A stretch of DNA of 64,000 nt. Origin: Microbacterium limosum. GTDB lineage: Bacteria > Actinomycetota > Actinomycetes > Actinomycetales > Microbacteriaceae. The notes beneath the pieces are model-generated. The model made no database searches and had not been told where the DNA came from. It saw nothing but the letters and a program-made list of their open reading frames with translations. This document shows positions 1 to 64,000 of this stretch, one piece after another. Positions within the stretch are counted from its first letter, which is position 1, and each line of letters starts with the position of its first letter. Location: contig NZ_CP137080.1 in the NCBI RefSeq assembly GCF_036324365.1, forward strand, positions 1,240,001 through 1,304,000. The letters run 5' to 3'. The position numbers were made by a program, and so were the translations under genes.

Positions 1-1
1 G

Positions 2-115
2 CAGCAGGGTATCCGGCTCGTCGTGATCCACGAGTCGGAGTTCACGACCAAGACCGACAGGATCGTGCGCGATCATGAGCGCGACATCGCCGTCGTCCGC
101 GCCCGCCTCGTCTGA
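2..115 (+). CDS. 3' end of an unidentified protein (partial)
   Basis: An open frame enters from the left edge and stops at TGA 113-115, giving 37 residues that end in ...VVRARLV. The tail is charged and reads like coding sequence, with no stop in frame and G/C at nearly all third positions. It lies about 105 bases upstream of the relaxase gene, so it may belong to the same plasmid- or ICE-derived block. There is too little sequence to name a family. Confidence 0.5.
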   Translation, partial: QQGIRLVVIHESEFTTKTDRIVRDHERDIAVVRARLV

Positions 116-220
116 CCTCGGAAGCCCTCCAGAGACCAGTACACGTCTGGCACATCGAGGCTGACCCCGCCTGACGGCGTGCTCAGCGGCTCACCTCTTT
201 GACGAGAGAGGCGGTGCCGG

Positions 221-3200
221 GTGTCGGTTTCGATGCGGGTCATGGGTGCGGGGGACGGCTACAGGTACCTGCTGCGCACCGTGGCATCCGCCGACGGCGA
301 GCGGGCGCTCTCGACCCCGCTGACCCGTTACTACGCAGAGCAGGGCACTCCACCCGGCTGCTGGATGGGCGGCGGCCTTGCCGCGCTCGGGAACGGCGAG
401 ATCCGCGAAGGTGCGCGGGTGTCCGAGGCGCAGCTCCAGCTCCTGCTGGGTATGGGCCTTGACCCGGTGACGGGCGATCCGCTGGGGAAGGCGTACCCGG
501 TGTTCCCGGCCGTTGAGGATCGGATCGCCACGCGGCTCTCCCGGCTCGATCCGGCGCTGGGCGCGGCGGAGCGCGCCGAGGCAGTCGCGGTGATCGAGGC
601 GGAGGAATCGGCGCGCAGGTCGCGGCGGGCGGTCGCGGGGTTTGACTTCACGTTCTCACTGCCGAAGTCCGCGTCGGTGCTGTGGGGTCTTGCGGACGCA
701 GCGACTCAGGCGCAGATCGCAGGGGCGCACCATGCGGCCGTTGCAGAGGTCGTTGCGTTCATGGAGCGGGAGGTTGCGGCGACGCGCTCGGGCGCAACCA
801 CTCGCGACGGCGCGGTTGCGCAGGTCGAGGTGACGGGGCTGATCGCCACGGCGTTCGATCATTTCGATTCGCGGGCGGGTGATCCGCAGTTGCACACGCA
901 TGTGGTGGTGAGCAACAAGGTGCGCACCGTGTTCGACGGCAAGTGGCGGTCGCTGGACAGCCGGCCGCTGCACGCGGCGACCGTGGCGCTGAGCGAGCTG
1001 CACAACGCGGTCTTCGCCGACCACCTCAACCGCGCGCTCGGCGTCGGCTGGGAGCAGCGCGAGCGGGGAGCCGACCGCAATCCGGTGTGGGCGGTCGCCA
1101 CGGTGCCGGAAGGACTGGCTGCGGAGTTCTCATCCCGGTCGCGGCACATCGAGATCGAGAAGGATCGCCTGATCGCTGAGTACGAGGCGGCGCACGGGCA
1201 CGCACCATCGCGGGAGACGATCATCCGGCTGCGGCAGCAGGCGACGCTGGCAACCCGGCCCGACAAGGAAGTCCGCCCGCTCGCCGACCTCGCCCAGGAG
1301 TGGCGCACCCGAGCGAGCCGACTGCTGGGCCGGGACGCAACCGAATGGGCGCGAGAAGCCGTCGCGGTCGAGCCCGCGGAGCTCCTGCGCGCGGAGGATG
1401 TGCCGCTGGAGCGGATCGCCAGGCTCGGCGCGTCGGTGGTCGCCGCGGTTGCCGAAAAGCGCACGACGTGGAGCCTCTGGAACCTGTACGCCGAGGCCGC
1501 ACGGCAGACGATGGGCTGGCGCTTCACCGGCACGGAGGACCGCGAGGCGATCACTGGCATGATCGTCGATGCCGCGGAGCAGGCGTCCATCCGGCTCACC
1601 CCGCCCGAGCTTGCCTCCAGTCCCGCGGCGTTCCAGCGCGCGGACGGGACGAGCGTGTTCCGGCCTCGCAACGCCGCCCGCTACAGCGGTGCCGCGGTGC
1701 TCGCCGCCGAGGACCGGCTGCTTGCGCACTCCCGTGAGCAGGTTGCACCGCGCCTGGCCGACGCAACCATCGCGCACGCGTTGCAACCCCACCGTGGGCG
1801 CACGCTCGGCGACGACCAGCGCGCCGCACTCGCAGCGATTGCGTCGTCAGGGCGGATGCTCGACCTGCTCGTCGGCCCCGCAGGGGCGGGCAAGACCACC
1901 GCGCTGCGCGCGTTGCGGCGCGCATGGGAGGCCGAGCACGGGCACGGCTCAGTCATCGGCCTGGCACCGTCCGCGGTCTCGGCCGAAGTGCTGGCCGGTG
2001 ACCTCGGCATCCCGCAGAGAACACCGCGAAGTGGTGGCAGACCTACCGCGACCACGGCACCGGGTTCGCTGCTGGGCAGCTTGTGATCGTGGACGAGGCA
2101 TCCCTTGACGGGACGCTCGCGCTCGACCGCCTCGTGCGCGTCGCGGTCGAGGCCGGAGCCAAGGTGCTGCTCGTAGGCGACCCCGCGCAGCTCCAGTCCG
2201 TCGACGCCGGGGGAGCGTTCGGGATGCTCGTCGCCGACCGCGCCGATGTGCCCGAGCTGACGGACGTGCGCCGCATTGCCGCAGCCTGGGAGAAGGAGGC
2301 ATCCCTCGACCTGCGCCACGGGCGCATCGAAGCCATCGACTCCTTCCAGGCCCACGGGCGCATCCGTGTGGGCGAAGCCGAGCGCATGGCTGATGCCGCC
2401 TACGCTGCGTGGCAGCGCGACCGCGCCGCAGGACTGGCGAGCATCCTCATCGCCGAGTCGAGCGCGATGGTCACTACCCTGAACCAGCGCGCCCGTGCCG
2501 ACCTCATCCTCGCCGGGCAGGTCGACGCGCGCGCCGAGGTGCGGCTGCATGACGATACCGAGGCGGCACTGGGGGACGCGATCATCACCCGCCGCAACGA
2601 CCGCGAGCTGCGCATCGGCCGCGGCTGGGTGCGCAACGGCAGTCGATGGACGATCACCGCCGTCGGCAGCGACGGGTCGCTGCGGGTGCGTCCCGCCGGA
2701 CGGCGCTGGGGCGCGACCGTGCGGCTCCCCGCTGAGTACGTCGCCGAGCACGTCGAACTCGGCTACGCCGTGACCGCGTACCGGGCGCAGGGGGTCACTG
2801 TCGACACCGGGCACACGCTCGTCGAGCCCGGCGCGACGCGCGAGAACTTCTACGTCGCCATGACCCGCGGCAAGGAAGGTAACACCGCCTACGTCTCGAT
2901 CAACCATCCCGACGAGGACCACATCCACCCGCCCACCCAGGACACCGCCGCAATCGCGGCGCGCAAGATGCTCGCCGGGGTGCTCCAGCACGTCGGCGCG
3001 GAACTCTCCGCCCGCCAGATGATCGCCGCCGAGCAGGACGCCTGGGGCTCAGTCGGCCAGCTCGCCGCCGAGTACGAGACCATCGCCGCGGCCGCACAGC
3101 AACCGAGGTGGGAAGCCCTCGTGCGCGCGACTCGGCTCACCGAGGCCGAAGCCGACGCCGCCATCGGATCGACGGCGTTCGGCGTGCTCGGTGCCGAACT

Positions 3201-3765
3201 GCGCCGCGCCGAGGCGGACGGGTACGACGCGGAGCGCCTGCTTCGCGCGATCGTCGCTTCGCGCCCGCTCGACAACGCGGGCGACGTGGCTGCGGTGCTC
3301 CACGAACGGGTGATCCGAGCCCTCGGCCGAGCGGACGGTGCCGGGCGCGTGCGCCAGGCCGCCATACCTATCGCCGGACTCATCACCCCGGCTCTCGGCA
3401 CGATGGACGACGACATGCGCGCCGCGCTCCGCGAACGCGTCGTACTCATCGAGCAGCGCGCCGATGCACTCGTCGCCGAAGCGGTCGGGGCGTCCGAGGC
3501 ATGGGCCGCGGAACTCGGCCCAGAGCCCGCCGATCCGCAGCTTGCCGCGATATGGCGACGCGAGGCGCGCACCGTCGCGGCCTACCGCGACACCTACGGC
3601 ATCACCGAGACCAGCGCGCTCGGACTCATCGGCGACGACGCCCGGCAGCGTGCGGACGCGGCACGAGCACGCGCCGCGATCCTCCGCGCGAACCAGCTCG
3701 CGGCACGCGCAGCAGAACCGGAGTCCACGGTCAGTGCAGTCGGGGTATCCGCGCCGCGCCTGTAG
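221..3765 (+). pseudogene. traA: MobF-family (TraA/TrwC-like) conjugative relaxase-helicase, frameshifted
   Basis: MobF relaxases nick plasmid or ICE DNA at oriT and unwind it for conjugative transfer. The GTG start at 221 follows a purine-rich GAGAGAGG. The N-terminal relaxase domain shows the tandem catalytic tyrosines at residues 37-38 and the HxH metal motif (H225, H227) in DPQLHTH. A Walker A motif GPAGAGKTT lies near residue 552. The first frame ends at 2086. The second (from about 2014, with an internal GTG at 2083) starts with the Walker B-like IVDEASL and carries the rest of the RecD-like helicase. The expected helicase text ENTAKWW reads only in the second frame, and adding one C to the CCC at 2011-2013 restores a single 1,181-residue protein, a normal size for actinobacterial TraA. 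Either this is real decay or a consensus error. The family call is firm, the functional state is not. Confidence 0.85.
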
Positions 3766-3915
3766 CTGCCCTTCCGTGTGTCCGAGGTCAGGCGTACCCT
3801 GGGTGTCGAGGTAGTAGCCACGATTTCTAGGTCGCTTGCGACGGTCCCCTCGGGACGCTCACCACATGATCTACCTCCTCGGCGGAGCTACGCACCCTCT
3901 CAGGAGGCGGACATC

Positions 3916-4299
3916 ATGTTCCGACTGCTCTGGAATCTCAGCATCCGGGTTCGGCTGTTCCTGCGGACGTACATGCCAACGAACATCCTGCTCGACGCGC
4001 TGCGGACGCGACGCGGCCTGAAGTGGGGCGTGCCCGCCATGCTCATCGCTGTGCCGTACCTGCTCGGCGCATGGCTTTTGACCGTCTGGATCGCCGACGG
4101 CGGGCCGGGCTGGCTGAACCTGCTGGTGCTGCTCTTCATCTGGAACGCGCTGAAGTTCCTCGTCAACGGGCCGATCACGATGATCGTCCTGATCCGGGCG
4201 CGCGTCGCCGAGCGGCGTGACCGTCGACTCGCCGAGCGTGAGTCGACGGGTTACGCAATCAGCGAGGACGCCCCGCTGCTCACCTCGTCGCGCGCCTGA
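3916..4299 (+). CDS. Small conserved membrane protein of the relaxase region
   Basis: A 127-residue protein with two hydrophobic segments, roughly residues 37-60 (AMLIAVPYLLGAWLLTVW) and 66-90 (WLNLLVLLFIWNALKFLV). These are followed by a strongly basic Arg-rich segment, so the C-terminus is probably cytoplasmic. I chose ATG 3916 because AGGAGG sits at 3902-3907; the same frame is open upstream to 3778 but that part does not look like protein. It starts 150 bases after the relaxase gene in the same direction, a position where small membrane proteins of plasmid and ICE regions are often found. No enzymatic motif is visible and I do not assign a function. Confidence 0.7.
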   Translation: MFRLLWNLSIRVRLFLRTYMPTNILLDALRTRRGLKWGVPAMLIAVPYLLGAWLLTVWIADGGPGWLNLLVLLFIWNALKFLVNGPITMIVLIRARVAERRDRRLAERESTGYAISEDAPLLTSSRA

Positions 4300-4614
4300 C
4301 GCGCTCGCGGTACCGGAACCAGCGCAGCATCTTTGCGTGCTGTCGGATCTCACGCCACTTGTCAGGTCGCGAGGATGCTGACCTGGGGTTTTCTCATCCG
4401 AGTTGCTGCATGGGCGGAGCGATCTGTCTCACGAGAGTTGTCATGAACGTAGCGAGCCCACCACCAGGGTTATCAGGGACACGATGCCCCGCGCGCGAGG
4501 GTTCACGCGCCGATCTGCCCGTGCGACTTCCGCGGCTCGCGACGTCATCGCGCTCTCGACCAGGTTCGAGTCAGCGCTCCTGGGGGATCGCCGAATCTCG
4601 GGCTCGCCGGGGAC
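4300..4614. other. Gene-free gap between mobile-element genes and the marR locus
   Basis: About 315 bases without a convincing gene. Short frames exist, for example one starting at the ATG near 4484 with an Arg-rich start, but none has a ribosome site or a recognisable family. No tRNA, integrase or clear direct repeat was seen. This may be the junction between plasmid-type and chromosomal sequence, but nothing in it proves that. Confidence 0.4.
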
Positions 4615-5079
4615 CTACCCGGCCGGATTTTCCTGCATCACTCGCAGCAGCGCGCGGATGCCTTGGGTGAGTGCGCGCAGATCCTCGATGGCGAGGCGGT
4701 TCAAAGGTGTACGGCTGAGCTCGGGTCGGACTGCCAGCAGCCGCTGCACGGTCTGACGGCCTGCGGGCGTGGCTCTCACTCGGCGGACGCGCTGATCCTT
4801 CGGGTCGGGGGTGCGCTCGATCATCCCGTGCGATTCGAGCCGATCGACGATTCCCGACATCGTCGCCAGCGCGACGCCGACGGTCTTCGCCAATGCCTGC
4901 ACCGTGCTGCCGTCGGGCTCGGTCATGAGGATCGCGAGCACCTTGAACTGCTGCATCGTGAGGTTCAGGGAGAGCATTGGCTCGAGCATCTCGGGCACGA
5001 AGGAGTTCTCGAGTTCGTCCTGGACCCTGATCAGCTCGTCGAGCAGCGCTTCGCGCTCGGCCTGCTGATCGATGTCCAC
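4615..5079 (-). CDS. MarR-family transcriptional regulator
   Basis: A 154-residue winged-helix protein. The DNA-binding core is visible as LTMQQFKVLAILM, then ALAKTVGVALATMSGIVDRLESHGMI, then the wing RTPDPKDQRVRRVRATPAG. MarR proteins act as dimers, usually repressing a neighbouring gene until a ligand binds. It is divergent from the RND transporter gene, so control of that pump is the natural inference. I chose GTG 5079 over the more distal GTG 5115: a TACTCT -10-like element lies six bases before 5079, fitting a leaderless start, and the extra twelve residues look unlike the family. No clear operator palindrome was found. Confidence 0.85.
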   Translation of the reverse strand: MDIDQQAEREALLDELIRVQDELENSFVPEMLEPMLSLNLTMQQFKVLAILMTEPDGSTVQALAKTVGVALATMSGIVDRLESHGMIERTPDPKDQRVRRVRATPAGRQTVQRLLAVRPELSRTPLNRLAIEDLRALTQGIRALLRVMQENPAG

Positions 5080-5213
5080 GTTCCGAGAGTAGTCTGCGCT
5101 TCTCAGTAAGAGCACAGAATCGAGTACGTAGCGTTGGGCTAAGCTTCGCGTGAGGCAAACCTTCTCGCGGTCTCCTGCTCCCTCTTCTTCCTTTGACTCA
5201 TCGGTGGTGTCCT

Positions 5214-8200
5214 TTGTTCCGTCTTGCCCGATTCAGCCTGGCGAATCGCACTCTAGTCGCGCTCGTCACGCTTCTGATCGCCGCGTTCGGCGTCTTCTCG
5301 ATGACCCAGCTCCGGCAGGAGCTGATTCCCTCGCTCGAGCTGCCGCAGACCACTGTCGTGACGGTCGTGCCCGGCGCGAGTCCCGAGGTGATGGATCAGC
5401 AGGTCAGTGTGCCCATTTCGGAGGCGATCGCCGACATGGACGATGTCGAGCAGGTCGTCGCCACGTCGTCGTCGAGCATGTCGATGGTCTCGATCGCGTA
5501 CGCGTACGGGACGGGTGCCGACGAGTTCCGTGCCTCGGTGGAGCAGGCGCTGGCGTCGATCTCGGCGAATCTGCCGAGCGGCGCCGAGCCCAACCTCGTC
5601 TCGGGTAGCACTGCCGACATCCCTGTCATCTTCATGACGGCGTCCTCGTCGGACGAGGATCTCACTGAGCTGTCGGCGACGCTCTCGGACACCGTGGTGC
5701 CACGCCTGGAGGCCATCGAAGGTGTCCGCTCGGCTGCCGTGTCCGGCGGTGCCGTGGAGCGCGTGGTCATCACTCCCGACCAGGCCGCCCTCGCGGCGAA
5801 CGGGCTGAGCGCGATGGCGATCTCGCAGACCCTCGAAGCAAACGGGATGACCCTCCCGCTCGGCTCGGTCACCGAGAACGGCGAACTGATGCCGGTGCAG
5901 GGCGGCACTCCCGTCGCGTCCACCGACGACATCAGCGCCCTGCCGATGGCGAGCCAGACCCAGCCGGGCACGGTCGTGACCATCGGCGATGTGGCCGATG
6001 TCGAGCTCGTCACCGAGGATCAGACCTCGATCACCCGCATGAACGGCGAAGAGGCGCTGTCGATCTCGATCACCGCGAACCAGGGTGGCGACGTCGTCGC
6101 GATCTCTCACGCCGTCGGCGACGCGATCACCGAGCTGACCGACGAGATCCCGGGGCTTGAGCTGACCATCGTGTTCGACCAGGCGCCGTTCATCGAGGAG
6201 TCGATCCAGCACCTGGCCATCGAGGGTCTTTTGGGCCTGCTGTTCGCGATCATCGTGATCCTCGTCTTCTTGCTCTCGGTGCGCGCGACCGTCGTCACCG
6301 CGATCTCGATCCCGCTCTCGGTGCTGGTCACCTTCATCGGGCTGAACCTGGGCGGCTACTCGCTGAACATGCTGACGTTGGGGGCGCTGACGATCGCGAT
6401 CGGTCGCGTCGTGGACGACTCCATCGTCGTCATCGAGAACATCAAGAGACACCTCTCGTACGGCGAAGAGAAGGTGCCCGCGATCCTCGCCGGCGTGCGC
6501 GAGGTGGCCGGAGCGATCACATCGTCGACGCTCACCACGGTGGCCGTCTTCCTGCCGATCGCGCTGGTCGGTGGGATGGTCGGCGAGCTGTTCGCCCCGT
6601 TCGCCCTGACCGTCACGATCGCGATGCTCTCGTCGCTGCTCGTCGCGCTCACCATCATCCCGGTGCTGTCGTACTGGTTCCTGCGCCGCCCCAAGGGCAT
6701 CGCAGACCCCGAGGCGGTGCGCGTCGCCGCCGAGGAGAAGGAGCACAAGAGCTGGCTGCAGCGCGGCTACAAGCCGATCCTGCGCGGCACGCAGAAGCAT
6801 CCGATCATCACAATCGTCGCCTCGGCTCTCTTGCTGGTGATCACCGTGGGTCTCGTGCCCTTCATGAAGGTCGACTTCCTGGGCAGCACCGGCCAGAACA
6901 TGATCATGGTCACCCAGACCTTCCCGGCCGGGTCCGACCTCGAGACCATCTCCGACGGCGCGCGCGACGTCGAGGACACCCTGCTCGAGATCGACGGCGT
7001 CGAGGACGTGATGCTCATGGCCGGCTCGAGCGGCGGCGGCGCAGGTGACTTCTCGGCGCTGCTAGGGGGCAGTGGCGGCACGGCTACCTTCATCGTCAAC
7101 ACCGACCCCGACGTGGACCAGTCCGCGCTGCAGGACGAGGTGCGCACCCAGCTCGCCGAGATCGATGGCCCGGGAGAGGTGAGTCTGTCGGATGCCGCAG
7201 CGATGAGCGGTGGCTTCGGCGGCTCGGTCGACGTCGTGGTCAGCGCCGAGAACGAGTCCGACTTGGCGGCGGCCGCCGATGAGGTGTATGCGGCACTGGA
7301 GGACACCCCGAACGCGACCGAGGTCTCGAGCGACCTCGCGCCGGCGCAGCCGATCGTGCAGATCACCGTCGACCGAACGGTCGCGCTGGAGAACGGGTTC
7401 ACCGAGATCCAGTTGCTCGGCATGGTCGGCAGCGTCCTGTCGCCGCAGAGCGTGGGGAACGTGACGATCGACGATGAGGAATACAACATCTTCATCGACG
7501 CCGCCCCCGCCCCGCAGACCGTCGACGAACTGGCCGCGATGCCTATCCCGACCCCGGCCGGGCTCGTGCCGCTGAGCGATCTCGCCACCGTCGAGCAGGT
7601 CACGGTGCCTACCTCGCTCACCCGCCAGGACGGCGACCTCGTCGCCACCATCTCGGTGACCCCCGCCGAGGGCGAGCTGGGCGCGGTCACGACCGAGGTG
7701 CAGACCCGTATCGATGACCTCGACATGCCGTCCGGCACCACGGCAACGATCGGTGGTCTCGCCCAGACGCAGCAGGAGTCGTTCCAGCAGCTGGGACTCG
7801 CAATGCTCGTCGCGATCGCCATCGTGTTCCTCCTGCTGGTCGCGACGTTCCGCTCGCTCGCGCAGCCGCTGATCCTGCTGGTGTCGATCCCGTTCGCCGC
7901 CACCGGCGCGATCGCACTGCTGCTGATCACCGGACGCCCCCTCGGCATCTCGGCGCTCATCGGCATGCTCATGCTGATCGGCATCGTGGTCACGAACGCC
8001 ATCGTGCTCATCGATCTGGTCAACCAGTATCGGAAGCAGGGTCAGAGCGTGTCCGACGCCGTGTTCAACGGTGCTCGCCAGCGACTGCGACCCATCTTGA
8101 TGACGGCGCTGGCGACGATCTTCGCGCTCATCCCGATGGCGCTCGGCGTCACCGGCTCCAGCGGGTTCATCAGCCAGGACCTCGCGATCGTCGTGATCGG

Positions 8201-8384
8201 CGGGCTCATCTCCTCCACCGCACTCACGCTCGTCCTCGTGCCGGTGCTCTACCTTCTGTTCGAGGGCGGACGGGAACGCCGCGCGGCGAAGCGGGAGAGA
8301 GCGGCGTCCGGAACGCCGGCCGCGCTCACGGGAGGCGAGGCGGACGGTGGCTCGCCGTCGGATCCGCAGGTCGTCACGAGCTGA
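5214..8384 (+). CDS. RND-family efflux transporter (HAE1-like)
   Basis: A 1,056-residue proton-driven pump of the RND superfamily, predicted in the cytoplasmic membrane. The N-terminus has the typical ARFSLANRTLVALVTLLI transmembrane helix and ELIPSLELPQTTV. The middle cluster of helices contains GRVVDDSIVVIENI, the RND motif with adjacent Asp residues for proton relay. The second half repeats the layout, with the last helix group at about residues 860-1045. Two large extracytoplasmic loops lie between. No membrane-fusion protein or outer-membrane partner is encoded nearby, as is usual for actinobacterial stand-alone pumps. TTG 5214 matches the family start; an in-frame TTG at 5193 would add seven residues. 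It is divergent from the marR gene, which likely regulates it. Confidence 0.88.
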   Translation: MFRLARFSLANRTLVALVTLLIAAFGVFSMTQLRQELIPSLELPQTTVVTVVPGASPEVMDQQVSVPISEAIADMDDVEQVVATSSSSMSMVSIAYAYGTGADEFRASVEQALASISANLPSGAEPNLVSGSTADIPVIFMTASSSDEDLTELSATLSDTVVPRLEAIEGVRSAAVSGGAVERVVITPDQAALAANGLSAMAISQTLEANGMTLPLGSVTENGELMPVQGGTPVASTDDISALPMASQTQPGTVVTIGDVADVELVTEDQTSITRMNGEEALSISITANQGGDVVAISHAVGDAITELTDEIPGLELTIVFDQAPFIEESIQHLAIEGLLGLLFAIIVILVFLLSVRATVVTAISIPLSVLVTFIGLNLGGYSLNMLTLGALTIAIGRVVDDSIVVIENIKRHLSYGEEKVPAILAGVREVAGAITSSTLTTVAVFLPIALVGGMVGELFAPFALTVTIAMLSSLLVALTIIPVLSYWFLRRPKGIADPEAVRVAAEEKEHKSWLQRGYKPILRGTQKHPIITIVASALLLVITVGLVPFMKVDFLGSTGQNMIMVTQTFPAGSDLETISDGARDVEDTLLEIDGVEDVMLMAGSSGGGAGDFSALLGGSGGTATFIVNTDPDVDQSALQDEVRTQLAEIDGPGEVSLSDAAAMSGGFGGSVDVVVSAENESDLAAAADEVYAALEDTPNATEVSSDLAPAQPIVQITVDRTVALENGFTEIQLLGMVGSVLSPQSVGNVTIDDEEYNIFIDAAPAPQTVDELAAMPIPTPAGLVPLSDLATVEQVTVPTSLTRQDGDLVATISVTPAEGELGAVTTEVQTRIDDLDMPSGTTATIGGLAQTQQESFQQLGLAMLVAIAIVFLLLVATFRSLAQPLILLVSIPFAATGAIALLLITGRPLGISALIGMLMLIGIVVTNAIVLIDLVNQYRKQGQSVSDAVFNGARQRLRPILMTALATIFALIPMALGVTGSSGFISQDLAIVVIGGLISSTALTLVLVPVLYLLFEGGRERRAAKRERAASGTPAALTGGEADGGSPSDPQVVTS

Positions 8385-8544
8385 TCCGAGTGTTGCCGTG
8401 TCAGGCGGGCCGGAGCCGTACGACGGCCCGGTCCGCCGACTGTGCGGCGGCGCTCACTGTTCGTGCCGGTGCAGGCGGCGGCGTGCCCGAGCTTGAAGAC
8501 GGCCCCCGGACAGGGTCCTGAGGCTCGACGCGCCGTCGGACGTC

Positions 8545-9156
8545 TCAGCCGACCGGATTCGCGGGGTCGTCGCGAGCGGCCGCGAGCGCGCGTGCCCACC
8601 ACAGCAGGTGATCGATCATCGCGGTCAGGCGCAGATGGAGGGTGTCGAAGACGGCTTGTGCGGTGGCGCCGCCCTCGCGGATGGCGGGGAATTGGATGCC
8701 GAGGATGTGCACGCTCTCGCGCACGGAGACCATGTTGAGTTCCGCGACGACCTGACGCAGCTGTTCGATGGCGCGGGAGCCGCCGACGTTGCCGTAGCCG
8801 ATGAAGGCGACGGGCTTGTGCTCGAACTCGGCGAAGTAGTGATCGAGTACGTTCTTCAGGCCGGCGGAGTAGCCGTGGTTGTATTCGTTGGTGAGGATCA
8901 CGAAGCCGTCGGCGGCGTCGAGTCGTTCCCCGAGTGCCCGCTCCGGTGCGCTCGTGTAGTGCCGTCTCGCCATGGCCGGTGCGGCGGGTAAGTCGTAGAA
9001 CGGTAGGGCGGTGGTCTCCCGGATGTCGATGAGGTCGACCTCGAGATCCGGTCGCGCCTGGAGCTGGGCGTGCACCCACGGGGCGACGAGGTCGGCGAGA
9101 CGGTTCGTGCGGGTGCTGGCGATGATGAGCGCGACGCGGGGTGCGGTGCGATTCAT
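8545..9156 (-). CDS. NADPH-dependent FMN reductase (flavodoxin-like fold)
   Basis: A 203-residue flavodoxin-fold reductase. The phosphate-binding loop near the start (ALIIASTRTNRLAD) and the later LTNEYNHGYSAGLKNVLDHY segment are characteristic of the ArsH/ChrR/SsuE-like group, which reduces FMN or quinones using NAD(P)H. The ATG at 9156 overlaps the stop of the DoxX gene by four bases, indicating translational coupling; the frame stays open upstream, but that part is a shadow of the doxX gene. With doxX and the dehydrogenase upstream it forms a small redox operon, probably TetR-controlled. The flavin may feed the neighbouring luciferase-like monooxygenase, but this is inference. Confidence 0.85.
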   Translation of the reverse strand: MNRTAPRVALIIASTRTNRLADLVAPWVHAQLQARPDLEVDLIDIRETTALPFYDLPAAPAMARRHYTSAPERALGERLDAADGFVILTNEYNHGYSAGLKNVLDHYFAEFEHKPVAFIGYGNVGGSRAIEQLRQVVAELNMVSVRESVHILGIQFPAIREGGATAQAVFDTLHLRLTAMIDHLLWWARALAAARDDPANPVG

Positions 9157-9524
9157 AGGGTCCCGGCCAGCTGCAGGAAGCGGGTGGCGGCGACGAAGAG
9201 CGCGAGCACGAGCAGGACGATGTTCGCGATCACCTGCTCGTGCCGTCGGATGTGGGTGCGGATCGCGAGGGCTTGCACGATGACGAGTCCGACGGCGGCG
9301 AGCGGGGTCAGGATCGGTGCGATGCCGGTGAGCCAGGGCACGATCAGTCCGATCGCACCAAGGAGCTCGGCAATGCCGATGAACCGGACGGTGCCGGCCG
9401 AGTAGTCCTCGGTCCACGGCAGGTTCTTCACAAGCTTCTCCTTCGCGATGAAGGTCTTCATCAGGCCGGCCGCGAGGTAGGCGACGGCGAGGAGTCCGGA
9501 GACGATCCAAACGGCGATGTCCAT
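9153..9524 (-). CDS. DoxX family membrane protein
   Basis: A 123-residue integral membrane protein with four predicted helices. It shows the family's first helix (IAVWIVSGLLAVAYLAAGLMK), the short KTFIAKEKL linker, RFIGIAELLGAIGLI, and two further helices ending near residue 118. DoxX proteins are linked to redox and oxidative-stress functions. The ATG at 9524 is the only start consistent with the family; the frame upstream is not protein-like. It sits between the dehydrogenase and the FMN reductase genes and overlaps the latter (ATGA), so the three are likely co-transcribed. Confidence 0.85.
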   Translation of the reverse strand: MDIAVWIVSGLLAVAYLAAGLMKTFIAKEKLVKNLPWTEDYSAGTVRFIGIAELLGAIGLIVPWLTGIAPILTPLAAVGLVIVQALAIRTHIRRHEQVIANIVLLVLALFVAATRFLQLAGTL

Positions 9525-9606
9525 GTGCTTCCTTACTGTGATGCTGCGCTGAGTGAACGTGTGCGGGCTGGCCAGCGCCTCGTGTGAGCGCCGGTTCGCG
9601 CGTCGA

Positions 9607-10539
9607 TCAGTCGATGGTGATGATGAGCTTGCCGAGGGTGCCTGCGGTGAAGTGGGCGAACGCTTCTGCGAGGTCCTCGAGGCGGTAGTTGTGCTGGATG
9701 GTGACGTGGATGCGCTGCTGCGCGTGATGGTCCGCGAGCCGCTGCAGGGTGTCTGTGGTCGGTGTGGCGAAGACACTGGTGAATGCGGCATGCGGGGAAC
9801 CGGCCTGCTCCGCCGATTGCGCGATGGTGGACACGAATGCCCCGCCGGGCTTGACCGCAGCCGCCAGGGGCGCGGGGTCACCGGCGAAGTGCAGCACGAC
9901 GTCAACACCGTCGGGGTGGACGGCATGCACCTGCTCGGGGATGTCGCCGGTGAAGTCGACGGTCCCCGTCGCGCCGATGCCGGTGACGTGCGCGCGTTCC
10001 TGGTCGGTGTGGGCGGTGGCGATCACCTGCGCGCCGGCGATCGTGGCCAGTTGCACGGCGAGCGTGCCGACGCCACCGGTCGCACCCGCGACGAGCACCA
10101 CCATGCCCGGTTCGATCGCTGCGGCGTCGACCGAGTCGACGGCCGCTGCGCCGGCGAGTCCGAGCGCCGCGGCGTCCTCGAACGAGACGGACTCCGGGAT
10201 GCGGGCAAGTCCCACTGTGGTCGGCACGGTCAGGTACTCGGCGAACGTGCCGTCGCCGAGATGGCTTCCGGTGATGACACCGAACACGCGGTCTCCGACC
10301 GCATACCCGTCGACGCCGTGGCCTACGGCGTCGACGACGCCGGCGAAGTCCCTGCCGAGCACGACCGGGAAGCGGTGCTCCATCGCCCCGTTGAGGTAGC
10401 CGTTCGCCACTGCGAGATCGAAACCGTTGACGGAGGCGGCGTGCACTCTCACCCGCACCTCGCCCTCGCCCGTTTCGGGGACCGGCAGCTCACGGATCTC
10501 GGGGGCCTGGTCGAAGGCGGGAAGCACGAAAGCGCGCAC
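9607..10539 (-). CDS. NADP-dependent quinone oxidoreductase-like dehydrogenase (zinc-free MDR family)
   Basis: A 310-residue medium-chain dehydrogenase/reductase. The N-terminal GroES-like domain contains VVLGRDFAGVVDAVG, and the Rossmann domain contains VLVAGATGGVGTLAVQLA, the NADPH-binding motif of the quinone oxidoreductase branch. The catalytic zinc cysteines of true alcohol dehydrogenases are absent. The GTG at 10539 was chosen because the protein then begins RAFVLPAFDQ, as family members do. It is divergent from the TetR gene with a dyad-symmetric site in between, so repression by that TetR protein is likely. It heads a three-gene run with doxX and the FMN reductase. Confidence 0.87.
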   Translation of the reverse strand: MRAFVLPAFDQAPEIRELPVPETGEGEVRVRVHAASVNGFDLAVANGYLNGAMEHRFPVVLGRDFAGVVDAVGHGVDGYAVGDRVFGVITGSHLGDGTFAEYLTVPTTVGLARIPESVSFEDAAALGLAGAAAVDSVDAAAIEPGMVVLVAGATGGVGTLAVQLATIAGAQVIATAHTDQERAHVTGIGATGTVDFTGDIPEQVHAVHPDGVDVVLHFAGDPAPLAAAVKPGGAFVSTIAQSAEQAGSPHAAFTSVFATPTTDTLQRLADHHAQQRIHVTIQHNYRLEDLAEAFAHFTAGTLGKLIITID

Positions 10540-10596
10540 GGTCGGTCTCCATCGTCGCGGGTACGACGGGACGAATGCCCCGTCACGGATCACCTT

Positions 10597-10628
10597 ACCA
10601 AGGATGTGGAGGTTAGCCTCCACTTGGT
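10597..10628. promoter_or_regulatory. Dyad operator between the dehydrogenase and tetR genes
   Basis: Positions 10606-10623 are an inverted repeat, GTGGAGG-TTAG-CCTCCAC, with seven-base perfect arms. A further pair, ACCAA (10597-10601) and TTGGT (10624-10628), flanks it slightly asymmetrically. It lies in the 105-base gap between two divergent starts, ending 17 bases before the tetR ATG. It is the best candidate site for the TetR protein and would control both genes. Confidence 0.6.
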
Positions 10629-10644
10629 GCAGTAGCATGCGCAT

Positions 10645-11250
10645 ATGACCGGTACCGGAGTCGTCGAGGTAACGCCGGAGAGGACGCTGCGGGTGGATGC
10701 GGAGCGGCGGCGGCAGGCGCTGCTGTGCGCGGCGGCGTCGGTGTTTCTCGCCGAGGGGCTCGACGCGCCGCTGGAGAGCGTCGCGGCGGCGGCCGGTGTG
10801 GGCATCGCGACCCTGTACCGGCGGTTCCCGACCCGGGACGCGCTGGTGGAGGCCGTGTTCGAGGCGAAGATGGCCGCCCACGCCGACCGGATCGAAGCGG
10901 CGGCGCAGCGAGCGGCATCTCGGCCGTGGGCGGCGTTCTGCGAGTATGTCCGCGACCTCTGCGAGATGCAGGTGGCCGACCCGGCGTTCGGTCGGGTGCT
11001 GCTGCGCCCGATGCAGGGCTCGCCCCTCTTCGCCGACGCCCATGCCCGGGCAGTGCGGGCATCCCGGCGACTGGTCTCCCGCGCCCGCAAGGCGGGGGCG
11101 TTGCGGGCCGAGGTGCGCGAGCCGGACCTCTACCTGCTCACCGCGTCTATCGCGGCACTGATCGCCGACCCCGGTCCGATGTCGGCCGAGCGGGCCGCCT
11201 GCCGCCTGACCGAACTGTTCCTCGACGCCGTGAAAGGACCTGCCGCGTGA
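10645..11250 (+). CDS. TetR/AcrR-family transcriptional regulator
   Basis: A 201-residue regulator. The helix-turn-helix is at about residues 35-65, ending VGIATLYRRFPTRDALV, the classic TetR signature. The C-terminal helical domain (about residues 85-195) should bind a small ligand. The ATG at 10645 starts the protein cleanly. It is divergent from the redox operon and overlaps the luciferase-like gene by four bases (GTGA at 11247-11250), so it probably regulates both sides and itself through the dyad at 10606-10623. The ligand cannot be told from sequence. Confidence 0.88.
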   Translation: MTGTGVVEVTPERTLRVDAERRRQALLCAAASVFLAEGLDAPLESVAAAAGVGIATLYRRFPTRDALVEAVFEAKMAAHADRIEAAAQRAASRPWAAFCEYVRDLCEMQVADPAFGRVLLRPMQGSPLFADAHARAVRASRRLVSRARKAGALRAEVREPDLYLLTASIAALIADPGPMSAERAACRLTELFLDAVKGPAA

Positions 11251-12306
11251 GCGAGAGCATGGAGTTCGGGATCTACAGCTTCGGGGACATGTACCTCGAC
11301 CCCGCCACGGGCTTGGCGGTGAACGTCGGGAAGCGGCTGCGGGAGACGATCGATCAGATCGTGCTGGCCGACCAGGCGGGACTGCGGCCTCGGCGAGCGG
11401 CACGTCCCCGAATACGCGATCTCGTCACCCACCACGGTGCTGGCGGCCGCCGCGAGCCTGACCACGCAGATCCGGCTGTCCAGCGCGGTGACCGTGTTGA
11501 GCGCGGAAGACCCGGTGCGGGTCTACCAGCAGTTCGCGACCCTCGACCAGCTCAGCGGCGGCCGGGCCGAGATCATCGCCGGCCGCGGCTCCTTCACCGA
11601 GGCGTTCGCCCTGTTCGGTGCGCCACTGGGCGAGTACGACGACCTGTTCGATGAGAAGCTCGCCCTGCTGCTCGCAGTCGACACCAACGAGGTCGTGACA
11701 TGGTCGGGCCGATACCACGCCCCGCTCGACGGGGTCCGGGTGCTTCCGCGTGCGCAGGGTACCGCCGGCCGGTCCGGGCGCCTGCCGACCTGGGTCGGCA
11801 CCGGCGGCAACCCGGCCTCCTCGATCCGCACCGGCGCCCTGGGGTTGCCGATCGTCTACGGCATCATCGGCGGCGACACCGCCCGGTTCGCACCCCTGGT
11901 CCAGCTCTACCGGCAAGCCGCCGCGAGCCGCGGCCACGAAACCGCCGCCCTGCAGGTGGGGATCTCGGCGACCGGACTCATCCTCGACGACGGCGAGCGT
12001 GCCAAGCGCGAACTGTACCCGCACTTCATGTCCGTGATCGCCCAACGCTTCGGGGAACGCAGCCCGGCCGCGCAACGCGCGTTCTACGACGAAGCCGCCG
12101 CACCCGCCGGTGCCCTGTTCGTCGGCTCGCCGAACGAAGTCGTCGACAAGATCCTCCGCGTGCACGACACCTTCGCCAACACCCGGATCGGCATGCAACT
12201 CGACTTCGGCGGCATCGACCCCGCCCTGACCAACCGCTCGATCGAACTGCTCGCCACCGAGGTCGTGCCGCAGGTCAACGCCGCACTCACCCGACGCGCC
12301 AGCTGA
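11247..12306 (+). pseudogene. Luciferase-like (LLM) flavin monooxygenase, frameshifted
   Basis: The reading frame from GTG 11247 (or ATG 11259) begins MEFGIYSFGDMYLDP, as bacterial-luciferase-like enzymes do, and runs to ADQAGL near 11384. From there the family text continues only in the next frame (LGERHVPEYAISSPTTVLAA). That frame is open to 12306 and includes LDQLSGGRAEIIAGRGS and WVGTGGNP. The expected GLDVFGLGEHH motif is missing several bases at the junction. The frame change fits a loss of about eight bases (2 mod 3). A shortened product from GTG 11437 would lack the first barrel strand. The family would use reduced flavin, which the nearby FMN reductase could supply. Probably inactive. 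Confidence 0.75.
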
Positions 12307-12346
12307 CCACGACTAATACCGGCAGCTCGCCGCCGAGAGGCGCCCG

Positions 12347-12667
12347 ATGCTGCTGATCGGGATCGTGCAAGCCCGTTCCCCATCCGGGCGATTCGATGCG
12401 GTCGACGGTGCCCGTCATCGTTGCCAGCAGCGCCTCGCGTTCTATAACGAGGCATACGGCGTTAGCCTCAAGCTCTCCGACCTGTCCGGCAAGGACCGGA
12501 TCGTCGCGCGGATCACGCGCAAGATCGGCAAGGAGTTCAACCACGGCCACGTCGCCGCGGTGTTCCTGCGCAACCTCGACCGGTCAATCCAGGGACTCTC
12601 CGTGGCGACGCTCGAACGATTCGAGCAGGTTATCGAGGCGCTCGTGAGGGCGCTGCCTGCCGAGTAG
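12347..12667 (+). CDS. Unidentified short protein or gene remnant
   Basis: A 106-codon frame whose last 75 residues look protein-like, with GKDRIVARITRKIG, a central FNHGHVAAVFLRNLDRSI and an amphipathic helical end. The first 30 residues look random, and no ribosome site precedes the ATG, so this is more likely the 3' remnant of a larger gene than an intact one. I do not recognise the family. Its position at the end of the accessory block, before a gene-free stretch, fits a remnant. Confidence 0.3.
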   Translation: MLLIGIVQARSPSGRFDAVDGARHRCQQRLAFYNEAYGVSLKLSDLSGKDRIVARITRKIGKEFNHGHVAAVFLRNLDRSIQGLSVATLERFEQVIEALVRALPAE

Positions 12668-13090
12668 TCAGCTCAGCGCACACTTCCTTCAGTGATGTTC
12701 CACGCGGTGCCGTGCCTGCTCGGCGTGCGGCGAGCGAGCGCCTGGACAACCGAAGAGGAGAGACCGGGATGGCTGATGCTGCTCATGTTACTGCTCATCG
12801 AAGTGCGCTGAAGTCCTCGCGTCCGGGGCCGGGTGAGCTGCTCTGCTTGCCCGCGCGCGTCGTATGTGCCTTCGCGGCGTAGGCATCGAGTCACTCTATG
12901 GCGTCAATGTATAGCGAGGAACCAGTGTCGAAGCGGCCATCTGCGCTGTCCGAAAACCTGTCCGTTTACTGCCCGTAGCCGTCCGTAAACGTCCAGAGGT
13001 ACACTGAGCCCCAGACGGCTACTGCCGCCTGGGGCTCAGTAAATTGCTGGGCTCAGAGACCGGAAGTGTGGCTCTGAGGGCCTCCCGGAA
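12668..13090. other. Gene-free stretch upstream of the glnA 3' end
   Basis: About 420 bases without a convincing gene. It contains lower-GC patches, a CGTTTAC/GTAAACG inverted pair near 12963-12990, and a perfect 12-base-arm hairpin at 13003-13040. It separates accessory genes from glnA and may mark an old junction. No integrase or direct repeat was found. Confidence 0.45.
13003..13040. terminator. Strong hairpin, likely terminator of glnA
   Basis: ACTGAGCCCCAG (13003-13014) pairs perfectly with CTGGGGCTCAGT (13029-13040) across a 14-base loop. It lies 50 bases beyond the glnA stop (read on the minus strand) and could also stop rightward transcripts from the accessory block. There is no long U-tract, which is common for high-GC actinobacteria. 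Confidence 0.6.
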
Positions 13091-14515
13091 TCAGACCCCG
13101 AAGTACAGCTCGTACTCGAAGGGGTGCGGGCGCTGCGCGATGGGCTGGATCTCGTTCTCGATCTTGTACTCGATCCAGGTCTCGATCAGCTCGGGCGTGA
13201 AGACGCCGCCCGCGAGCAGGAACTCGTGGTCGGCGCGGAGCGCCTCGAGCGAGTCGAGCAGCGAGTTCGGAACCTGCGGGATGTTCTTGGCCTCCTCGGG
13301 GGGAAGCTCGTACAGGTCCTTGTCGACCGGCTCGTGCGGCTCGATGCGGTTCTTGATGCCGTCGATGCCGGCCATCAGCTGAGCCGCGAACGCCAGGTAC
13401 GGGTTGCCCGAGGCATCCGGCGCACGGAACTCGATGCGCTTCGCCTTGGGGTTGGTGCCCGTGATCGGGATGCGGATGGCCGCCGAGCGGTTGCCCGCCG
13501 AGTAGACCAGGTTGACCGGCGCCTCGAAGCCCTTGACCAGACGGTGGTAGCTGTTGAGCGTGGGGTTGGTGAACGCGAGCACCGCGGGAGCGTGGGCGAG
13601 GATGCCGCCGATGTACCAACGGGCGATGTCGGACAGTCCGCCGTAGCCCTTCTCGTCGTAGAACAGCGGCTTGCCGTCGTTCCAGAGCGACTGGTGGGTG
13701 TGCATGCCCGAGCCGTTGTCGCCGAAGAGCGGCTTGGGCATGAAGGTCGCGACCTTGCCCCATTCGAGCGCCGTGTTCTTGACGATGTACTTGAACTTCA
13801 GGATGGCGTCGGCCGCGTGGACCATCGTGTCGAAGCGGTAGTTGATCTCCGCCTGACCGCCGGTGCCCACCTCGTGGTGCGCGCGCTCGAGGACCAGGCC
13901 CGCCTCGATCAGCTTGGTGCTGATGTCGTCACGCAGGTCTGCCTGCTTGTCGACGGGGGAGACGGGGAAGTAACCGCCCTTGTAGGGGGTCTTGTTGGCG
14001 AGGTTCCCGCCCTCCTCGACGCGGCCGGTGTTCCAGGCGCCTTCCTCGGAGTCGACGGAGTAGAAGCTCGAGTTCTGCTTCACCTCGTAACGGACGTCGT
14101 CGAAGATGTAGAACTCGGCCTCGGGGGCGAAGAACGCGGTGTCGGCGATGCCGGTGGAGGCGAGGTACTTCTCGGCCTTCTTGGCGACCTGACGCGGGTC
14201 CTTGCCGTAGATCTCGCCGTTGCGCGGATTGTAGATGTCGAACACCATGATGAGCGTCTTGTGCTCACGGAAGGGGTCGAGGTACGCGGTCGAGACATCG
14301 GGGATCAGCTGCATGTCCGACTCGTGGATGTTCGCGAAGCCGCGGATCGAGGAGCCGTCGAACAGCTGACCGACCGTGAAGAACTCTTCATCGACGGTCG
14401 AGGCCGGGATGTTGAAGTGCTGCTGCACACCAGGGAGATCCGTGAAGCGGATGTCGAGGAACTTGACGTCCTCGTCCTTGATGAACTTCAGCACCTCGGA
14501 AGAATCGCGAAACAT
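13091..14515 (-). CDS. glnA: Glutamine synthetase, type I
   Basis: A 474-residue GSI that makes glutamine from glutamate, ammonia and ATP in the cytoplasm as a dodecamer. Visible hallmarks are the Asp loop FDGSSIRGF, the metal ligands in [24 protein letters not shown], and [20 protein letters not shown]. Tyr402 in [10 protein letters not shown] matches the adenylylation site of GSI-beta enzymes, so activity is probably tuned by GlnE. The ATG at 14515 begins [12 protein letters not shown], as in relatives. GlnR-type boxes lie about 85 bases upstream at 14601-14627. The gene stands alone and appears intact. Confidence 0.97.
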
Positions 14516-14600
14516 TCAGACTCCAGAGGTTGGGCTTCGGGTACTGCCGCCCTCGTGACAGAGGGTCCCTTGGAACCTACCGAGGGGGCGTTGCCCGAGG

Positions 14601-14627
14601 GTGACACGTATGTTTCCGGCATGTTAC
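14601..14627 (-). promoter_or_regulatory. GlnR-type nitrogen-response boxes upstream of glnA
   Basis: Read on the minus strand, the site is GTAAC-N6-GAAAC-N6-GTCAC, three half-sites at 11-base spacing. The GTnAC-N6-GAAAC pair is the known actinobacterial GlnR consensus. It lies 86-112 bases upstream of the glnA start, and the matching pair GTAAC-N6-GAAAC is also found upstream of amtB at 52833-52848. Confidence 0.75.
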
Positions 14628-14650
14628 ACGGGGCTGGATACGCTGAGCGA

Positions 14651-15046
14651 ATGACGACCTCCGACGCCGACGACTATCCGGGCCGCCGCCTGGGTCTTCC
14701 CCGCGAGGGTGCGGGCTCCATCGCTCGCCTCGGCCGGCGGGTCGGCGCCCTCTTCATCGACTACGGCGCCTCGTACCTGATATCCGGATTCTTCGCGTAC
14801 GACCCCCTGGCGATCTTCGCGATCTTCGCGATGACACAGATCCTCTTCATCCCGACGCTGCAGGGCAGCCCTGGTCACCGCATCTTCGGTCTCCGGGTGC
14901 AGCGCGTGGGCGGCGGATGGGCCGGTCTGTGGCGGCCGATCCTCCGCACCGCACTGCTCATCCTCGTCATCCCGGCCGTCGTGTGGGACTCCGACCAGCG
15001 CGGCCTGCACGACAAGGCCGCGGGAACCGTGCTTCTGCGCGGCTGA
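14651..15046 (+). CDS. RDD family membrane protein
   Basis: A 131-residue protein with the diagnostic Arg-Asp-Asp pattern: the Arg and first Asp in GRRVGALFIDYG and the second Asp in RGLHDKAAGT. Three hydrophobic segments are seen at about residues 30-45, 50-70 and 95-112. The family's biochemical role is not settled; some members are linked to ion transport. The ATG at 14651 follows a GGATACGCT -10-like element by only a few bases, suggesting a leaderless mRNA. It is divergent from glnA and shares its control region, and converges on the DUF4191 gene with no spacer. Confidence 0.8.
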   Translation: MTTSDADDYPGRRLGLPREGAGSIARLGRRVGALFIDYGASYLISGFFAYDPLAIFAIFAMTQILFIPTLQGSPGHRIFGLRVQRVGGGWAGLWRPILRTALLILVIPAVVWDSDQRGLHDKAAGTVLLRG

Positions 15047-15047
15047 T

Positions 15048-15758
15048 TCAGCGAGGGCGGGGCGCCCGCACCTTGGTGGGGTCGATCCCCTTGGGGATCG
15101 GAAGCGACGCGAGTCCCTGCGAGACCGAATCCAGGCGCTTCAGCACGGCACCGATGGTCGCCTTGTCGAGCTTCTTCGGCAGCGACTTGACGGTCTTCGC
15201 GAGGTCCTTGATCGGCACCTCGCCCTCTCCGTGGCCGACGTAGAAGACGTGGACGGGCACGCCGTGGGCGACGCGGGTGATCTTCGACTTCTCCTCGCCC
15301 ACGAGCCGCGCGAGGCGTCCCCTCGCGCCCTCGCCGACGATCACGACGCCCCCGCGTCCGACAGCGCGGTACACGGCGTCCTGCGTCTTCGGGTTGATCC
15401 CGATGGGGGTGTCGGAAGCCGTCCAGCCACGTCCGAGGAACGTGGAGACCACGTGCCCGGTCGCCCCCGGCATCCCGTCGAGCTTCACATACATGGCCTT
15501 CGTGGACAGGCGGGTCATCGTCATCAACGACGCGAGGATCCCCGCCAGCAGGCCCGTGATGGCCCAGAGGAGGACGGTCCACCACTGCACGGGCTGGATG
15601 AGCAGGCCCAGCAGCACGCCCAGGCCGACGCCCACGACGAGGATTCCCACCAGGAGCCACGGAAGGAAGCGGAACTGCTGCTGGGTGAACGTGTAGAGAC
15701 TGCGAATCTGCGAGAAGAACCCGGGACGCTTCTCGGGCGCGGTGCTGCGTGCTGCCAT
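15048..15758 (-). CDS. DUF4191 family membrane protein
   Basis: A 236-residue conserved actinobacterial protein. Two adjacent transmembrane helices lie at about residues 34-55 and 60-80 (WLLVGILVVGVGLGVLLG and WWTVLLWAITGLLAGILA). A soluble C-terminal domain follows with MYVKLDGMPGATGHVVSTFLGRGW and VIVGEGARGRLARL. Function is unknown; conservation next to lipoate and 2-oxo-acid dehydrogenase genes is typical in actinobacteria. The ATG at 15758 gives the expected MAARSTA start, and the further upstream frame is not protein-like. Confidence 0.8.
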   Translation of the reverse strand: MAARSTAPEKRPGFFSQIRSLYTFTQQQFRFLPWLLVGILVVGVGLGVLLGLLIQPVQWWTVLLWAITGLLAGILASLMTMTRLSTKAMYVKLDGMPGATGHVVSTFLGRGWTASDTPIGINPKTQDAVYRAVGRGGVVIVGEGARGRLARLVGEEKSKITRVAHGVPVHVFYVGHGEGEVPIKDLAKTVKSLPKKLDKATIGAVLKRLDSVSQGLASLPIPKGIDPTKVRAPRPR

Positions 15759-15891
15759 AGAGACAAGAATACGTGGCGGTGACTGCGGTGTCCGTCCCGC
15801 ACCCTTCTGCGCAGCGCGGGCGTACGCCGGCTTTCCACCGGCCGGCCCGTCGGCCACCCGCGCCGCGGGTGCGATCGCGCACACTCGGCTC

Positions 15892-17211
15892 GTGGACTCC
15901 TCGCCGCCTGACACCGCCGATCTGCTGGACGCGGGGTGGCGCGCCGTGCGCCGGGTGGCTCCTCCCGAGGCGCCGTTCCCGGCGGTCCTCGCGCGGCTCG
16001 GCGACGAGTGCGCGCATCTGGTCGACGCGCGTGCGCTCGACGGTTGGCGCGGGTGGGACGCCCGGGGCGAGCACGTGCTCCGCCCGATCGACGTCGTGCG
16101 CCGACGCGACGGCCACGACGTCGTCCTCCCGTGGTGCGTGGAGACCGTCCACGGCTTCCTCGACCGACGGGAGCGGGCCGGCGTCCCGCTGACGGCCGGC
16201 GAGCAGGTCACGCTGGCAGTGGGCCTGCTCCGCGGTCATCGGGCGGCCGCCGCGCACGGCGGCCGCTGGTGGCTGACCATCGACGGCTGCCCGGTCGTCG
16301 TCCCAGTGCTGCCGTCGCAGGCGCCGGAAGAAGCCGAGACGCCCCGGCTGCTGGAGCGCATCGCCGACGGCGCCGGGACGGCGGCGGCGCTGTCGCTGCG
16401 AACCGTCGCGTCTGCGCTGGATTCGTCATCGCCGACCGAGCTGGAGGGGGTGCTGTTCGCCGTCGCCGACGGAGAGGCGCTGCGCCTGGATCCCGCCGTC
16501 CCCCGGCGGGTGCACGCGCTCGACGCCGTCATCGCCCGGCCGGAGCATCCCGCAGATGGGGCCGAGCCCTCGCCGGGGGTCGTGCGCGGCATCCTCCGTC
16601 GCTATGTGGACAGGGGCCTGGGCGATGCAGTGGGGTCGGCCTTCGACGACACGCGCACGGCGCTGACGCGCCTCGGACGGGCGCTGCGCCGCCCGTGGCT
16701 CGCGGCCGCGGCGGTGGCCGGTGTCATCGTCGTGGGAGGCCTCGCGTGGCCCGCCGCGGCCGGCCCCGAGCCGGGCACCGCGCATTCGGGGGACGACCCC
16801 ACGGCCGCCGCCTCGGCGTCGGCGGCGCCGGATGTCGGGGCGGGCACAGGTGCCGACGCCGACGCGGATCGTGCGCCCGCGGATCCGGCGTCGCCCGGGG
16901 CGGGGGATGCCGGGGGCGAGGTCGTGCGGACGACATCCCACCTGCTCGATACGCGTCTGTCCTGCCTGCGGGGCGGCGCCTGTGCCGCCTACGCGGAGGC
17001 GCCCGCCCTGTTGCCGTCCGACGGGGGAGCCGCCGATCTCGCGGAGGACGACAGGGAGCTGACGCTGCTCGACGATCTGGGCGGCGTCGCCGTCCTGCGC
17101 GTCGATCCGTCGGACCGGGGGAGCGACCGTCCGGGCGCCCTGATCGTCGTCGTCAGAACAACTCAGGGGTGGCTCCTCCGCGACATCCGCGCGGTGGAGC
17201 CACCCCCGTGA
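15892..17211 (+). CDS. Unrecognised single-pass membrane protein with pseudokinase-like N-terminal half
   Basis: A 439-residue protein with about 268 cytoplasmic residues, one helix at about 269-291 (WLAAAAVAGVIVVGGLAW), then an Ala/Asp/Gly-rich linker and a 100-residue outer part with a close cysteine pair (SCLRGGAC). The run HVLRPIDVVRRRDGHDVVLPW, an Arg-rich helix, HRAAAAHGGRW and TIDGCPVVVPV follows the order of a protein-kinase C-lobe. The catalytic Asp and DFG are missing, so if related it is a pseudokinase. GTG 15892 was chosen because the residues before it look random. It converges on sucB. No family was recognised with confidence. Confidence 0.65.
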   Translation: MDSSPPDTADLLDAGWRAVRRVAPPEAPFPAVLARLGDECAHLVDARALDGWRGWDARGEHVLRPIDVVRRRDGHDVVLPWCVETVHGFLDRRERAGVPLTAGEQVTLAVGLLRGHRAAAAHGGRWWLTIDGCPVVVPVLPSQAPEEAETPRLLERIADGAGTAAALSLRTVASALDSSSPTELEGVLFAVADGEALRLDPAVPRRVHALDAVIARPEHPADGAEPSPGVVRGILRRYVDRGLGDAVGSAFDDTRTALTRLGRALRRPWLAAAAVAGVIVVGGLAWPAAAGPEPGTAHSGDDPTAAASASAAPDVGAGTGADADADRAPADPASPGAGDAGGEVVRTTSHLLDTRLSCLRGGACAAYAEAPALLPSDGGAADLAEDDRELTLLDDLGGVAVLRVDPSDRGSDRPGALIVVVRTTQGWLLRDIRAVEPPP

Positions 17212-17218
17212 CGTGCCG

Positions 17219-18961
17219 TCAGGCGCCGAGCGACGCGGCGAAGTCCGCGGCCTCCAGACGGGCCTTGACGGCGCCGAGGAAGCGCGCGGCGTCCGCGCCG
17301 TCGATGATGCGGTGGTCGTACGACAGCGCGAGGTATACGTACGAGCGAACCGAGATCGCCTCGACGCCGTCGACCTTCACGATGCCCGGACGCTTCACGA
17401 CGGTTCCGGTGCCGAGGATCGCCGACTGCGGCAGGAACACCACGGGGGTGTCGAAGAGCGCGCCGCGGGATCCGGTGTTGGTGAGGGTGAACGTGCCGCC
17501 CGCGAGCTCGTCGGGCTTCAGCTTGTTCTCGCGCGTGCGCGCGGCGAGGTCGGCGATCTCGTGCGCGATCTCGGCGAGGTTCTTGCTCGCGGCATCACGC
17601 AGCACCGGCGTCAGCAGGCCCCGCTCCGTGTCGACGGCGATCGAGAGGTTCTCGCTGGGCGGGTAGACGATCTTGTCGCCGTCGACCGTCGCGTTGATCA
17701 CGGGGAAGGCCTGCAGGGCCTCCGCCGCGGCGAGCGCGAAGAACGGGAGGAACGAGAGCTTGTCGCCGGTCTTCTTCTGGAAGTCGGCCTTGACCTGGTC
17801 GCGGTAGGCCGCGAGCCGGGTGACGTCGACCTCGACCACGGTCGTGAGCTGGGCGGTCGCCTGCATCGAGGCCACGGCGCGCTCGGCCAGCACCTTGCGC
17901 AGACGCGACATCGGCTGCGTCGTGCCGCGAAGCGGAGAGACCTCGAGGGCGGGGGCGGAGGGCGCGGCCTGCTCGGGGGCGGATGCCGCGGGCGCGGACG
18001 CCGCGGCGGCAGCCTGCAGGACATCCTCCTTGCGGATGCGTCCTCCCACGCCGGTGCCCTTCACGGTGGCGAGGTCCACACCCTGCGACGCGGCCAGGCG
18101 GCGGACCAGCGGGGTCACGTACGTGGGGCCGTCCTCGTCGTTCGAGCTGTCGTTCGCGGGCGCGGCGGTGGCGGGGGTCTTTTCGGGCTCCGGCGCCTTC
18201 TCCTGCTCGGGGGCCCTCTGCGGGGCCTCGGACGCGGGAACGTCCTCGTCCACCGGCTTCTCGGTCGAGGGAGCCTCGGGCTCGGCCTCCGTCGGCGCCG
18301 ATTCCTCGGGGGCGGCGGGGGCGGGGGAGCCGCTGCCGACGCGGGCGAGGACAGCGCCCACGGCGACCGTCTCGTCCTCCTGGGCGACGATCTCCTGGAG
18401 TGTGCCGGCAACGGGCGAGGGGATCTCGGTGTCGACCTTGTCGGTGGAGATCTCGAGGAGCGGTTCGTCCACCGCGACGTCATCGCCGACCTGCTTGAGC
18501 CAGCGCGTCACGGTTCCCTCGGTCACGCTCTCGCCGAGCTCGGGGAGCACGATGTCCTTGGCGTCCGAGGATGCGGCGGGAGATGACTGCGGGGCGGGTG
18601 CATCTTCCTCCGCCGGAGCCTCCGACTCGGCGGGGGCCTCCTGCGCCGGAGCCTCCTCCTGCGCCGGAGCCTCCTGGGCCGGGGCTTCCTCGGCGGGGGC
18701 GGGCGACTCGGACGGCGCGGAACTGCCGTCGCCGATCTTGGCGAGCAGTCCGCCGACCTCGACGGTCTCGTCCTCCTGAACGAGGATCTCCTCGAGGATG
18801 CCGCTGACCGGGGACGGGATCTCGGTGTCGACCTTGTCCGTGGAGATCTCGAGCAGGCCCTCATCGGCCGTCACCTCGTCACCGACCTGCTTGAGCCAGC
18901 GGGTGACCGTTCCCTCGGTGACGCTCTCTCCGAGCGCGGGGAGGACGACGGATGTGCTCAT
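17219..18961 (-). CDS. sucB: Dihydrolipoamide acyltransferase (E2) with two lipoyl domains
   Basis: A 580-residue E2 core of a 2-oxo-acid dehydrogenase complex (2-oxoglutarate or pyruvate type). Two nearly identical lipoyl domains, at residues 3-78 and about 135-210, each carry STDKVDTEIP with the lipoylated lysine (K43, K175). They are joined by long Ala/Pro/Glu linkers. An E3/E1-binding domain follows (YVTPLVRRLAASQGVD, GGRIRKEDVL), then the acyltransferase domain ending SYDHRIIDGADA with the catalytic His and Asp. In actinobacteria such a two-lipoyl E2 commonly serves pyruvate dehydrogenase while being labelled SucB, so the substrate is uncertain. It lies 63 bases after lpdA in the same direction. 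Confidence 0.92.
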   Translation of the reverse strand: MSTSVVLPALGESVTEGTVTRWLKQVGDEVTADEGLLEISTDKVDTEIPSPVSGILEEILVQEDETVEVGGLLAKIGDGSSAPSESPAPAEEAPAQEAPAQEEAPAQEAPAESEAPAEEDAPAPQSSPAASSDAKDIVLPELGESVTEGTVTRWLKQVGDDVAVDEPLLEISTDKVDTEIPSPVAGTLQEIVAQEDETVAVGAVLARVGSGSPAPAAPEESAPTEAEPEAPSTEKPVDEDVPASEAPQRAPEQEKAPEPEKTPATAAPANDSSNDEDGPTYVTPLVRRLAASQGVDLATVKGTGVGGRIRKEDVLQAAAAASAPAASAPEQAAPSAPALEVSPLRGTTQPMSRLRKVLAERAVASMQATAQLTTVVEVDVTRLAAYRDQVKADFQKKTGDKLSFLPFFALAAAEALQAFPVINATVDGDKIVYPPSENLSIAVDTERGLLTPVLRDAASKNLAEIAHEIADLAARTRENKLKPDELAGGTFTLTNTGSRGALFDTPVVFLPQSAILGTGTVVKRPGIVKVDGVEAISVRSYVYLALSYDHRIIDGADAARFLGAVKARLEAADFAASLGA

Positions 18962-19024
18962 GACGATGTCTCCTTAGGCGATGCTGTCGTGTCTAGCTTA
19001 GTGACGGGTCTGGGGCGCGAGGGG

Positions 19025-20398
19025 TCAGAGCGCATGGAGGGGGCGGCCCGCCAGGGCGAGGAAGGCCTCCCCGAGCGCCTCGCTCTGGGTGGGGTGGGGG
19101 TGCAGGAACGGGGCGATGTCCTCGGGATGGGCCTCCCACCCGACCACGAGCTGCGCCTCCGCGATCAGCTCGCCGGCGCGGGAGCCGATCATGTGGACGC
19201 CGACGACGGGACCGTCGACGCGTCGCACGACCCGGACCGACCCGGACGTGCCGAGGATCTCGCTGCGCGCGTTGCCGGCGAGGTTGTAGTCGTAGGTCTG
19301 GACGGCGTCGGCGCCATAGGTCTCGGCGGCCTGCGCGGCGGACAGTCCGACGGACGCGATCTCCGGCTCGCTGTACGTGATGCGCGGGACCGTGCTGTCG
19401 GGCACGACCGGAGGGTGGTGGCCCGCGATGCGCTCCGCGACGGCGATGCCCTGGGCGAAGCCCCGGTGGGCGAGCTGAAGGCCGCGAACGATGTCACCGA
19501 CGGCCCACACATGGGGTGCGCTCGTGCGCAGCGTGTCGTCGACCCGGACGAAGCCGTCCTCCAGCTCGACGCCGGCCTGCTCGAAACCCAGCCCGTCCGT
19601 GGCGGGCGCGCGCCCGACCGATACCAGGAGGTAGTCGGCGCTCAGGGACTCGCCGGTCGCCAGCGTGACGGTGACGGCGTCGGAGGACGCGGAGCACTCC
19701 GTCACCGCGGAACCGACCGACATCCGGATGCCGCGGCGGCGGAAGGCCCGCTCGAGCCCCTTGCTCATCGCCTCGTCCTCGCCGGCGACGAGGCGAGGCA
19801 GAGCCTCGACGATCGTGACGTCGGCACCGAGAGAGCGCCACAGCGACGCGAACTCGACGCCGATGACACCGCCGCCGAGGACGATGACGCTGCGCGGGAT
19901 CTCGGGCAGCTCGAGCGCGTCCTCGCTCGCGAGGATCCGGCCGCCCCGCTCGATACCCGGCAGGGTGCGGCTGCGCGCGCCGGTCGCGAGCACCACGTCG
20001 CGGCCGCGGTAGACGTCGTCGCCGACGCGGACGGACCGGTCGCTCTCGAGAAATCCCTCGCCGGCGACGGTCGTGATGCCCCGGGCCGAGAGCAGACCCT
20101 GCAGGCCCTTGTACTTCTTCGCGACGATCCCCTCGCGGAAGGACCGCACGACCGCGGCGTCGATGTCCTCGAGGTGGGCGGTCACCCCGGTCTGCGAAGC
20201 GCTGCGGACCGTGTCGGCCACCTCCGCGACGTGGAGCAGAGCCTTCGTGGGCACGCAGCCCCGGTGCAGGCACGTGCCGCCGACGCGATCCTTCTCGACG
20301 ATCGCGACGGACGCGCCCAGTTCCGCGGCGCGCAGCGCGGCGGCGTACCCGCCGCTGCCGCCCCCGAGGATCACGACGTCGAAGGAGTGCTCGCTCAT
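19025..20398 (-). CDS. lpdA: Dihydrolipoyl dehydrogenase (E3)
   Basis: A 457-residue FAD flavoenzyme that reoxidises dihydrolipoamide on the E2 subunit with NAD+. The FAD motif is ILGGGSGGYAAALRAAELG, the redox-active disulfide is C43/C48 in GGTCLHRGC, the NAD-binding motif is VIVLGGGVIGVEFASL, and the catalytic His-Glu pair is in HPHPTQSEA near the end. Family members more often have HAHPT or HPHPT here, so this is intact. The ATG at 20398 overlaps the pepA stop by four bases (ATGA), implying coupling. It is followed by sucB, its functional partner. Confidence 0.95.
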   Translation of the reverse strand: MSEHSFDVVILGGGSGGYAAALRAAELGASVAIVEKDRVGGTCLHRGCVPTKALLHVAEVADTVRSASQTGVTAHLEDIDAAVVRSFREGIVAKKYKGLQGLLSARGITTVAGEGFLESDRSVRVGDDVYRGRDVVLATGARSRTLPGIERGGRILASEDALELPEIPRSVIVLGGGVIGVEFASLWRSLGADVTIVEALPRLVAGEDEAMSKGLERAFRRRGIRMSVGSAVTECSASSDAVTVTLATGESLSADYLLVSVGRAPATDGLGFEQAGVELEDGFVRVDDTLRTSAPHVWAVGDIVRGLQLAHRGFAQGIAVAERIAGHHPPVVPDSTVPRITYSEPEIASVGLSAAQAAETYGADAVQTYDYNLAGNARSEILGTSGSVRVVRRVDGPVVGVHMIGSRAGELIAEAQLVVGWEAHPEDIAPFLHPHPTQSEALGEAFLALAGRPLHAL

Positions 20399-21852
20399 GC
20401 CGGTGCCCCTTCGAGGAGGGCGATGAGCGAACGGACCGTCGCGCCCGTCGGTCCCTTGTCGGTGACGCCGTAGGGCGCGCCCTTGTTCATCCCGACGTTC
20501 GCGATGTCGAGGTGCACCCACGGGATGCGGGCCGCGTCGTCCTCGTCGGAGACGGTGCCGACGAAGTGCTGGAGGAAGAGCCCCGCGAACAGGGTGCCGC
20601 CGGCGGGGTCGCCGATCTTGGCGTTGGCCAGATCCGCGATCGGCGAGTCGAGGTCGTCGCGCATGTGCTCGGGAAGGGGAAGGGGCCACGCGAGCTCGCC
20701 GGCACGCGCGGCGGCGTCCAGATACTCGCGGACGCTGTCGTCGTCGCCCATGACCCCCGCGTGCCGCGTGCCCAGGGCGATCGTGATGGCGCCGGTGAGC
20801 GTGGCGACGTCGACGATCAGGTCCGGCCGATCGCGGGATGCCGCTACCAGGCCGTCGGCGAGCACGAGGCGACCCTCGGCATCCGTGTTCAGCACCTCAA
20901 TCGTCGTGCCGTCCAGTGCGGTGAGCACGTCGCCCGGGCGGGTCGCGCGGCCGGAGGGCATGTTGTCGGCCACGCACAGGTAGGCGGTGACGCGGACCGG
21001 CAGGCGCCGCTGCGCCGCGGCCGCCAGCACGGCGAGCACGGTGGCCGCCCCGCACATGTCGTACTTCATGCCGACCATCGACGCGGCGGGCTTCAGCGAC
21101 AGCCCGCCCGTGTCGAAGGTGATGCCCTTGCCGACGAGCGCCACGTGACGGGTCGCGCGCTCGGGCGCGTAATCGAGCGTGACGAAGCGCGGTGGCCGGT
21201 CGGAGCCGCGGCCCACCCCGAGGATGCCGCCGAAGCCGCGCTCGGCCATCTCGTTCTCATCGAGCACGGTGACCTCGACGGGCAGGTGCGCGACGGCCTC
21301 GCGAGCGCGCTCGGCGAGGTCGTGCGGGCCGAGCCGGTCGGCGGGGATGGAGACGAGATCGCGCACGAGGGCCACGGCCTCCACCGCGGCGCGGGCCGCG
21401 GTGACGTCGGATTCCGCGACCGTGTCGGGGGCTGCGATGCGGATCGATCGAGCGCGCCGCTTGGCGTCCTTCTTGTAGGTCTCGAACGTGTAGCCGCCGA
21501 GCCCGGCGCCTTCGGCGATCGGGCGCCACCGCGCCCCGTCGGCCCGTGGCGCGGCGAGCAGCACCTTCTCGACGGAGCCGAGGGCGCGGATGCCGGCGGC
21601 GGCGGCGTCCCGGAGCGCGCCGTCGCCGGGGTTCGCGCCCGTCCCGGCGCAGGCGATCGTGCCGGCCGACAGCGGCACGCGCACGAACGATCCGGGTGCA
21701 CCGGAGAAGTCGAGCTGTCGAAGAGCCCCCGCCAGTCCCGGCCAGTCCGAGAAATCCTCTTCCGCCGACAGGGGCGGCAAGAGCAGGAGCAGGGTTTCCC
21801 CGGGTTCGGGGGAGACGGGCAGGCTCGCGGGCGAGAGGTCCGGCGTCGGCAT
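20395..21852 (-). CDS. pepA: Leucyl aminopeptidase (M17 family)
   Basis: A 485-residue cytosolic zinc/manganese exopeptidase that removes N-terminal residues from peptides. Catalytic and metal-binding segments are clear: GKGITFDTGGLSLKP, DMCGAATVLAV and the family signature NTDAEGRLVLADGL. The N-terminal non-catalytic domain is short and diverged. The ATG at 21852 is preceded on its strand by a G-rich ribosome site and a TTAGGCT -10-like element. It is the first gene of the pepA-lpdA-sucB run. The IS110 element begins about 100 bases upstream, close enough to have changed the distal promoter region. Confidence 0.95.
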   Translation of the reverse strand: MPTPDLSPASLPVSPEPGETLLLLLPPLSAEEDFSDWPGLAGALRQLDFSGAPGSFVRVPLSAGTIACAGTGANPGDGALRDAAAAGIRALGSVEKVLLAAPRADGARWRPIAEGAGLGGYTFETYKKDAKRRARSIRIAAPDTVAESDVTAARAAVEAVALVRDLVSIPADRLGPHDLAERAREAVAHLPVEVTVLDENEMAERGFGGILGVGRGSDRPPRFVTLDYAPERATRHVALVGKGITFDTGGLSLKPAASMVGMKYDMCGAATVLAVLAAAAQRRLPVRVTAYLCVADNMPSGRATRPGDVLTALDGTTIEVLNTDAEGRLVLADGLVAASRDRPDLIVDVATLTGAITIALGTRHAGVMGDDDSVREYLDAAARAGELAWPLPLPEHMRDDLDSPIADLANAKIGDPAGGTLFAGLFLQHFVGTVSDEDDAARIPWVHLDIANVGMNKGAPYGVTDKGPTGATVRSLIALLEGAPA

Positions 21853-21961
21853 CCCCCCAGCCTAATGGGGGTGCATCGCGTGGCCCGGGGGGCCAGTGTG
21901 GTGTCCGAGTCCACCAGCGAGTGAGCACTCCTCCAGCCTGACGCCGTCATGAGGTCTAGGC

Positions 21962-22098
21962 CTAGATCGTGCCCTCGCTGGTTGGTGAGGAGGCCGTGAT
22001 GGCTGCTGGGATGACGTGCTTCGAGCACTGAACCATTAGGACGCTGCGAGCTTTCTCCGGGACGAGCAATGATCAGGTTCGCGAAGGGAGCGGGGACG
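21962..22098 (+). ncRNA. Candidate bridge (seek) RNA region of the IS110 element
   Basis: Recently described IS110 elements express a structured RNA from the non-coding left end that pairs with target and donor DNA and guides the recombinase. Here the sequence upstream of the transposase has several stems, including GTGCT-TCG-AGCAC at 22016-22028 and CCTCGC/GTGAGG around 21973-21990. A perfect 12-base palindrome, TCTAGGCCTAGA, sits at the proposed left edge (21955-21966). Location and structure fit, but the boundaries and function are inferred. Confidence 0.4.
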
Positions 22099-23322
22099 AT
22101 GTTGTTCCTCGGTGATGACTGGGCGGAAGCCCACCACGACATCGAACTGCAGGACGAGCAGGGCGCAGTGCTGGTTCGGCGTCGACTGCCGGAGGGGGTG
22201 ACGGGGTTGGCGCGGTTGCACGCGCTGATCGCGGATCATCTCGACGACGCCGACGATCCGAGCGTGGTGTTCGTGGGGATCGAGACGGATCGGGGCGGGT
22301 GGGTGCAGGCTCTGATCGCGGCCGGGTACTCGGTGTATCCGATCAACCCGCAGCAGTCGGCCCGGTACCGTCAGCGGCACTCGACGTCGGGCGCGAAGAG
22401 CGACCCCGGGGATGCGCACGTGCTCGCGGAGATCGTCCGCACCGACCGTGATCATCACCGGCCCGCGACCGGCGACAGCGACCTCGCCGAGGCCGTGAAG
22501 GTGCTGGCGCGGACCCATCAGACGATGATCTGGTCGAAGCAGCGGCAGGCCAATCAGCTGCGGTCGATGCTGCGAGAGTTCTACCCTGCCGCGTTGACCG
22601 CGTTCAGCGACGACCTCGCCGGACGAGACGCCCTCGCCGTCCTCGCCGCCGCGCCGACCCCGGCCGCCGGACGGGCACTGACCCGGACCCGGCTGGTCTC
22701 AGTGCTGCGCCGGGCGGGACGGCGACGCAACCTCGAACACCGCGCGATCGAGATCCTCACCGCTCTCCGGTCCGAGCAGCTCGAACTGTCCGGACCAGTC
22801 GCGGCCGCCTACGGCGCCGGGGTCACCGCGATCGCGACAGTGCTGACCGCGATGACCGGTCAGATCGCTGCGCTGGAAGCCGAGGTCGAGTCGTGTTTTG
22901 GCCGGCACCCGGACGCTGAGATCATCACCAGCCAACCCGGCCTGGGGAAGGTCCTCGGCGCGAGGGTGCTCGCCGAGTTCGGAGACGACCCCGACCGCTT
23001 CGCCGACGCGAAAGCGCGCCGGAACTACGCCGGCACCAGCCCCATCACCCGCGCGTCCGGCACCCGACGGGTCGTGCTCGCCCGCTACGCCCGCAACAGA
23101 CGCCTCGCAGACACCATGCACCAACAGGCGTTCTGCGCACTCAGCACGTCACCCGGCGCTCGAGCGTTCTACGACGCCCACCGCGCCGCGGGAAACACCC
23201 ACCACGCTGCGCTACGAGCCCTCTCGAACCGGCTCGTCGGGATCCTCGACGGCTGCCTCCGCCACCACACCCGCTACGACGAAACCATCGCCTGGGCACA
23301 CCGCCACACCCTCGCCGCTTGA
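22099..23322 (+). CDS. IS110-family transposase (DEDD recombinase)
   Basis: A 407-residue recombinase. The N-terminal RuvC-like DEDD domain shows the first Asp pair in FLGDDWAEAHHD, the Glu in VGIETDRGG and the later KSDPGDAHVLAEI. The C-terminal domain has GKVLGARVLAEFGD and YAGTSPITRASG, which carries the conserved Ser region of IS110 enzymes, then HHAALRALSNRLVGI. ATG 22099 was preferred over ATG 22069 because GGGAGCGGGG precedes it and the family starts here. The gene appears intact, so the element may still be mobile. Confidence 0.9.
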   Translation: MLFLGDDWAEAHHDIELQDEQGAVLVRRRLPEGVTGLARLHALIADHLDDADDPSVVFVGIETDRGGWVQALIAAGYSVYPINPQQSARYRQRHSTSGAKSDPGDAHVLAEIVRTDRDHHRPATGDSDLAEAVKVLARTHQTMIWSKQRQANQLRSMLREFYPAALTAFSDDLAGRDALAVLAAAPTPAAGRALTRTRLVSVLRRAGRRRNLEHRAIEILTALRSEQLELSGPVAAAYGAGVTAIATVLTAMTGQIAALEAEVESCFGRHPDAEIITSQPGLGKVLGARVLAEFGDDPDRFADAKARRNYAGTSPITRASGTRRVVLARYARNRRLADTMHQQAFCALSTSPGARAFYDAHRAAGNTHHAALRALSNRLVGILDGCLRHHTRYDETIAWAHRHTLAA

Positions 23323-23440
23323 CAACCTACGACCCTGGGATATCTAGGCGCTGACCCGACGCCCCGACGCGGGGTGCCGGGCGTGTTCGCCTGGAGGGGA
23401 AGCCGCCTCGACGAGCGCCCCGCCCTCGTAGAGTGGACGC

Positions 23441-24373
23441 ATGCCCTGGTCCGTAGATCTGCACGTCGACATCGGGGATCGACCCGAGATCCCCGCCGGT
23501 CTTCCGCTCGTCATCGCGCTGACCGGCTTCACCGATGCGGGTTCGGCGGTGTCGCAGGTCGTGGATGCGCTGCGCGAGAGCGTCGACACCCGTCCCGTCA
23601 TCCGGTTCTCCAACGACGTCCTGCTCGACTACCGGGCCCGCCGGCCCGTCATCGCCTTCGATCAGGACCATCTCGAGGACTATCGGCCGCCGCGCCTGGA
23701 GCTGGCGCTGGCCCACGATCTCATCGGCCAGGAGTTCCTCACCCTCACCGGCTACGAGCCCGACTTCGCCTGGGATGCGTTCGTGGACGACGTTCTGGCT
23801 CTCGCGGCGGAGCTGCAGGTGGCCTCGGTCACCTGGGTGCACGCGATCGCGATGCCCGTGCCGCACACGCGTCCGATCGGAACGACCGTCAGCGGCAATC
23901 GCGCGGAGCTCATCGAGGCGCACTCGGTCTGGCGGCCGCGGACCGAGGTGCCGGCCACGGTCGGCCACCTGCTCGAGATGAGGTTCGTGGAGCGCGGGAC
24001 GCCCACGGCCAGCTTCGTGCTGCTCGTGCCTCACTACCTCGCCGACGCCGAGTACCCCGCCGCGGCCATCCGAGCGCTTGAGAGCATCACCATCGCGAGC
24101 GGTATCGCGCTGCCGAGCGAGACCCTGCGGGAGCAGAACCTGGGGTTCCTCGCGAAGGTGGAGGAGCAGATCGCCGCGAACGACGAGCTCGGCACCATGC
24201 TCGAGAACCTGGAGACGCGCTACGACCAGTACGTGCAGGGCTCATCGCTGCGGGCGACCTCCGATGACATCGACGAGTTCGATCTGCCGAGCGCCGACGA
24301 ACTCGCCGCGGAGCTGGAGCGCTACCTCGCCACGCGACCCGGAGACGACGACAAGCGGCCCGGTCGGGGCTGA
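23441..24373 (+). CDS. PAC2 family protein
   Basis: A 310-residue protein of the PAC2 (proteasome assembly chaperone 2-like) family, common in actinobacteria. Characteristic segments are VIALTGFTDAGSAVSQVVDAL, LTGYEPDF and a C-terminal acidic helical tail. The exact role is unknown; in genomes with a proteasome it is assumed to assist protein-complex assembly. The ATG at 23441 follows a TAGAGT -10-like element by seven bases, so the mRNA is probably leaderless. It lies just downstream of the IS110 element, which does not interrupt it. Confidence 0.82.
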   Translation: MPWSVDLHVDIGDRPEIPAGLPLVIALTGFTDAGSAVSQVVDALRESVDTRPVIRFSNDVLLDYRARRPVIAFDQDHLEDYRPPRLELALAHDLIGQEFLTLTGYEPDFAWDAFVDDVLALAAELQVASVTWVHAIAMPVPHTRPIGTTVSGNRAELIEAHSVWRPRTEVPATVGHLLEMRFVERGTPTASFVLLVPHYLADAEYPAAAIRALESITIASGIALPSETLREQNLGFLAKVEEQIAANDELGTMLENLETRYDQYVQGSSLRATSDDIDEFDLPSADELAAELERYLATRPGDDDKRPGRG

Positions 24374-24435
24374 CGGGAATCCTCACGGGGCGCGCGACGT
24401 TGACAAGAGGGTGTGTCGGTCCCGCCGACGCAGTG

Positions 24436-24444
24436 TGTCATAAT
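24436..24444 (+). promoter_or_regulatory. Extended -10 promoter for the sigma factor gene
   Basis: TGTCATAAT (TGn plus CATAAT) lies about 130 bases upstream of the sigma factor start, giving a leader of roughly 120 bases. No good -35 is present, as expected for an extended -10 type. The same segment overlaps a stronger promoter on the opposite strand. Confidence 0.5.
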
Positions 24445-24466
24445 GGATGATCCGACCCGTTGTCAA
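24438..24466 (-). promoter_or_regulatory. Near-consensus promoter pointing away from the sigma factor gene
   Basis: On the minus strand the bases read TTGACA, a 17-base spacer, then TTATGA, close to the housekeeping sigma consensus. A transcript would run leftward, antisense to the PAC2 gene 3' end. Two further TTGACAA copies lie on the plus strand at 24400-24406 and 24489-24495. Confidence 0.45.
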
Positions 24467-24572
24467 CCACGAATGCCTTGTGCAGGACTTGACAAGGGTC
24501 TTACCTGTGTCCGAAAACCAACCGATCGCGCCACCGGGGTGACCCCCGAAGCGCGACGGTGAAAGGCTAACC

Positions 24573-25874
24573 GTGACCCCTTCCCGGACGACCACCAAGG
24601 AAGCCGTCGAAGAGACCGACGAGGCGACCACGCCCGTGCCCGCCGTGACGAAGCGCAAGGCGGCCGCCAAGAAGCCCGCCGCCAAGAAGGCCGCTCCGGC
24701 CAAGAAGACGGCGCCGAAGGATTCCGAGGAGGACGTCGAGGACGACGTCGACGGCGAAGAGATCTCGGTCGAGGAGTCGGCGGACGACTCCGACGACTCC
24801 GACGACTCGCCGGCGACGCCCGCCGCCGACTCGGACGACGACGACGAAGAGGACGCCGCGCCCAAGAAGGAGGCGACCGAGTCGCTGCCGACGGGCGCCA
24901 TCGTCATCTCCTCGAGCGACGAGGACGACGTCCCCGTGTACTCGACCACGATCACCGGCGCGACGGCCGACCCCGTCAAGGACTACCTGAAGCAGATCGG
25001 CAAGGTCCCGCTGCTGAACGCGGCGGAGGAGGTCGAGCTCGCGATGCGCATCGAGGCGGGCCTGTTCGCCGAGGAGAAGCTGTCTCAGCTGAGCGACGCC
25101 GAGAAGCGCACCCAGCTGGGCCGCGACCTCACCTGGGTCGCGAAGGACGGCCAGCGAGCCAAGTCGCACCTGCTGGGGGCGAACCTGCGCCTCGTCGTCT
25201 CCCTCGCCAAGCGCTACACCGGGCGCGGCATGCAGTTCCTGGATCTGATCCAGGAGGGCAACCTCGGTCTCATCCGAGCGGTCGAGAAGTTCGACTACAC
25301 GAAGGGCTTCAAGTTCTCCACGTACGCCACGTGGTGGATCCGTCAGGCGATCACGCGCGCCATGGCCGACCAGGCCCGCACGATCCGCATCCCCGTCCAC
25401 ATGGTCGAGGTCATCAACAAGCTCGCTCGCGTGCAGCGTCAGATGCTGCAGGACCTGGGCCGCGAGCCCACGCCCGAAGAGCTCAGCCGCGAGCTGGACA
25501 TGACGCCCGAGAAGGTCATCGAGGTGCAGAAGTACGGCCGCGAGCCGATCTCGCTGCACACCCCCCTCGGCGAAGACGGCGACAGCGAGTTCGGCGACCT
25601 CATCGAGGACACCGAGGCGGTCGTGCCGGCGGATGCCGTGGGCTTCACGATGCTGCAGCGCCAGCTCGAGTCGCTCCTGGACTCGCTCAGCGAGCGCGAG
25701 GCGGGCGTCATCCGCATGCGCTTCGGCCTCGGCGACGGTCAGCCGAAGACGCTCGACCAGATCGGTGACACGTTCGGCGTGACGCGCGAGCGCATCCGCC
25801 AGATCGAGTCAAAGACGATGGCCAAGCTGCGGCACCCGTCGCGCTCCCAGTCGCTGCGCGACTACCTGGAGTAA
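24573..25874 (+). CDS. sigA: Primary RNA polymerase sigma factor
   Basis: A 433-residue sigma-70 group 1 factor that directs RNA polymerase to housekeeping promoters. The first ~125 residues are low-complexity: a Lys/Ala-rich stretch ([13 protein letters not shown]) and then Asp/Glu/Ser-rich, as in HrdB-type factors. Region 1.2 starts at about residue 130 ([16 protein letters not shown]). Region 2 follows with [17 protein letters not shown] and [20 protein letters not shown], then region 3 and region 4 with [13 protein letters not shown] and [15 protein letters not shown]. The gene ends three bases before murT with no terminator, suggesting cotranscription. Confidence 0.96.
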
Positions 25875-25877
25875 GCG

Positions 25878-27152
25878 GTGCTCGACGCCATCGGCGTGGC
25901 CGCGGGCCGCGCCGTGCAAGCGGTGCTGCGCGCGCGGGGCGGCAAGGGCAGCGGCGGGCCGGGGCTGGTGACGAACCGGATCGCCCCCGGCCTGCTGCCG
26001 CGCGTGCTGGCCTCGTTCCCGGGCGGCCTCGTCGTCGTCAGCGGGACGGCGGGAAAGTCGACCACGACCAAGATGGTCACGGCCGTCCTGCGCGCGCACG
26101 GGTTGCGTGTCTTCACGAACTCGTCCACCGCCAACCTCCCACAGGGCATCACGTCGGCCGTGCTCGACGAAGGCGACTGGCGCGGGCGCGTCGACGCCGA
26201 CATCGCCGTGCTCGAGATGGACGAGGCGTTCGGAGCGAAGATCGCGGCCATGTACCGGGCCCGGGTCGTGACGCTCACGAACATCAATCTCGACGACATC
26301 GCGCGCTTCGAATCGTACGAGCGCGTCATCCGCCTGCTCACCACGATCGCGCAGCGGGCGGACGGGGCCGTCGTCCTCAACGCGGACGATGCGTCGCTGA
26401 GCAGGGTGGCCGCGAGCGTGCGCGATACGGGGCGGACGGTACGACGGTTCGGCGTGAGCACCCAGGTGATGTCGGACCAGCCGTACGGGCTCGGGTACGT
26501 TCGCACCGAGCCGGGGCGGATGGCCCCGGCTGACGGCACCGTCGTCGAGAGCATCGATGGCCGCTCGGCGGTCCTGGCGGATGCCGCGGGGTCGTTCCCG
26601 CTCACGCTTCCCGCGCGCGGAGCACACTTCGCCGTCGACGCCGCCGCGGCGGTCGAGACGGCACGAGAGGTGCTCGGCGCCCGGTTCGACCGCGATCTGG
26701 CCGCCCGCACGCTCAGTGAGCTGAAGCCGGTGTTCGGGCGCGGCGAGACGGTGGAGATCCAGGGCCAGCGGATCGAGTGCGTGCTCGTGCAGAACACGGC
26801 GAGCTTCCAGCTCAACATCGACGCGCTCGGCAGCGCGAGGGAGCGGCTCTTCGTCGGCATCGGCGATGAGGAGGAGGACACCTCCTGGCTCTGGACGGTG
26901 CACACCGGTTCGCTCGGCCGCGTAGACATCGTGGGCGGCCCGAAGGCGGATGCGATGGCCAACCGGCTGGCATACGACGGCGTCGTCTTCGACGCCGTCG
27001 ACACCGACCTCATCCGCGCCTTCGAGGCGTTCCTCGCGCTTCCGGCCCCGGCGCACGGCGACAAGACGGTCGTCTTCACCTCGCGCAGCATGCGGAAGAT
27101 CCGCGGACACTACGGACTGACGACGCAGGAAGTGAGGTCGGGGTCCCGATGA
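25878..27152 (+). CDS. murT: MurT-like Mur ligase, lacking the zinc ribbon
   Basis: A 424-residue homologue of MurT, the ATP-dependent subunit of lipid II isoglutaminyl synthase, which activates the D-Glu alpha-carboxyl of lipid II. The ATP motif GTAGKSTTTK is at residues 56-65, and the C-terminal DUF1727 domain runs from about residue 290. Characterised MurT proteins carry a Cys4 zinc ribbon in the central domain. Here only one cysteine exists in the whole protein (Cys301) and the region around residues 190-225 is short. The GTG start at 25878 lies three bases after sigA, and the stop overlaps gatD (ATGA). See the GatD entry for the linked oddity. Confidence 0.9.
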   Translation: MLDAIGVAAGRAVQAVLRARGGKGSGGPGLVTNRIAPGLLPRVLASFPGGLVVVSGTAGKSTTTKMVTAVLRAHGLRVFTNSSTANLPQGITSAVLDEGDWRGRVDADIAVLEMDEAFGAKIAAMYRARVVTLTNINLDDIARFESYERVIRLLTTIAQRADGAVVLNADDASLSRVAASVRDTGRTVRRFGVSTQVMSDQPYGLGYVRTEPGRMAPADGTVVESIDGRSAVLADAAGSFPLTLPARGAHFAVDAAAAVETAREVLGARFDRDLAARTLSELKPVFGRGETVEIQGQRIECVLVQNTASFQLNIDALGSARERLFVGIGDEEEDTSWLWTVHTGSLGRVDIVGGPKADAMANRLAYDGVVFDAVDTDLIRAFEAFLALPAPAHGDKTVVFTSRSMRKIRGHYGLTTQEVRSGSR

Positions 27153-27895
27153 GCCCATTGACCGTCGTCTCGCTGTTCCCGGAGCGGCTGAACATCCACG
27201 GCGACGCCGAGAACGCTGCCGTCCTGGTGCGGCGCGCATCGTGGCGAGGCCTCGACGCATCGCTCAGGGTCATCGCCGACCCGGCGGACGCAGCGGATGT
27301 CGACGCCGACCTCGTGACGATCGGCGCGGGGTTCGATGCCGACGCGCCCGAGATCCTCGACGGGCTGCGCGGCATGGGTCCCGTGCTGCGACGGTGGCGC
27401 GATGCCGGAGTGCCGCTTCTCGCCGTCGGGCTCGGGTGGGACATGCTCTCCACCTCCGTGGAGCTGGAATCCGGCGCGGTACCCGGGATGGGACTCTTCC
27501 CGGGGCGGTCGGTCGCCTCGGCGCGACGGGTGGGAACCATCGCGGTCGACAGCGACCTCGGCCCCCTGACCGGCTACGAATACCACCTCCGCGACTACAT
27601 CCTCGCGGGCGACGAGCGTCCGCTCGGAACCGTCCGCCGAGGCACGGGCAACCTCGCGGGCGCGGGTGAGAACGGTGCGGAGGGCAGCACGATCGGCTCG
27701 CTCGTGGGCACGGGTCTGCGCGGCCCCGTCCTCGCCCGCAATCCCGGGCTCGCGGACGACCTGCTCGACAAGGCCCTCGTCCGCCGAGGCGAGTCGGTGG
27801 CCGCGGCAGGCGCTGCCGTGGATGCCGCGCAGGCCCTGGCGGATCTCCACGCGCTCCGAGCGAACGAGATCGTCCGGCGCAACCTCGGCCTGTAG
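27149..27895 (+). CDS. gatD: GatD-like amidotransferase subunit with missing catalytic Cys and His
   Basis: A 248-residue class I glutamine amidotransferase-like protein, the usual partner of MurT. It aligns well with known GatD: LNIHGDAENAAVL, TIGAGFDADAPE and the C-terminal GPVLARNPGLADDLL. In S. aureus GatD the nucleophile is Cys94 in ICGGYQFLG and the general base is His189 in TYLHGP. Here the equivalent stretches read AVGLGWDML (Gly94) and GTGLRGP (Arg191). Glutamine hydrolysis by the standard mechanism is therefore not expected. The gene is otherwise intact and translationally coupled to murT, which argues for a retained, changed role rather than decay. Confidence 0.9.
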   Translation: MSPLTVVSLFPERLNIHGDAENAAVLVRRASWRGLDASLRVIADPADAADVDADLVTIGAGFDADAPEILDGLRGMGPVLRRWRDAGVPLLAVGLGWDMLSTSVELESGAVPGMGLFPGRSVASARRVGTIAVDSDLGPLTGYEYHLRDYILAGDERPLGTVRRGTGNLAGAGENGAEGSTIGSLVGTGLRGPVLARNPGLADDLLDKALVRRGESVAAAGAAVDAAQALADLHALRANEIVRRNLGL

Positions 27896-27906
27896 GGCCG
27901 ACGCGG

Positions 27907-29985
27907 TCAGGCGTCGATCCGCTCGACCTCCAGCCGCGCGGACGAGTCCACGATGAACTCCCGCCGCGGGGCGACCTCGTTGCCCATGAGCAGCTCGAAG
28001 ACGCGGCCTGCCGCCTCGGCGTCCTCCAACCGCACGCGGCGCAGCATGCGGCCGCTGCGGTCCATCGTCGTCGTCGCCAGCTGATCGGCATCCATCTCGC
28101 CCAGGCCCTTGTACCGCTGGATCGGCTCGTGCCAGCTGCGCCCGGCCTTCGTCAGCCGCGACAGTAGCCCCTGGAGCTCCTTCTCGCTGTACGTGTAGAT
28201 CGCGTCGTTCGGCTTTGATCCCCGGTTGGGGGCGATGACCCGGTGCAGCGGGGGCACCGCGGCGAAGACGCGGCCGTCCTCGATGAGGGGACGCATGTAG
28301 CGGAAGAAGAGCGTCAGCAGGAGCGTGCGGATGTGCGCGCCGTCGACATCGGCGTCGCTCATCAGGATGACCTTGCCGTAGCGAGCCTGGGTCAGGTCGA
28401 AGCTACGGCCCGAGCCGGCGCCGATCACCTGGATGATCGACGCGCATTCGGCGTTGTTCAGCATGTCGCTGATGGATGCCTTCTGGACGTTGAGGATCTT
28501 CCCGCGGATCGGAAGCAGCGCCTGGTACTCGCTGTTGCGGGCGAGCTTCGCGGTCCCGAGGGCGGAATCTCCCTCGACGATGAAGAGCTCGGACTCCGCG
28601 ACGTCGCTGGATCGGCAGTCCACCAGCTTGGCGGGCAGCGACGAGGACTCGAGGGCGTTCTTGCGGCGCTGGGTCTCCTTGTGCGCGCGCGCCGAGAGGC
28701 GCGCCTTCATCTCGGCGACGACTTTCTCGAGCAGCTGAGACGTCTGGTTCTTGTCGTCCCGCTTGGTGGAGGCGAAGCGCGCCGCGAGTTCCTTGCGCAC
28801 GACCTGGGCCACGATCTGCCGCACGGCGGGCGTTCCCAGGACCTCCTTCGTCTGGCCCTCGAACTGCGGCTCCGGCACGCTGACGGTGAGGACGGCCGTG
28901 AGACCCGCCAGCACGTCGTCCTTCTCCAGCTTGTCGTTGCCGGCCTTCAGCCTCCGGGCGTTCTGCTCCACCTGGCCGCGCAGGAACCGCAGCAGCTCCT
29001 GCTCGAAGCCCTGCAGGTGGGTGCCGCCCTTGGGAGTGGCGATGATGTTGACGAACGACCGGGTGATCGTCTCGTAACCGGTTCCCCAGCGGACGGCGAC
29101 ATCCACCGTGCACTCGCGCTCCACCTCGGTCGCGGCCATCGACCCGTCGGGCTGGAGCACCGGCACGGTCTCGGTGAAGGTGCCCGCGCCCTGCAGGCGC
29201 CACGTGTCGGTGAGGGGGGCGTCCGCCGCGAGGTACTCGACGAACTCGGAGATGCCGCCGTCGTACCGGTAGGACGTCTCGACGGGTTCGTCCGCGCGCT
29301 CATCGCGCACGACGATCTCGAGCCCTGGGACGAGGAAAGCCGTCTGACGGGCGCGCGCCTCGAGCTCGGACAGTTGGAAGGCGGCATCCTTGGTGAAGAT
29401 CTGCCGGTCGGCCCAATAGCGCACCCGCGAACCGGTGACACCGCGGGGCGCCTTGCCGACGACGCGCAGCTCGCTCTGCTCCTCGAACGGGCGGAAAGCG
29501 GCGGAGGGCGACGCCTCACCGCGATCGTCGAAGATGCCCGGCTCACCGCGGTGGAACGACATGGCCCACGTCTTGCCATCACGGTCGACCTCGACGTCGA
29601 GACGCTCGGAGAGCGCGTTCACGACGGACGCGCCGACGCCGTGAAGCCCGCCGGATGCCGCGTAGGAGCCGCCCCCGAACTTTCCGCCCGCGTGCAGCTT
29701 CGTGAAGACGACCTCGACGCCGGACAGTCCCGTGCGAGGCTCGACGTCGACGGGGATGCCGCGGCCCCGGTCGCGGACCTCCACGCTGCCATCGGCGTGC
29801 AGCACGACATCGATCCTCGAGCCGTTGCCCGCGAGGGCCTCGTCGACGGAGTTGTCGATGATCTCCCAGAGGCAGTGCATGAGGCCGGGGGAGCCGTTCG
29901 AGCCGATGTACATGCCCGGACGCTTGCGAACGGCCTCGAGGCCCTCGAGGACCTGCAGATGATGGGCGGAGTACTCGGAGGTCAC
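27907..29985 (-). CDS. parE: DNA topoisomerase IV subunit B
   Basis: A 692-residue type IIA topoisomerase ATPase subunit. The GHKL fold is clear: LWEIIDNSVDEALAG, DRGRGIPVDV, HAGGKFGGGSYAASGGLHGVGASVVNAL split across the ATP lid. The TOPRIM domain shows IVEGDSALG and MSDADVDGAHIRTLLL, and the C-terminus has QRYKGLGEMDADQL. Pairing with the parC-like gene at 30450 supports topoisomerase IV rather than gyrase, whose genes normally lie near oriC. The ATG at 29985 is the only good start. It converges on gatD with 11 bases between stops. Confidence 0.93.
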   Translation of the reverse strand: MTSEYSAHHLQVLEGLEAVRKRPGMYIGSNGSPGLMHCLWEIIDNSVDEALAGNGSRIDVVLHADGSVEVRDRGRGIPVDVEPRTGLSGVEVVFTKLHAGGKFGGGSYAASGGLHGVGASVVNALSERLDVEVDRDGKTWAMSFHRGEPGIFDDRGEASPSAAFRPFEEQSELRVVGKAPRGVTGSRVRYWADRQIFTKDAAFQLSELEARARQTAFLVPGLEIVVRDERADEPVETSYRYDGGISEFVEYLAADAPLTDTWRLQGAGTFTETVPVLQPDGSMAATEVERECTVDVAVRWGTGYETITRSFVNIIATPKGGTHLQGFEQELLRFLRGQVEQNARRLKAGNDKLEKDDVLAGLTAVLTVSVPEPQFEGQTKEVLGTPAVRQIVAQVVRKELAARFASTKRDDKNQTSQLLEKVVAEMKARLSARAHKETQRRKNALESSSLPAKLVDCRSSDVAESELFIVEGDSALGTAKLARNSEYQALLPIRGKILNVQKASISDMLNNAECASIIQVIGAGSGRSFDLTQARYGKVILMSDADVDGAHIRTLLLTLFFRYMRPLIEDGRVFAAVPPLHRVIAPNRGSKPNDAIYTYSEKELQGLLSRLTKAGRSWHEPIQRYKGLGEMDADQLATTTMDRSGRMLRRVRLEDAEAAGRVFELLMGNEVAPRREFIVDSSARLEVERIDA

Positions 29986-30153
29986 AATCTCCCAGAGTAC
30001 GCGCCGCCGGGGACACCGCCTGGGAGAAACGCACGGACCACCGCGAGAGCGTACGCGCTCAGCGAAATGTCAGGGGATCGCGGCATTCCTGGGCCATCCG
30101 CGTGGTTGTATGAGACGAATACCCCGCAGGAAACCACCCGAGGAGGCACTGAG

Positions 30154-30372
30154 ATGACCACGCTTTCGACACCGACCGATGAAGCCGTCGTCTACCGCCT
30201 GACGGCGATGGACCGTTGCGATTCCTGCGGCGCGCAGGCCTATATCGCCGCCGAGATCAACGGCAGCGAGCTGCTGTTCTGCGCGCACCACGGCCGCAAG
30301 TACGAAGAGAAGCTCCGCTCGATCGCCACGTCGTGGCACGACGAGACGGCCCGTCTGATCGACGCGGTGTAA
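30154..30372 (+). CDS. Small cysteine-containing protein (DUF7455-type)
   Basis: A 72-residue actinobacterial protein. The segment MDRCDSCGAQAYIAAEI and the later LLFCAHHGRKY form a likely small zinc site (CxxC...CxHH). AGGAGG at 30141-30146 supports ATG 30154. It lies between parE and parC in the opposite direction, an arrangement I recall as common in Microbacteriaceae. Function is unknown; a nucleic-acid or protein binding role is possible. Confidence 0.82.
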   Translation: MTTLSTPTDEAVVYRLTAMDRCDSCGAQAYIAAEINGSELLFCAHHGRKYEEKLRSIATSWHDETARLIDAV

Positions 30373-30384
30373 CCCCGGACCACA

Positions 30385-30431
30385 CACACGACGAAGCCGC
30401 CCCGGATCATCCGGGGCGGCTTCGTCGTGTG
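30385..30431. terminator. Perfect 22-base-arm bidirectional terminator
   Basis: The left arm 30385-30406 pairs without mismatch with 30410-30431 around a TCA loop. The stem contains GCCGCCCCGGA and its complement. It sits 12 bases after the small cysteine protein stop and 19 bases beyond the parC stop on the other strand, so it can end both transcripts. Confidence 0.9.
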
Positions 30432-30449
30432 CAGGCGGTTCGTGGCTCA

Positions 30450-32897
<2,448 letters not shown>

Positions 32898-32968
32898 GGG
32901 TTCCTTCGGGCGGAGCTGATCCGGATGCGAAACGGGGGCCGTCCGCACGCTGTGCGAGACTGACCCCG

Positions 32969-34099
32969 ATGACCCTCATGCTACCGGCGGAGCCCGGCCA
33001 CGCCCGGAGCCTCACCGCGCTGCTGCCGGGTCTCCGCGACGCCGTGACGCGCCCCGCGGGTCACGGCTGGCTCCCCGCCGCCCGCTCCGCCGTCATCGTG
33101 CTCGTCGACGGTCTCGGCAAGGCGACGCTCTCGTCGCGCGCGGGCCACGCGCGGTTCCTCACCTCGGCGATGTCCTCGAAGGACGTCGCGCGCTCGGTCT
33201 TCCCCACGACGACGGCGACGGCGCTGACGAGCCTCATGACCGGCGTGGATGCCGGCGTGCACGGCATCGTGGGATACCGCGTGCGGGTGCCGGGCACCTC
33301 TCACGCGGCCAACCAGCTCAGCGGATGGGAGAGGGACGGGCTCGATCCCGAGAGCTGGCAGCGCGCGCGCACCCTCTTCGAGGACGCCGTTGCGCCGGCA
33401 TTCATCGTCAGCCGTGAGGAGTACCGGGGCAGCGGCTTCACCCGGGCGTCCTTCCGCGGGGCGACGTTCCTCTCGGCGGCGGATGTCGCCGAACGGCTTC
33501 TGCTCGCGGTCGACACCGCCGCACGGCACGACGGTGCGATCGTGTACGCCTATGCGCCCGAACTCGACGTGCTCGGGCATCGTCACGGCATCGAGTCGGG
33601 CGAGTGGACTGACGGCCTCGAGACGGTGGATGCCGCGGTGCGCGCGTTCGCCGCGGCGCTGCCGGAGGATGTCGGCGCGCTCGTCACGGCCGATCACGGC
33701 ATGATCGACGTCCCGCGACGGGGTCACGTCCTGCTCGAGCAAGGGAACCCCCTGCTCGACGGCGTCGAGGTCGTCGCGGGCGAGCCGCGGATGCTCCACC
33801 TGCACGCGCACCCGGGGGATGCCGATCGTCTGCTGTCCGCGTGGCGGACCGCGGAGTCCGCCCGGGCGTGGGTGATGAGCCGGAGCGAGGCGATCGATGC
33901 GGGATTGTTCGGCGACGTGACCCCGGACGTCGCGCCCCGCATCGGCGATGTTCTCGTGGCCGCCCGCGCCCGCGTCGCGTACTACGACGACCGGACGCGC
34001 GACAACGCGGGGCAGTCCATGGTCGGGCAGCACGGCTCCCTGACCTCCGACGAGAGACTCGTCCCGCTCATCAGACTCGGAGCCTTCTCGCGGCGGTGA
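32969..34099 (+). CDS. Type I phosphodiesterase / nucleotide pyrophosphatase family protein
   Basis: A 376-residue alkaline-phosphatase-superfamily hydrolase. Metal and nucleophile motifs appear in order: [10 protein letters not shown] near residue 44, [14 protein letters not shown] with the catalytic Thr, [22 protein letters not shown] and [10 protein letters not shown]. No signal peptide is visible, so it is probably cytosolic. The substrate is unknown; family members cleave nucleotide or phosphodiester bonds. It is divergent from parC with about 70 bases between starts and converges on sepH. Confidence 0.85.
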
Positions 34100-34134
34100 C
34101 CACGTGTGACCGTGTCACCGGCCCGAGGAGTGCC

Positions 34135-35151
34135 TCAGTCCGCGTCACCCCGCGCGCCGAAGACGATCTCGTCCCACGACGGCAGCGAGGAGCGGGCGCC
34201 GCGCCGGCGGGTGGCCGGCTCCGCCGCGGTGTCGTCGCCGCTCGCTTCCTCCGGGGCCGAGCCGTAGCCGGGCTCGAGGGCGTCGAACAGCGCAACGGGG
34301 GCGTGCGCGACGGGGGGAGCGGTCGTCTCCGGCGGGCTCTCGGGGGCCGGCTCGCGCTGGCCGCGTCGCCGCCGGAGCGCCTCCAGGAGATCCGCGGTCT
34401 CCGCGCTCGTGGCGACCGGCTCGGTCGCGCGCTTGACGGCGGCATCCGACGCCCCGGCCGGACGGCCCGGATCGGTGGGGTCGATGTCTTTCCGCGGTCC
34501 GAAGGCGCCGCTGTCGAATCGCGTCTCGTCCTTGATGCCGGGGGCGGCGTCGAGGGCGCGAAGGCGGGGGATGAGGCCCTCGGGAAGCGAACCCTGACGG
34601 GAGAGCTGCGTGGCGTCGGAGTTCTGGGGCGACAGGGCTCCGCGGCGGTGGTCGAAGCTCCAGCGGGCGTCGTGATCGATGTCCGCGACGCGGAACTCGA
34701 GCTTGATGACCCAGCCGCCGGCTTCCTTCCAGCTGGTCCACCGCTCGCCGGTCGCCCCGACCTCCTCGAGCTTCGCGCGGATGGCGGCGCCGAAGGTGGG
34801 TTGCGCATCGGCGTCGTCGACGGCGCCGAGCAGGACCGGGACCGCCAGCGCCAGGCCGACGATGTGCTCCCGCTCGGCGAGGACGGGCGCCTCGTAGCGC
34901 TCGACATCCTCGAGGCTGGCCCCCAGGAGCTGGGCGACCTCGCGGGCCGAGAGACCCGAGCGGATGTGGGCCTGGACCTCCCGGGGGCTCGGCCGGGCCG
35001 CCCGCGGGTCGCCGCCCGCGTCGGCCGCGCTCCGCGCTCGACGAACCTCGGCGCGCAGCACCTCGTCGATCACGAGGGCGAACGTCTGTCCCGCCTCGGT
35101 CGCGACGATCAGCCGATCGTCCTCCGTGCGGATCACCTTGAGCTCTTGCAT
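34135..35151 (-). CDS. sepH: Septation protein SepH
   Basis: A 338-residue protein with the conserved N-terminal DUF3071 domain: MQELKVIRTEDDRLIVATE, then a helix-turn-helix LSAREVAQLLGASLEDVERYE. A long, variable, Pro/Ala-rich region follows. In Streptomyces and mycobacteria SepH binds FtsZ through the N-terminal domain and promotes Z-ring assembly at division. The ATG at 35151 begins the domain exactly. It converges on the phosphodiesterase gene and is divergent from the DUF4193 gene. Confidence 0.9.
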   Translation of the reverse strand: MQELKVIRTEDDRLIVATEAGQTFALVIDEVLRAEVRRARSAADAGGDPRAARPSPREVQAHIRSGLSAREVAQLLGASLEDVERYEAPVLAEREHIVGLALAVPVLLGAVDDADAQPTFGAAIRAKLEEVGATGERWTSWKEAGGWVIKLEFRVADIDHDARWSFDHRRGALSPQNSDATQLSRQGSLPEGLIPRLRALDAAPGIKDETRFDSGAFGPRKDIDPTDPGRPAGASDAAVKRATEPVATSAETADLLEALRRRRGQREPAPESPPETTAPPVAHAPVALFDALEPGYGSAPEEASGDDTAAEPATRRRGARSSLPSWDEIVFGARGDAD

Positions 35152-35274
35152 CGAACACGTCCTCTTCCACTGGTTCCGTGTGGAGTCATGGTGTCACGCT
35201 CGCCTCGCACCGCCGGGAATATCGCGGGCGCGCCGCCGGTTTGAGCCCATCGCGACACGGCGACAACGACGCAT

Positions 35275-35304
35275 TTGCTTATTGACCGCCTCTCGTGCAA
35301 ACTA
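35275..35304 (+). promoter_or_regulatory. Candidate promoter of the DUF4193 gene
   Basis: TTGCTT (35275-35280), an 18-base spacer and AAACTA (35299-35304) resemble a housekeeping promoter. The predicted start of transcription would be about 50 bases before the ATG at 35363. Confidence 0.4.
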
Positions 35305-35362
35305 GCGCCGCCCATTTCGGCGCGCACCACCTGCATCAGACGGAAGAAGTGACTCTCACCCC

Positions 35363-35656
35363 ATGGCAACGGACTACGACGCCCCCCGCAAGACCGAGGA
35401 CGACAGCGAGTCGATCGAGGCCCTGAAGGAGCGCGTGCCCGACAAGCTCTCGGGCTCTGTCGACGTCGAGGACTCCGACAACCCCACGAGCTTCGACCTG
35501 CCCGGTGCCGACCTCTCCGACCTCGAGCTCGACGTCGTCGTGCTGCCCCCGCAGGAGGACGAGTTCACCTGCGTCAGCTGCTTCCTCGTGAAGCACCGTT
35601 CGCAGGTCGATCACGAGGACTCGATCGGCTTCGTCTGCAAGGACTGCGCCGCGTAA
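35363..35656 (+). CDS. DUF4193 family protein
   Basis: A 97-residue acidic protein conserved across actinobacteria. The first half is Asp/Glu-rich (DYDAPRKTEDDSESIEAL), and the end has two CxxC pairs, FTCVSCFLVKH and FVCKDCAA, which likely bind one zinc ion. Function is not known; the layout resembles small RNA-polymerase- or ribosome-associated zinc proteins. Its last 46 bases overlap the end of the convergent DUF3093 gene. Confidence 0.9.
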   Translation: MATDYDAPRKTEDDSESIEALKERVPDKLSGSVDVEDSDNPTSFDLPGADLSDLELDVVVLPPQEDEFTCVSCFLVKHRSQVDHEDSIGFVCKDCAA

Positions 35657-36102
35657 CGCGCGCGTTCGATCGCGGCGGCCAGCCGATCGGGGGTCCGGGA
35701 CGAGACGACCCACGCGCTGACAGGGTCGTCGGGATCCTCGACCGGGACGATGACGAGCCCGTCGATCCCGCCGCGGATGAGGTTCCAGGCCCGGGCATCC
35801 TGGCCCGGTCCCCGCGCGTGGCGGGCATCGTCACCGGACAGGGGGCGGGGCGTCCCGAGCCAGCCGGCGTCGATGTGCGCTCGCCCGGCGCGCAGGGTCG
35901 TTCCGCGTACCTCGATGCGCGGGGAGAGCCAGATCGCCCCGCACACCGCCGCGACGCCGACGATGACACCGCCCGCCAGCGAGAGGGTGGGATCGAGCGG
36001 CACCAGGACGAGTGAGGCCATCGGCGCGAGCACCGCTGCGGAGACGAGCAACCACAGCGACGGGGCCAGGCGCTCGCGATAGGTCGGCTGTAGCTTCTGC
36101 AT
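35611..36102 (-). CDS. DUF3093 family membrane protein
   Basis: A 163-residue actinobacterial protein. Two helices at about residues 14-33 and 38-58 (LWLLVSAAVLAPMASLVLV and LAGGVIVGVAAVCGAIWL) are followed by a soluble domain with a conserved WLGTPRPLSGDDARHARG and a Trp/Val-rich end. Function is unknown. The ATG at 36102 is only 12 bases from the dut start on the other strand. The 3' end overlaps DUF4193 by 46 bases. Persistent pairing with dut and DUF4193 is a known actinobacterial arrangement. Confidence 0.85.
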   Translation of the reverse strand: MQKLQPTYRERLAPSLWLLVSAAVLAPMASLVLVPLDPTLSLAGGVIVGVAAVCGAIWLSPRIEVRGTTLRAGRAHIDAGWLGTPRPLSGDDARHARGPGQDARAWNLIRGGIDGLVIVPVEDPDDPVSAWVVSSRTPDRLAAAIERARYAAQSLQTKPIESS

Positions 36103-36114
36103 TACCCTCGATGA

Positions 36115-36579
36115 GTGACCGATTCCGTGGACGTATTCATTATCGCGCCCGAGACTCCGTCCTACGCCCACCCCGGTGACGCGGGCGCGGATCTGGTCGC
36201 GTCGGAAGCGGTGCGCCTCGAGCCCGGTCGCCGCGCGCTCGTCGGCACAGGCGTGCGGATCGCGCTCCCCGAGGGGTACGCCGCGTTCGTGGTCCCTCGC
36301 AGCGGCCTCGCCGCCAAGCACGGCATCACGGTCGTGAACTCCCCGGGCACCGTCGATGCGGGCTACCGCGGCGAGATCAAGGTCTCGCTCCTGAACACGG
36401 ACGCCGAGCAGCCCTACGACATCGCCGTCGGGGACCGCATCGCGCAGCTGATCGTCATGCCCGTGGTGCGGGCGACCTTCGTCCCTGTCGAAGAGCTCCC
36501 CGAGAGCCTTCGCGGGGCAGGCGGATTCGGGTCGACGGGGTACCGTGCGGCCGATGAACGAGAGGACCTCCCGGCATGA
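36115..36579 (+). CDS. dut: dUTP diphosphatase
   Basis: A 154-residue trimeric dUTPase that hydrolyses dUTP to dUMP, keeping uracil out of DNA. Motif order is as expected: HPGDAGADLVAS, PRSGLAAKHG, NSPGTVDAGYRGEIKV, GDRIAQLIVMP and the C-terminal RGAGGFGSTG that closes over the substrate. GTG 36115 is used; the ATG at 36111 is out of frame. The stop region overlaps the next gene (DUF3710) by four bases. Confidence 0.95.
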   Translation: MTDSVDVFIIAPETPSYAHPGDAGADLVASEAVRLEPGRRALVGTGVRIALPEGYAAFVVPRSGLAAKHGITVVNSPGTVDAGYRGEIKVSLLNTDAEQPYDIAVGDRIAQLIVMPVVRATFVPVEELPESLRGAGGFGSTGYRAADEREDLPA

Positions 36580-37187
36580 GCGACGAGCAGACGACCGATC
36601 CTGGGAACGAGCAGGCCCCGAAGTCGGCGCCGGCCGACCGTGCGACCGCCGGGCCGTTCGACGAGGCCGAGGCCAATCCCGTGCGCCCCTACATCGACCT
36701 CGGCGGCATCAAGGTGCTTCCGCGGGAGGGGCTGAACCTCCGCCTCGAGATCGAGGAGCAGTCCAAGCGGATCGTCGCGGTCGGCCTCGACTACGCCGAT
36801 TCCACGCTGCAGGTGCAGCCGTTCGCGGCTCCCCGCTCGGCGGGGCTCTGGCACGAGACACGCGCCCAGATCCGGGAGCAGGTGCGCACGCAGGGCGGCC
36901 GTGTGGAGGAGCGGGAAGGTCCGCTCGGTCCCGAGCTGCTGGCCGAGGTCCCCGTGATGGCGGGGGCCGAGGCGGCGTCGGGCAAGCGCCTCGCCCGCTT
37001 CGTGGGGGTGGACGGCCCTCGATGGTTCCTGCGCGGTGTCATCGGCGGTGCCGCCGCCTCAGACCTCGAGGCCGCCGCGAAGGTCGAGGACCTGTTCCGG
37101 TCGATCGTCGTCGTCCGCGGCGGATCGCCTATGCCGCCGCGCGAGTTCATCCCGCTGAAGATGCCCTCCACCCCCGGGGCGTCGTGA
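36576..37187 (+). CDS. DUF3710 family protein
   Basis: A 203-residue actinobacterial protein. The conserved core has RPYIDLGGIKVLPREGL, then LHVQPFAAPRS-like text here as LQVQPFAAPRSAGLW, and RFVGVDGPRWFLRGVI. No enzymatic motif is evident. It overlaps dut upstream and the DUF3159 gene downstream (GTGA at 37184-37187), so the three form one operon. This dut-DUF3710-DUF3159 order is common in actinobacteria. Function is unknown. Confidence 0.88.
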   Translation: MSDEQTTDPGNEQAPKSAPADRATAGPFDEAEANPVRPYIDLGGIKVLPREGLNLRLEIEEQSKRIVAVGLDYADSTLQVQPFAAPRSAGLWHETRAQIREQVRTQGGRVEEREGPLGPELLAEVPVMAGAEAASGKRLARFVGVDGPRWFLRGVIGGAAASDLEAAAKVEDLFRSIVVVRGGSPMPPREFIPLKMPSTPGAS

Positions 37188-37909
37188 GCGCCGAGCCCGA
37201 TCCTCCCCGCGATCCGCTGATCCCGCCCGAGCCGGCGCCGCATGACGTGATTGGCGGAGCCCTCGCCGGCGCGGCCCGTCGGGCAGGCCTCGATCCCGCG
37301 GATGCGACCACCACCAGGGACGTCGTCTGGCGCGGCATGGGCGGCTGGCGCGGCATCCTCGAGTCGGTCCTGCCGAGCCTCGTCTTCCTGCTCGTCTACA
37401 CCGTGTGGCAGGACCTTCCGTGGGCCCTGGGTCTCTCGGTCGGTCTCGCCGTCGTGTTCACGGCGGCTCGTCTGATCGCACGCTCGCCGGTGCAGGCCGC
37501 GATCGGCGGGCTGGTCGCGACGGGTGCCGCGGCGGCGCTCGCGCTGTGGACGGGGCGCGCCGAGGACAACTTCGTCCCGGGCTTCATCACGAACGGGCTC
37601 TACGGATCGGCGCTGCTGATCTCCGCCCTCGTGGGCTGGTCTCTCATCGGGCTCGCCGCCGGCGCCCTCATGGGGGAGGGCACCGCGTGGCGCGCCGATC
37701 GCCGCAAGCGCCGGGTCTTCTTCTGGCTCACGATCGCGTGGGCCGCGTTGTTCGCCGCCCGGCTGGCCGTGCAGCTGCCCCTCTACTTCGCGGGTGACGT
37801 CACGGCGCTCGGCACGCTGAAGCTCATCATGGGCCTTCCGCTGTTCGCGCCCATGCTCGCGGTGACGTGGCTAGCCGTCCGCGCCCTCTACCCCGCACCG
37901 CGCACCTGA
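37184..37909 (+). CDS. DUF3159 family membrane protein
   Basis: A 241-residue protein with about five or six helices, starting with VLPSLVFLLVYTVW near residue 65 and ending LFAPMLAVTWLAVRAL. The segment VWRGMGGWRGILESVLPSL is typical of the family. Function is not established. The GTG at 37184 overlaps the DUF3710 stop, so translation is coupled. It ends just before the acnA control region. Confidence 0.88.
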   Translation: MSAEPDPPRDPLIPPEPAPHDVIGGALAGAARRAGLDPADATTTRDVVWRGMGGWRGILESVLPSLVFLLVYTVWQDLPWALGLSVGLAVVFTAARLIARSPVQAAIGGLVATGAAAALALWTGRAEDNFVPGFITNGLYGSALLISALVGWSLIGLAAGALMGEGTAWRADRRKRRVFFWLTIAWAALFAARLAVQLPLYFAGDVTALGTLKLIMGLPLFAPMLAVTWLAVRALYPAPRT

Positions 37910-37912
37910 TAC

Positions 37913-37936
37913 ATTTATCTCGACATCGAGATAAAT
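37913..37936. promoter_or_regulatory. Inverted-repeat operator candidate upstream of aconitase
   Basis: ATTTATCTCG (37913-37922) and CGAGATAAAT (37927-37936) are perfect ten-base arms around ACAT. The site is AT-rich in a 70% GC region and lies about 125 bases before acnA, just after the DUF3159 stop. It looks like a dimeric repressor site. A second smaller dyad, AAGGC-TC-GCCTT at about 37976-37987, is closer to the gene and loosely resembles an iron box. Confidence 0.55.
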
Positions 37937-38060
37937 CTGCGCTCGCTACCGCCCCGGGGCAGGCGCCCGACCGGTAAGGCTCGCCTTGCTAGCCGCGGCG
38001 CAGGGCCCCGACGAAGATGGTCAGCGGCGAGTGGTCGCAGCGACTGGAGGAGACGGCATC

Positions 38061-40895
<2,835 letters not shown>

Positions 40896-40907
40896 GCGCA
40901 ACGCGGG

Positions 40908-40940
40908 CCCCCGGCATCGCTTCGGCGATGGCGGGGGTTT
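40908..40940. terminator. Terminator after acnA
   Basis: A 13-base stem with one mismatch, CCCCCGGCATCGC and GCGATGGCGGGGG, closed by a TTCG tetraloop, then TTT. It lies 12 bases after the acnA stop and before the dxs gene. Confidence 0.85.
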
Positions 40941-41058
40941 CTGCGTTCCGGGGCGGGCGCTCCGGCTCGCCAGGGTGGCGCCCGGCGGCCCCGCTCGGGT
41001 CCCGCCCCGTAGACTGATCCGATCGCCGGCGTCATCGCCGGACGAAGGAGGGGCGCAC

Positions 41059-43011
41059 ATGGGCTTGCTGTCGTCGATCACCGGTCCTCGCGATCTGGAC
41101 GCGCTGAGCGTCGACGAGCTGGGGGACCTGGCCACCGAGATCCGCTCGTTCCTCGTCGAGAACGTCGCGCGCACGGGGGGCCATCTGGGCCCGAATCTCG
41201 GGGTCGTCGAGCTGACGCTCGCGCTCCACCGGGTGTTCCAGTCGCCGGAGGATCCGATCATCTTCGACACGGGTCACCAGTCCTACGTCCACAAGCTGCT
41301 GACGGGGCGCCAGGACTTCAGCGCCCTCCGCTCGCGCGGTGGCCTCGCCGGCTACCCGCAGCGCAGCGAGAGCGAGCACGACATCGTCGAGTCGTCCCAC
41401 GCATCGAGCTCGCTGAGCTGGGCCGACGGCGTCTCCCGCGCCCTCACGCGCACGGGGCGCCGCGACCGTCACGTCGTCGCCGTTGTCGGCGACGGCGCGC
41501 TGACGGGCGGGATGACGTGGGAGGCCCTCAACAACATCTCCGACGACAACGACCGCAACCTCGTGATCGTCGTCAACGACAACGGCCGCTCCTACGCGCC
41601 CACGATCGGCGGCATCGCCCGGCACCTCAACCGTGTGCGGACGACCGACACCTATCGCACGCTGCGCCGCAGCAGCGACTCGTTCTTCGAACGCTTCGGT
41701 CCGGTCGGACGCGCCGTCTACCGCGGGGTGCGCGGCGGTACTCACGGGTTCCTCTCCCGCTTCACGAACAACGCCGCGCTCTACTCCAACCTCGACATCA
41801 AGTATCTCGGGCCGATCGACGGCCACGACATGAAGACGCTGCTCGAGACGCTCACGCTCGCGAAGGACTACGGCGCTCCCGTCATCGTCCACACGATCAC
41901 GGAGAAGGGGCGCGGCTATGAGCCCGCGCGCAACGACGAGGCGGACCAGTTCCACGCCGTGGGGCGCATCGACCCCACGACCGGTCGCACGCTCGGCTCC
42001 GGCGGTGCCGCCGCCTGGACGGACGTCTTCGCCGACGAGCTCGTCTCCATCGGCGAGGACCGCCCCGACGTCATCGCGATGACGGCCGCCATGCTGCGGC
42101 CGACCGGCCTGCTGCCCTTCGCGCAGCGCTTCCCCGACCGCGTGTACGACGTCGGCATCGCCGAGCAGCACGCCGCGGCATCAGCGGCGGGGCTCGCCTT
42201 CGGAGGACTGCATCCCGTCGTCGCCATCTACGCGACGTTCATGAACCGCGCATTCGACCAGGTGCTCATGGACGTGGGGCTGCACCGTGCCGGTGTGACC
42301 TTCGTGCTCGACCGCGCGGGGGTCACCGGGCCGGACGGCCCGAGCCACCACGGCATCTGGGATCTCGCGATGCTGCAGCTCGTGCCCGGAATCCGCATCG
42401 CGGCCCCCCGCGACGAGACCCGACTTCGCGAGAGCCTGCGGGAGGCCGTCGCGGTAGACGACGCGCCCACGGTCGTTCGGTACCCGAAGGGCTCCGTCGG
42501 AGCAGACATCCCCGCCCTCGAGCGGCTGGACGACGGCGTCGACGTCCTCGCGCGCCGCGACGCGGAGGACGTGCTCCTCGTCGCGATCGGTCCGTTCGCG
42601 GGCCTGGCGCTGGATGTCGCGGACCGGCTGTCCGCGCAGGGGATCGGGGCCACGGTCGTCGACCCCCGCTGGGTCGTGCCCGTCGCCGGGTCGATCGTCG
42701 ACCTCGCCGCCCGCCACCGTCTCGTGATCACGATCGAGGACGGCATCCGAGTCGGGGGAGTGGGCACGCGCATCCGCCAGGTCCTCCGGGAGGCGGGGAT
42801 CGACACCGCCGTGGACGAGCTCGGCCTGCCCGACGCCTTCATCGACCACGCGTCGCGGGAGCAGATCCTGGCGGACGCGGGTCTTTCCGCGGCCAACATC
42901 GCCCAGGACGTCGTGGCACAGGTGCTGGGCACCCGTGTGCCCGTCGCCCGTCAGAACGCGGGTGAGCCCGGGTGGCTCGCCGAGATCCACTCGGACGCCG
43001 CGGGATCGTAG
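41059..43011 (+). CDS. dxs: 1-deoxy-D-xylulose-5-phosphate synthase
   Basis: A 650-residue thiamine-diphosphate enzyme that condenses pyruvate and glyceraldehyde 3-phosphate, the first step of the non-mevalonate isoprenoid pathway. The ThDP motif is [18 protein letters not shown] with the Asn-rich continuation [13 protein letters not shown]. Other landmarks are [25 protein letters not shown] and [23 protein letters not shown] precedes ATG 41059; the longer frame is a read-through into acnA. It converges on fadB with 18 bases between stops. Confidence 0.96.
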
Positions 43012-43029
43012 GGCCCGCGGCGTCCGGGC

Positions 43030-45189
43030 TCAGCGCTCGACGCCGCGGATGGGCGGGTGGTGGAAGGTGTCGCCGAACGCGCGTTCCGAGGCGCCCTCGC
43101 GGTCGAGGTACGGCGATGCGCCCCCATCGATGAACGGCCACCCCGCGCCGAGGATGAGGCAGAGGTCGATGTCCTCGACCTCGGGCACGACGCCCTCGTC
43201 GAGCATGACGTGCATCTCTTCGGCGAGCCCGTCCTGCACGCGTGCGAGGATCGTGGCCGCCGACGCCGGGGAGCGACCGAGGTGCCCCTTCAGCGCCTTC
43301 TCCGCCGCCTTCGTGAAGCCCGTCACGCGGCCGCCCTTGTCCTTCTCGACGACCTCGGCGAGCTCGGCCAGCGCGTGGAAGTTCTCGTTGGCGTAGAAGC
43401 GCTCGGGGAAGGCGGATGCCATCGTGTCCTGAACGTGCGCGGCCACCTTCCAGCCGACGAGGTCGATGAGCTGGAACGGTCCCATCGGCAGGCCGAGCGG
43501 GGCGAAGGCCTTCTCGACCTCGCCGACCGGGGTGCCCTCGTAGACGGCGCGAGCGGCCTCACCCATCACCTTCGCGAGGAGCCTGTTGACGACGAAGCCC
43601 GGGGCGTCGGCGGTGAGGACGGCCTTCTTGCCCAGTGCTCGCGCGACGACGAACGCGGTCGACAGCGCGGCATCCGTCGTCTTCTCCGTGCGCACGACCT
43701 CGATGAGCGGCATGACGGCGACGGGGTTGAAGAAGTGGAAGCCGACGAGGCGCTCGGGATGGGCGAGTTTCGCGCCGATCTCGGCGACCGAGAGCGAGGA
43801 GGTATTGGTCGCGAGGATGGCGTCTTCGGAGACGACCGCCTCGATGCCGGCGAAAACCTGCTGCTTGACGCCGACCTCCTCGAAGACCGCCTCGATGACG
43901 AAGTCGCAGTCGGCGTACTCGGACGTGTCGGTCGTGCCCCGCACGAGCCCGCGGAGCCTGTTGGCGGTGTCGCCGTCCAGGCGGCCCTTGGCCTCGAGCG
44001 CGCCGATCTCGTCATGGATGTGCGCCACGCCCTTGTCGACGCGGGCCTGGTCGATGTCGGTGATGAGCACCGGCACCTGCAGCTTGCGCACGAAGAGGAG
44101 CGCGAACTGGCTGGCCATGAGTCCCGCACCGATGATGCCGACCTTGGTGACCTTCTTCGCCAGCGCCTTGTCGGGCGCGCCGACGGGTCGCTTCGCGCGC
44201 TTCTGGACCAGGTCGAACGCGTACATGGATGCCGCGAACTGGTCGCCCACGATGAGGTCTGCGAGGGCTTCGTCCTCGCGCGCGAATCCCTCGGCCTTCG
44301 TCCCCGACCGTGCCTGCTCGAGCAGGTCGAGGGCGACGTAGGGGGAGCGCGGCACGGATCCGATCCTGGACTCGAGCATCCCGCGTGCCACCTTGATCGC
44401 CACGGGCCACTTGACGGTGCGCTCGATCCGGCCGGGAGCGTTCCTGCGTTCGACCTTCTGTTCTCCGCCGAGCACGCGGTCGGCCCACCGCAGGGAGTCC
44501 TCGAGATAGGAAGCAGCGGGGAAGATCGCGTCCATGATGCCGAGATCGAAGGCCTGCTGCGGCTTCAGCATCCGGTTCTGCTTCAGGGGGTTCGAGATGA
44601 CGACCTCGAGCGCGTTCTCGATCCCGATGAGGTTCGGCAGCAGGTACGCGCCGCCCCAACCGGGGATCAGACCGATGAAGACCTCCGGCAGCGCGATCGC
44701 GGCAGCGGACGCATCCACGGTTCGGTATGTCGAGTTCAGCGCGATCTCGAGCCCGCCGCCCAGCGCGAGCCCGTTGACGAACGCGAACGAGGGCACGCCC
44801 ACCTCGCTCAGGGAGCCCAGGACCTTGTGGCCCAGCTGCGCGACCAGTCGTGCATCGTCCTTCGAACCGACCTTCGTGATGTCGGAGAGGTCGGCGCCCG
44901 CGGCGAGGATGTACTGCTTGCCGGTGATCCCGACCGCGTCGATCTCGCCCGCAGCGGCACGGGCAGCCAACCTCGAGAGCACCTCGCCGAGCTGCGTCAG
45001 CGTCGCAGGCCCGAGCGTGTTCGGTCGGGTGTGATCGCGGCCGTTGTCGAGAGTGATCAGGGCCAGCACGCGACCGGAGGAGAGCCTGACGTCCCGCACG
45101 CGCGAGTGCGTGACGACCTCGTCATCCGTCGCCTTCAGGATGGGCGAGAAGTCGATGTTCTCGTACTGTGCGATGGCGCTGTCGGTCAT
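43030..45189 (-). CDS. fadB: 3-hydroxyacyl-CoA dehydrogenase / enoyl-CoA hydratase (FadB-type)
   Basis: A 719-residue bifunctional fatty-acid beta-oxidation enzyme. The N-terminal crotonase domain has NGLALGGGLEIAL and ALPEVFIGLIPGWGGAYLLP. The dehydrogenase part starts near residue 340 with VGIIGAGLMASQFA (NAD-binding), then FHFFNPVAVMPLIEVV and the C-terminal domain. The ATG at 45189 starts just eight bases after the thiolase stop, so the two form an operon, matching the usual alpha/beta beta-oxidation pair. Regulation is not visible. Confidence 0.93.
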   Translation of the reverse strand: MTDSAIAQYENIDFSPILKATDDEVVTHSRVRDVRLSSGRVLALITLDNGRDHTRPNTLGPATLTQLGEVLSRLAARAAAGEIDAVGITGKQYILAAGADLSDITKVGSKDDARLVAQLGHKVLGSLSEVGVPSFAFVNGLALGGGLEIALNSTYRTVDASAAAIALPEVFIGLIPGWGGAYLLPNLIGIENALEVVISNPLKQNRMLKPQQAFDLGIMDAIFPAASYLEDSLRWADRVLGGEQKVERRNAPGRIERTVKWPVAIKVARGMLESRIGSVPRSPYVALDLLEQARSGTKAEGFAREDEALADLIVGDQFAASMYAFDLVQKRAKRPVGAPDKALAKKVTKVGIIGAGLMASQFALLFVRKLQVPVLITDIDQARVDKGVAHIHDEIGALEAKGRLDGDTANRLRGLVRGTTDTSEYADCDFVIEAVFEEVGVKQQVFAGIEAVVSEDAILATNTSSLSVAEIGAKLAHPERLVGFHFFNPVAVMPLIEVVRTEKTTDAALSTAFVVARALGKKAVLTADAPGFVVNRLLAKVMGEAARAVYEGTPVGEVEKAFAPLGLPMGPFQLIDLVGWKVAAHVQDTMASAFPERFYANENFHALAELAEVVEKDKGGRVTGFTKAAEKALKGHLGRSPASAATILARVQDGLAEEMHVMLDEGVVPEVEDIDLCLILGAGWPFIDGGASPYLDREGASERAFGDTFHHPPIRGVER

Positions 45190-45197
45190 CGGCGTCC

Positions 45198-46406
45198 TCA
45201 CTTCTTCCTCTTCTTGCCGTCGTAGTGCGGGTTCTCCCAGATGACGGAGCCGCCCTGCCCGAGGCCGACGCACATCGCGGTCAGCCCGTAGCGCACGTCG
45301 GGGCGTTCTGCGAACTGCGCGGCGAGCTGGATCATCAGGCGCACACCGGATGCCGCGAGCGGGTGTCCCATGGCGATGGCTCCGCCCCACTGGTTCACCC
45401 GGGGGTCGTCGTCGGCGATGCCGAAGTGGTCGAGCAGCGAGAGCACCTGGACGGCGAAGGCCTCGTTCAGCTCGAACAGACCGATGTCGTCGATCGTGAG
45501 CCCCGCCTTGCGCAGGGCCTTCTCCGTCGAGGGGACGGGCCCGATGCCCATGATCTCGGGCGCGACGCCCGCAAAGGCGTAGGAGACCAGGCGCATCTTC
45601 GGCGCGAGTCCCAGTTCCTTCGCCGCGGCTCCGCCGGCGAGCAGGCTCACGGTCGCGCCGTCCGTGAGAGGCGAGGAGGTCCCGGCCGTCACGCGCCCGT
45701 GGGGGCGGAAGGGAGTCTTGAGGGAGCGCAGGCCCTCCATCGTCGTCTCGGGGCGCCGGCCCTCGTCCTCGGTCGCGAGCCCCCAGGCGCCGTCGGCCGC
45801 CTTCACGGCGACCGGGACGAGGTCGGGCTGGATCTTGCCCGCGTCGTAGGCAGCCTGCGCCTTGTGCTGGCTCAGCATGCCGAACCGGTCGGCGCGCTCC
45901 TTGGTGAGGTGCGGGAAGCGGTCGTGGATGCGCTCGGCCGTGACACCCATGTTCAGCGCGTCGGCGCTGACCAGCTTCTCGGTGAGGAATCGGGGGTTGG
46001 GGTCGGCGTCGCCGCCCAGCGGGTGCCTGCCCATGTGCTCGACGCCGCCCGCGATGGCCAGGTCGTACATCCCGAGACCGATCGAGCCCGCCATGGTCGT
46101 CACGGACGTCATGGCGCCGGCGCACATGCGATCGATGGCGAAGCCGGGGACCGACTGGGGCAGTCCCGCCAGAATCGCGGCCGTGCGGCCGAGGGTGAGA
46201 CCCTGGTCGCCTTGCTGCGTCGTCGCGGCGATGGCGACGTCGTCGATGCGGTCGGCCGGGACGCCGCCGTTGCGTTCCATCAGACCGATCATCGCCTTCA
46301 CGACGAGGTCGTCGGCCCGGGTGTTCCAATACATGCCTTTTTCGCCGGCGCGCCCGAAGGGCGTGCGCACACCATCGACGAAGAAGACGTCCGAGATCTC
46401 GGCCAC
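45198..46406 (-). CDS. fadA: Acetyl-CoA C-acyltransferase (thiolase)
   Basis: A 402-residue thiolase that releases acetyl-CoA in the last step of beta-oxidation. The nucleophilic Cys lies in IDRMCAGAMTS, the catalytic His in MGHPLAASG and the second Cys in AMCVGLGQGGS. GTG 46406 is chosen because GGAGG ends five bases before it; the ATG at 46421 overlaps that site and has none of its own. It heads the fadA-fadB operon, followed by fadB after eight bases. Confidence 0.93.
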   Translation of the reverse strand: MAEISDVFFVDGVRTPFGRAGEKGMYWNTRADDLVVKAMIGLMERNGGVPADRIDDVAIAATTQQGDQGLTLGRTAAILAGLPQSVPGFAIDRMCAGAMTSVTTMAGSIGLGMYDLAIAGGVEHMGRHPLGGDADPNPRFLTEKLVSADALNMGVTAERIHDRFPHLTKERADRFGMLSQHKAQAAYDAGKIQPDLVPVAVKAADGAWGLATEDEGRRPETTMEGLRSLKTPFRPHGRVTAGTSSPLTDGATVSLLAGGAAAKELGLAPKMRLVSYAFAGVAPEIMGIGPVPSTEKALRKAGLTIDDIGLFELNEAFAVQVLSLLDHFGIADDDPRVNQWGGAIAMGHPLAASGVRLMIQLAAQFAERPDVRYGLTAMCVGLGQGGSVIWENPHYDGKKRKK

Positions 46407-46479
46407 TCTGCCTCCAAACATAGGGGTGAAGTCAGCCTAGGAGCGGGGTCGGAGTCGCCCGGAATCGCTTGGGTCGAAC

Positions 46480-47697
46480 CTACGAGGCCTCTTCGGGGGC
46501 GCTCGGAGGCTCTTGTGTGGAATCGACAAAGGCTTCGACGATCGTCTGTGCAGTCCGCTCAATCTGCCAGCGGCGCGCGCCGAGGGTCGCGAGTGCAGCC
46601 CCGACGGAGGCGGCGTCGAGCGGCTCGGGTGGGCTCCAGGAGAGGCGCCGGAGCGAGTCGGGAGTGAGCAGATTCTCCACCGGCATCCCGAGCTCGGCGG
46701 CCACGGCATCCACGGCCGGCTTGGCGGCCTTGAGCCTCGCGTCGGCGGCGGGATTGCGGTCGCGCCAGACCCGCGGCGGGGGCGGTCCGTCGCCGGAGAC
46801 CCGCTCGATGGGAAGCTCCGAGCACGCGCGACCCCTCTCGATGGCCTGCCACCAGCGGTCGAGCTGGCTGCGGCTCGCCCTCCCCGTGAACTCCTTGACC
46901 GAGGCGAGCGCCTGCTTGGTGGCCGGATCTGCGAGCACCGCCGCGACGAGAGCGCGGTCGGGGACGAGACGGCCGGGGGACGTATCGACCTCGCGCGCAT
47001 AGTCCTCGCGGGCCGTCCACAGCTCGCGGGCGACGGCGAGCGCTCGTCGTCCTCGCACCGTGTGGAGCCCGCTCAGCCGTCGCCACGGGTCCTCCCGGGG
47101 AGGCCGCGCGGGCCGTTCCAGCACGGCCCGGAACTCCTCCTCCGCGATCTCCGTCTTGCCCTGCTCTGCGAGCGCCGCGGCGAGCCGGTCGCGCACGTCG
47201 ACCAGGTGGAGCACATCGAGCACGGCGTATTCGAGCCACGAGTCGGGCAGCGGGCGTGTGGACCAGTCGGCCGCCGAGTGCGCCTTGGCCAGGGCGATGC
47301 CGAGTTCCTCCTCGACGACCGCGCCCAGCCCGACGCGCTCCCGGCCGAGCAGCCGCGCCGCCAGCTCGGTGTCGAAGATGGCCGCCGGTTCCAGCCCCGC
47401 CTCGCGCAGCGAGGGCAGATCCTGGCTCGCTGCGTGCAGCACCCACTCCGCGTCGCCGATCGCCGCCTGCAGGGGGGCGAAGTCGCCGAGCGCCGGCGGG
47501 TCGAAGAGGAAGGCGCCCGCGCCCCGGCGGAAGACCTGGATGAGATAGGCCCGCTGCGAGTACCGGAAACCGGATGCTCGCTCGACGTCGACGGCGACGG
47601 GCCCGTGGCCGGCAGCCAGTGCGGTGCACGCGCGGGCGAATCCGGGGGCCTCGTCGATCACGGGATGCCGCGTCTCCACGGCGGGGGAATCAGTCAC
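46480..47697 (-). CDS. rnd: Ribonuclease D-like 3'-5' exonuclease with HRDC domain
   Basis: A 405-residue DEDD-fold exonuclease. Exonuclease motifs appear as GPVAVDVERASGF (Asp/Glu pair), WVLHAASQDLPSL and YAVLDVLHLVDVRDRL with the Tyr-Asp of DEDDy type. The C-terminal half includes an HRDC domain around RRALAVARELWTAREDYARE. It likely trims structured RNA 3' ends. The first eight bases overlap the end of the DUF3000 gene, indicating cotranscription with it. Confidence 0.88.
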   Translation of the reverse strand: MTDSPAVETRHPVIDEAPGFARACTALAAGHGPVAVDVERASGFRYSQRAYLIQVFRRGAGAFLFDPPALGDFAPLQAAIGDAEWVLHAASQDLPSLREAGLEPAAIFDTELAARLLGRERVGLGAVVEEELGIALAKAHSAADWSTRPLPDSWLEYAVLDVLHLVDVRDRLAAALAEQGKTEIAEEEFRAVLERPARPPREDPWRRLSGLHTVRGRRALAVARELWTAREDYAREVDTSPGRLVPDRALVAAVLADPATKQALASVKEFTGRASRSQLDRWWQAIERGRACSELPIERVSGDGPPPPRVWRDRNPAADARLKAAKPAVDAVAAELGMPVENLLTPDSLRRLSWSPPEPLDAASVGAALATLGARRWQIERTAQTIVEAFVDSTQEPPSAPEEAS

Positions 47698-48292
47698 GTG
47701 GGCTCCTGAAAGGGGTGAGCAGAGTGATGCCCTCGGACCCCGGAGGGAGGCCGGCGAGCATGCAGAGCAGTTCGGACCAGGCCTCGACGTGAGTGTCGAT
47801 CGGGCCCGGGCCGGGGGACCACGAGGCGCGCAGCTCTATCTGCGCTCCGTCTCCTTCCGCGGCGAGGCCGCCGAAGCCGGTGGAGATCGTCTTGGTCGCC
47901 GTGCCGGATGCCGAATGATACGACGCGCCGCGGGATTCCAGGGCGTCGATGAGCCAGGACCACGCCACATCGGCCAGGAGGGGGTCGGTGCCGATCTCCG
48001 GCTCCAAGGGGGCCTGCGCGAACGACACGATGCGCCACGGACCGTTCCAGGGCTCCGGCTGCGCGGGGTCGTGCAGGAGGACGATGCGCCCGGTGCCGTA
48101 CGGGGAGTCCTCGTGGGCCTCGGGGGGACGGACGTCGCCGGCGAGCGCGAACGCCTCGGGCGCGAGCCCGGGGGGCGCCCCGATCTCCCGCACGACGAGA
48201 TCGCCGCGGAAGGAGAGCTCGCGAACCGCGGACACCGCGAGCGCGAACTCCGCGGACGGGTGCGGGCCGGGGCGGTCTTCGGTCACGCCCAC
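47690..48292 (-). CDS. DUF3000 family protein
   Basis: A 200-residue actinobacterial protein. Conserved segments are FALAVSAVRELSFRGDLVVREIGAP split at the start and PWRIVSFAQAPLEPEIGTDPLLADVAWSWL. No catalytic motif is seen. In actinobacteria it regularly precedes the RNase D-like gene, as it does here (overlap of eight bases). It is divergent from the alpha/beta hydrolase with 19 bases between the two starts. Function is unknown. Confidence 0.87.
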   Translation of the reverse strand: MGVTEDRPGPHPSAEFALAVSAVRELSFRGDLVVREIGAPPGLAPEAFALAGDVRPPEAHEDSPYGTGRIVLLHDPAQPEPWNGPWRIVSFAQAPLEPEIGTDPLLADVAWSWLIDALESRGASYHSASGTATKTISTGFGGLAAEGDGAQIELRASWSPGPGPIDTHVEAWSELLCMLAGLPPGSEGITLLTPFRSPRD

Positions 48293-48311
48293 AGACTAAA
48301 GTGAGGCCACG

Positions 48312-49526
48312 ATGATGGACCCCAGGCGCGCCGCGGGCAGCACTCCCGCCCTCGTCGGCGCACTCCGGCTGACGATCACCGCTCTCAGCGCCTCGCTCGC
48401 GATCCTCCTGACCGCGATGGCAGTCGTGGCGGGACGCCTCGCGCGCCGGGTGGTGACGCCCGCGGCGCGTGTGGCGGACACGACGGTGACGGCGCTCGAC
48501 ACGGCGGCGCAGACGATCACGCTGGTGCGCAGCGACGACACCCGCCTGCCCGGGCGGTACGGGCTATTCACGACGGGGACCGAGCCCTATCTCAAGCTCG
48601 GCACCGTGCTCTCCGAGGGCGAGCGCACGGTGACCCGCAAGCTGCTGACGCACATCCCGCACTCGGGTCGCGTCGGTGCGGACGCGGCCTTCAGCGGGTG
48701 GTACTACGACCGTCCGGAGCAGCTCCAGCTGCCCTTCACCCCGGAGCTCATCGGTGCTCCCCTCGGGCCGTCTCCGGCGTGGCTGTTCCCCGCGGCCGAG
48801 CCGAGCTCGCGGTGGGTCATCCAGATCCACGGGCGGGGGACGACGCGAGCGGAGGCGCTGCGGGCGGTGCCGGTCTTCCGCGACCTCGGCTACACGAGCC
48901 TCCTGGTGTCGTACCGCAACGACGGCGAGGCCCCCCGCAGCCGGCAGGGCACGTACACGCTCGGCGCGACCGAGTGGCGCGACATCGACGCGGCGATCTC
49001 CTTCGCCCGGCGACGCGGCGCGCGGCGCATCGTCCTGATGGGGTGGTCGATGGGCGGTGCGATCGCGCTCCAGGCCGCCCTCAGTTCCGCGCATCGCGAG
49101 CACATCGACGGCATCGTGCTGGATTCACCGGCCATCGACTGGGCCGACGTGCTCCGCCACCAGGCCGGCCTTCGGCGCCTTCCGCGCCCGCTCGTGGGAC
49201 TCGCCCTCGGTGCGCTCGGCGCGTCCTGGGCCGGACCGATGCGCGGCGGCGGTGCGGCGATACCCTTCGATCGGCTCGACGTCGTGCGACGATCCGCCGA
49301 GCTGCGGCATCCGATGCTCATCCTGCACAGCGACGACGACGGATTCGTGCCCTCCGACGCGTCGCACGCGCTGGCCATGGCACGTCCCGACCTCGTCGAG
49401 CTCGAGGTCTTCACCGAGGCGAGACACACGAAACTGTGGAACTACGACCCCGAGCGGTGGACCCGGGCGATCAGGCGCTGGGTGACGGAGCGCGGCCTGG
49501 ATTCCGACCCAGCCGAAGATAGCTGA
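48312..49526 (+). CDS. Alpha/beta hydrolase, membrane-anchored
   Basis: A 404-residue protein. An N-terminal hydrophobic segment at about residues 20-40 (ITALSASLAILLTAMAVVA) may anchor it. The hydrolase domain has the oxyanion strand IQIHGRGTTR, the nucleophile elbow MGWSMGGAIA, the acidic residue in HSDDDGFVP and the His in ARHTKLWN. The substrate is unknown. A TAAAGT -10-like element at 48297-48302 sits 9 bases before the ATG, suggesting a leaderless or nearly leaderless mRNA. The 3' end overlaps the convergent pyrimidine reductase gene by 56 bases. Confidence 0.85.
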   Translation: MMDPRRAAGSTPALVGALRLTITALSASLAILLTAMAVVAGRLARRVVTPAARVADTTVTALDTAAQTITLVRSDDTRLPGRYGLFTTGTEPYLKLGTVLSEGERTVTRKLLTHIPHSGRVGADAAFSGWYYDRPEQLQLPFTPELIGAPLGPSPAWLFPAAEPSSRWVIQIHGRGTTRAEALRAVPVFRDLGYTSLLVSYRNDGEAPRSRQGTYTLGATEWRDIDAAISFARRRGARRIVLMGWSMGGAIALQAALSSAHREHIDGIVLDSPAIDWADVLRHQAGLRRLPRPLVGLALGALGASWAGPMRGGGAAIPFDRLDVVRRSAELRHPMLILHSDDDGFVPSDASHALAMARPDLVELEVFTEARHTKLWNYDPERWTRAIRRWVTERGLDSDPAEDS

Positions 49527-50205
49527 AGCCCGCCTCGTCGACGAGCATCCCCGTCACGACCAACTCGGCGCGTTCGGAGAGGTCGACGAAGGGGCCGCTC
49601 GAGGGCGTCAGTGCGGGGGCGACGCTGACGCAGGCCTCATCGATCGCTCCCGCGCCGAGGAACGCCGAGGCGAGCGAGGTGCCGCCCTCGCACACGACCG
49701 AGCGCAGCCCGCGCTCCGCGAGGGCGCCGAGGATCTCGTCGGGCGTCAGGTGCGCGCCGGCGCTGTCGACGCCGACGACGGGGGCGCCGAGGGCGGCGGT
49801 GCGCCGCGCGACCTCGCTCTCGCGGCCCCGGGGGCACACGATGAGCGCGCGCCGCGAGGCATCCGGGCCCAGCCTGTGGCCGCTCAGGTCACCGGACGCC
49901 GTGACGATCGCGAGCGTCGCGGACCGCGGAAGGACGTAGCCCTCCGCCCGCACGGTCTGGGCGCCGACGACCACGGCATCCGCGGCGGATCGGATGGTCT
50001 TCAGGATGGCGCGGTCCGTGGGGCTGGTCAGGGTGTCGCTCGTGCCGTCCTCGCCCACGGCGGATCCCGTCAGGCCGGTCACCATGTTCATCCGGACGCG
50101 CACCCCGGCAGCGGGGCGGTAGATCTCGGCGATCGCCTCGAGCCCCTCGTCGGACTCGGGGTCCAGGGTGCGGAGGGTGCGGGGGAGCACCTCGGTGACG
50201 AGCAT
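49471..50205 (-). CDS. RibD C-terminal domain (dihydrofolate-reductase-like) protein
   Basis: A 244-residue reductase of the RibD/DHFR fold, often annotated as pyrimidine reductase. Key segments are RMNMVTGLTGSAVG, VVGAQTVRAEGY and VVCEGGTSLASAFLGAGAIDEACVS split across the fold. It could reduce the riboflavin precursor or a related pterin-like compound, but no other rib gene is nearby, so the substrate is open. Read on its strand, it starts three bases after the sufE stop, so it is likely the last gene of a sulfurtransferase-sufE operon. Overlaps the hydrolase gene tail to tail. Confidence 0.8.
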   Translation of the reverse strand: MLVTEVLPRTLRTLDPESDEGLEAIAEIYRPAAGVRVRMNMVTGLTGSAVGEDGTSDTLTSPTDRAILKTIRSAADAVVVGAQTVRAEGYVLPRSATLAIVTASGDLSGHRLGPDASRRALIVCPRGRESEVARRTAALGAPVVGVDSAGAHLTPDEILGALAERGLRSVVCEGGTSLASAFLGAGAIDEACVSVAPALTPSSGPFVDLSERAELVVTGMLVDEAGFSYLRLGRNPGRAPSPSA

Positions 50206-50208
50206 GTG

Positions 50209-50655
50209 TCAGGCCGCGGAGCGCTCGCGCACCTGGCGCTTGACCCGGCGCAGCATCCCCGACATGCCCGCGATGCGCAGGGGCGAGACGGCGCGGGTGA
50301 GGCCGATGCTCTGAGGGAAGTCGTCGGGGATCGCCAGCACCTCTGCGGCGCCGAGCCCGGAGATGCCCTGCACCAGGATGCTCGCGAAGCCGCGCGTGGT
50401 CGGTGCTTCGGCGGGCGCCGTCGCGTGCATGCGCACCACGCCCTCGGGAGTGACGTCGACGATGATGTACACCGGCGACTGACACTCGGCGACCCGCTCG
50501 CGCAGCTCGGGGCGATCGGCGTACTCGCCGGGCACCTCGGGCAGCTCGCCGGAGAACTCGAGCAGGAGCTGGAGCCGGTCGGGCTCGTCGATCTCGAGGA
50601 ACTCGTCGCGGATCTGCGCCAGGGAGTCGGGAAGCGAGTCGGTCACCGTCCCCAT
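50209..50655 (-). CDS. sufE: SufE family sulfur-transfer protein
   Basis: A 148-residue SufE-like protein. SufE accepts persulfide sulfur on a cysteine and passes it to the Fe-S assembly scaffold. The conserved region ERVAECQSPVYIIVDV contains the acceptor Cys. The ATG at 50655 is used; GTG 50646 is an alternative. It follows the rhodanese gene by 25 bases on the same strand, so sulfur handling is the common theme. Confidence 0.88.
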   Translation of the reverse strand: MGTVTDSLPDSLAQIRDEFLEIDEPDRLQLLLEFSGELPEVPGEYADRPELRERVAECQSPVYIIVDVTPEGVVRMHATAPAEAPTTRGFASILVQGISGLGAAEVLAIPDDFPQSIGLTRAVSPLRIAGMSGMLRRVKRQVRERSAA

Positions 50656-50680
50656 CCTGCCACCGTGAGCGCGCCGCGGG

Positions 50681-51583
50681 TCAGCGCGATGCCGGGTCGC
50701 CCGGCTCCGTGCCCGTCGCGATCGGCACGCGCACCGCGCTGCCCCACTCGGTCCACGATCCGTCGTAGTTGCGGACGTCGTCGAAGCCGAGCAGGTGCGT
50801 CAGCACGAACCACGTGTGGCTCGAGCGCTCTCCGATCCGGCAGTACGCCACGACGGAGTCGCCGGGGGCGAGCCCCGCACCGTCGAGGTAAACGTCCTCG
50901 AGGGCCTCGCGGGAGGCGAACGTGCCGTCCTCCGCGACGGCCTTCGCCCACGGCACGCTCTGCGCGCCGGGGATGTGGCCGGCGCGCAGAGCGCCCTCCT
51001 CGGGGTACGCGGGCGCCGACGTGCGCTCGCCCGAGTACTCCTCGGGGGAACGGACGTCCACGAGGGGCTTGCCCAGGTGCGCGAGCACGTCGTCCTTGTA
51101 GGCGCGCAGCACCGAGTCGTCGCGTTCGACGACCGGGTAGTCGGTGGTCTCGACGGCGGAGCGCTCCGTCGTCATCGGGCGGCCCTCGGCGATCCAGAGG
51201 TCCCGTCCGCCGTCCAGCAGGCGCACGTCCTCGTGGCCGAAGAGCGAGAACACCCACAGCGCGTAGGCCGCCCACCAGTTGTTCTTGTCGCCGTAGATGA
51301 CGATGGTGTCCTCGCGCGAGATGCCCTTGCGGGACATCAGCGCGGCGAAGCCCTCCCCGTCGACGTAGTCCCGGACGACGGGGTCGTTCAGCTCGGTGTG
51401 CCAGTCGACCTTGACGGCGCCGGGGATGTGTCCCGTCTCGTAGAGCAGCACGTCCTCGTCGGATTCGACCACCACGAGGCCCGGCGTGCCGAGGCGCTCC
51501 TGCAGCCACTCGCCCGTGACGAGGCGCTCCGGGTGGGCGTAGCCGGCGAACTTCGGGTCGGATGCGTCGGTGTCGACGGTCAT
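50681..51583 (-). CDS. sseA: Thiosulfate/3-mercaptopyruvate sulfurtransferase
   Basis: A 300-residue tandem rhodanese. The first rhodanese domain has [17 protein letters not shown] and is inactive-like; the second ends with the active loop [12 protein letters not shown], the Cys accepting sulfur. This CRIGERSSH loop is typical of actinobacterial CysA/SseA enzymes. It probably supplies sulfane sulfur for thio-cofactors, possibly through SufE, which follows. It is divergent from zapE. Confidence 0.92.
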
Positions 51584-51642
51584 GGATGCCTCCGAGGATC
51601 TCGCCCGATCGCCGTGCGCGGAGGGGCCTGAGTGGAACGGCG

Positions 51643-51670
51643 TAGGGTTGATGCCGTCGGAGAAACCCTA
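51643..51670. promoter_or_regulatory. Symmetric TAGGGTT pair, face-to-face -10 elements of sseA and zapE
   Basis: TAGGGTT (51643-51649) and its exact inverse AACCCTA (51664-51670) are separated by 14 bases. Each copy reads as a TANNNT -10 toward a different gene: zapE rightward and sseA leftward. The two predicted transcript starts would lie within the spacer, so polymerases would compete. A repressor site is an alternative reading. Confidence 0.4.
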
Positions 51671-51725
51671 GATCGCGAGGCGGGCGCACGCACGTCCGCC
51701 ATCGTCATGTGACGAGAAGGACGGC

Positions 51726-52757
51726 ATGGCCCCCACCACATCCACCGGCACCGTCCACCTCGCCGATCTGCAGCCGCAGGTGACGGGGGCGGAGATGATC
51801 GCTCATCTTGTGCCGCCGCCGCAGTTCGCCGAGGCGACCTTCGACACGTATCGCGCCGACCCGGCCTATCCGTCCCAGCAGGAGGCGAAGGAGACGCTCC
51901 TGGCTTTCTCCGGCGCCGGCGCGCCCGCGAAGAAGGGCGGATTCTTCTCCCGCGCGAAGAAGGGTCCGGAGACCAAGCCGGGGATCTACCTCGACGGCGG
52001 CTTCGGCGTGGGCAAGACCCACCTGCTCGCCGCGATCTACCACGCGATGCCCGCGCGCAGGAAGTACTTCGGCTCGTTCATCGAATACACGGCGCTCGTC
52101 GGCGCGCTGGGGTACAAGAGCGCCGTCGAGCAGTTCCGCGGCGCCGACCTGCTCTGCATCGACGAGTTCGAGCTCGACGATCCCGGCGACACGATGGTGA
52201 TGACGCGCCTGCTCGGCGAGCTGGTCGCGTCAGGAACGAAGCTCGCCGCCACGAGCAACACCCCGCCGAACGCGTTGGGGGAGGGGAGGTTCGCCGCGCA
52301 GGACTTCCTGCGCGAGATCCACGCCATGTCGGCCCACTTCCAGACCCTGCGGATCGACGGCGTGGACTACCGGCAGCGCTCCCTCGACGGACACGCCGAG
52401 GTGCTGGCCGACGACGCCTACGCGTCGGCGATCGAGGATGCCGCGGCATCCGGTGTCGCGTCCGACGACGCCTTCGACGATCTCATCGCCCACCTCGCCC
52501 GCGTGCACCCCTCGCGGTACGTCCGCATGATCGAGGGCGTGGACGTCGTGGGCCTGCGGGATGTCACCCAGCTCACCGATCAGTCGGCGGCCCTGCGATT
52601 CGTCGCATTCGTCGACCGCGTGTACGACGCGCAGGTGCCCATCCGCGCGACGGGGCTGTCGCTGGACCAGGTGTTCTCCGAGGAGATGCTCGCGGGGGGC
52701 TACCGGAAGAAGTATCTGCGCGCGACATCACGCCTGATCGCCTCCACCGCAGCCTGA
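51726..52757 (+). CDS. zapE: Cell division protein ZapE (AFG1-like ATPase)
   Basis: A 343-residue AAA+ ATPase. Walker A is GIYLDGGFGVGKTHL, Walker B is LLCIDEFELDDPGD, followed by the sensor segment LAATSNTPPNALGEGRF. ZapE acts at the division site under stress in E. coli and is the bacterial AFG1 relative. GAAGGA precedes ATG 51726. It is divergent from sseA and is followed, after a regulated gap, by amtB. Confidence 0.9.
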   Translation: MAPTTSTGTVHLADLQPQVTGAEMIAHLVPPPQFAEATFDTYRADPAYPSQQEAKETLLAFSGAGAPAKKGGFFSRAKKGPETKPGIYLDGGFGVGKTHLLAAIYHAMPARRKYFGSFIEYTALVGALGYKSAVEQFRGADLLCIDEFELDDPGDTMVMTRLLGELVASGTKLAATSNTPPNALGEGRFAAQDFLREIHAMSAHFQTLRIDGVDYRQRSLDGHAEVLADDAYASAIEDAAASGVASDDAFDDLIAHLARVHPSRYVRMIEGVDVVGLRDVTQLTDQSAALRFVAFVDRVYDAQVPIRATGLSLDQVFSEEMLAGGYRKKYLRATSRLIASTAA

Positions 52758-52832
52758 TTCGGCGATCGCAGGCGGATTTCCCGGCCCGTTCCGGGTGCGC
52801 CGAAACGCGATGTTTACCGCGCGGCACCTCGT

Positions 52833-52848
52833 GTAACACGAGCGAAAC
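52833..52848 (+). promoter_or_regulatory. GlnR box upstream of amtB
   Basis: GTAAC (52833-52837), six bases, GAAAC (52844-52848) is a full match to the actinobacterial GlnR consensus. It lies about 115 bases upstream of the amtB start. Further GTAAC half-sites occur at 52867 and 52933. The same GTAAC-N6-GAAAC pair is found upstream of glnA. Confidence 0.75.
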
Positions 52849-52961
52849 ATGGCTCCCACACCGACCGTAACCAACCCTCGCCAGACTGGGACGCGTCGCG
52901 GGCCCTCACCTACCCGAATGCCCGCGCGTCTCGTAACACCAACACATGGATGAGGAACTTC

Positions 52962-54188
52962 ATGGATAGCGGAAATCTCGCGTGGTCCGTCACGGCAACG
53001 GCGCTCGTGCTTCTCATGACGCCCGGCGTCGCTTTCTTCTACGGCGGTCTGGTGAAGGCCAAGAGCGTCGTCAGCATGATGATGATGAGCTTCGGCGCGC
53101 TCGGGCTCGTCAGCGTCCTGTGGATCCTCTACGGATTCAACATGAGCGCCGTCGAGAGCCCCTGGGCGTTCGCCGGCAACCCCTTCGTCGACTTCGGTCT
53201 TTCGTCGCTGGATGACAACGGCCTGATCGGCGCCGCGTTCGGCGCGACCTTCGCGATCATCACGGTCGCCCTGATCTCCGGCGCCATCGCCGACCGCGCC
53301 AAGTTCGGCGCGTGGATGATCTTCGCCGGCGTGTGGGTCACGCTCGTCTACTTCCCCGTCGCGGCGTGGGTCTGGGGCGGCGGCTGGGTCTACAGCCTCG
53401 GTGAGACCTTCGGCTTCGCCACCAACGTCATCGACTACGCCGGTGGCACCGCGGTGCACATCAACGCCGGTGCGGCGGCGCTCGCGCTCGCGCTCGTGCT
53501 CGGAAAGCGCGTCGGCTTCCAGAAGGGCATCCACAAGCCCCACAACGTGCCGCTCGTCCTTCTGGGCGCCGCGCTCCTGTGGTTCGGCTGGTTCGGCTTC
53601 AACGGCGGTGCGGAGGGCACCTTCGGCCTGCTGGGCACGGAGGACTCGCTGGTCGGCCTCATCACGATCAACACCCTCGGTTCGACCGCTGCGGCCGTCA
53701 TCGGCTGGCTGATCGTCGAGAAGCTCAAGGACGGCAAGGCCACGTCTGTCGGCGCCGCGTCCGGTGCCGTCGCCGGTCTGGTCGCGATCACCCCCGCCTG
53801 TGCCAACCTCACGCCGGGCTGGGCCCTGCTGCTCGGTATCGTCACCGGTGCCGTCTGCGCCCTCGCGATCGAGCTGAAGTGGAAGCTCGGCTACGACGAC
53901 TCGCTCGACGTCGTCGGCATCCACCTCGTCGGTGGTCTCATCGGAACGATCTACCTCGGCTTCTTCGCCACCGAGACCGGCCTCTTCCTGGGCGGCGGCG
54001 TGGAGCAGCTCGTGCTGCAGGTCATCGCCGCGGTCGGTGTCCTGGTCTACTCCTTCGTGCTGGCCTGGATCATCGGGTTCGCGATCGAGAAGACCATCGG
54101 CTTCCGGATCAAGAACGAGGACGAGCTAGCCGGCGTCGACACCGTCGTGCACGGCGAAGAGGGCTACGCCCTCGCCGAGCGCGAGTGA
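52962..54188 (+). CDS. amtB: Ammonium transporter
   Basis: A 408-residue Amt/Rh channel with eleven predicted helices. Family text includes LVLLMTPGVAFFYGGLVKAKSVV at the N-terminus, the twin-His pore in GGTAVHINAGAAALAL and LDVVGIHLVGGLIGT near the end. It takes up ammonium at low external concentration. ATG 52962 is supported by GAGGAA a few bases before; ATG 52950 would add MRNF. No glnK or glnD gene follows; instead a strong hairpin ends the transcript. Nitrogen control via the GlnR box is likely. Confidence 0.94.
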   Translation: MDSGNLAWSVTATALVLLMTPGVAFFYGGLVKAKSVVSMMMMSFGALGLVSVLWILYGFNMSAVESPWAFAGNPFVDFGLSSLDDNGLIGAAFGATFAIITVALISGAIADRAKFGAWMIFAGVWVTLVYFPVAAWVWGGGWVYSLGETFGFATNVIDYAGGTAVHINAGAAALALALVLGKRVGFQKGIHKPHNVPLVLLGAALLWFGWFGFNGGAEGTFGLLGTEDSLVGLITINTLGSTAAAVIGWLIVEKLKDGKATSVGAASGAVAGLVAITPACANLTPGWALLLGIVTGAVCALAIELKWKLGYDDSLDVVGIHLVGGLIGTIYLGFFATETGLFLGGGVEQLVLQVIAAVGVLVYSFVLAWIIGFAIEKTIGFRIKNEDELAGVDTVVHGEEGYALAERE

Positions 54189-54202
54189 TCTCGACTCACT
54201 GA

Positions 54203-54247
54203 ACGCAAGGAGGGGCGTCGCGCATCGCGCGGCGCCCCTCCTTGCGT
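54203..54247. terminator. Terminator after amtB
   Basis: Twenty-one-base arms (54203-54223 and 54227-54247) pair with a single G-T wobble around an ATC loop. The stem includes AAGGAGGGGCG. It begins 15 bases after the amtB stop. Confidence 0.88.
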
Positions 54248-54284
54248 GTTCGGGGGCGAGACGGGGCACGGCTAGGGTGATCGC

Positions 54285-54806
54285 GTGAGAGGACCCCGCG
54301 GCATCCTGCGCTCGCTGCTCGGCGCGCTGACCCGTTCCGGTCGGATCGCCGACCCCGTCCGGCAACCCGATGCGGGTTCGCGCGCGGACGCGATGCAGAC
54401 CCGCGAGATCGCGCCGCCGGCGGCGTCGGCGCTGAAGATCAGCTACGCGCCCGATCGCGATGGCGACCCCGACGGGGGAGAGATCGTCTGGACGTGGGTG
54501 CCCTACGTCGAGCAGGACGGCCGGGGGAAGGATCGCCCCGTGCTGGTGCTCGGTCCCGCCCCGGGCGGCCGTGTCTACGCGGTCAAGCTGACGAGCAAGC
54601 CGCGCGAGGGCGATGCCGACGCGGTCGCGCTCGGCGCCGGCCCCTGGGATGCGCGGGGACGGCCCTCGTGGGTCGATATCGATCAGGTCTACGTCGTGCA
54701 CCCCGCGGGCATGCGTCGCGAGGCGGCGGCCCTGGACCGCGAGCGATTCGCGCGGGTGGCGGAGATCCTGCGTCGTCGTTACGGCTGGCGCAGCGACGTC
54801 TCCTAG
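54285..54806 (+). CDS. PemK/MazF-like toxin-fold protein without antitoxin
   Basis: A 173-residue protein. The second half shows a PemK/MazF-like barrel: GEIVWTWVPYVE, KDRPVLVLG, VYAVKLTSKP and WVDIDQVYVVHP. The first 45 residues are basic and probably disordered. True MazF toxins are about 115 residues and come with a small antitoxin; none is encoded here, as the gene is flanked by the amtB terminator and the convergent mesD gene. A chromosomal housekeeping role, or an antitoxin elsewhere, is possible. GTG 54285 follows a TAGGGT -10-like element by six bases, fitting a leaderless start. Confidence 0.72.
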   Translation: MRGPRGILRSLLGALTRSGRIADPVRQPDAGSRADAMQTREIAPPAASALKISYAPDRDGDPDGGEIVWTWVPYVEQDGRGKDRPVLVLGPAPGGRVYAVKLTSKPREGDADAVALGAGPWDARGRPSWVDIDQVYVVHPAGMRREAAALDRERFARVAEILRRRYGWRSDVS

Positions 54807-55840
54807 GACGTCGCGCCCGCGAGCTCTTCCCGGACGATGGCCGCGCCCGCGCTGAGCGCACTCAGCTTGCCGAGGGCCACGTCCCGCGGCAGCGGGGCCA
54901 TTCCGCAGTTCGTGCTCGGGACGAGCTTGTCCGCATCGACAAACCTCAGCGCGCTCCGGAGGGTGTCGGCGACGTCCTCCGGGCTCTCGATCGTCTCGCT
55001 CGCCACATCGATGGCCCCGAGCATGACCTTCTTGCCACGGACGAGTTCGACGAGCTCCATCGGGACGTGTGAGTGGTGGCACTCCAGGGAGACGATGTCG
55101 ATCGTCGACCTCTGCAGGAGCGGGAACGTCTCCTCGTACTGCCGCCACTGCGCCCCGAGTGTCGCTTTCCAGTCGTTGTTCGCCTTGATCCCGTACCCGT
55201 AGCAGATGTGCACGGCGGTCTCCGCGCGCAATCCCTCGGTCGCCCTCTCCAGCGCAGCCACCCCCCAGTCCCGGACCTCGTCGAAGAACACGTTGAATGC
55301 GGGCTCGTCGAACTGGATGATGTCGACGCCGGCCGCCTCGAGTTCTCTCGCTTCCTGATTGAGGATCGTCGCGAACTCCCACGCCAGCTTCTCGCGGCTC
55401 TTGTAATGGCGGTCGTAGAGCGTGTCGATCATGGTCATCGGGCCCGGCAGCGCCCACTTGATCGGCTGGTCGGTCTGCTGACGGAGGAAGCGCGCATCGT
55501 CGACGAAGACGGGTCTCTCGCGGCTCACGGCGCCGACGACGGTCGGGACGCTCGCGTCGTATCGATTGCGGATTCGAACGGTCTCGCGCTGCTCGAAGTC
55601 GACCCCGGTGAGATGCTCGATGAACGTCGTGACGAAGTGCTGGCGGGTCTGCTCACCGTCGCTGACGATGTGGATGCCGCGCCGGCCCTGCTCTTGGACG
55701 GCGATTCGGAGAGCATCCTGCTTTCCCTCGGCCAGTTCGTCGCCGGCCAGCTTCCAGGGAGACCAGAGGGTTTCCGGCTGCGCGAGCCATGCCGGCTTCG
55801 GCAGGCTGCCGACGATCGAGGTGGGAAGAAGCGTGGTCAT
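54803..55840 (-). CDS. mesD: MetE-core methionine synthase, MesD type
   Basis: A 345-residue protein equal to the catalytic C-terminal domain of cobalamin-independent methionine synthase, with no N-terminal folate domain. Zinc and homocysteine ligands are all present: H211 and C213 in HICYGYG, E253 in IVSLECHHSH and C312 in STNCGMAP. Others are IVGSLPKPAW at the start and GPMTMIDTLYDRHY. The MesD group of folate-independent methionine synthases is defined by its pairing with MesX (DUF1852), which lies directly upstream here. ATG 55840 begins MTTLLPTSIVGS. The methyl donor of MesD is not known. Confidence 0.88.
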   Translation of the reverse strand: MTTLLPTSIVGSLPKPAWLAQPETLWSPWKLAGDELAEGKQDALRIAVQEQGRRGIHIVSDGEQTRQHFVTTFIEHLTGVDFEQRETVRIRNRYDASVPTVVGAVSRERPVFVDDARFLRQQTDQPIKWALPGPMTMIDTLYDRHYKSREKLAWEFATILNQEARELEAAGVDIIQFDEPAFNVFFDEVRDWGVAALERATEGLRAETAVHICYGYGIKANNDWKATLGAQWRQYEETFPLLQRSTIDIVSLECHHSHVPMELVELVRGKKVMLGAIDVASETIESPEDVADTLRSALRFVDADKLVPSTNCGMAPLPRDVALGKLSALSAGAAIVREELAGATS

Positions 55841-55860
55841 GGTCGATGATTCTCCGCTCG

Positions 55861-56853
55861 TCATCCGACCGGGGCGGGGTAGCCAGCGGCCCACTGCTGC
55901 AGCAGTTTCCTGTGGGGCTTCACGAAGTGCTCCTCCGTGTATTTGCCCTGCTTCGCCGCGAGCTGACTGCGCTCGACCCGGTCGTAGGCGATCTGCGTCC
56001 GGGAGTAGTCCTGCCGATCCAGGCTCGGCCGGTAGACGCCGGCAGCGGCCGAGTTCGCGTTGTAGATCTCGGGCCGATAGATCTTCTGGAACGTCTCCAT
56101 CGTGCTGACCGTGCCGATCAGCTGCAGGCTGGAGTAGTGGTTGAGCAGGTCGTCGCGGGAGTAGAACGCGAGCGGCGCGACGCTCCCGGGCGGCATGAAG
56201 TACCGGACCGTGAGCCCCATCCTCGCGAAGTAGTCGTCGGTGAGGGACGGCTTGTCCTGCTCGTATTCGACTCCGAGGATCGGGTGGTGGTTCGCGGTCT
56301 GTCGATAGGTCCTGCTCGTCGAGACGCTGATGCAGATCACGGGCGGCGCCGGGAATCGTTCCCGGTATGCGGCGGAGGCGAGGAAGTGCTGGAAGAGCTT
56401 GCCGTGCAGATCGCCGAAGTCGTCGGGAACGGTGAACCCGGTCGCGCCCTCGTTGACCGCGGGCAGCAGCACGCTGAAGTCGAAATCGCGGACGTACGAC
56501 GAGAAGTTGTTCCCCACGATCCCGGGGATGCGTTCGCCGGTCTTCAGGTCGACGATGCGGACGTCCAGCATCTCGAGCAGCGGGAAACTTCGGTCGTCGC
56601 CTTCTGGTGAGAGCTGCAGCTCGGCGGAGACGATCTCGAGTTCGACGGTGTAGCGGTCGCCGTCCGGGTTGTCCCAGTGCGCGAGGTCGTTGAATCGGCG
56701 GTCGATCATCGTCAGGGCGTTGCGGAGATTCTGCTGACGGTGCTCGCCTCGGGCGAGATTGGCGAAGTTCGTCGTGATCCGCGAGCCGCCCGACGGCGAG
56801 TAGTCCTCGTCGAAGCGGGTGGTGGTGATGCTGAAGGTGAAGTCGTTCGTCAT
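55861..56853 (-). CDS. mesX: MesX (DUF1852), putative oxygenase partner of MesD
   Basis: A 330-residue DUF1852 protein. In studied bacteria MesX is needed for MesD function in methionine synthesis and is thought to be an oxygenase, making the route oxygen-dependent. Characteristic text includes TNFANLARGEHRQQNLRNAL split near residue 30, NNFSSYVRDFDFSVLLPA and GMPHHPILGVEY-like text here as NHHPILGVEYEQ. ATG 56853 was chosen because the frame upstream is not protein-like. It lies 20 bases ahead of mesD and is divergent from a LysR gene. Confidence 0.88.
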   Translation of the reverse strand: MTNDFTFSITTTRFDEDYSPSGGSRITTNFANLARGEHRQQNLRNALTMIDRRFNDLAHWDNPDGDRYTVELEIVSAELQLSPEGDDRSFPLLEMLDVRIVDLKTGERIPGIVGNNFSSYVRDFDFSVLLPAVNEGATGFTVPDDFGDLHGKLFQHFLASAAYRERFPAPPVICISVSTSRTYRQTANHHPILGVEYEQDKPSLTDDYFARMGLTVRYFMPPGSVAPLAFYSRDDLLNHYSSLQLIGTVSTMETFQKIYRPEIYNANSAAAGVYRPSLDRQDYSRTQIAYDRVERSQLAAKQGKYTEEHFVKPHRKLLQQWAAGYPAPVG

Positions 56854-56933
56854 GAGAGGCCAATCCGGTGGTGATCGGCCGGGCTCGGCCTTGCGGAAGT
56901 TGCTAGAGCCATGGTGCAGGCGCGGGGTATCCA

Positions 56934-56946
56934 TCAACAAAGTTGA
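56934..56946. promoter_or_regulatory. Candidate LysR site between mesX and the lysR gene
   Basis: TCAAC-AAA-GTTGA is a perfect five-base dyad in the 123-base gap between the divergent genes. Spacing to both starts and the T-N11-A form suit a LysR-family regulator. No SAM or cobalamin riboswitch fits in this short gap. Confidence 0.45.
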
Positions 56947-56976
56947 GGAAACTATGCACCCCTATAGGCTCTACCT

Positions 56977-57924
56977 ATGGTTCGGGGATCGGGCTCCATC
57001 ACGCTGCAGCAGCTCCATTACTTCATCGAGGTCGCCGCGGAGGGGTCGATCAGTGCCGCCGCCGACTTGCTCTACGTCTCCCAGCCGACGATGTCCGCGG
57101 CGATGAAGGACCTCGAGAGCCGCGTGGGCCGCTCCCTCCTCGTCCGCTCCGCCCGCGGCGTGACGCTCACCGCCGATGGTGCGGAGTTCCTGGGATACGC
57201 CAGGCAGGTCACCGAGCAGGTAGAGCTGCTCGAGCAGCGCTACCTGGGCCGGCCGCCGTCGCGTCGCCTGCTGGGGGTGTCGGCGCAGCACTATTCCTTC
57301 GTGGTCGACGCGTTCGTCCGGATGGTGAAGGGCAGCGACGCAGCCGAGTACGAGTTCTCGCTGCGGGAGACGCGCACGTGGGACATCATCGAGGACGTCC
57401 GGACGCTGCGCAGCGAGCTCGGCATCCTCTACCGCAACGACTTCAACCGGAACGTCATCGACAAGCTCCTCCGGGACTCCGGGCTCGCGTTCCACCCCCT
57501 CTTCTTCGCCGCGCCGCACATCTTCATCTCCCGCAAGAACCCCCTCGCCTCTCGGGATCGCGTGACCCTTGCCGATCTCGCCGACCTGCCGCGCCTCACC
57601 TTCGACCAGGGGGCGAACAACTCGTTCTACTTCGCCGAGGAGATCCTCTCCACCCTGTCGGGCAAGCAGGAGATCCGCGTCTCCGACCGCGCGACGATCT
57701 TCAACCTCATGATCGGTCTCGACGGCTACACGATCTCGACGGGCATCATCAGCGACGACCTCGACCCGGAGATCGCCGCCGTCCCGCTCGACGTCGACGA
57801 GCGCATCGAGATCGGCTGGATCGGCCACTCTGCGATCCCGCTCACAGAGCAGGCCCAGCGCTATCTCGGGGAGCTGCGGCTCGTCGCGGCCGAGTTCGGT
57901 GTGGCGCTGCTCGACGAGTCGTGA
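56977..57924 (+). CDS. LysR-family transcriptional regulator
   Basis: A 315-residue LTTR. The N-terminal winged helix shows TLQQLHYFIEVAAEGSISAAA and YVSQPTMSAAMKDLE, and the C-terminal co-inducer domain spans about residues 95-305. It is divergent from mesX-mesD and most likely controls them, perhaps in response to methionine or homocysteine; the ligand is a guess. The gene ends just before a terminator and the tRNA-Val gene on the other strand. Confidence 0.88.
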   Translation: MVRGSGSITLQQLHYFIEVAAEGSISAAADLLYVSQPTMSAAMKDLESRVGRSLLVRSARGVTLTADGAEFLGYARQVTEQVELLEQRYLGRPPSRRLLGVSAQHYSFVVDAFVRMVKGSDAAEYEFSLRETRTWDIIEDVRTLRSELGILYRNDFNRNVIDKLLRDSGLAFHPLFFAAPHIFISRKNPLASRDRVTLADLADLPRLTFDQGANNSFYFAEEILSTLSGKQEIRVSDRATIFNLMIGLDGYTISTGIISDDLDPEIAAVPLDVDERIEIGWIGHSAIPLTEQAQRYLGELRLVAAEFGVALLDES

Positions 57925-57945
57925 ACCGCCGGCCCGGGAACGGAA

Positions 57946-57969
57946 AAACCCCCGGAATCCCGGGGGTTT
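57946..57969. terminator. Bidirectional terminator between lysR and tRNA-Val
   Basis: AAACCCCCGG and CCGGGGGTTT form a perfect ten-base stem around AATC. The A-tract and T-tract allow use on either strand, ending the lysR gene and the tRNA-Val (CAC) transcript. Confidence 0.85.
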
Positions 57970-57974
57970 CGCGG

Positions 57975-58047
57975 TGGGCGATACCAGACTCGAACTGATG
58001 ACCTCTTCCGTGTGAAGGAAGCGCGCTACCAACTGCGCCAATCGCCC
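57975..58047 (-). tRNA. tRNA-Val (anticodon CAC)
   Basis: On the minus strand a 73-base cloverleaf folds: acceptor GGGCGAT/ATCGCCC, anticodon stem CTTCC/GGAAG with loop TTCACAC giving anticodon CAC, and T-arm GTTCGAGTC. No CCA is encoded. Confidence 0.95.
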
Positions 58048-58195
58048 ATGGCCCAAGGGCCGGATACAGATGTTACCGGATGCCGGAGCCCGCGATGAAC
58101 CGCGAACGCTCGACACGCGCGGACCGATGCTGGTTTGGCGGGTGCCCCGGGATCGGCTAAAGTCTTCAAAGCGCCCCCGATGAAACGGGGAGCAC

Positions 58196-58268
58196 GCGGA
58201 TGTAGCGCAGTTGGTAGCGCATCACCTTGCCAAGGTGAGGGTCGCGAGTTCGAGTCTCGTCATCCGCT
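58196..58268 (+). tRNA. tRNA-Gly (anticodon GCC)
   Basis: Acceptor GCGGATG/CATCCGC, anticodon stem TCACC/GGTGA with loop TTGCCAA, giving anticodon GCC; T-loop TTCGAGT. 73 bases, no encoded CCA. Confidence 0.95.
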
Positions 58269-58323
58269 CGAGTGCGGGGATCCCTTCTTGGAGGGATCAC
58301 GTCACGTGGGTCGAACCACACAC

Positions 58324-58394
58324 GGTGGCGTGGCCGAGCGGCTAGGCACCGGCCTGCAAAGCCGTTTACACGGGTTCGAATCCCGTCGCCACCT
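58324..58394 (+). tRNA. tRNA-Cys (anticodon GCA)
   Basis: Acceptor GGTGGCG/CGCCACC, anticodon loop CTGCAAA giving anticodon GCA; T-loop TTCGAAT. 71 bases; the next three bases are CCA, which may be encoded. Confidence 0.95.
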
Positions 58395-58420
58395 CCACTT
58401 GTAACTGAACAGCCTTTTGG

Positions 58421-58492
58421 GCGCGATTGGCGCAGCGGTAGCGCGCTTCCCTGACACGGAAGAGGTCACTGGTTCGATCCCAGTATCGCGCA
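58421..58492 (+). tRNA. tRNA-Val (anticodon GAC)
   Basis: Acceptor GCGCGAT/ATCGCGC, anticodon stem CTTCC/GGAAG with loop CTGACAC giving anticodon GAC; T-loop TTCGATC. 72 bases. The excisionase-like remnant lies within 80 bases of its 3' end. Confidence 0.95.
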
Positions 58493-58496
58493 CGAG

Positions 58497-58522
58497 AAAA
58501 CCCCCGGTAAAGCGGGGGTTTT
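58497..58522 (+). terminator. Terminator of the tRNA cluster
   Basis: AAAACCCCCG and CGGGGGTTTT form a perfect ten-base stem around GTAAAG, followed by a further T. It starts four bases after the tRNA-Val (GAC) gene. Confidence 0.9.
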
Positions 58523-58570
58523 TGCGTTTCTGGCCGATCTCGTGCAACGTCCGGGCAATACGCGACTGCG

Positions 58571-58832
58571 TTACCGCCAGCGAACCGGGGGTTTGCGGCG
58601 GCGTGACCGCTTCGTCGGCGCGTAGAGGACCCTGGGGCTTCGAGGTGTGCGATCACCTCGGATGGGAAGAACCACCAGGTCCGGCCGATGCGAAACCCAG
58701 GCAGCTCTCTGTCCTTGGCCCGCCGTCGCACAGCCTCAGTCGAGATATTGCAGGGGGGCTGACCTGGGCGACGACGGATTGGATCTGCGTCGCGAGATGG
58801 TGCATGTCCGGGTTGGGTTTCGTGCGCGCCAT
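58571..58832 (-). pseudogene. Excisionase-like helix-turn-helix protein, twice frameshifted
   Basis: Starting at ATG 58832 the frame reads MARTKPNPDMHHLATQIQ, then loses sense. Continuing in the next frame gives ISTEAVRRRAKDRELPGFRIGR and WWFFPSEVIAHLE, the form of a MerR/excisionase-type DNA-binding domain. A third frame gives RVLYAPTKRSRRRKPPVRWR and the stop at 58571-58573. Each change is repaired by adding one G: in the GGGGGG at 58753-58758 and the GGGG at 58634-58637. The repaired protein would be 87 residues. Excisionases direct prophage or ICE excision, and a tRNA gene lies next to it, which suggests a remnant of an integrated element. No integrase or duplicate att was found. Confidence 0.65.
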
Positions 58833-58964
58833 GGTGCCAGCAGAGTAGCGGGGCCTTCCTGGGCGCATATAACGCGGCGCGGGTGGTCTTTGCGACGCCG
58901 GCTTCCTTCTAAACCTGGCGGCCCGCTAGTATGCGGACGCATTGAACTAGGGGGGAACCTTGTC

Positions 58965-59582
58965 ATGAACACAGCGTCGCGCCTGACCACAGCTGGTCTC
59001 CTGATCGCAGCCGCGCTCAGCCTCTCCGCGTGTAGCGGATCTTCCGCGCCACTCGAAACACCGGAAGTAGAGGCGGCGGGGGCAACGTCCGAGCCCACGC
59101 CGGCGGAAACCCCCGAAGCCGCGGAAAGCGACTCTGAGGTGAGCCAGCGCGGCAACTTGATCAAGGGCGTTGGCGTCCCCTTCGGAGCCACCAACCTGGA
59201 CAACGAAGACGTGGGAACGTTCGTCGTCACCGCCATCACGGTCGACCCAGAGTGCACGGGCGAATACGCAGAGCCGGCGGAGAACGGTCATCTCATCCGA
59301 TTCGACGTTGAGGGTGAAACGACCGCTGTGTACGACGGTGAGATCATGCTCAACGAGGCGCTGTGGAAAGCGATCGCTGAGAACGGCACGACCTTCAACG
59401 GCAGCCTGTCTACGATGGCGGCGTACTCCTGCCTCCCTGACAACGAGATGTTGCCGGTGAACCTCGGCCCGGGCGAGCGCGTCAGGGGCAGCCTCATCTT
59501 CGACGTTCCCACCCCGACCGGTGTGCTCGTGCTCGACCCGTGGGGGAGTGGCGGTTGGGAGTGGACGTACCCCTCCTCCTGA
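58965..59582 (+). CDS. Lipoprotein of unknown function
   Basis: A 205-residue secreted lipoprotein. The signal peptide LLIAAALSLSAC ends in a lipobox with the modified Cys at about residue 23, followed by a Thr/Pro/Glu-rich linker. The outer domain, with a cysteine pair (PECTG, SCLPD) and LGPGERVRGSLIFDVP, resembles the DUF4352-type beta-sandwich in outline only. GGGGGAACC before the ATG supports the start. Its codon use is somewhat less GC-biased than that of the core genes, consistent with accessory DNA. Confidence 0.75.
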   Translation: MNTASRLTTAGLLIAAALSLSACSGSSAPLETPEVEAAGATSEPTPAETPEAAESDSEVSQRGNLIKGVGVPFGATNLDNEDVGTFVVTAITVDPECTGEYAEPAENGHLIRFDVEGETTAVYDGEIMLNEALWKAIAENGTTFNGSLSTMAAYSCLPDNEMLPVNLGPGERVRGSLIFDVPTPTGVLVLDPWGSGGWEWTYPSS

Positions 59583-60048
59583 TCGAGGACGTGCTGGATG
59601 ATCTCCACCCCGATCATGTGAAGGATCGTAGGGGTCTGCTCGAAGCTGGCCGATCCGATCGCTCCACCCTCCTGACGCACGGCGAGCCCCCCGCGGGCAA
59701 CTGCCGGCGGGTGTAAAGGTCAGGTGTGATTGGTGAGCACGACCGCCAGGAGTTGACGACGACATACGGGCAGCCTTGCTGCGTTTCCGTTCGACATATG
59801 AGCGTTTCACACGGCTCACGGATCTGCCGGAACCGTTGCCTGGATCGGTGCTTCACGCGGAGCGGGTGCATACCCGCTATTCGCCGGCGGACGCCCTTGT
59901 CGGATCATTCCGGGCGCGTGCACCGACAACCTCGAGTTGCTGTTCTCGAGCGCGATCATTGAGACTGAGCGCGAAGTGAGCGTGGCTGCGCGGCCGTTTG
60001 CTCAGTGATTCGAGTCGGCGGCTGGGCGTGAAACGACATACTGAGGGA
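59583..60048. other. Gene-poor stretch after the lipoprotein gene
   Basis: About 465 bases with lower GC. A frame from about 59764 to 59979 reads briefly like protein (RFRSTYERFTRLTDLPEPLPG) but has no ribosome site and no recognised family; it may be a remnant. A small hairpin, CCGCGGGCAACTGCCGGCGG, lies near 59690. Nothing else is supported. Confidence 0.4.
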
Positions 60049-60318
60049 ATGTCCTACACCGACCAACGCACCTCCAACCCGGCCGCCTGGGCCGCGTTCT
60101 GGATCGGCCTCGCCGGCCTCGTGCTCATGCCCATTCCGCTGTTCATCGGATTCTTCCTGGGGGGCGGTCTGTCGATCATCGCCGCCGTCTTCGCCGTCAT
60201 CGGCCTTCTGAAGGGCCTCTCCCGCAGCGGGAAGGGCATAGGACCCGTCGTCTTCGCGGCGATCTTCATCGCGCTGACGTGGGGCGGGATATCGGTGGGC
60301 GGCGGAATCATCTGGTGA
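60049..60318 (+). CDS. Small membrane protein
   Basis: An 89-residue protein with three helices: WAAFWIGLAGLVLMPIPLFIG, LSIIAAVFAVIGLL and VVFAAIFIALTWGGI. ATG 60049 follows a CATACT -10-like element by six bases, so the mRNA may be leaderless. No function can be assigned. Similar small DUF4190-like proteins are common in actinobacteria. Confidence 0.7.
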   Translation: MSYTDQRTSNPAAWAAFWIGLAGLVLMPIPLFIGFFLGGGLSIIAAVFAVIGLLKGLSRSGKGIGPVVFAAIFIALTWGGISVGGGIIW

Positions 60319-60372
60319 CCCCGGGAGGCTGATCGTCCGTCAGCGGCGCGCCGCCGGCCCCTACGTTGGGTC

Positions 60373-60938
60373 ATGACTTCACCGCACGTCGCCTCGCTCG
60401 CCGGGGCGGAACCCGTCTTCGCCAGCGAGCTCGGTCAGATCCGTGAGCTCACCGCTGCGTCGTTTACGATCCTGCGGCGCATGTCCATCCGGCAGACGGT
60501 GCTGGAGCCCGGCGCGATCCGCGAGCCGCAGTGGAACCTGAACGCGAACCAGCTGGCGTACGTCACCCGGGGCCGGGTGCTTGTGTCGCTGCTGGGCAAC
60601 GCGGACGACTTCGCCAGCTCCGTCGTGGAGGCGGGGCAGATGTTCCATGTCGAGTCGGGCAGCGTCTTCCACATCGCGAACATCGCGGAGGAGGCCTCCG
60701 AGATCGTCGCCGCCCTGCGGTCGGGTGCGCCGGAGCACTTCTCCTTCGCCGCAGGCGTCAACGCCATGACGGATGCGGTACTGGGTACCGCGCGACGGCG
60801 TCGGCGTTCTCCCGCGAAGTGCTTGCCGTGGCGTTCTCGGTGCCCGAGCGCGAACTGCCTTTGCTGCCCTACACTCCGGTCGACCCCCTGATCGTGCAGC
60901 GCATCAACCCGCGCGACCCCCCGGTAGCCGGCAGCTAG
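60373..60938 (+). pseudogene. Cupin-domain protein, frameshifted
   Basis: The frame from ATG 60373 encodes a germin-like cupin: REPQWNLNANQLAYVTRGRVLVSL, then GQMFHVESGSVFHIANI. After AMTDAVLG near 60787 it turns into Arg/Cys-rich nonsense and stops at 60891. The next frame gives YRATASAFSREVLAVAFSVPERE and ends ...NPRDPPVAGS at 60938. One extra G in the GGG at about 60783-60785 would join them into a 188-residue protein. Metal-site histidines expected in the first cupin motif are partly replaced by Gln/Asn. Function unknown. Confidence 0.65.
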
Positions 60939-60960
60939 AAGAGGGGCTTCGCGGCTCGGC

Positions 60961-61383
60961 TCAGCGCCACGCGAGGGGCACGACGGCGGCGGCGATCGTC
61001 AGCGGCGCCGCCACCGCGCCGAGCAGCGCGAACCGAGACCACGCGATGTGCACGCCGTCGGCCACCAACCGCTGATGCCAGAGCAGGGTCGCGAGCGACG
61101 CCCACGGCGTGATGAGCGGCCCCGCGTTCACCCCGAGCCCCCACAGGAGCCAGCCGTGGCCCCGCGAGAGGCGGGCGAGCCATGCGGCGCACACGCCGAA
61201 GAGCCCCGCCGCGGCCGCCAGCTCCGCCACGACCGTCATGGCGACGACGAACAGCAGGATCGGCCACGCCCGCTCCCCGATCGCGAGGGCGTCGCCGGGA
61301 GGGAGCACGCCGAACACGAGCGCCGCGGCGCCGGCGGCCCACAGCATCCCGCCGATGATCGCCAGACGCACGGCATCCATCAT
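60961..61383 (-). pseudogene. ArsB/SLC13-type permease with large internal deletion
   Basis: A 140-residue frame. Residues 1-75 read as the start of an ArsB-like permease (GVLPPGDALAIGERAWPILLFVVAMTVVAELAAAAGLF), while residues 78-140 read as its extreme C-terminus: GLGVNAGPLITPWASLATLLW and the final helix. Full-length members are about 400-430 residues, so roughly 270-290 residues are missing without breaking the frame. The remaining helices are unlikely to transport. An expressed micro-membrane protein is possible but not supported. Confidence 0.65.
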
Positions 61384-61436
61384 CGCCCCTCCGGGCCCGC
61401 GATAGCCTAGAACCCTGCCACCCCAGGAGAGTTCCC

Positions 61437-63446
61437 TTGACTGATCTGCGCCCCGCGGAGGACGTGTCGTTCCCCGCCGACGGTTTCGCCCTGTTCCCCG
61501 ACCGCTCCGTCGTCGCCCTCCGCGTCAACGGCGAGCTGAAGGACCTGGCGACGACGGTGACCGCGGCCGACGAGGTGGAGGCCGTCACGATCGACAGCCC
61601 CGACGGCCTGTCGATCCTGCGCCACTCCACCGCCCACGTGCTCGCGCAGGCGGTGCAGCGCGTCAGCCCGCAGGCGAACCTCGGCATCGGCCCCCCGATC
61701 ACCGATGGCTTCTACTACGACTTCGGCGTCGATGAGCCCTTCACCCCCGAGGATCTGAAGGCCATTAAGAAGGAGATGGAGCGCATCGTCCGCGAGGGGC
61801 AGCGCTTCGTCCGCCGCGTCGTCTCGGACGACGAGGCCCGCGCCGAACTCGCCGACGAGCCCTTCAAGCTCGAGCTCATCGGGCTCAAGGGCGGGTCGAA
61901 GGATGCCGCGGAGGGCGCCTCCGTCGAGGTCGGAGCCGGCGAGCTGACGATCTACGACAACGTCGATCGCGAGGGCACGACCGTCTGGAAGGACCTGTGC
62001 CGCGGTCCCCACGTTCCGAGCACGCGGATGGTCGGCAACGGCTGGGCGCTCACCCGCATCGCGGGTGCGTACTGGCGTGGCAGCGAGAAGAACCCGCAGC
62101 TGCAGCGCATCTACGGAACCGCGTGGCCCACGAAGGACGAGCTGCGCGCCTATCAGGAGCGCCTTGAGGAAGCTGCGAAGCGGGATCACCGCAAGCTCGG
62201 CAAGGAACTGGACCTCTTCTCTTTCCCCGACGAGATCGGCTCCGGGCTGTCGGTGTGGCACCCCAAGGGCGGGATCATCCGCGGCGAGATGGAGCAGCAC
62301 GCGCGTCGCCGCCACGTCGAGGGCGGCTACACCTACGTGTACACGCCGCACATCTCAAAGGAGGACCTCTTCCTCCAGTCGAACCACCTCGTGACCTACC
62401 GCGAGGGCATGTTCCCGCCGATCCGGATGGACGAGGAGGTGGATGCCGAGGGCCGCGTCACCAAGAACGGCACGGACTACTACCTCAAGCCCATGAACTG
62501 CCCGATGCACATCCTGATCTACAAGGAGCGCGGTCGCAGCTATCGCGACCTGCCCATGCGGCTTGCGGAGAACGGCACCGTCTACCGCAACGAACTCTCG
62601 GGCGCGCTTCATGGGCTCACCCGCGTGCGCGGCTTCACGCAGGACGATTCGCACCTGTTCGTGACCCCTGAGCAGCTGGAGTCCGAGGCGACCCGCGTGC
62701 TGGAGTTCGTCATCTCGATGCTGCGCGACTTCGGCCTCGACGACTTCGAGCTCGAGCTGTCGATGCGCGACGACGAGAAGTCCAAGTGGATCGGCTCGGA
62801 GGAGTTCTGGGAGTACTCCACGAACGCGCTGCGCAACGTGGCGGTCGCGAGCGGACTCAAGCTCACCGAGGTGCCGGGCGAGGCGGCGTTCTACGGCCCC
62901 AAGATCGACCTGAAGACCAAGGACGCGATCGGGCGCACCTGGCAGCTGTCCACGGTGCAGGTCGACCCGAACCTCCCCGAGCGCTTCGGCCTCGAGTACA
63001 CCGACCGCGATGGGCAGAAGAAGCGTCCCATCATGATCCACCGAGCCCTGTTCGGCTCCATCGAGCGGTTCTTCGCGATCCTGCTCGAGCACTACGCGGG
63101 GGCGTTCCCGCTGTGGCTGGCGCCCGTACAGGTGGTCGGCATCCCCGTGGCGGAGGAGTACGCCGACTACCTCGACGACGTGATCACGCGACTCCGTCAG
63201 GCGGGAGTGCGTGCCGAGCTCGACCGATCCGACGACCGGATGCAGAAGAAGATCCGCACCCACACGACGATGAAGGTCCCCGTGCAGCTCATCGCGGGGG
63301 AGGCCGACCGCTCGGCCGGCACCGTGTCGTTCCGCTTCCGCGACGGGTCGCAGACGAACGGCGTGCCGATCGACGAGGCGATCTCGACGATCGAGCGGGC
63401 GATCGCGTCCCACATCCAGGTGTCCACCGCCGAGGACCTCGTGTGA
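61437..63446 (+). CDS. thrS: Threonine-tRNA ligase
   Basis: A 669-residue class II synthetase charging tRNA-Thr. The TGS domain covers about residues 1-60. The editing domain carries [12 protein letters not shown] and [10 protein letters not shown] with the zinc/editing His and Cys. Class II motif 2 is [13 protein letters not shown], the catalytic zinc site contains [12 protein letters not shown], and motif 3 is [11 protein letters not shown]. The TTG start at 61437 follows AGGAGA. No T-box leader is seen in the 50 bases upstream. The stop overlaps the HIT gene start. Confidence 0.96.
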
Positions 63447-63994
63447 TCGAGCCCGGCGACGGACTCGTGGATGCCGCGAACCTCGCGGGCGTGCCCGACG
63501 AGTTCCAGCGCCTGTGGACGCCCCACCGGATGGCCTACATCCAGGCCGGCCCCGATGCGTTGAACGACGACTGCCCCTTCTGCGCCGCGCCCGGCATGAG
63601 CGACGAGGACGCCCTCATCGTCGCCCGCGGGCGCACGGCGTACGTGCTGCTGAACCTCTTCCCGTACAACTCGGGGCACCTCCTGGTGTGCCCCTATCGC
63701 CACATCCCGATGTACGACGACGCGACGCCCGAAGAGGTCGCCGAGATCGGCGCCCTCACGCAGACCGGCATGCGTGTGCTGCGGGAGGTGTCGCGGTGCC
63801 ACGGCTTCAACCTCGGCATGAATCAGGGCCAGGTGGCGGGCGCCGGCATCGCGGGCCACCTGCACCAGCACATCGTGCCCCGCTGGGCGACCGATGCGAA
63901 CTTCTTCCCGATCATCGCGAAGACCAAGGCGCTGCCGCAGCTGCTCGGCGAGGTACGCAGCGCGGTCGCCGGGGCCTGGCCCGCGGCATCCTGA
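63443..63994 (+). CDS. HIT family hydrolase
   Basis: A 183-residue histidine-triad protein with HLHQHIVPR near residue 140 and the Cys pair DDCPFCAAP near residue 45, which is typical of the actinobacterial subgroup related to AP4A phosphorylase. Members hydrolyse or transfer nucleotides from dinucleoside polyphosphates. GTG 63443 overlaps the thrS stop (GTGTGA), so translation is coupled; the thrS-HIT pairing is widespread in actinobacteria, where genes for phosphatidylinositol phosphate synthesis often follow. Confidence 0.9.
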
Positions 63995-64000
63995 CCCGCG

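Follow-up and report, generated by a model that had tools for sequence, protein, structure and literature searches.

A MurT/GatD-like gene pair directly downstream of sigA in Microbacterium limosum belongs to a clade of Microbacteriaceae pairs in which, as judged from the alignments, the loss of the GatD nucleophile Cys94 is real and fixed while the core of the MurT ligase is kept. The clade probably represents a fixed change of function, to a ligase that works independently of glutamine and whose partner is no longer a glutaminase. MurT/GatD is an essential enzyme of interest as a drug target, and homology-based annotation names it a glutamine-dependent isoglutaminyl synthase. Among the papers listed by searches of the open-licence PMC literature, none described a GatD of Microbacteriaceae that lacks Cys94. 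The window is the whole stretch of 64,000 nucleotides that was analyzed, and the sigA, MurT, and GatD features given below with coordinates lie on its + strand.

Locus and family assignment

The ORF of sigA, the principal sigma factor gene, occupies 24573..25874. The slot directly downstream holds a MurT-like ligase gene of the sigA-linked clade (25878..27152; GTG start, 424 aa, without a zinc ribbon) and a gene for a GatD-like subunit without glutaminase residues (27149..27895; 248 aa). The two ORFs overlap by 4 nt and both are intact, so the initial annotation's description of an intact, overlapping pair behind sigA agrees with the sequence. On the 3' side of the pair lies a convergent gyrase/topoisomerase B-type gene, whose name was assigned by eye.

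The pair scored above the Pfam cut-offs for Mur_ligase_M (50.5 versus 24) and GATase_3 (47.6 versus 27), and barely above that for MurT_C (25.9 versus 25). The NCBIfam equivalog cut-offs were far from reached, with best scores of 84 versus 800 and 61 versus 450 bits. In the genome (2.79 Mb, single contig), the window MurT was the sole MurT_C match, so no second, standard GatD/MurT pair, which the initial annotation had named as grounds against its reading, accompanies it. AlphaFold2 models had a mean pLDDT of 90.6 for MurT and 95.3 for GatD. By E-value, the best PDB match of the MurT model was the MurT of 6gs2 (TM 0.48-0.52), and comparison with the S. pyogenes MurT 9sq9 gave a TM of 0.64-0.67; the top PDB matches of the GatD model were the GatD proteins of 6gs2, 9sqj, and 5n9m. 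Against Microbacterium sp. BR1, dN/dS was 0.26 for MurT (dS 0.74) and 0.34 for GatD (dS 1.1), values that place the pair under purifying selection.

Residues of GatD

Relatives were aligned as 89 clade rows including the window, with 40 canonical rows as the comparison set. The window GatD has Gly94 (codon 27428..27430) at the position of the nucleophilic Cys94 and contains no Cys anywhere. The loss of glutaminase residues first noticed in the window thus extends to relatives beyond one genome: residue 94 was Gly in 71 clade rows, Ala in 12, Ser in 3, Asn in 2, Thr in 1, and Cys in none of the 89. Cys was likewise absent from position 94 in all 51 database matches of the window GatD, its own entry counted, and in none of the best 120 of 685 matches to a profile built for the Cys-less form was Cys94 present. 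Both Cys94 and His189 were found in 120/120 of the best 120 of 7935 matches to the Cys-bearing profile.

The second substitution named in the initial annotation, Arg191 (codon 27719..27721) at the His189 position, is present in the window and does not hold as a clade trait. His189 is kept in 52/89 clade rows, and Arg191 is, on this alignment, a lineage detail. Gln98 was found in 23/89 clade rows versus 40/40 canonical rows. The residue that captures glutamine in S. aureus GatD, Arg128 as reported in PMC5871853, corresponds to Arg126 in the window (27524..27526) and is present in 83/89 clade GatDs. In the GFENH motif, Glu is retained in 78/89.

Residues of MurT

The catalytic core of the ligase is invariant in the clade. 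The P-loop GTAGKS (26043..26060; Lys60), Glu113 (26214..26216; the Mg-binding Glu108 of S. aureus), and Asp334 (26877..26879; Asp349 of S. aureus MurT) were each kept in 89/89 clade MurTs, as were Asn86 (26133..26135; the S. pneumoniae Asn85 that contacts the acceptor carboxylate) and the Arg140 equivalent.

Two sites next to this core are changed. Arg135 of S. pneumoniae MurT is described in PMC6085368 as flanking, and in one model closing, the opening that faces GatD, and as lining with its neighbors a proposed path for ammonia. Its position beside the putative ammonia gate, matched via the spacing N-x-x-R-D-Q-x-D-R, is Leu138 in the window (26289..26291), and Arg was found there in 0/89 clade rows versus 40/40 canonical rows. 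The same source names two Asn residues of S. pneumoniae MurT, Asn270 and Asn273, that probably contact adenine; their positions, matched by spacing, are Phe251 and Asp254 in the window (26628..26639). The first is Tyr or Phe in 84/89 clade rows (Asn in 34/40 canonical rows) and the second is Asp in 87/89 (Asn in 39/40). The S. aureus MurT variant N267Y is reported as inactive (PMC6113224); it probably corresponds to the second adenine-contact position, by a match of numbering that we infer.

The window MurT has a single Cys (Cys301) and no Cys4 ribbon, as the initial annotation had noted, and the absence of the ribbon was considered as a mark of the new function and rejected. Twelve of the 14 canonical Microbacteriaceae MurTs also lack it, which makes the trait uninformative, and the zinc ribbon of MurT is described as not general (PMC6085368, PMC6113224).

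Distribution and phylogeny

The family was surveyed in 120 evenly drawn Microbacteriaceae genomes, and loci were read in three sets (100, then 20 from other families, then eight more). A GatD profile matched in 95/120 genomes. The main sigA-linked pair occurred alone in 75/120 and together with a canonical pair in 2 (G054, G066). Position 94 could be read in 73 of these 77 genomes and was never Cys; the other 4 (G027, G038, G081, G095) were assigned by the MurT behind sigA. A canonical pair only was found in 12/120, another kind of Cys-less pair behind sigA in 7/120, odd pairs away from sigA in 2/120 (G005, G053), and no pair in 22/120. Among the 22, sigA was sought in 17 genomes and found in 16, with no MurT or GatD behind any of them (one of these 16 stretches ends 186 bases past sigA); the remaining five were counted as non-matches of the GatD profile, and for some of the 22 the assembly is incomplete (87% completeness in G022). 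Within 1.5 kb behind sigA, no pair was present in any of the 12 canonical-only genomes. One second copy, in genome G113, carries a stop codon.

A maximum-likelihood tree was calculated for 115 MurT rows by a quick method without bootstrap or AU test. In it, the 69 sigA-linked Cys-less rows formed one side of one branch with an SH-aLRT of 100, and the canonical Microbacteriaceae MurTs lay among rows from other families. The genomic place is conserved: sigA and MurT share a strand in 86 of the 88 other clade loci, the two remaining stretches being without sigA, and the distance from the SigA stop to the start of the MurT domain is at most 168 nt in 83 of 88. Strains labelled Microbacterium are spread over three or more parts of the clade (the window and BR1; RU33B; a group that includes M. 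ulmi and M. esteraromaticum), and the pattern looks like the outcome of repeated refilling or sorting at the sigA slot.

Cys-less pairs occur in Leifsonia, Agromyces, Cryobacterium tepidiphilum, and M. lacus, among other named bacteria. Within the family, the matches listed place canonical pairs in Leucobacter, Lysinibacter, and Canibacter. In other families, Cys94 was kept in 26 of the 27 loci read (of about 200 matches there), and among these loci the clade was confined to Microbacteriaceae. One locus from outside the order (L234) has a GatD without Cys94 and belongs to another branch.

A second Cys-less pair in the sigA slot

A new finding is that in 7/120 genomes (G009, G029, G032, G107, G111, G114, and G118) the place behind sigA is taken by a distantly related Cys-less pair that has a zinc ribbon and branches separately. 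Like the window pair, this alternative pair (L087 and L090, with a Vescimonas relative, L258) lacks Cys94; the nucleophile region of its GatD reads THNALEVL or nearly so. Unlike the window pair, its MurT has the zinc ribbon (reduced to three of its four Cys in G009 and G029), shows 26% identity to the window MurT (L090), falls on a separate branch of the tree, and has Asn at the Asp349 position in all five rows aligned. The gate Arg is kept in the four slot-borne alternative rows and is Lys in the fifth (G053). The two Cys-less kinds are thus without one common signature in these alignments.

Three genera (g38, g43, g49) each have one genome with the main pair and one with the alternative pair. 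That two distant Cys-less pairs alternate in one slot suggests one shared role, and such alternation would be expected if a glutaminase-less pair is what is selected. Cys-less relatives of the alternative pair were found in Vescimonas (Clostridia; L258) and within an island of 41% GC in a Canibacter-like genome (L238). Among plasmid records, of which 5 of 15 were read with the Leifsonia plasmid described below included, an alternative-type Cys-less pair was present in Vescimonas, and the same search gave canonical pairs in Ruminococcus albus, Pontibacillus, and Monoglobus. The viral contigs searched held no relative of the L238 MurT. For the low-GC alternative-like pair of G005, contamination was considered and rejected, the contig being otherwise 51-55% GC with genes that look actinobacterial by eye, and the pair is read as a transferred island.

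Cys-less and canonical pairs may also occur together. The Leifsonia shinshuensis proteins P0212 and P0215 (from contigs of 3.8 and 4.2 Mb) are Cys-less, and on a plasmid of L. shinshuensis INR9 a canonical pair lies next to a predicted VanY-like peptidase (L262); the records share a species and not necessarily a strain. Both kinds were also met in G054 and G066, drafts of 190 and 90 contigs in which contamination could account for the double set. Since the two kinds coexist in these cases, they need not be interchangeable.

Comparison with known systems

Structures of the canonical MurT/GatD lipid II isoglutaminyl synthase are available from S. aureus (6gs2, 5n9m, 7q8e), S. pneumoniae (6fqb), and S. 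pyogenes (9sq9). The clade resembles this enzyme in its two adjacent genes, folds, P-loop, Mg-binding Glu, acceptor Asn, Asp349, and glutamine-capturing Arg. It differs in a GatD without the nucleophilic Cys and with a variable His, in a MurT without the gate Arg, with the adenine-pocket Asn replaced and without a zinc ribbon, and in its fixed place behind sigA. Carbamoyl phosphate synthetase I of ureotelic animals has a class I glutaminase domain without the Cys and runs on free ammonia; its synthetase is unrelated, and it is a precedent only for a Cys-less glutaminase domain.

The closest biochemical parallel is the GatD C94G mutant of S. aureus, which has the same Cys94 to Gly change as the window. 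With MurT it is reported to lose the use of glutamine and to keep NH3-dependent amidation of lipid II at pH 8.5, the partner still being needed, as neither S. aureus subunit works alone (PMC3266927). A Cys-less GatD can thus serve a working ligase. C94G is a laboratory mutant in an otherwise wild-type pair, whereas the clade has further fixed changes.

Proposed function

The initial annotation had proposed that the pair lost ammonia production and kept GatD as a structural or substrate-binding subunit. This part of its proposal remains a good reading of the fixed Cys94 loss beside a kept ligase core; the bridge role attached to it found no support in its general form, as discussed below. From the features read in the sequences, namely the missing Cys94 and gate Arg, the retention of the core and of the capture Arg, and the changed base pocket, we infer an activity, a substrate, and a nucleophile as follows. 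MurT would activate a carboxyl of a lipid-linked precursor of peptidoglycan by phosphorylating it, the step also assumed for canonical MurT, and GatD, no longer hydrolyzing glutamine, would act as its obligatory partner. The acyl phosphate would then react with a nitrogen nucleophile from a source other than glutamine. An intact amine could sit in the former glutamine pocket and reach MurT via the gate opened by the loss of Arg. An intact small amine or amino acid is our tentative first choice of nucleophile and is ranked above free ammonia, which we regard as possible and rather unlikely; the amine is slightly favored because the capture Arg is kept while the gate Arg is lost. Several observations weigh against this explanation. 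The retention of the capture Arg and of the GFENH Glu could be structural, the replacement of the adenine-contacting Asn could go with changed or abolished binding of the nucleotide (its phosphate site being intact), the two Cys-less kinds differ in their signatures at the gate and Asp349 positions, and the patchy presence of the pair, with 22/120 genomes lacking it, implies that its product is dispensable or replaceable.

A bolder and doubtful version of the intact-amine reading is that the former glutamine site now binds an intact amino acid donor. The pair would then be an aminoacyl ligase of lipid-linked peptidoglycan with an opened gate and an altered, perhaps non-ATP, nucleotide pocket, kept at the sigA slot and apparently derived twice from MurT/GatD, the second time by the zinc-ribbon lineage with relatives in Clostridia.

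Were free ammonia the nucleophile, the pair would amidate D-Glu to D-isoglutamine, as S. aureus C94G does at pH 8.5. We consider this possible, though improbable on balance. It has that direct biochemical precedent (PMC3266927), the Asp349 and acceptor Asn equivalents are kept in the clade MurTs, and D-Glu amidation is reported among the muropeptides of Clavibacter michiganensis, a family member with a B2gamma wall (PMC9603630). However, it leaves unexplained why the capture Arg persists in 83/89 rows with Cys in 0/89, why the gate Arg is lost, and why the base pocket is changed, and S. aureus MurT/GatD is reported not to use NH3 at pH 7.5 (PMC3266927).

A role other than this ligation, as a regulatory or binding complex or with another wall polymer or peptide as the target, would fit the replacement of both adenine Asn in nearly all rows (Tyr/Phe in 84/89, Asp in 87/89) and the patchy presence across the family. 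We judge it unlikely, as invariant phosphate, Mg, and acceptor residues would be needless for a mere scaffold.

Group B cross-bridge

The initial annotation had cast the pair as the ligase that adds the group B bridge residue to the alpha-carboxyl of D-Glu. Among the loci read, the clade is limited to this family, which is described as group B (PMC10978784), and an amine nucleophile would fit both the loss of ammonia production and the opened gate. The distribution of the pair makes this role improbable. In the best 80 of at least 566 named loci matched by the gene upstream of sigA, a set biased to close relatives with 78 labelled Microbacterium, the pair was present behind sigA in 14, two of them from one strain. 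A whole-genome MurT search of 26 named Microbacterium genomes found the pair in 6 (at least 496 bits), and the other 20 had no MurT of either kind. Five named species and strain BR1 have the pair; M. esteraromaticum, M. arabinogalactanolyticum, and M. aoyamense are among the species with it, and M. testaceum, M. lacticum, and M. galbinum among those without. The best matches in those 20 were partial, at 52 bits at most, and look like the usual Mur ligases. The MurT/GatD operon is stated to be universal in Actinobacteria in PMC6085368; this fails for 20/26 of the named Microbacterium genomes searched.

Three species among the 20, M. radiodurans, M. galbinum, and M. sufflavum, have D-ornithine walls on record (PMC10757982). 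For a correlation with Lys versus Orn walls within Microbacterium, the wall types read cover the pairless side, where D-Orn species occur. In the family survey, 22/120 genomes lack the pair and 12 have a canonical pair only. A published table lists cross-link type B for Leucobacter in each of its six columns (PMC4804768), and the Leucobacter pairs among the database matches listed carry the canonical Cys94 and His189. A general bridge ligase is hardly tenable when the pair is absent from group B species or replaced there by one with glutaminase residues. In a narrower form of the proposal, the pair may be a bridge or substituent ligase alongside others. Erysipelothrix, Eubacterium, and Acetobacterium are group B members of the Bacillota. 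No genetic explanation of the group B substitution of the D-Glu carboxyl was found among the papers listed by searches of the open-licence PMC literature; the data remove the pair as a general answer and leave it as a candidate for some wall modification.

Decay of the pair to an inactive MurT/GatD remnant, which could account for the missing catalytic residues, the many genomes without the genes, and the stop codon in the second copy of G113, was rejected as very improbable on the dN/dS of 0.26 (MurT) and 0.34 (GatD), the intact overlapping genes, the specific replacement residues conserved family-wide, and the place conserved in 86/88 loci.

The entire clade bears the canonical name in databases though the glutaminase nucleophile is missing. 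Agromyces proteins are one example.

The plasmid NZ_CP043642.1 of Leifsonia shinshuensis encodes a canonical MurT/GatD pair with Cys94 present (103937-105918), next to a predicted VanY-like M15 peptidase, and the Cys-less pair is encoded by chromosome-sized contigs recorded for the same species.

Cys94 was lost once more in a family outside the order, where locus L234 (G421:C166:1-2300) has the Cys4 motif in MurT and Asp at the nucleophile position of GatD. A third kind of MurT/GatD is found at L240 (G053:C1:608500-616500), which has the zinc ribbon, lacks Cys94, is not near sigA, and sits on a very long branch in the tree. The Cys-less pair at L238 (G005:C25:73800-77500), from a Canibacter-like genome, resembles the distant, separately branching Cys-less pair with zinc ribbon; its GC content is 41% within a contig of ~51-55% GC, and it was therefore probably transferred recently from a low-GC donor.

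The Pfam MurT_C model was matched in 84 of the 120 Microbacteriaceae genomes and the GatD profile in 95 of 120; thus, annotation by the Pfam model alone overlooks part of the sigA-linked Cys-less clade. The sigA-linked Cys-less pair is retained in a strongly reduced Microbacteriaceae genome of 0.93 Mb (L081, G015:C1). Upstream of the sigA region in the window, an ORF of 417 aa (22069-23322) encodes a putative IS110-type transposase, judged from its resemblance by eye.
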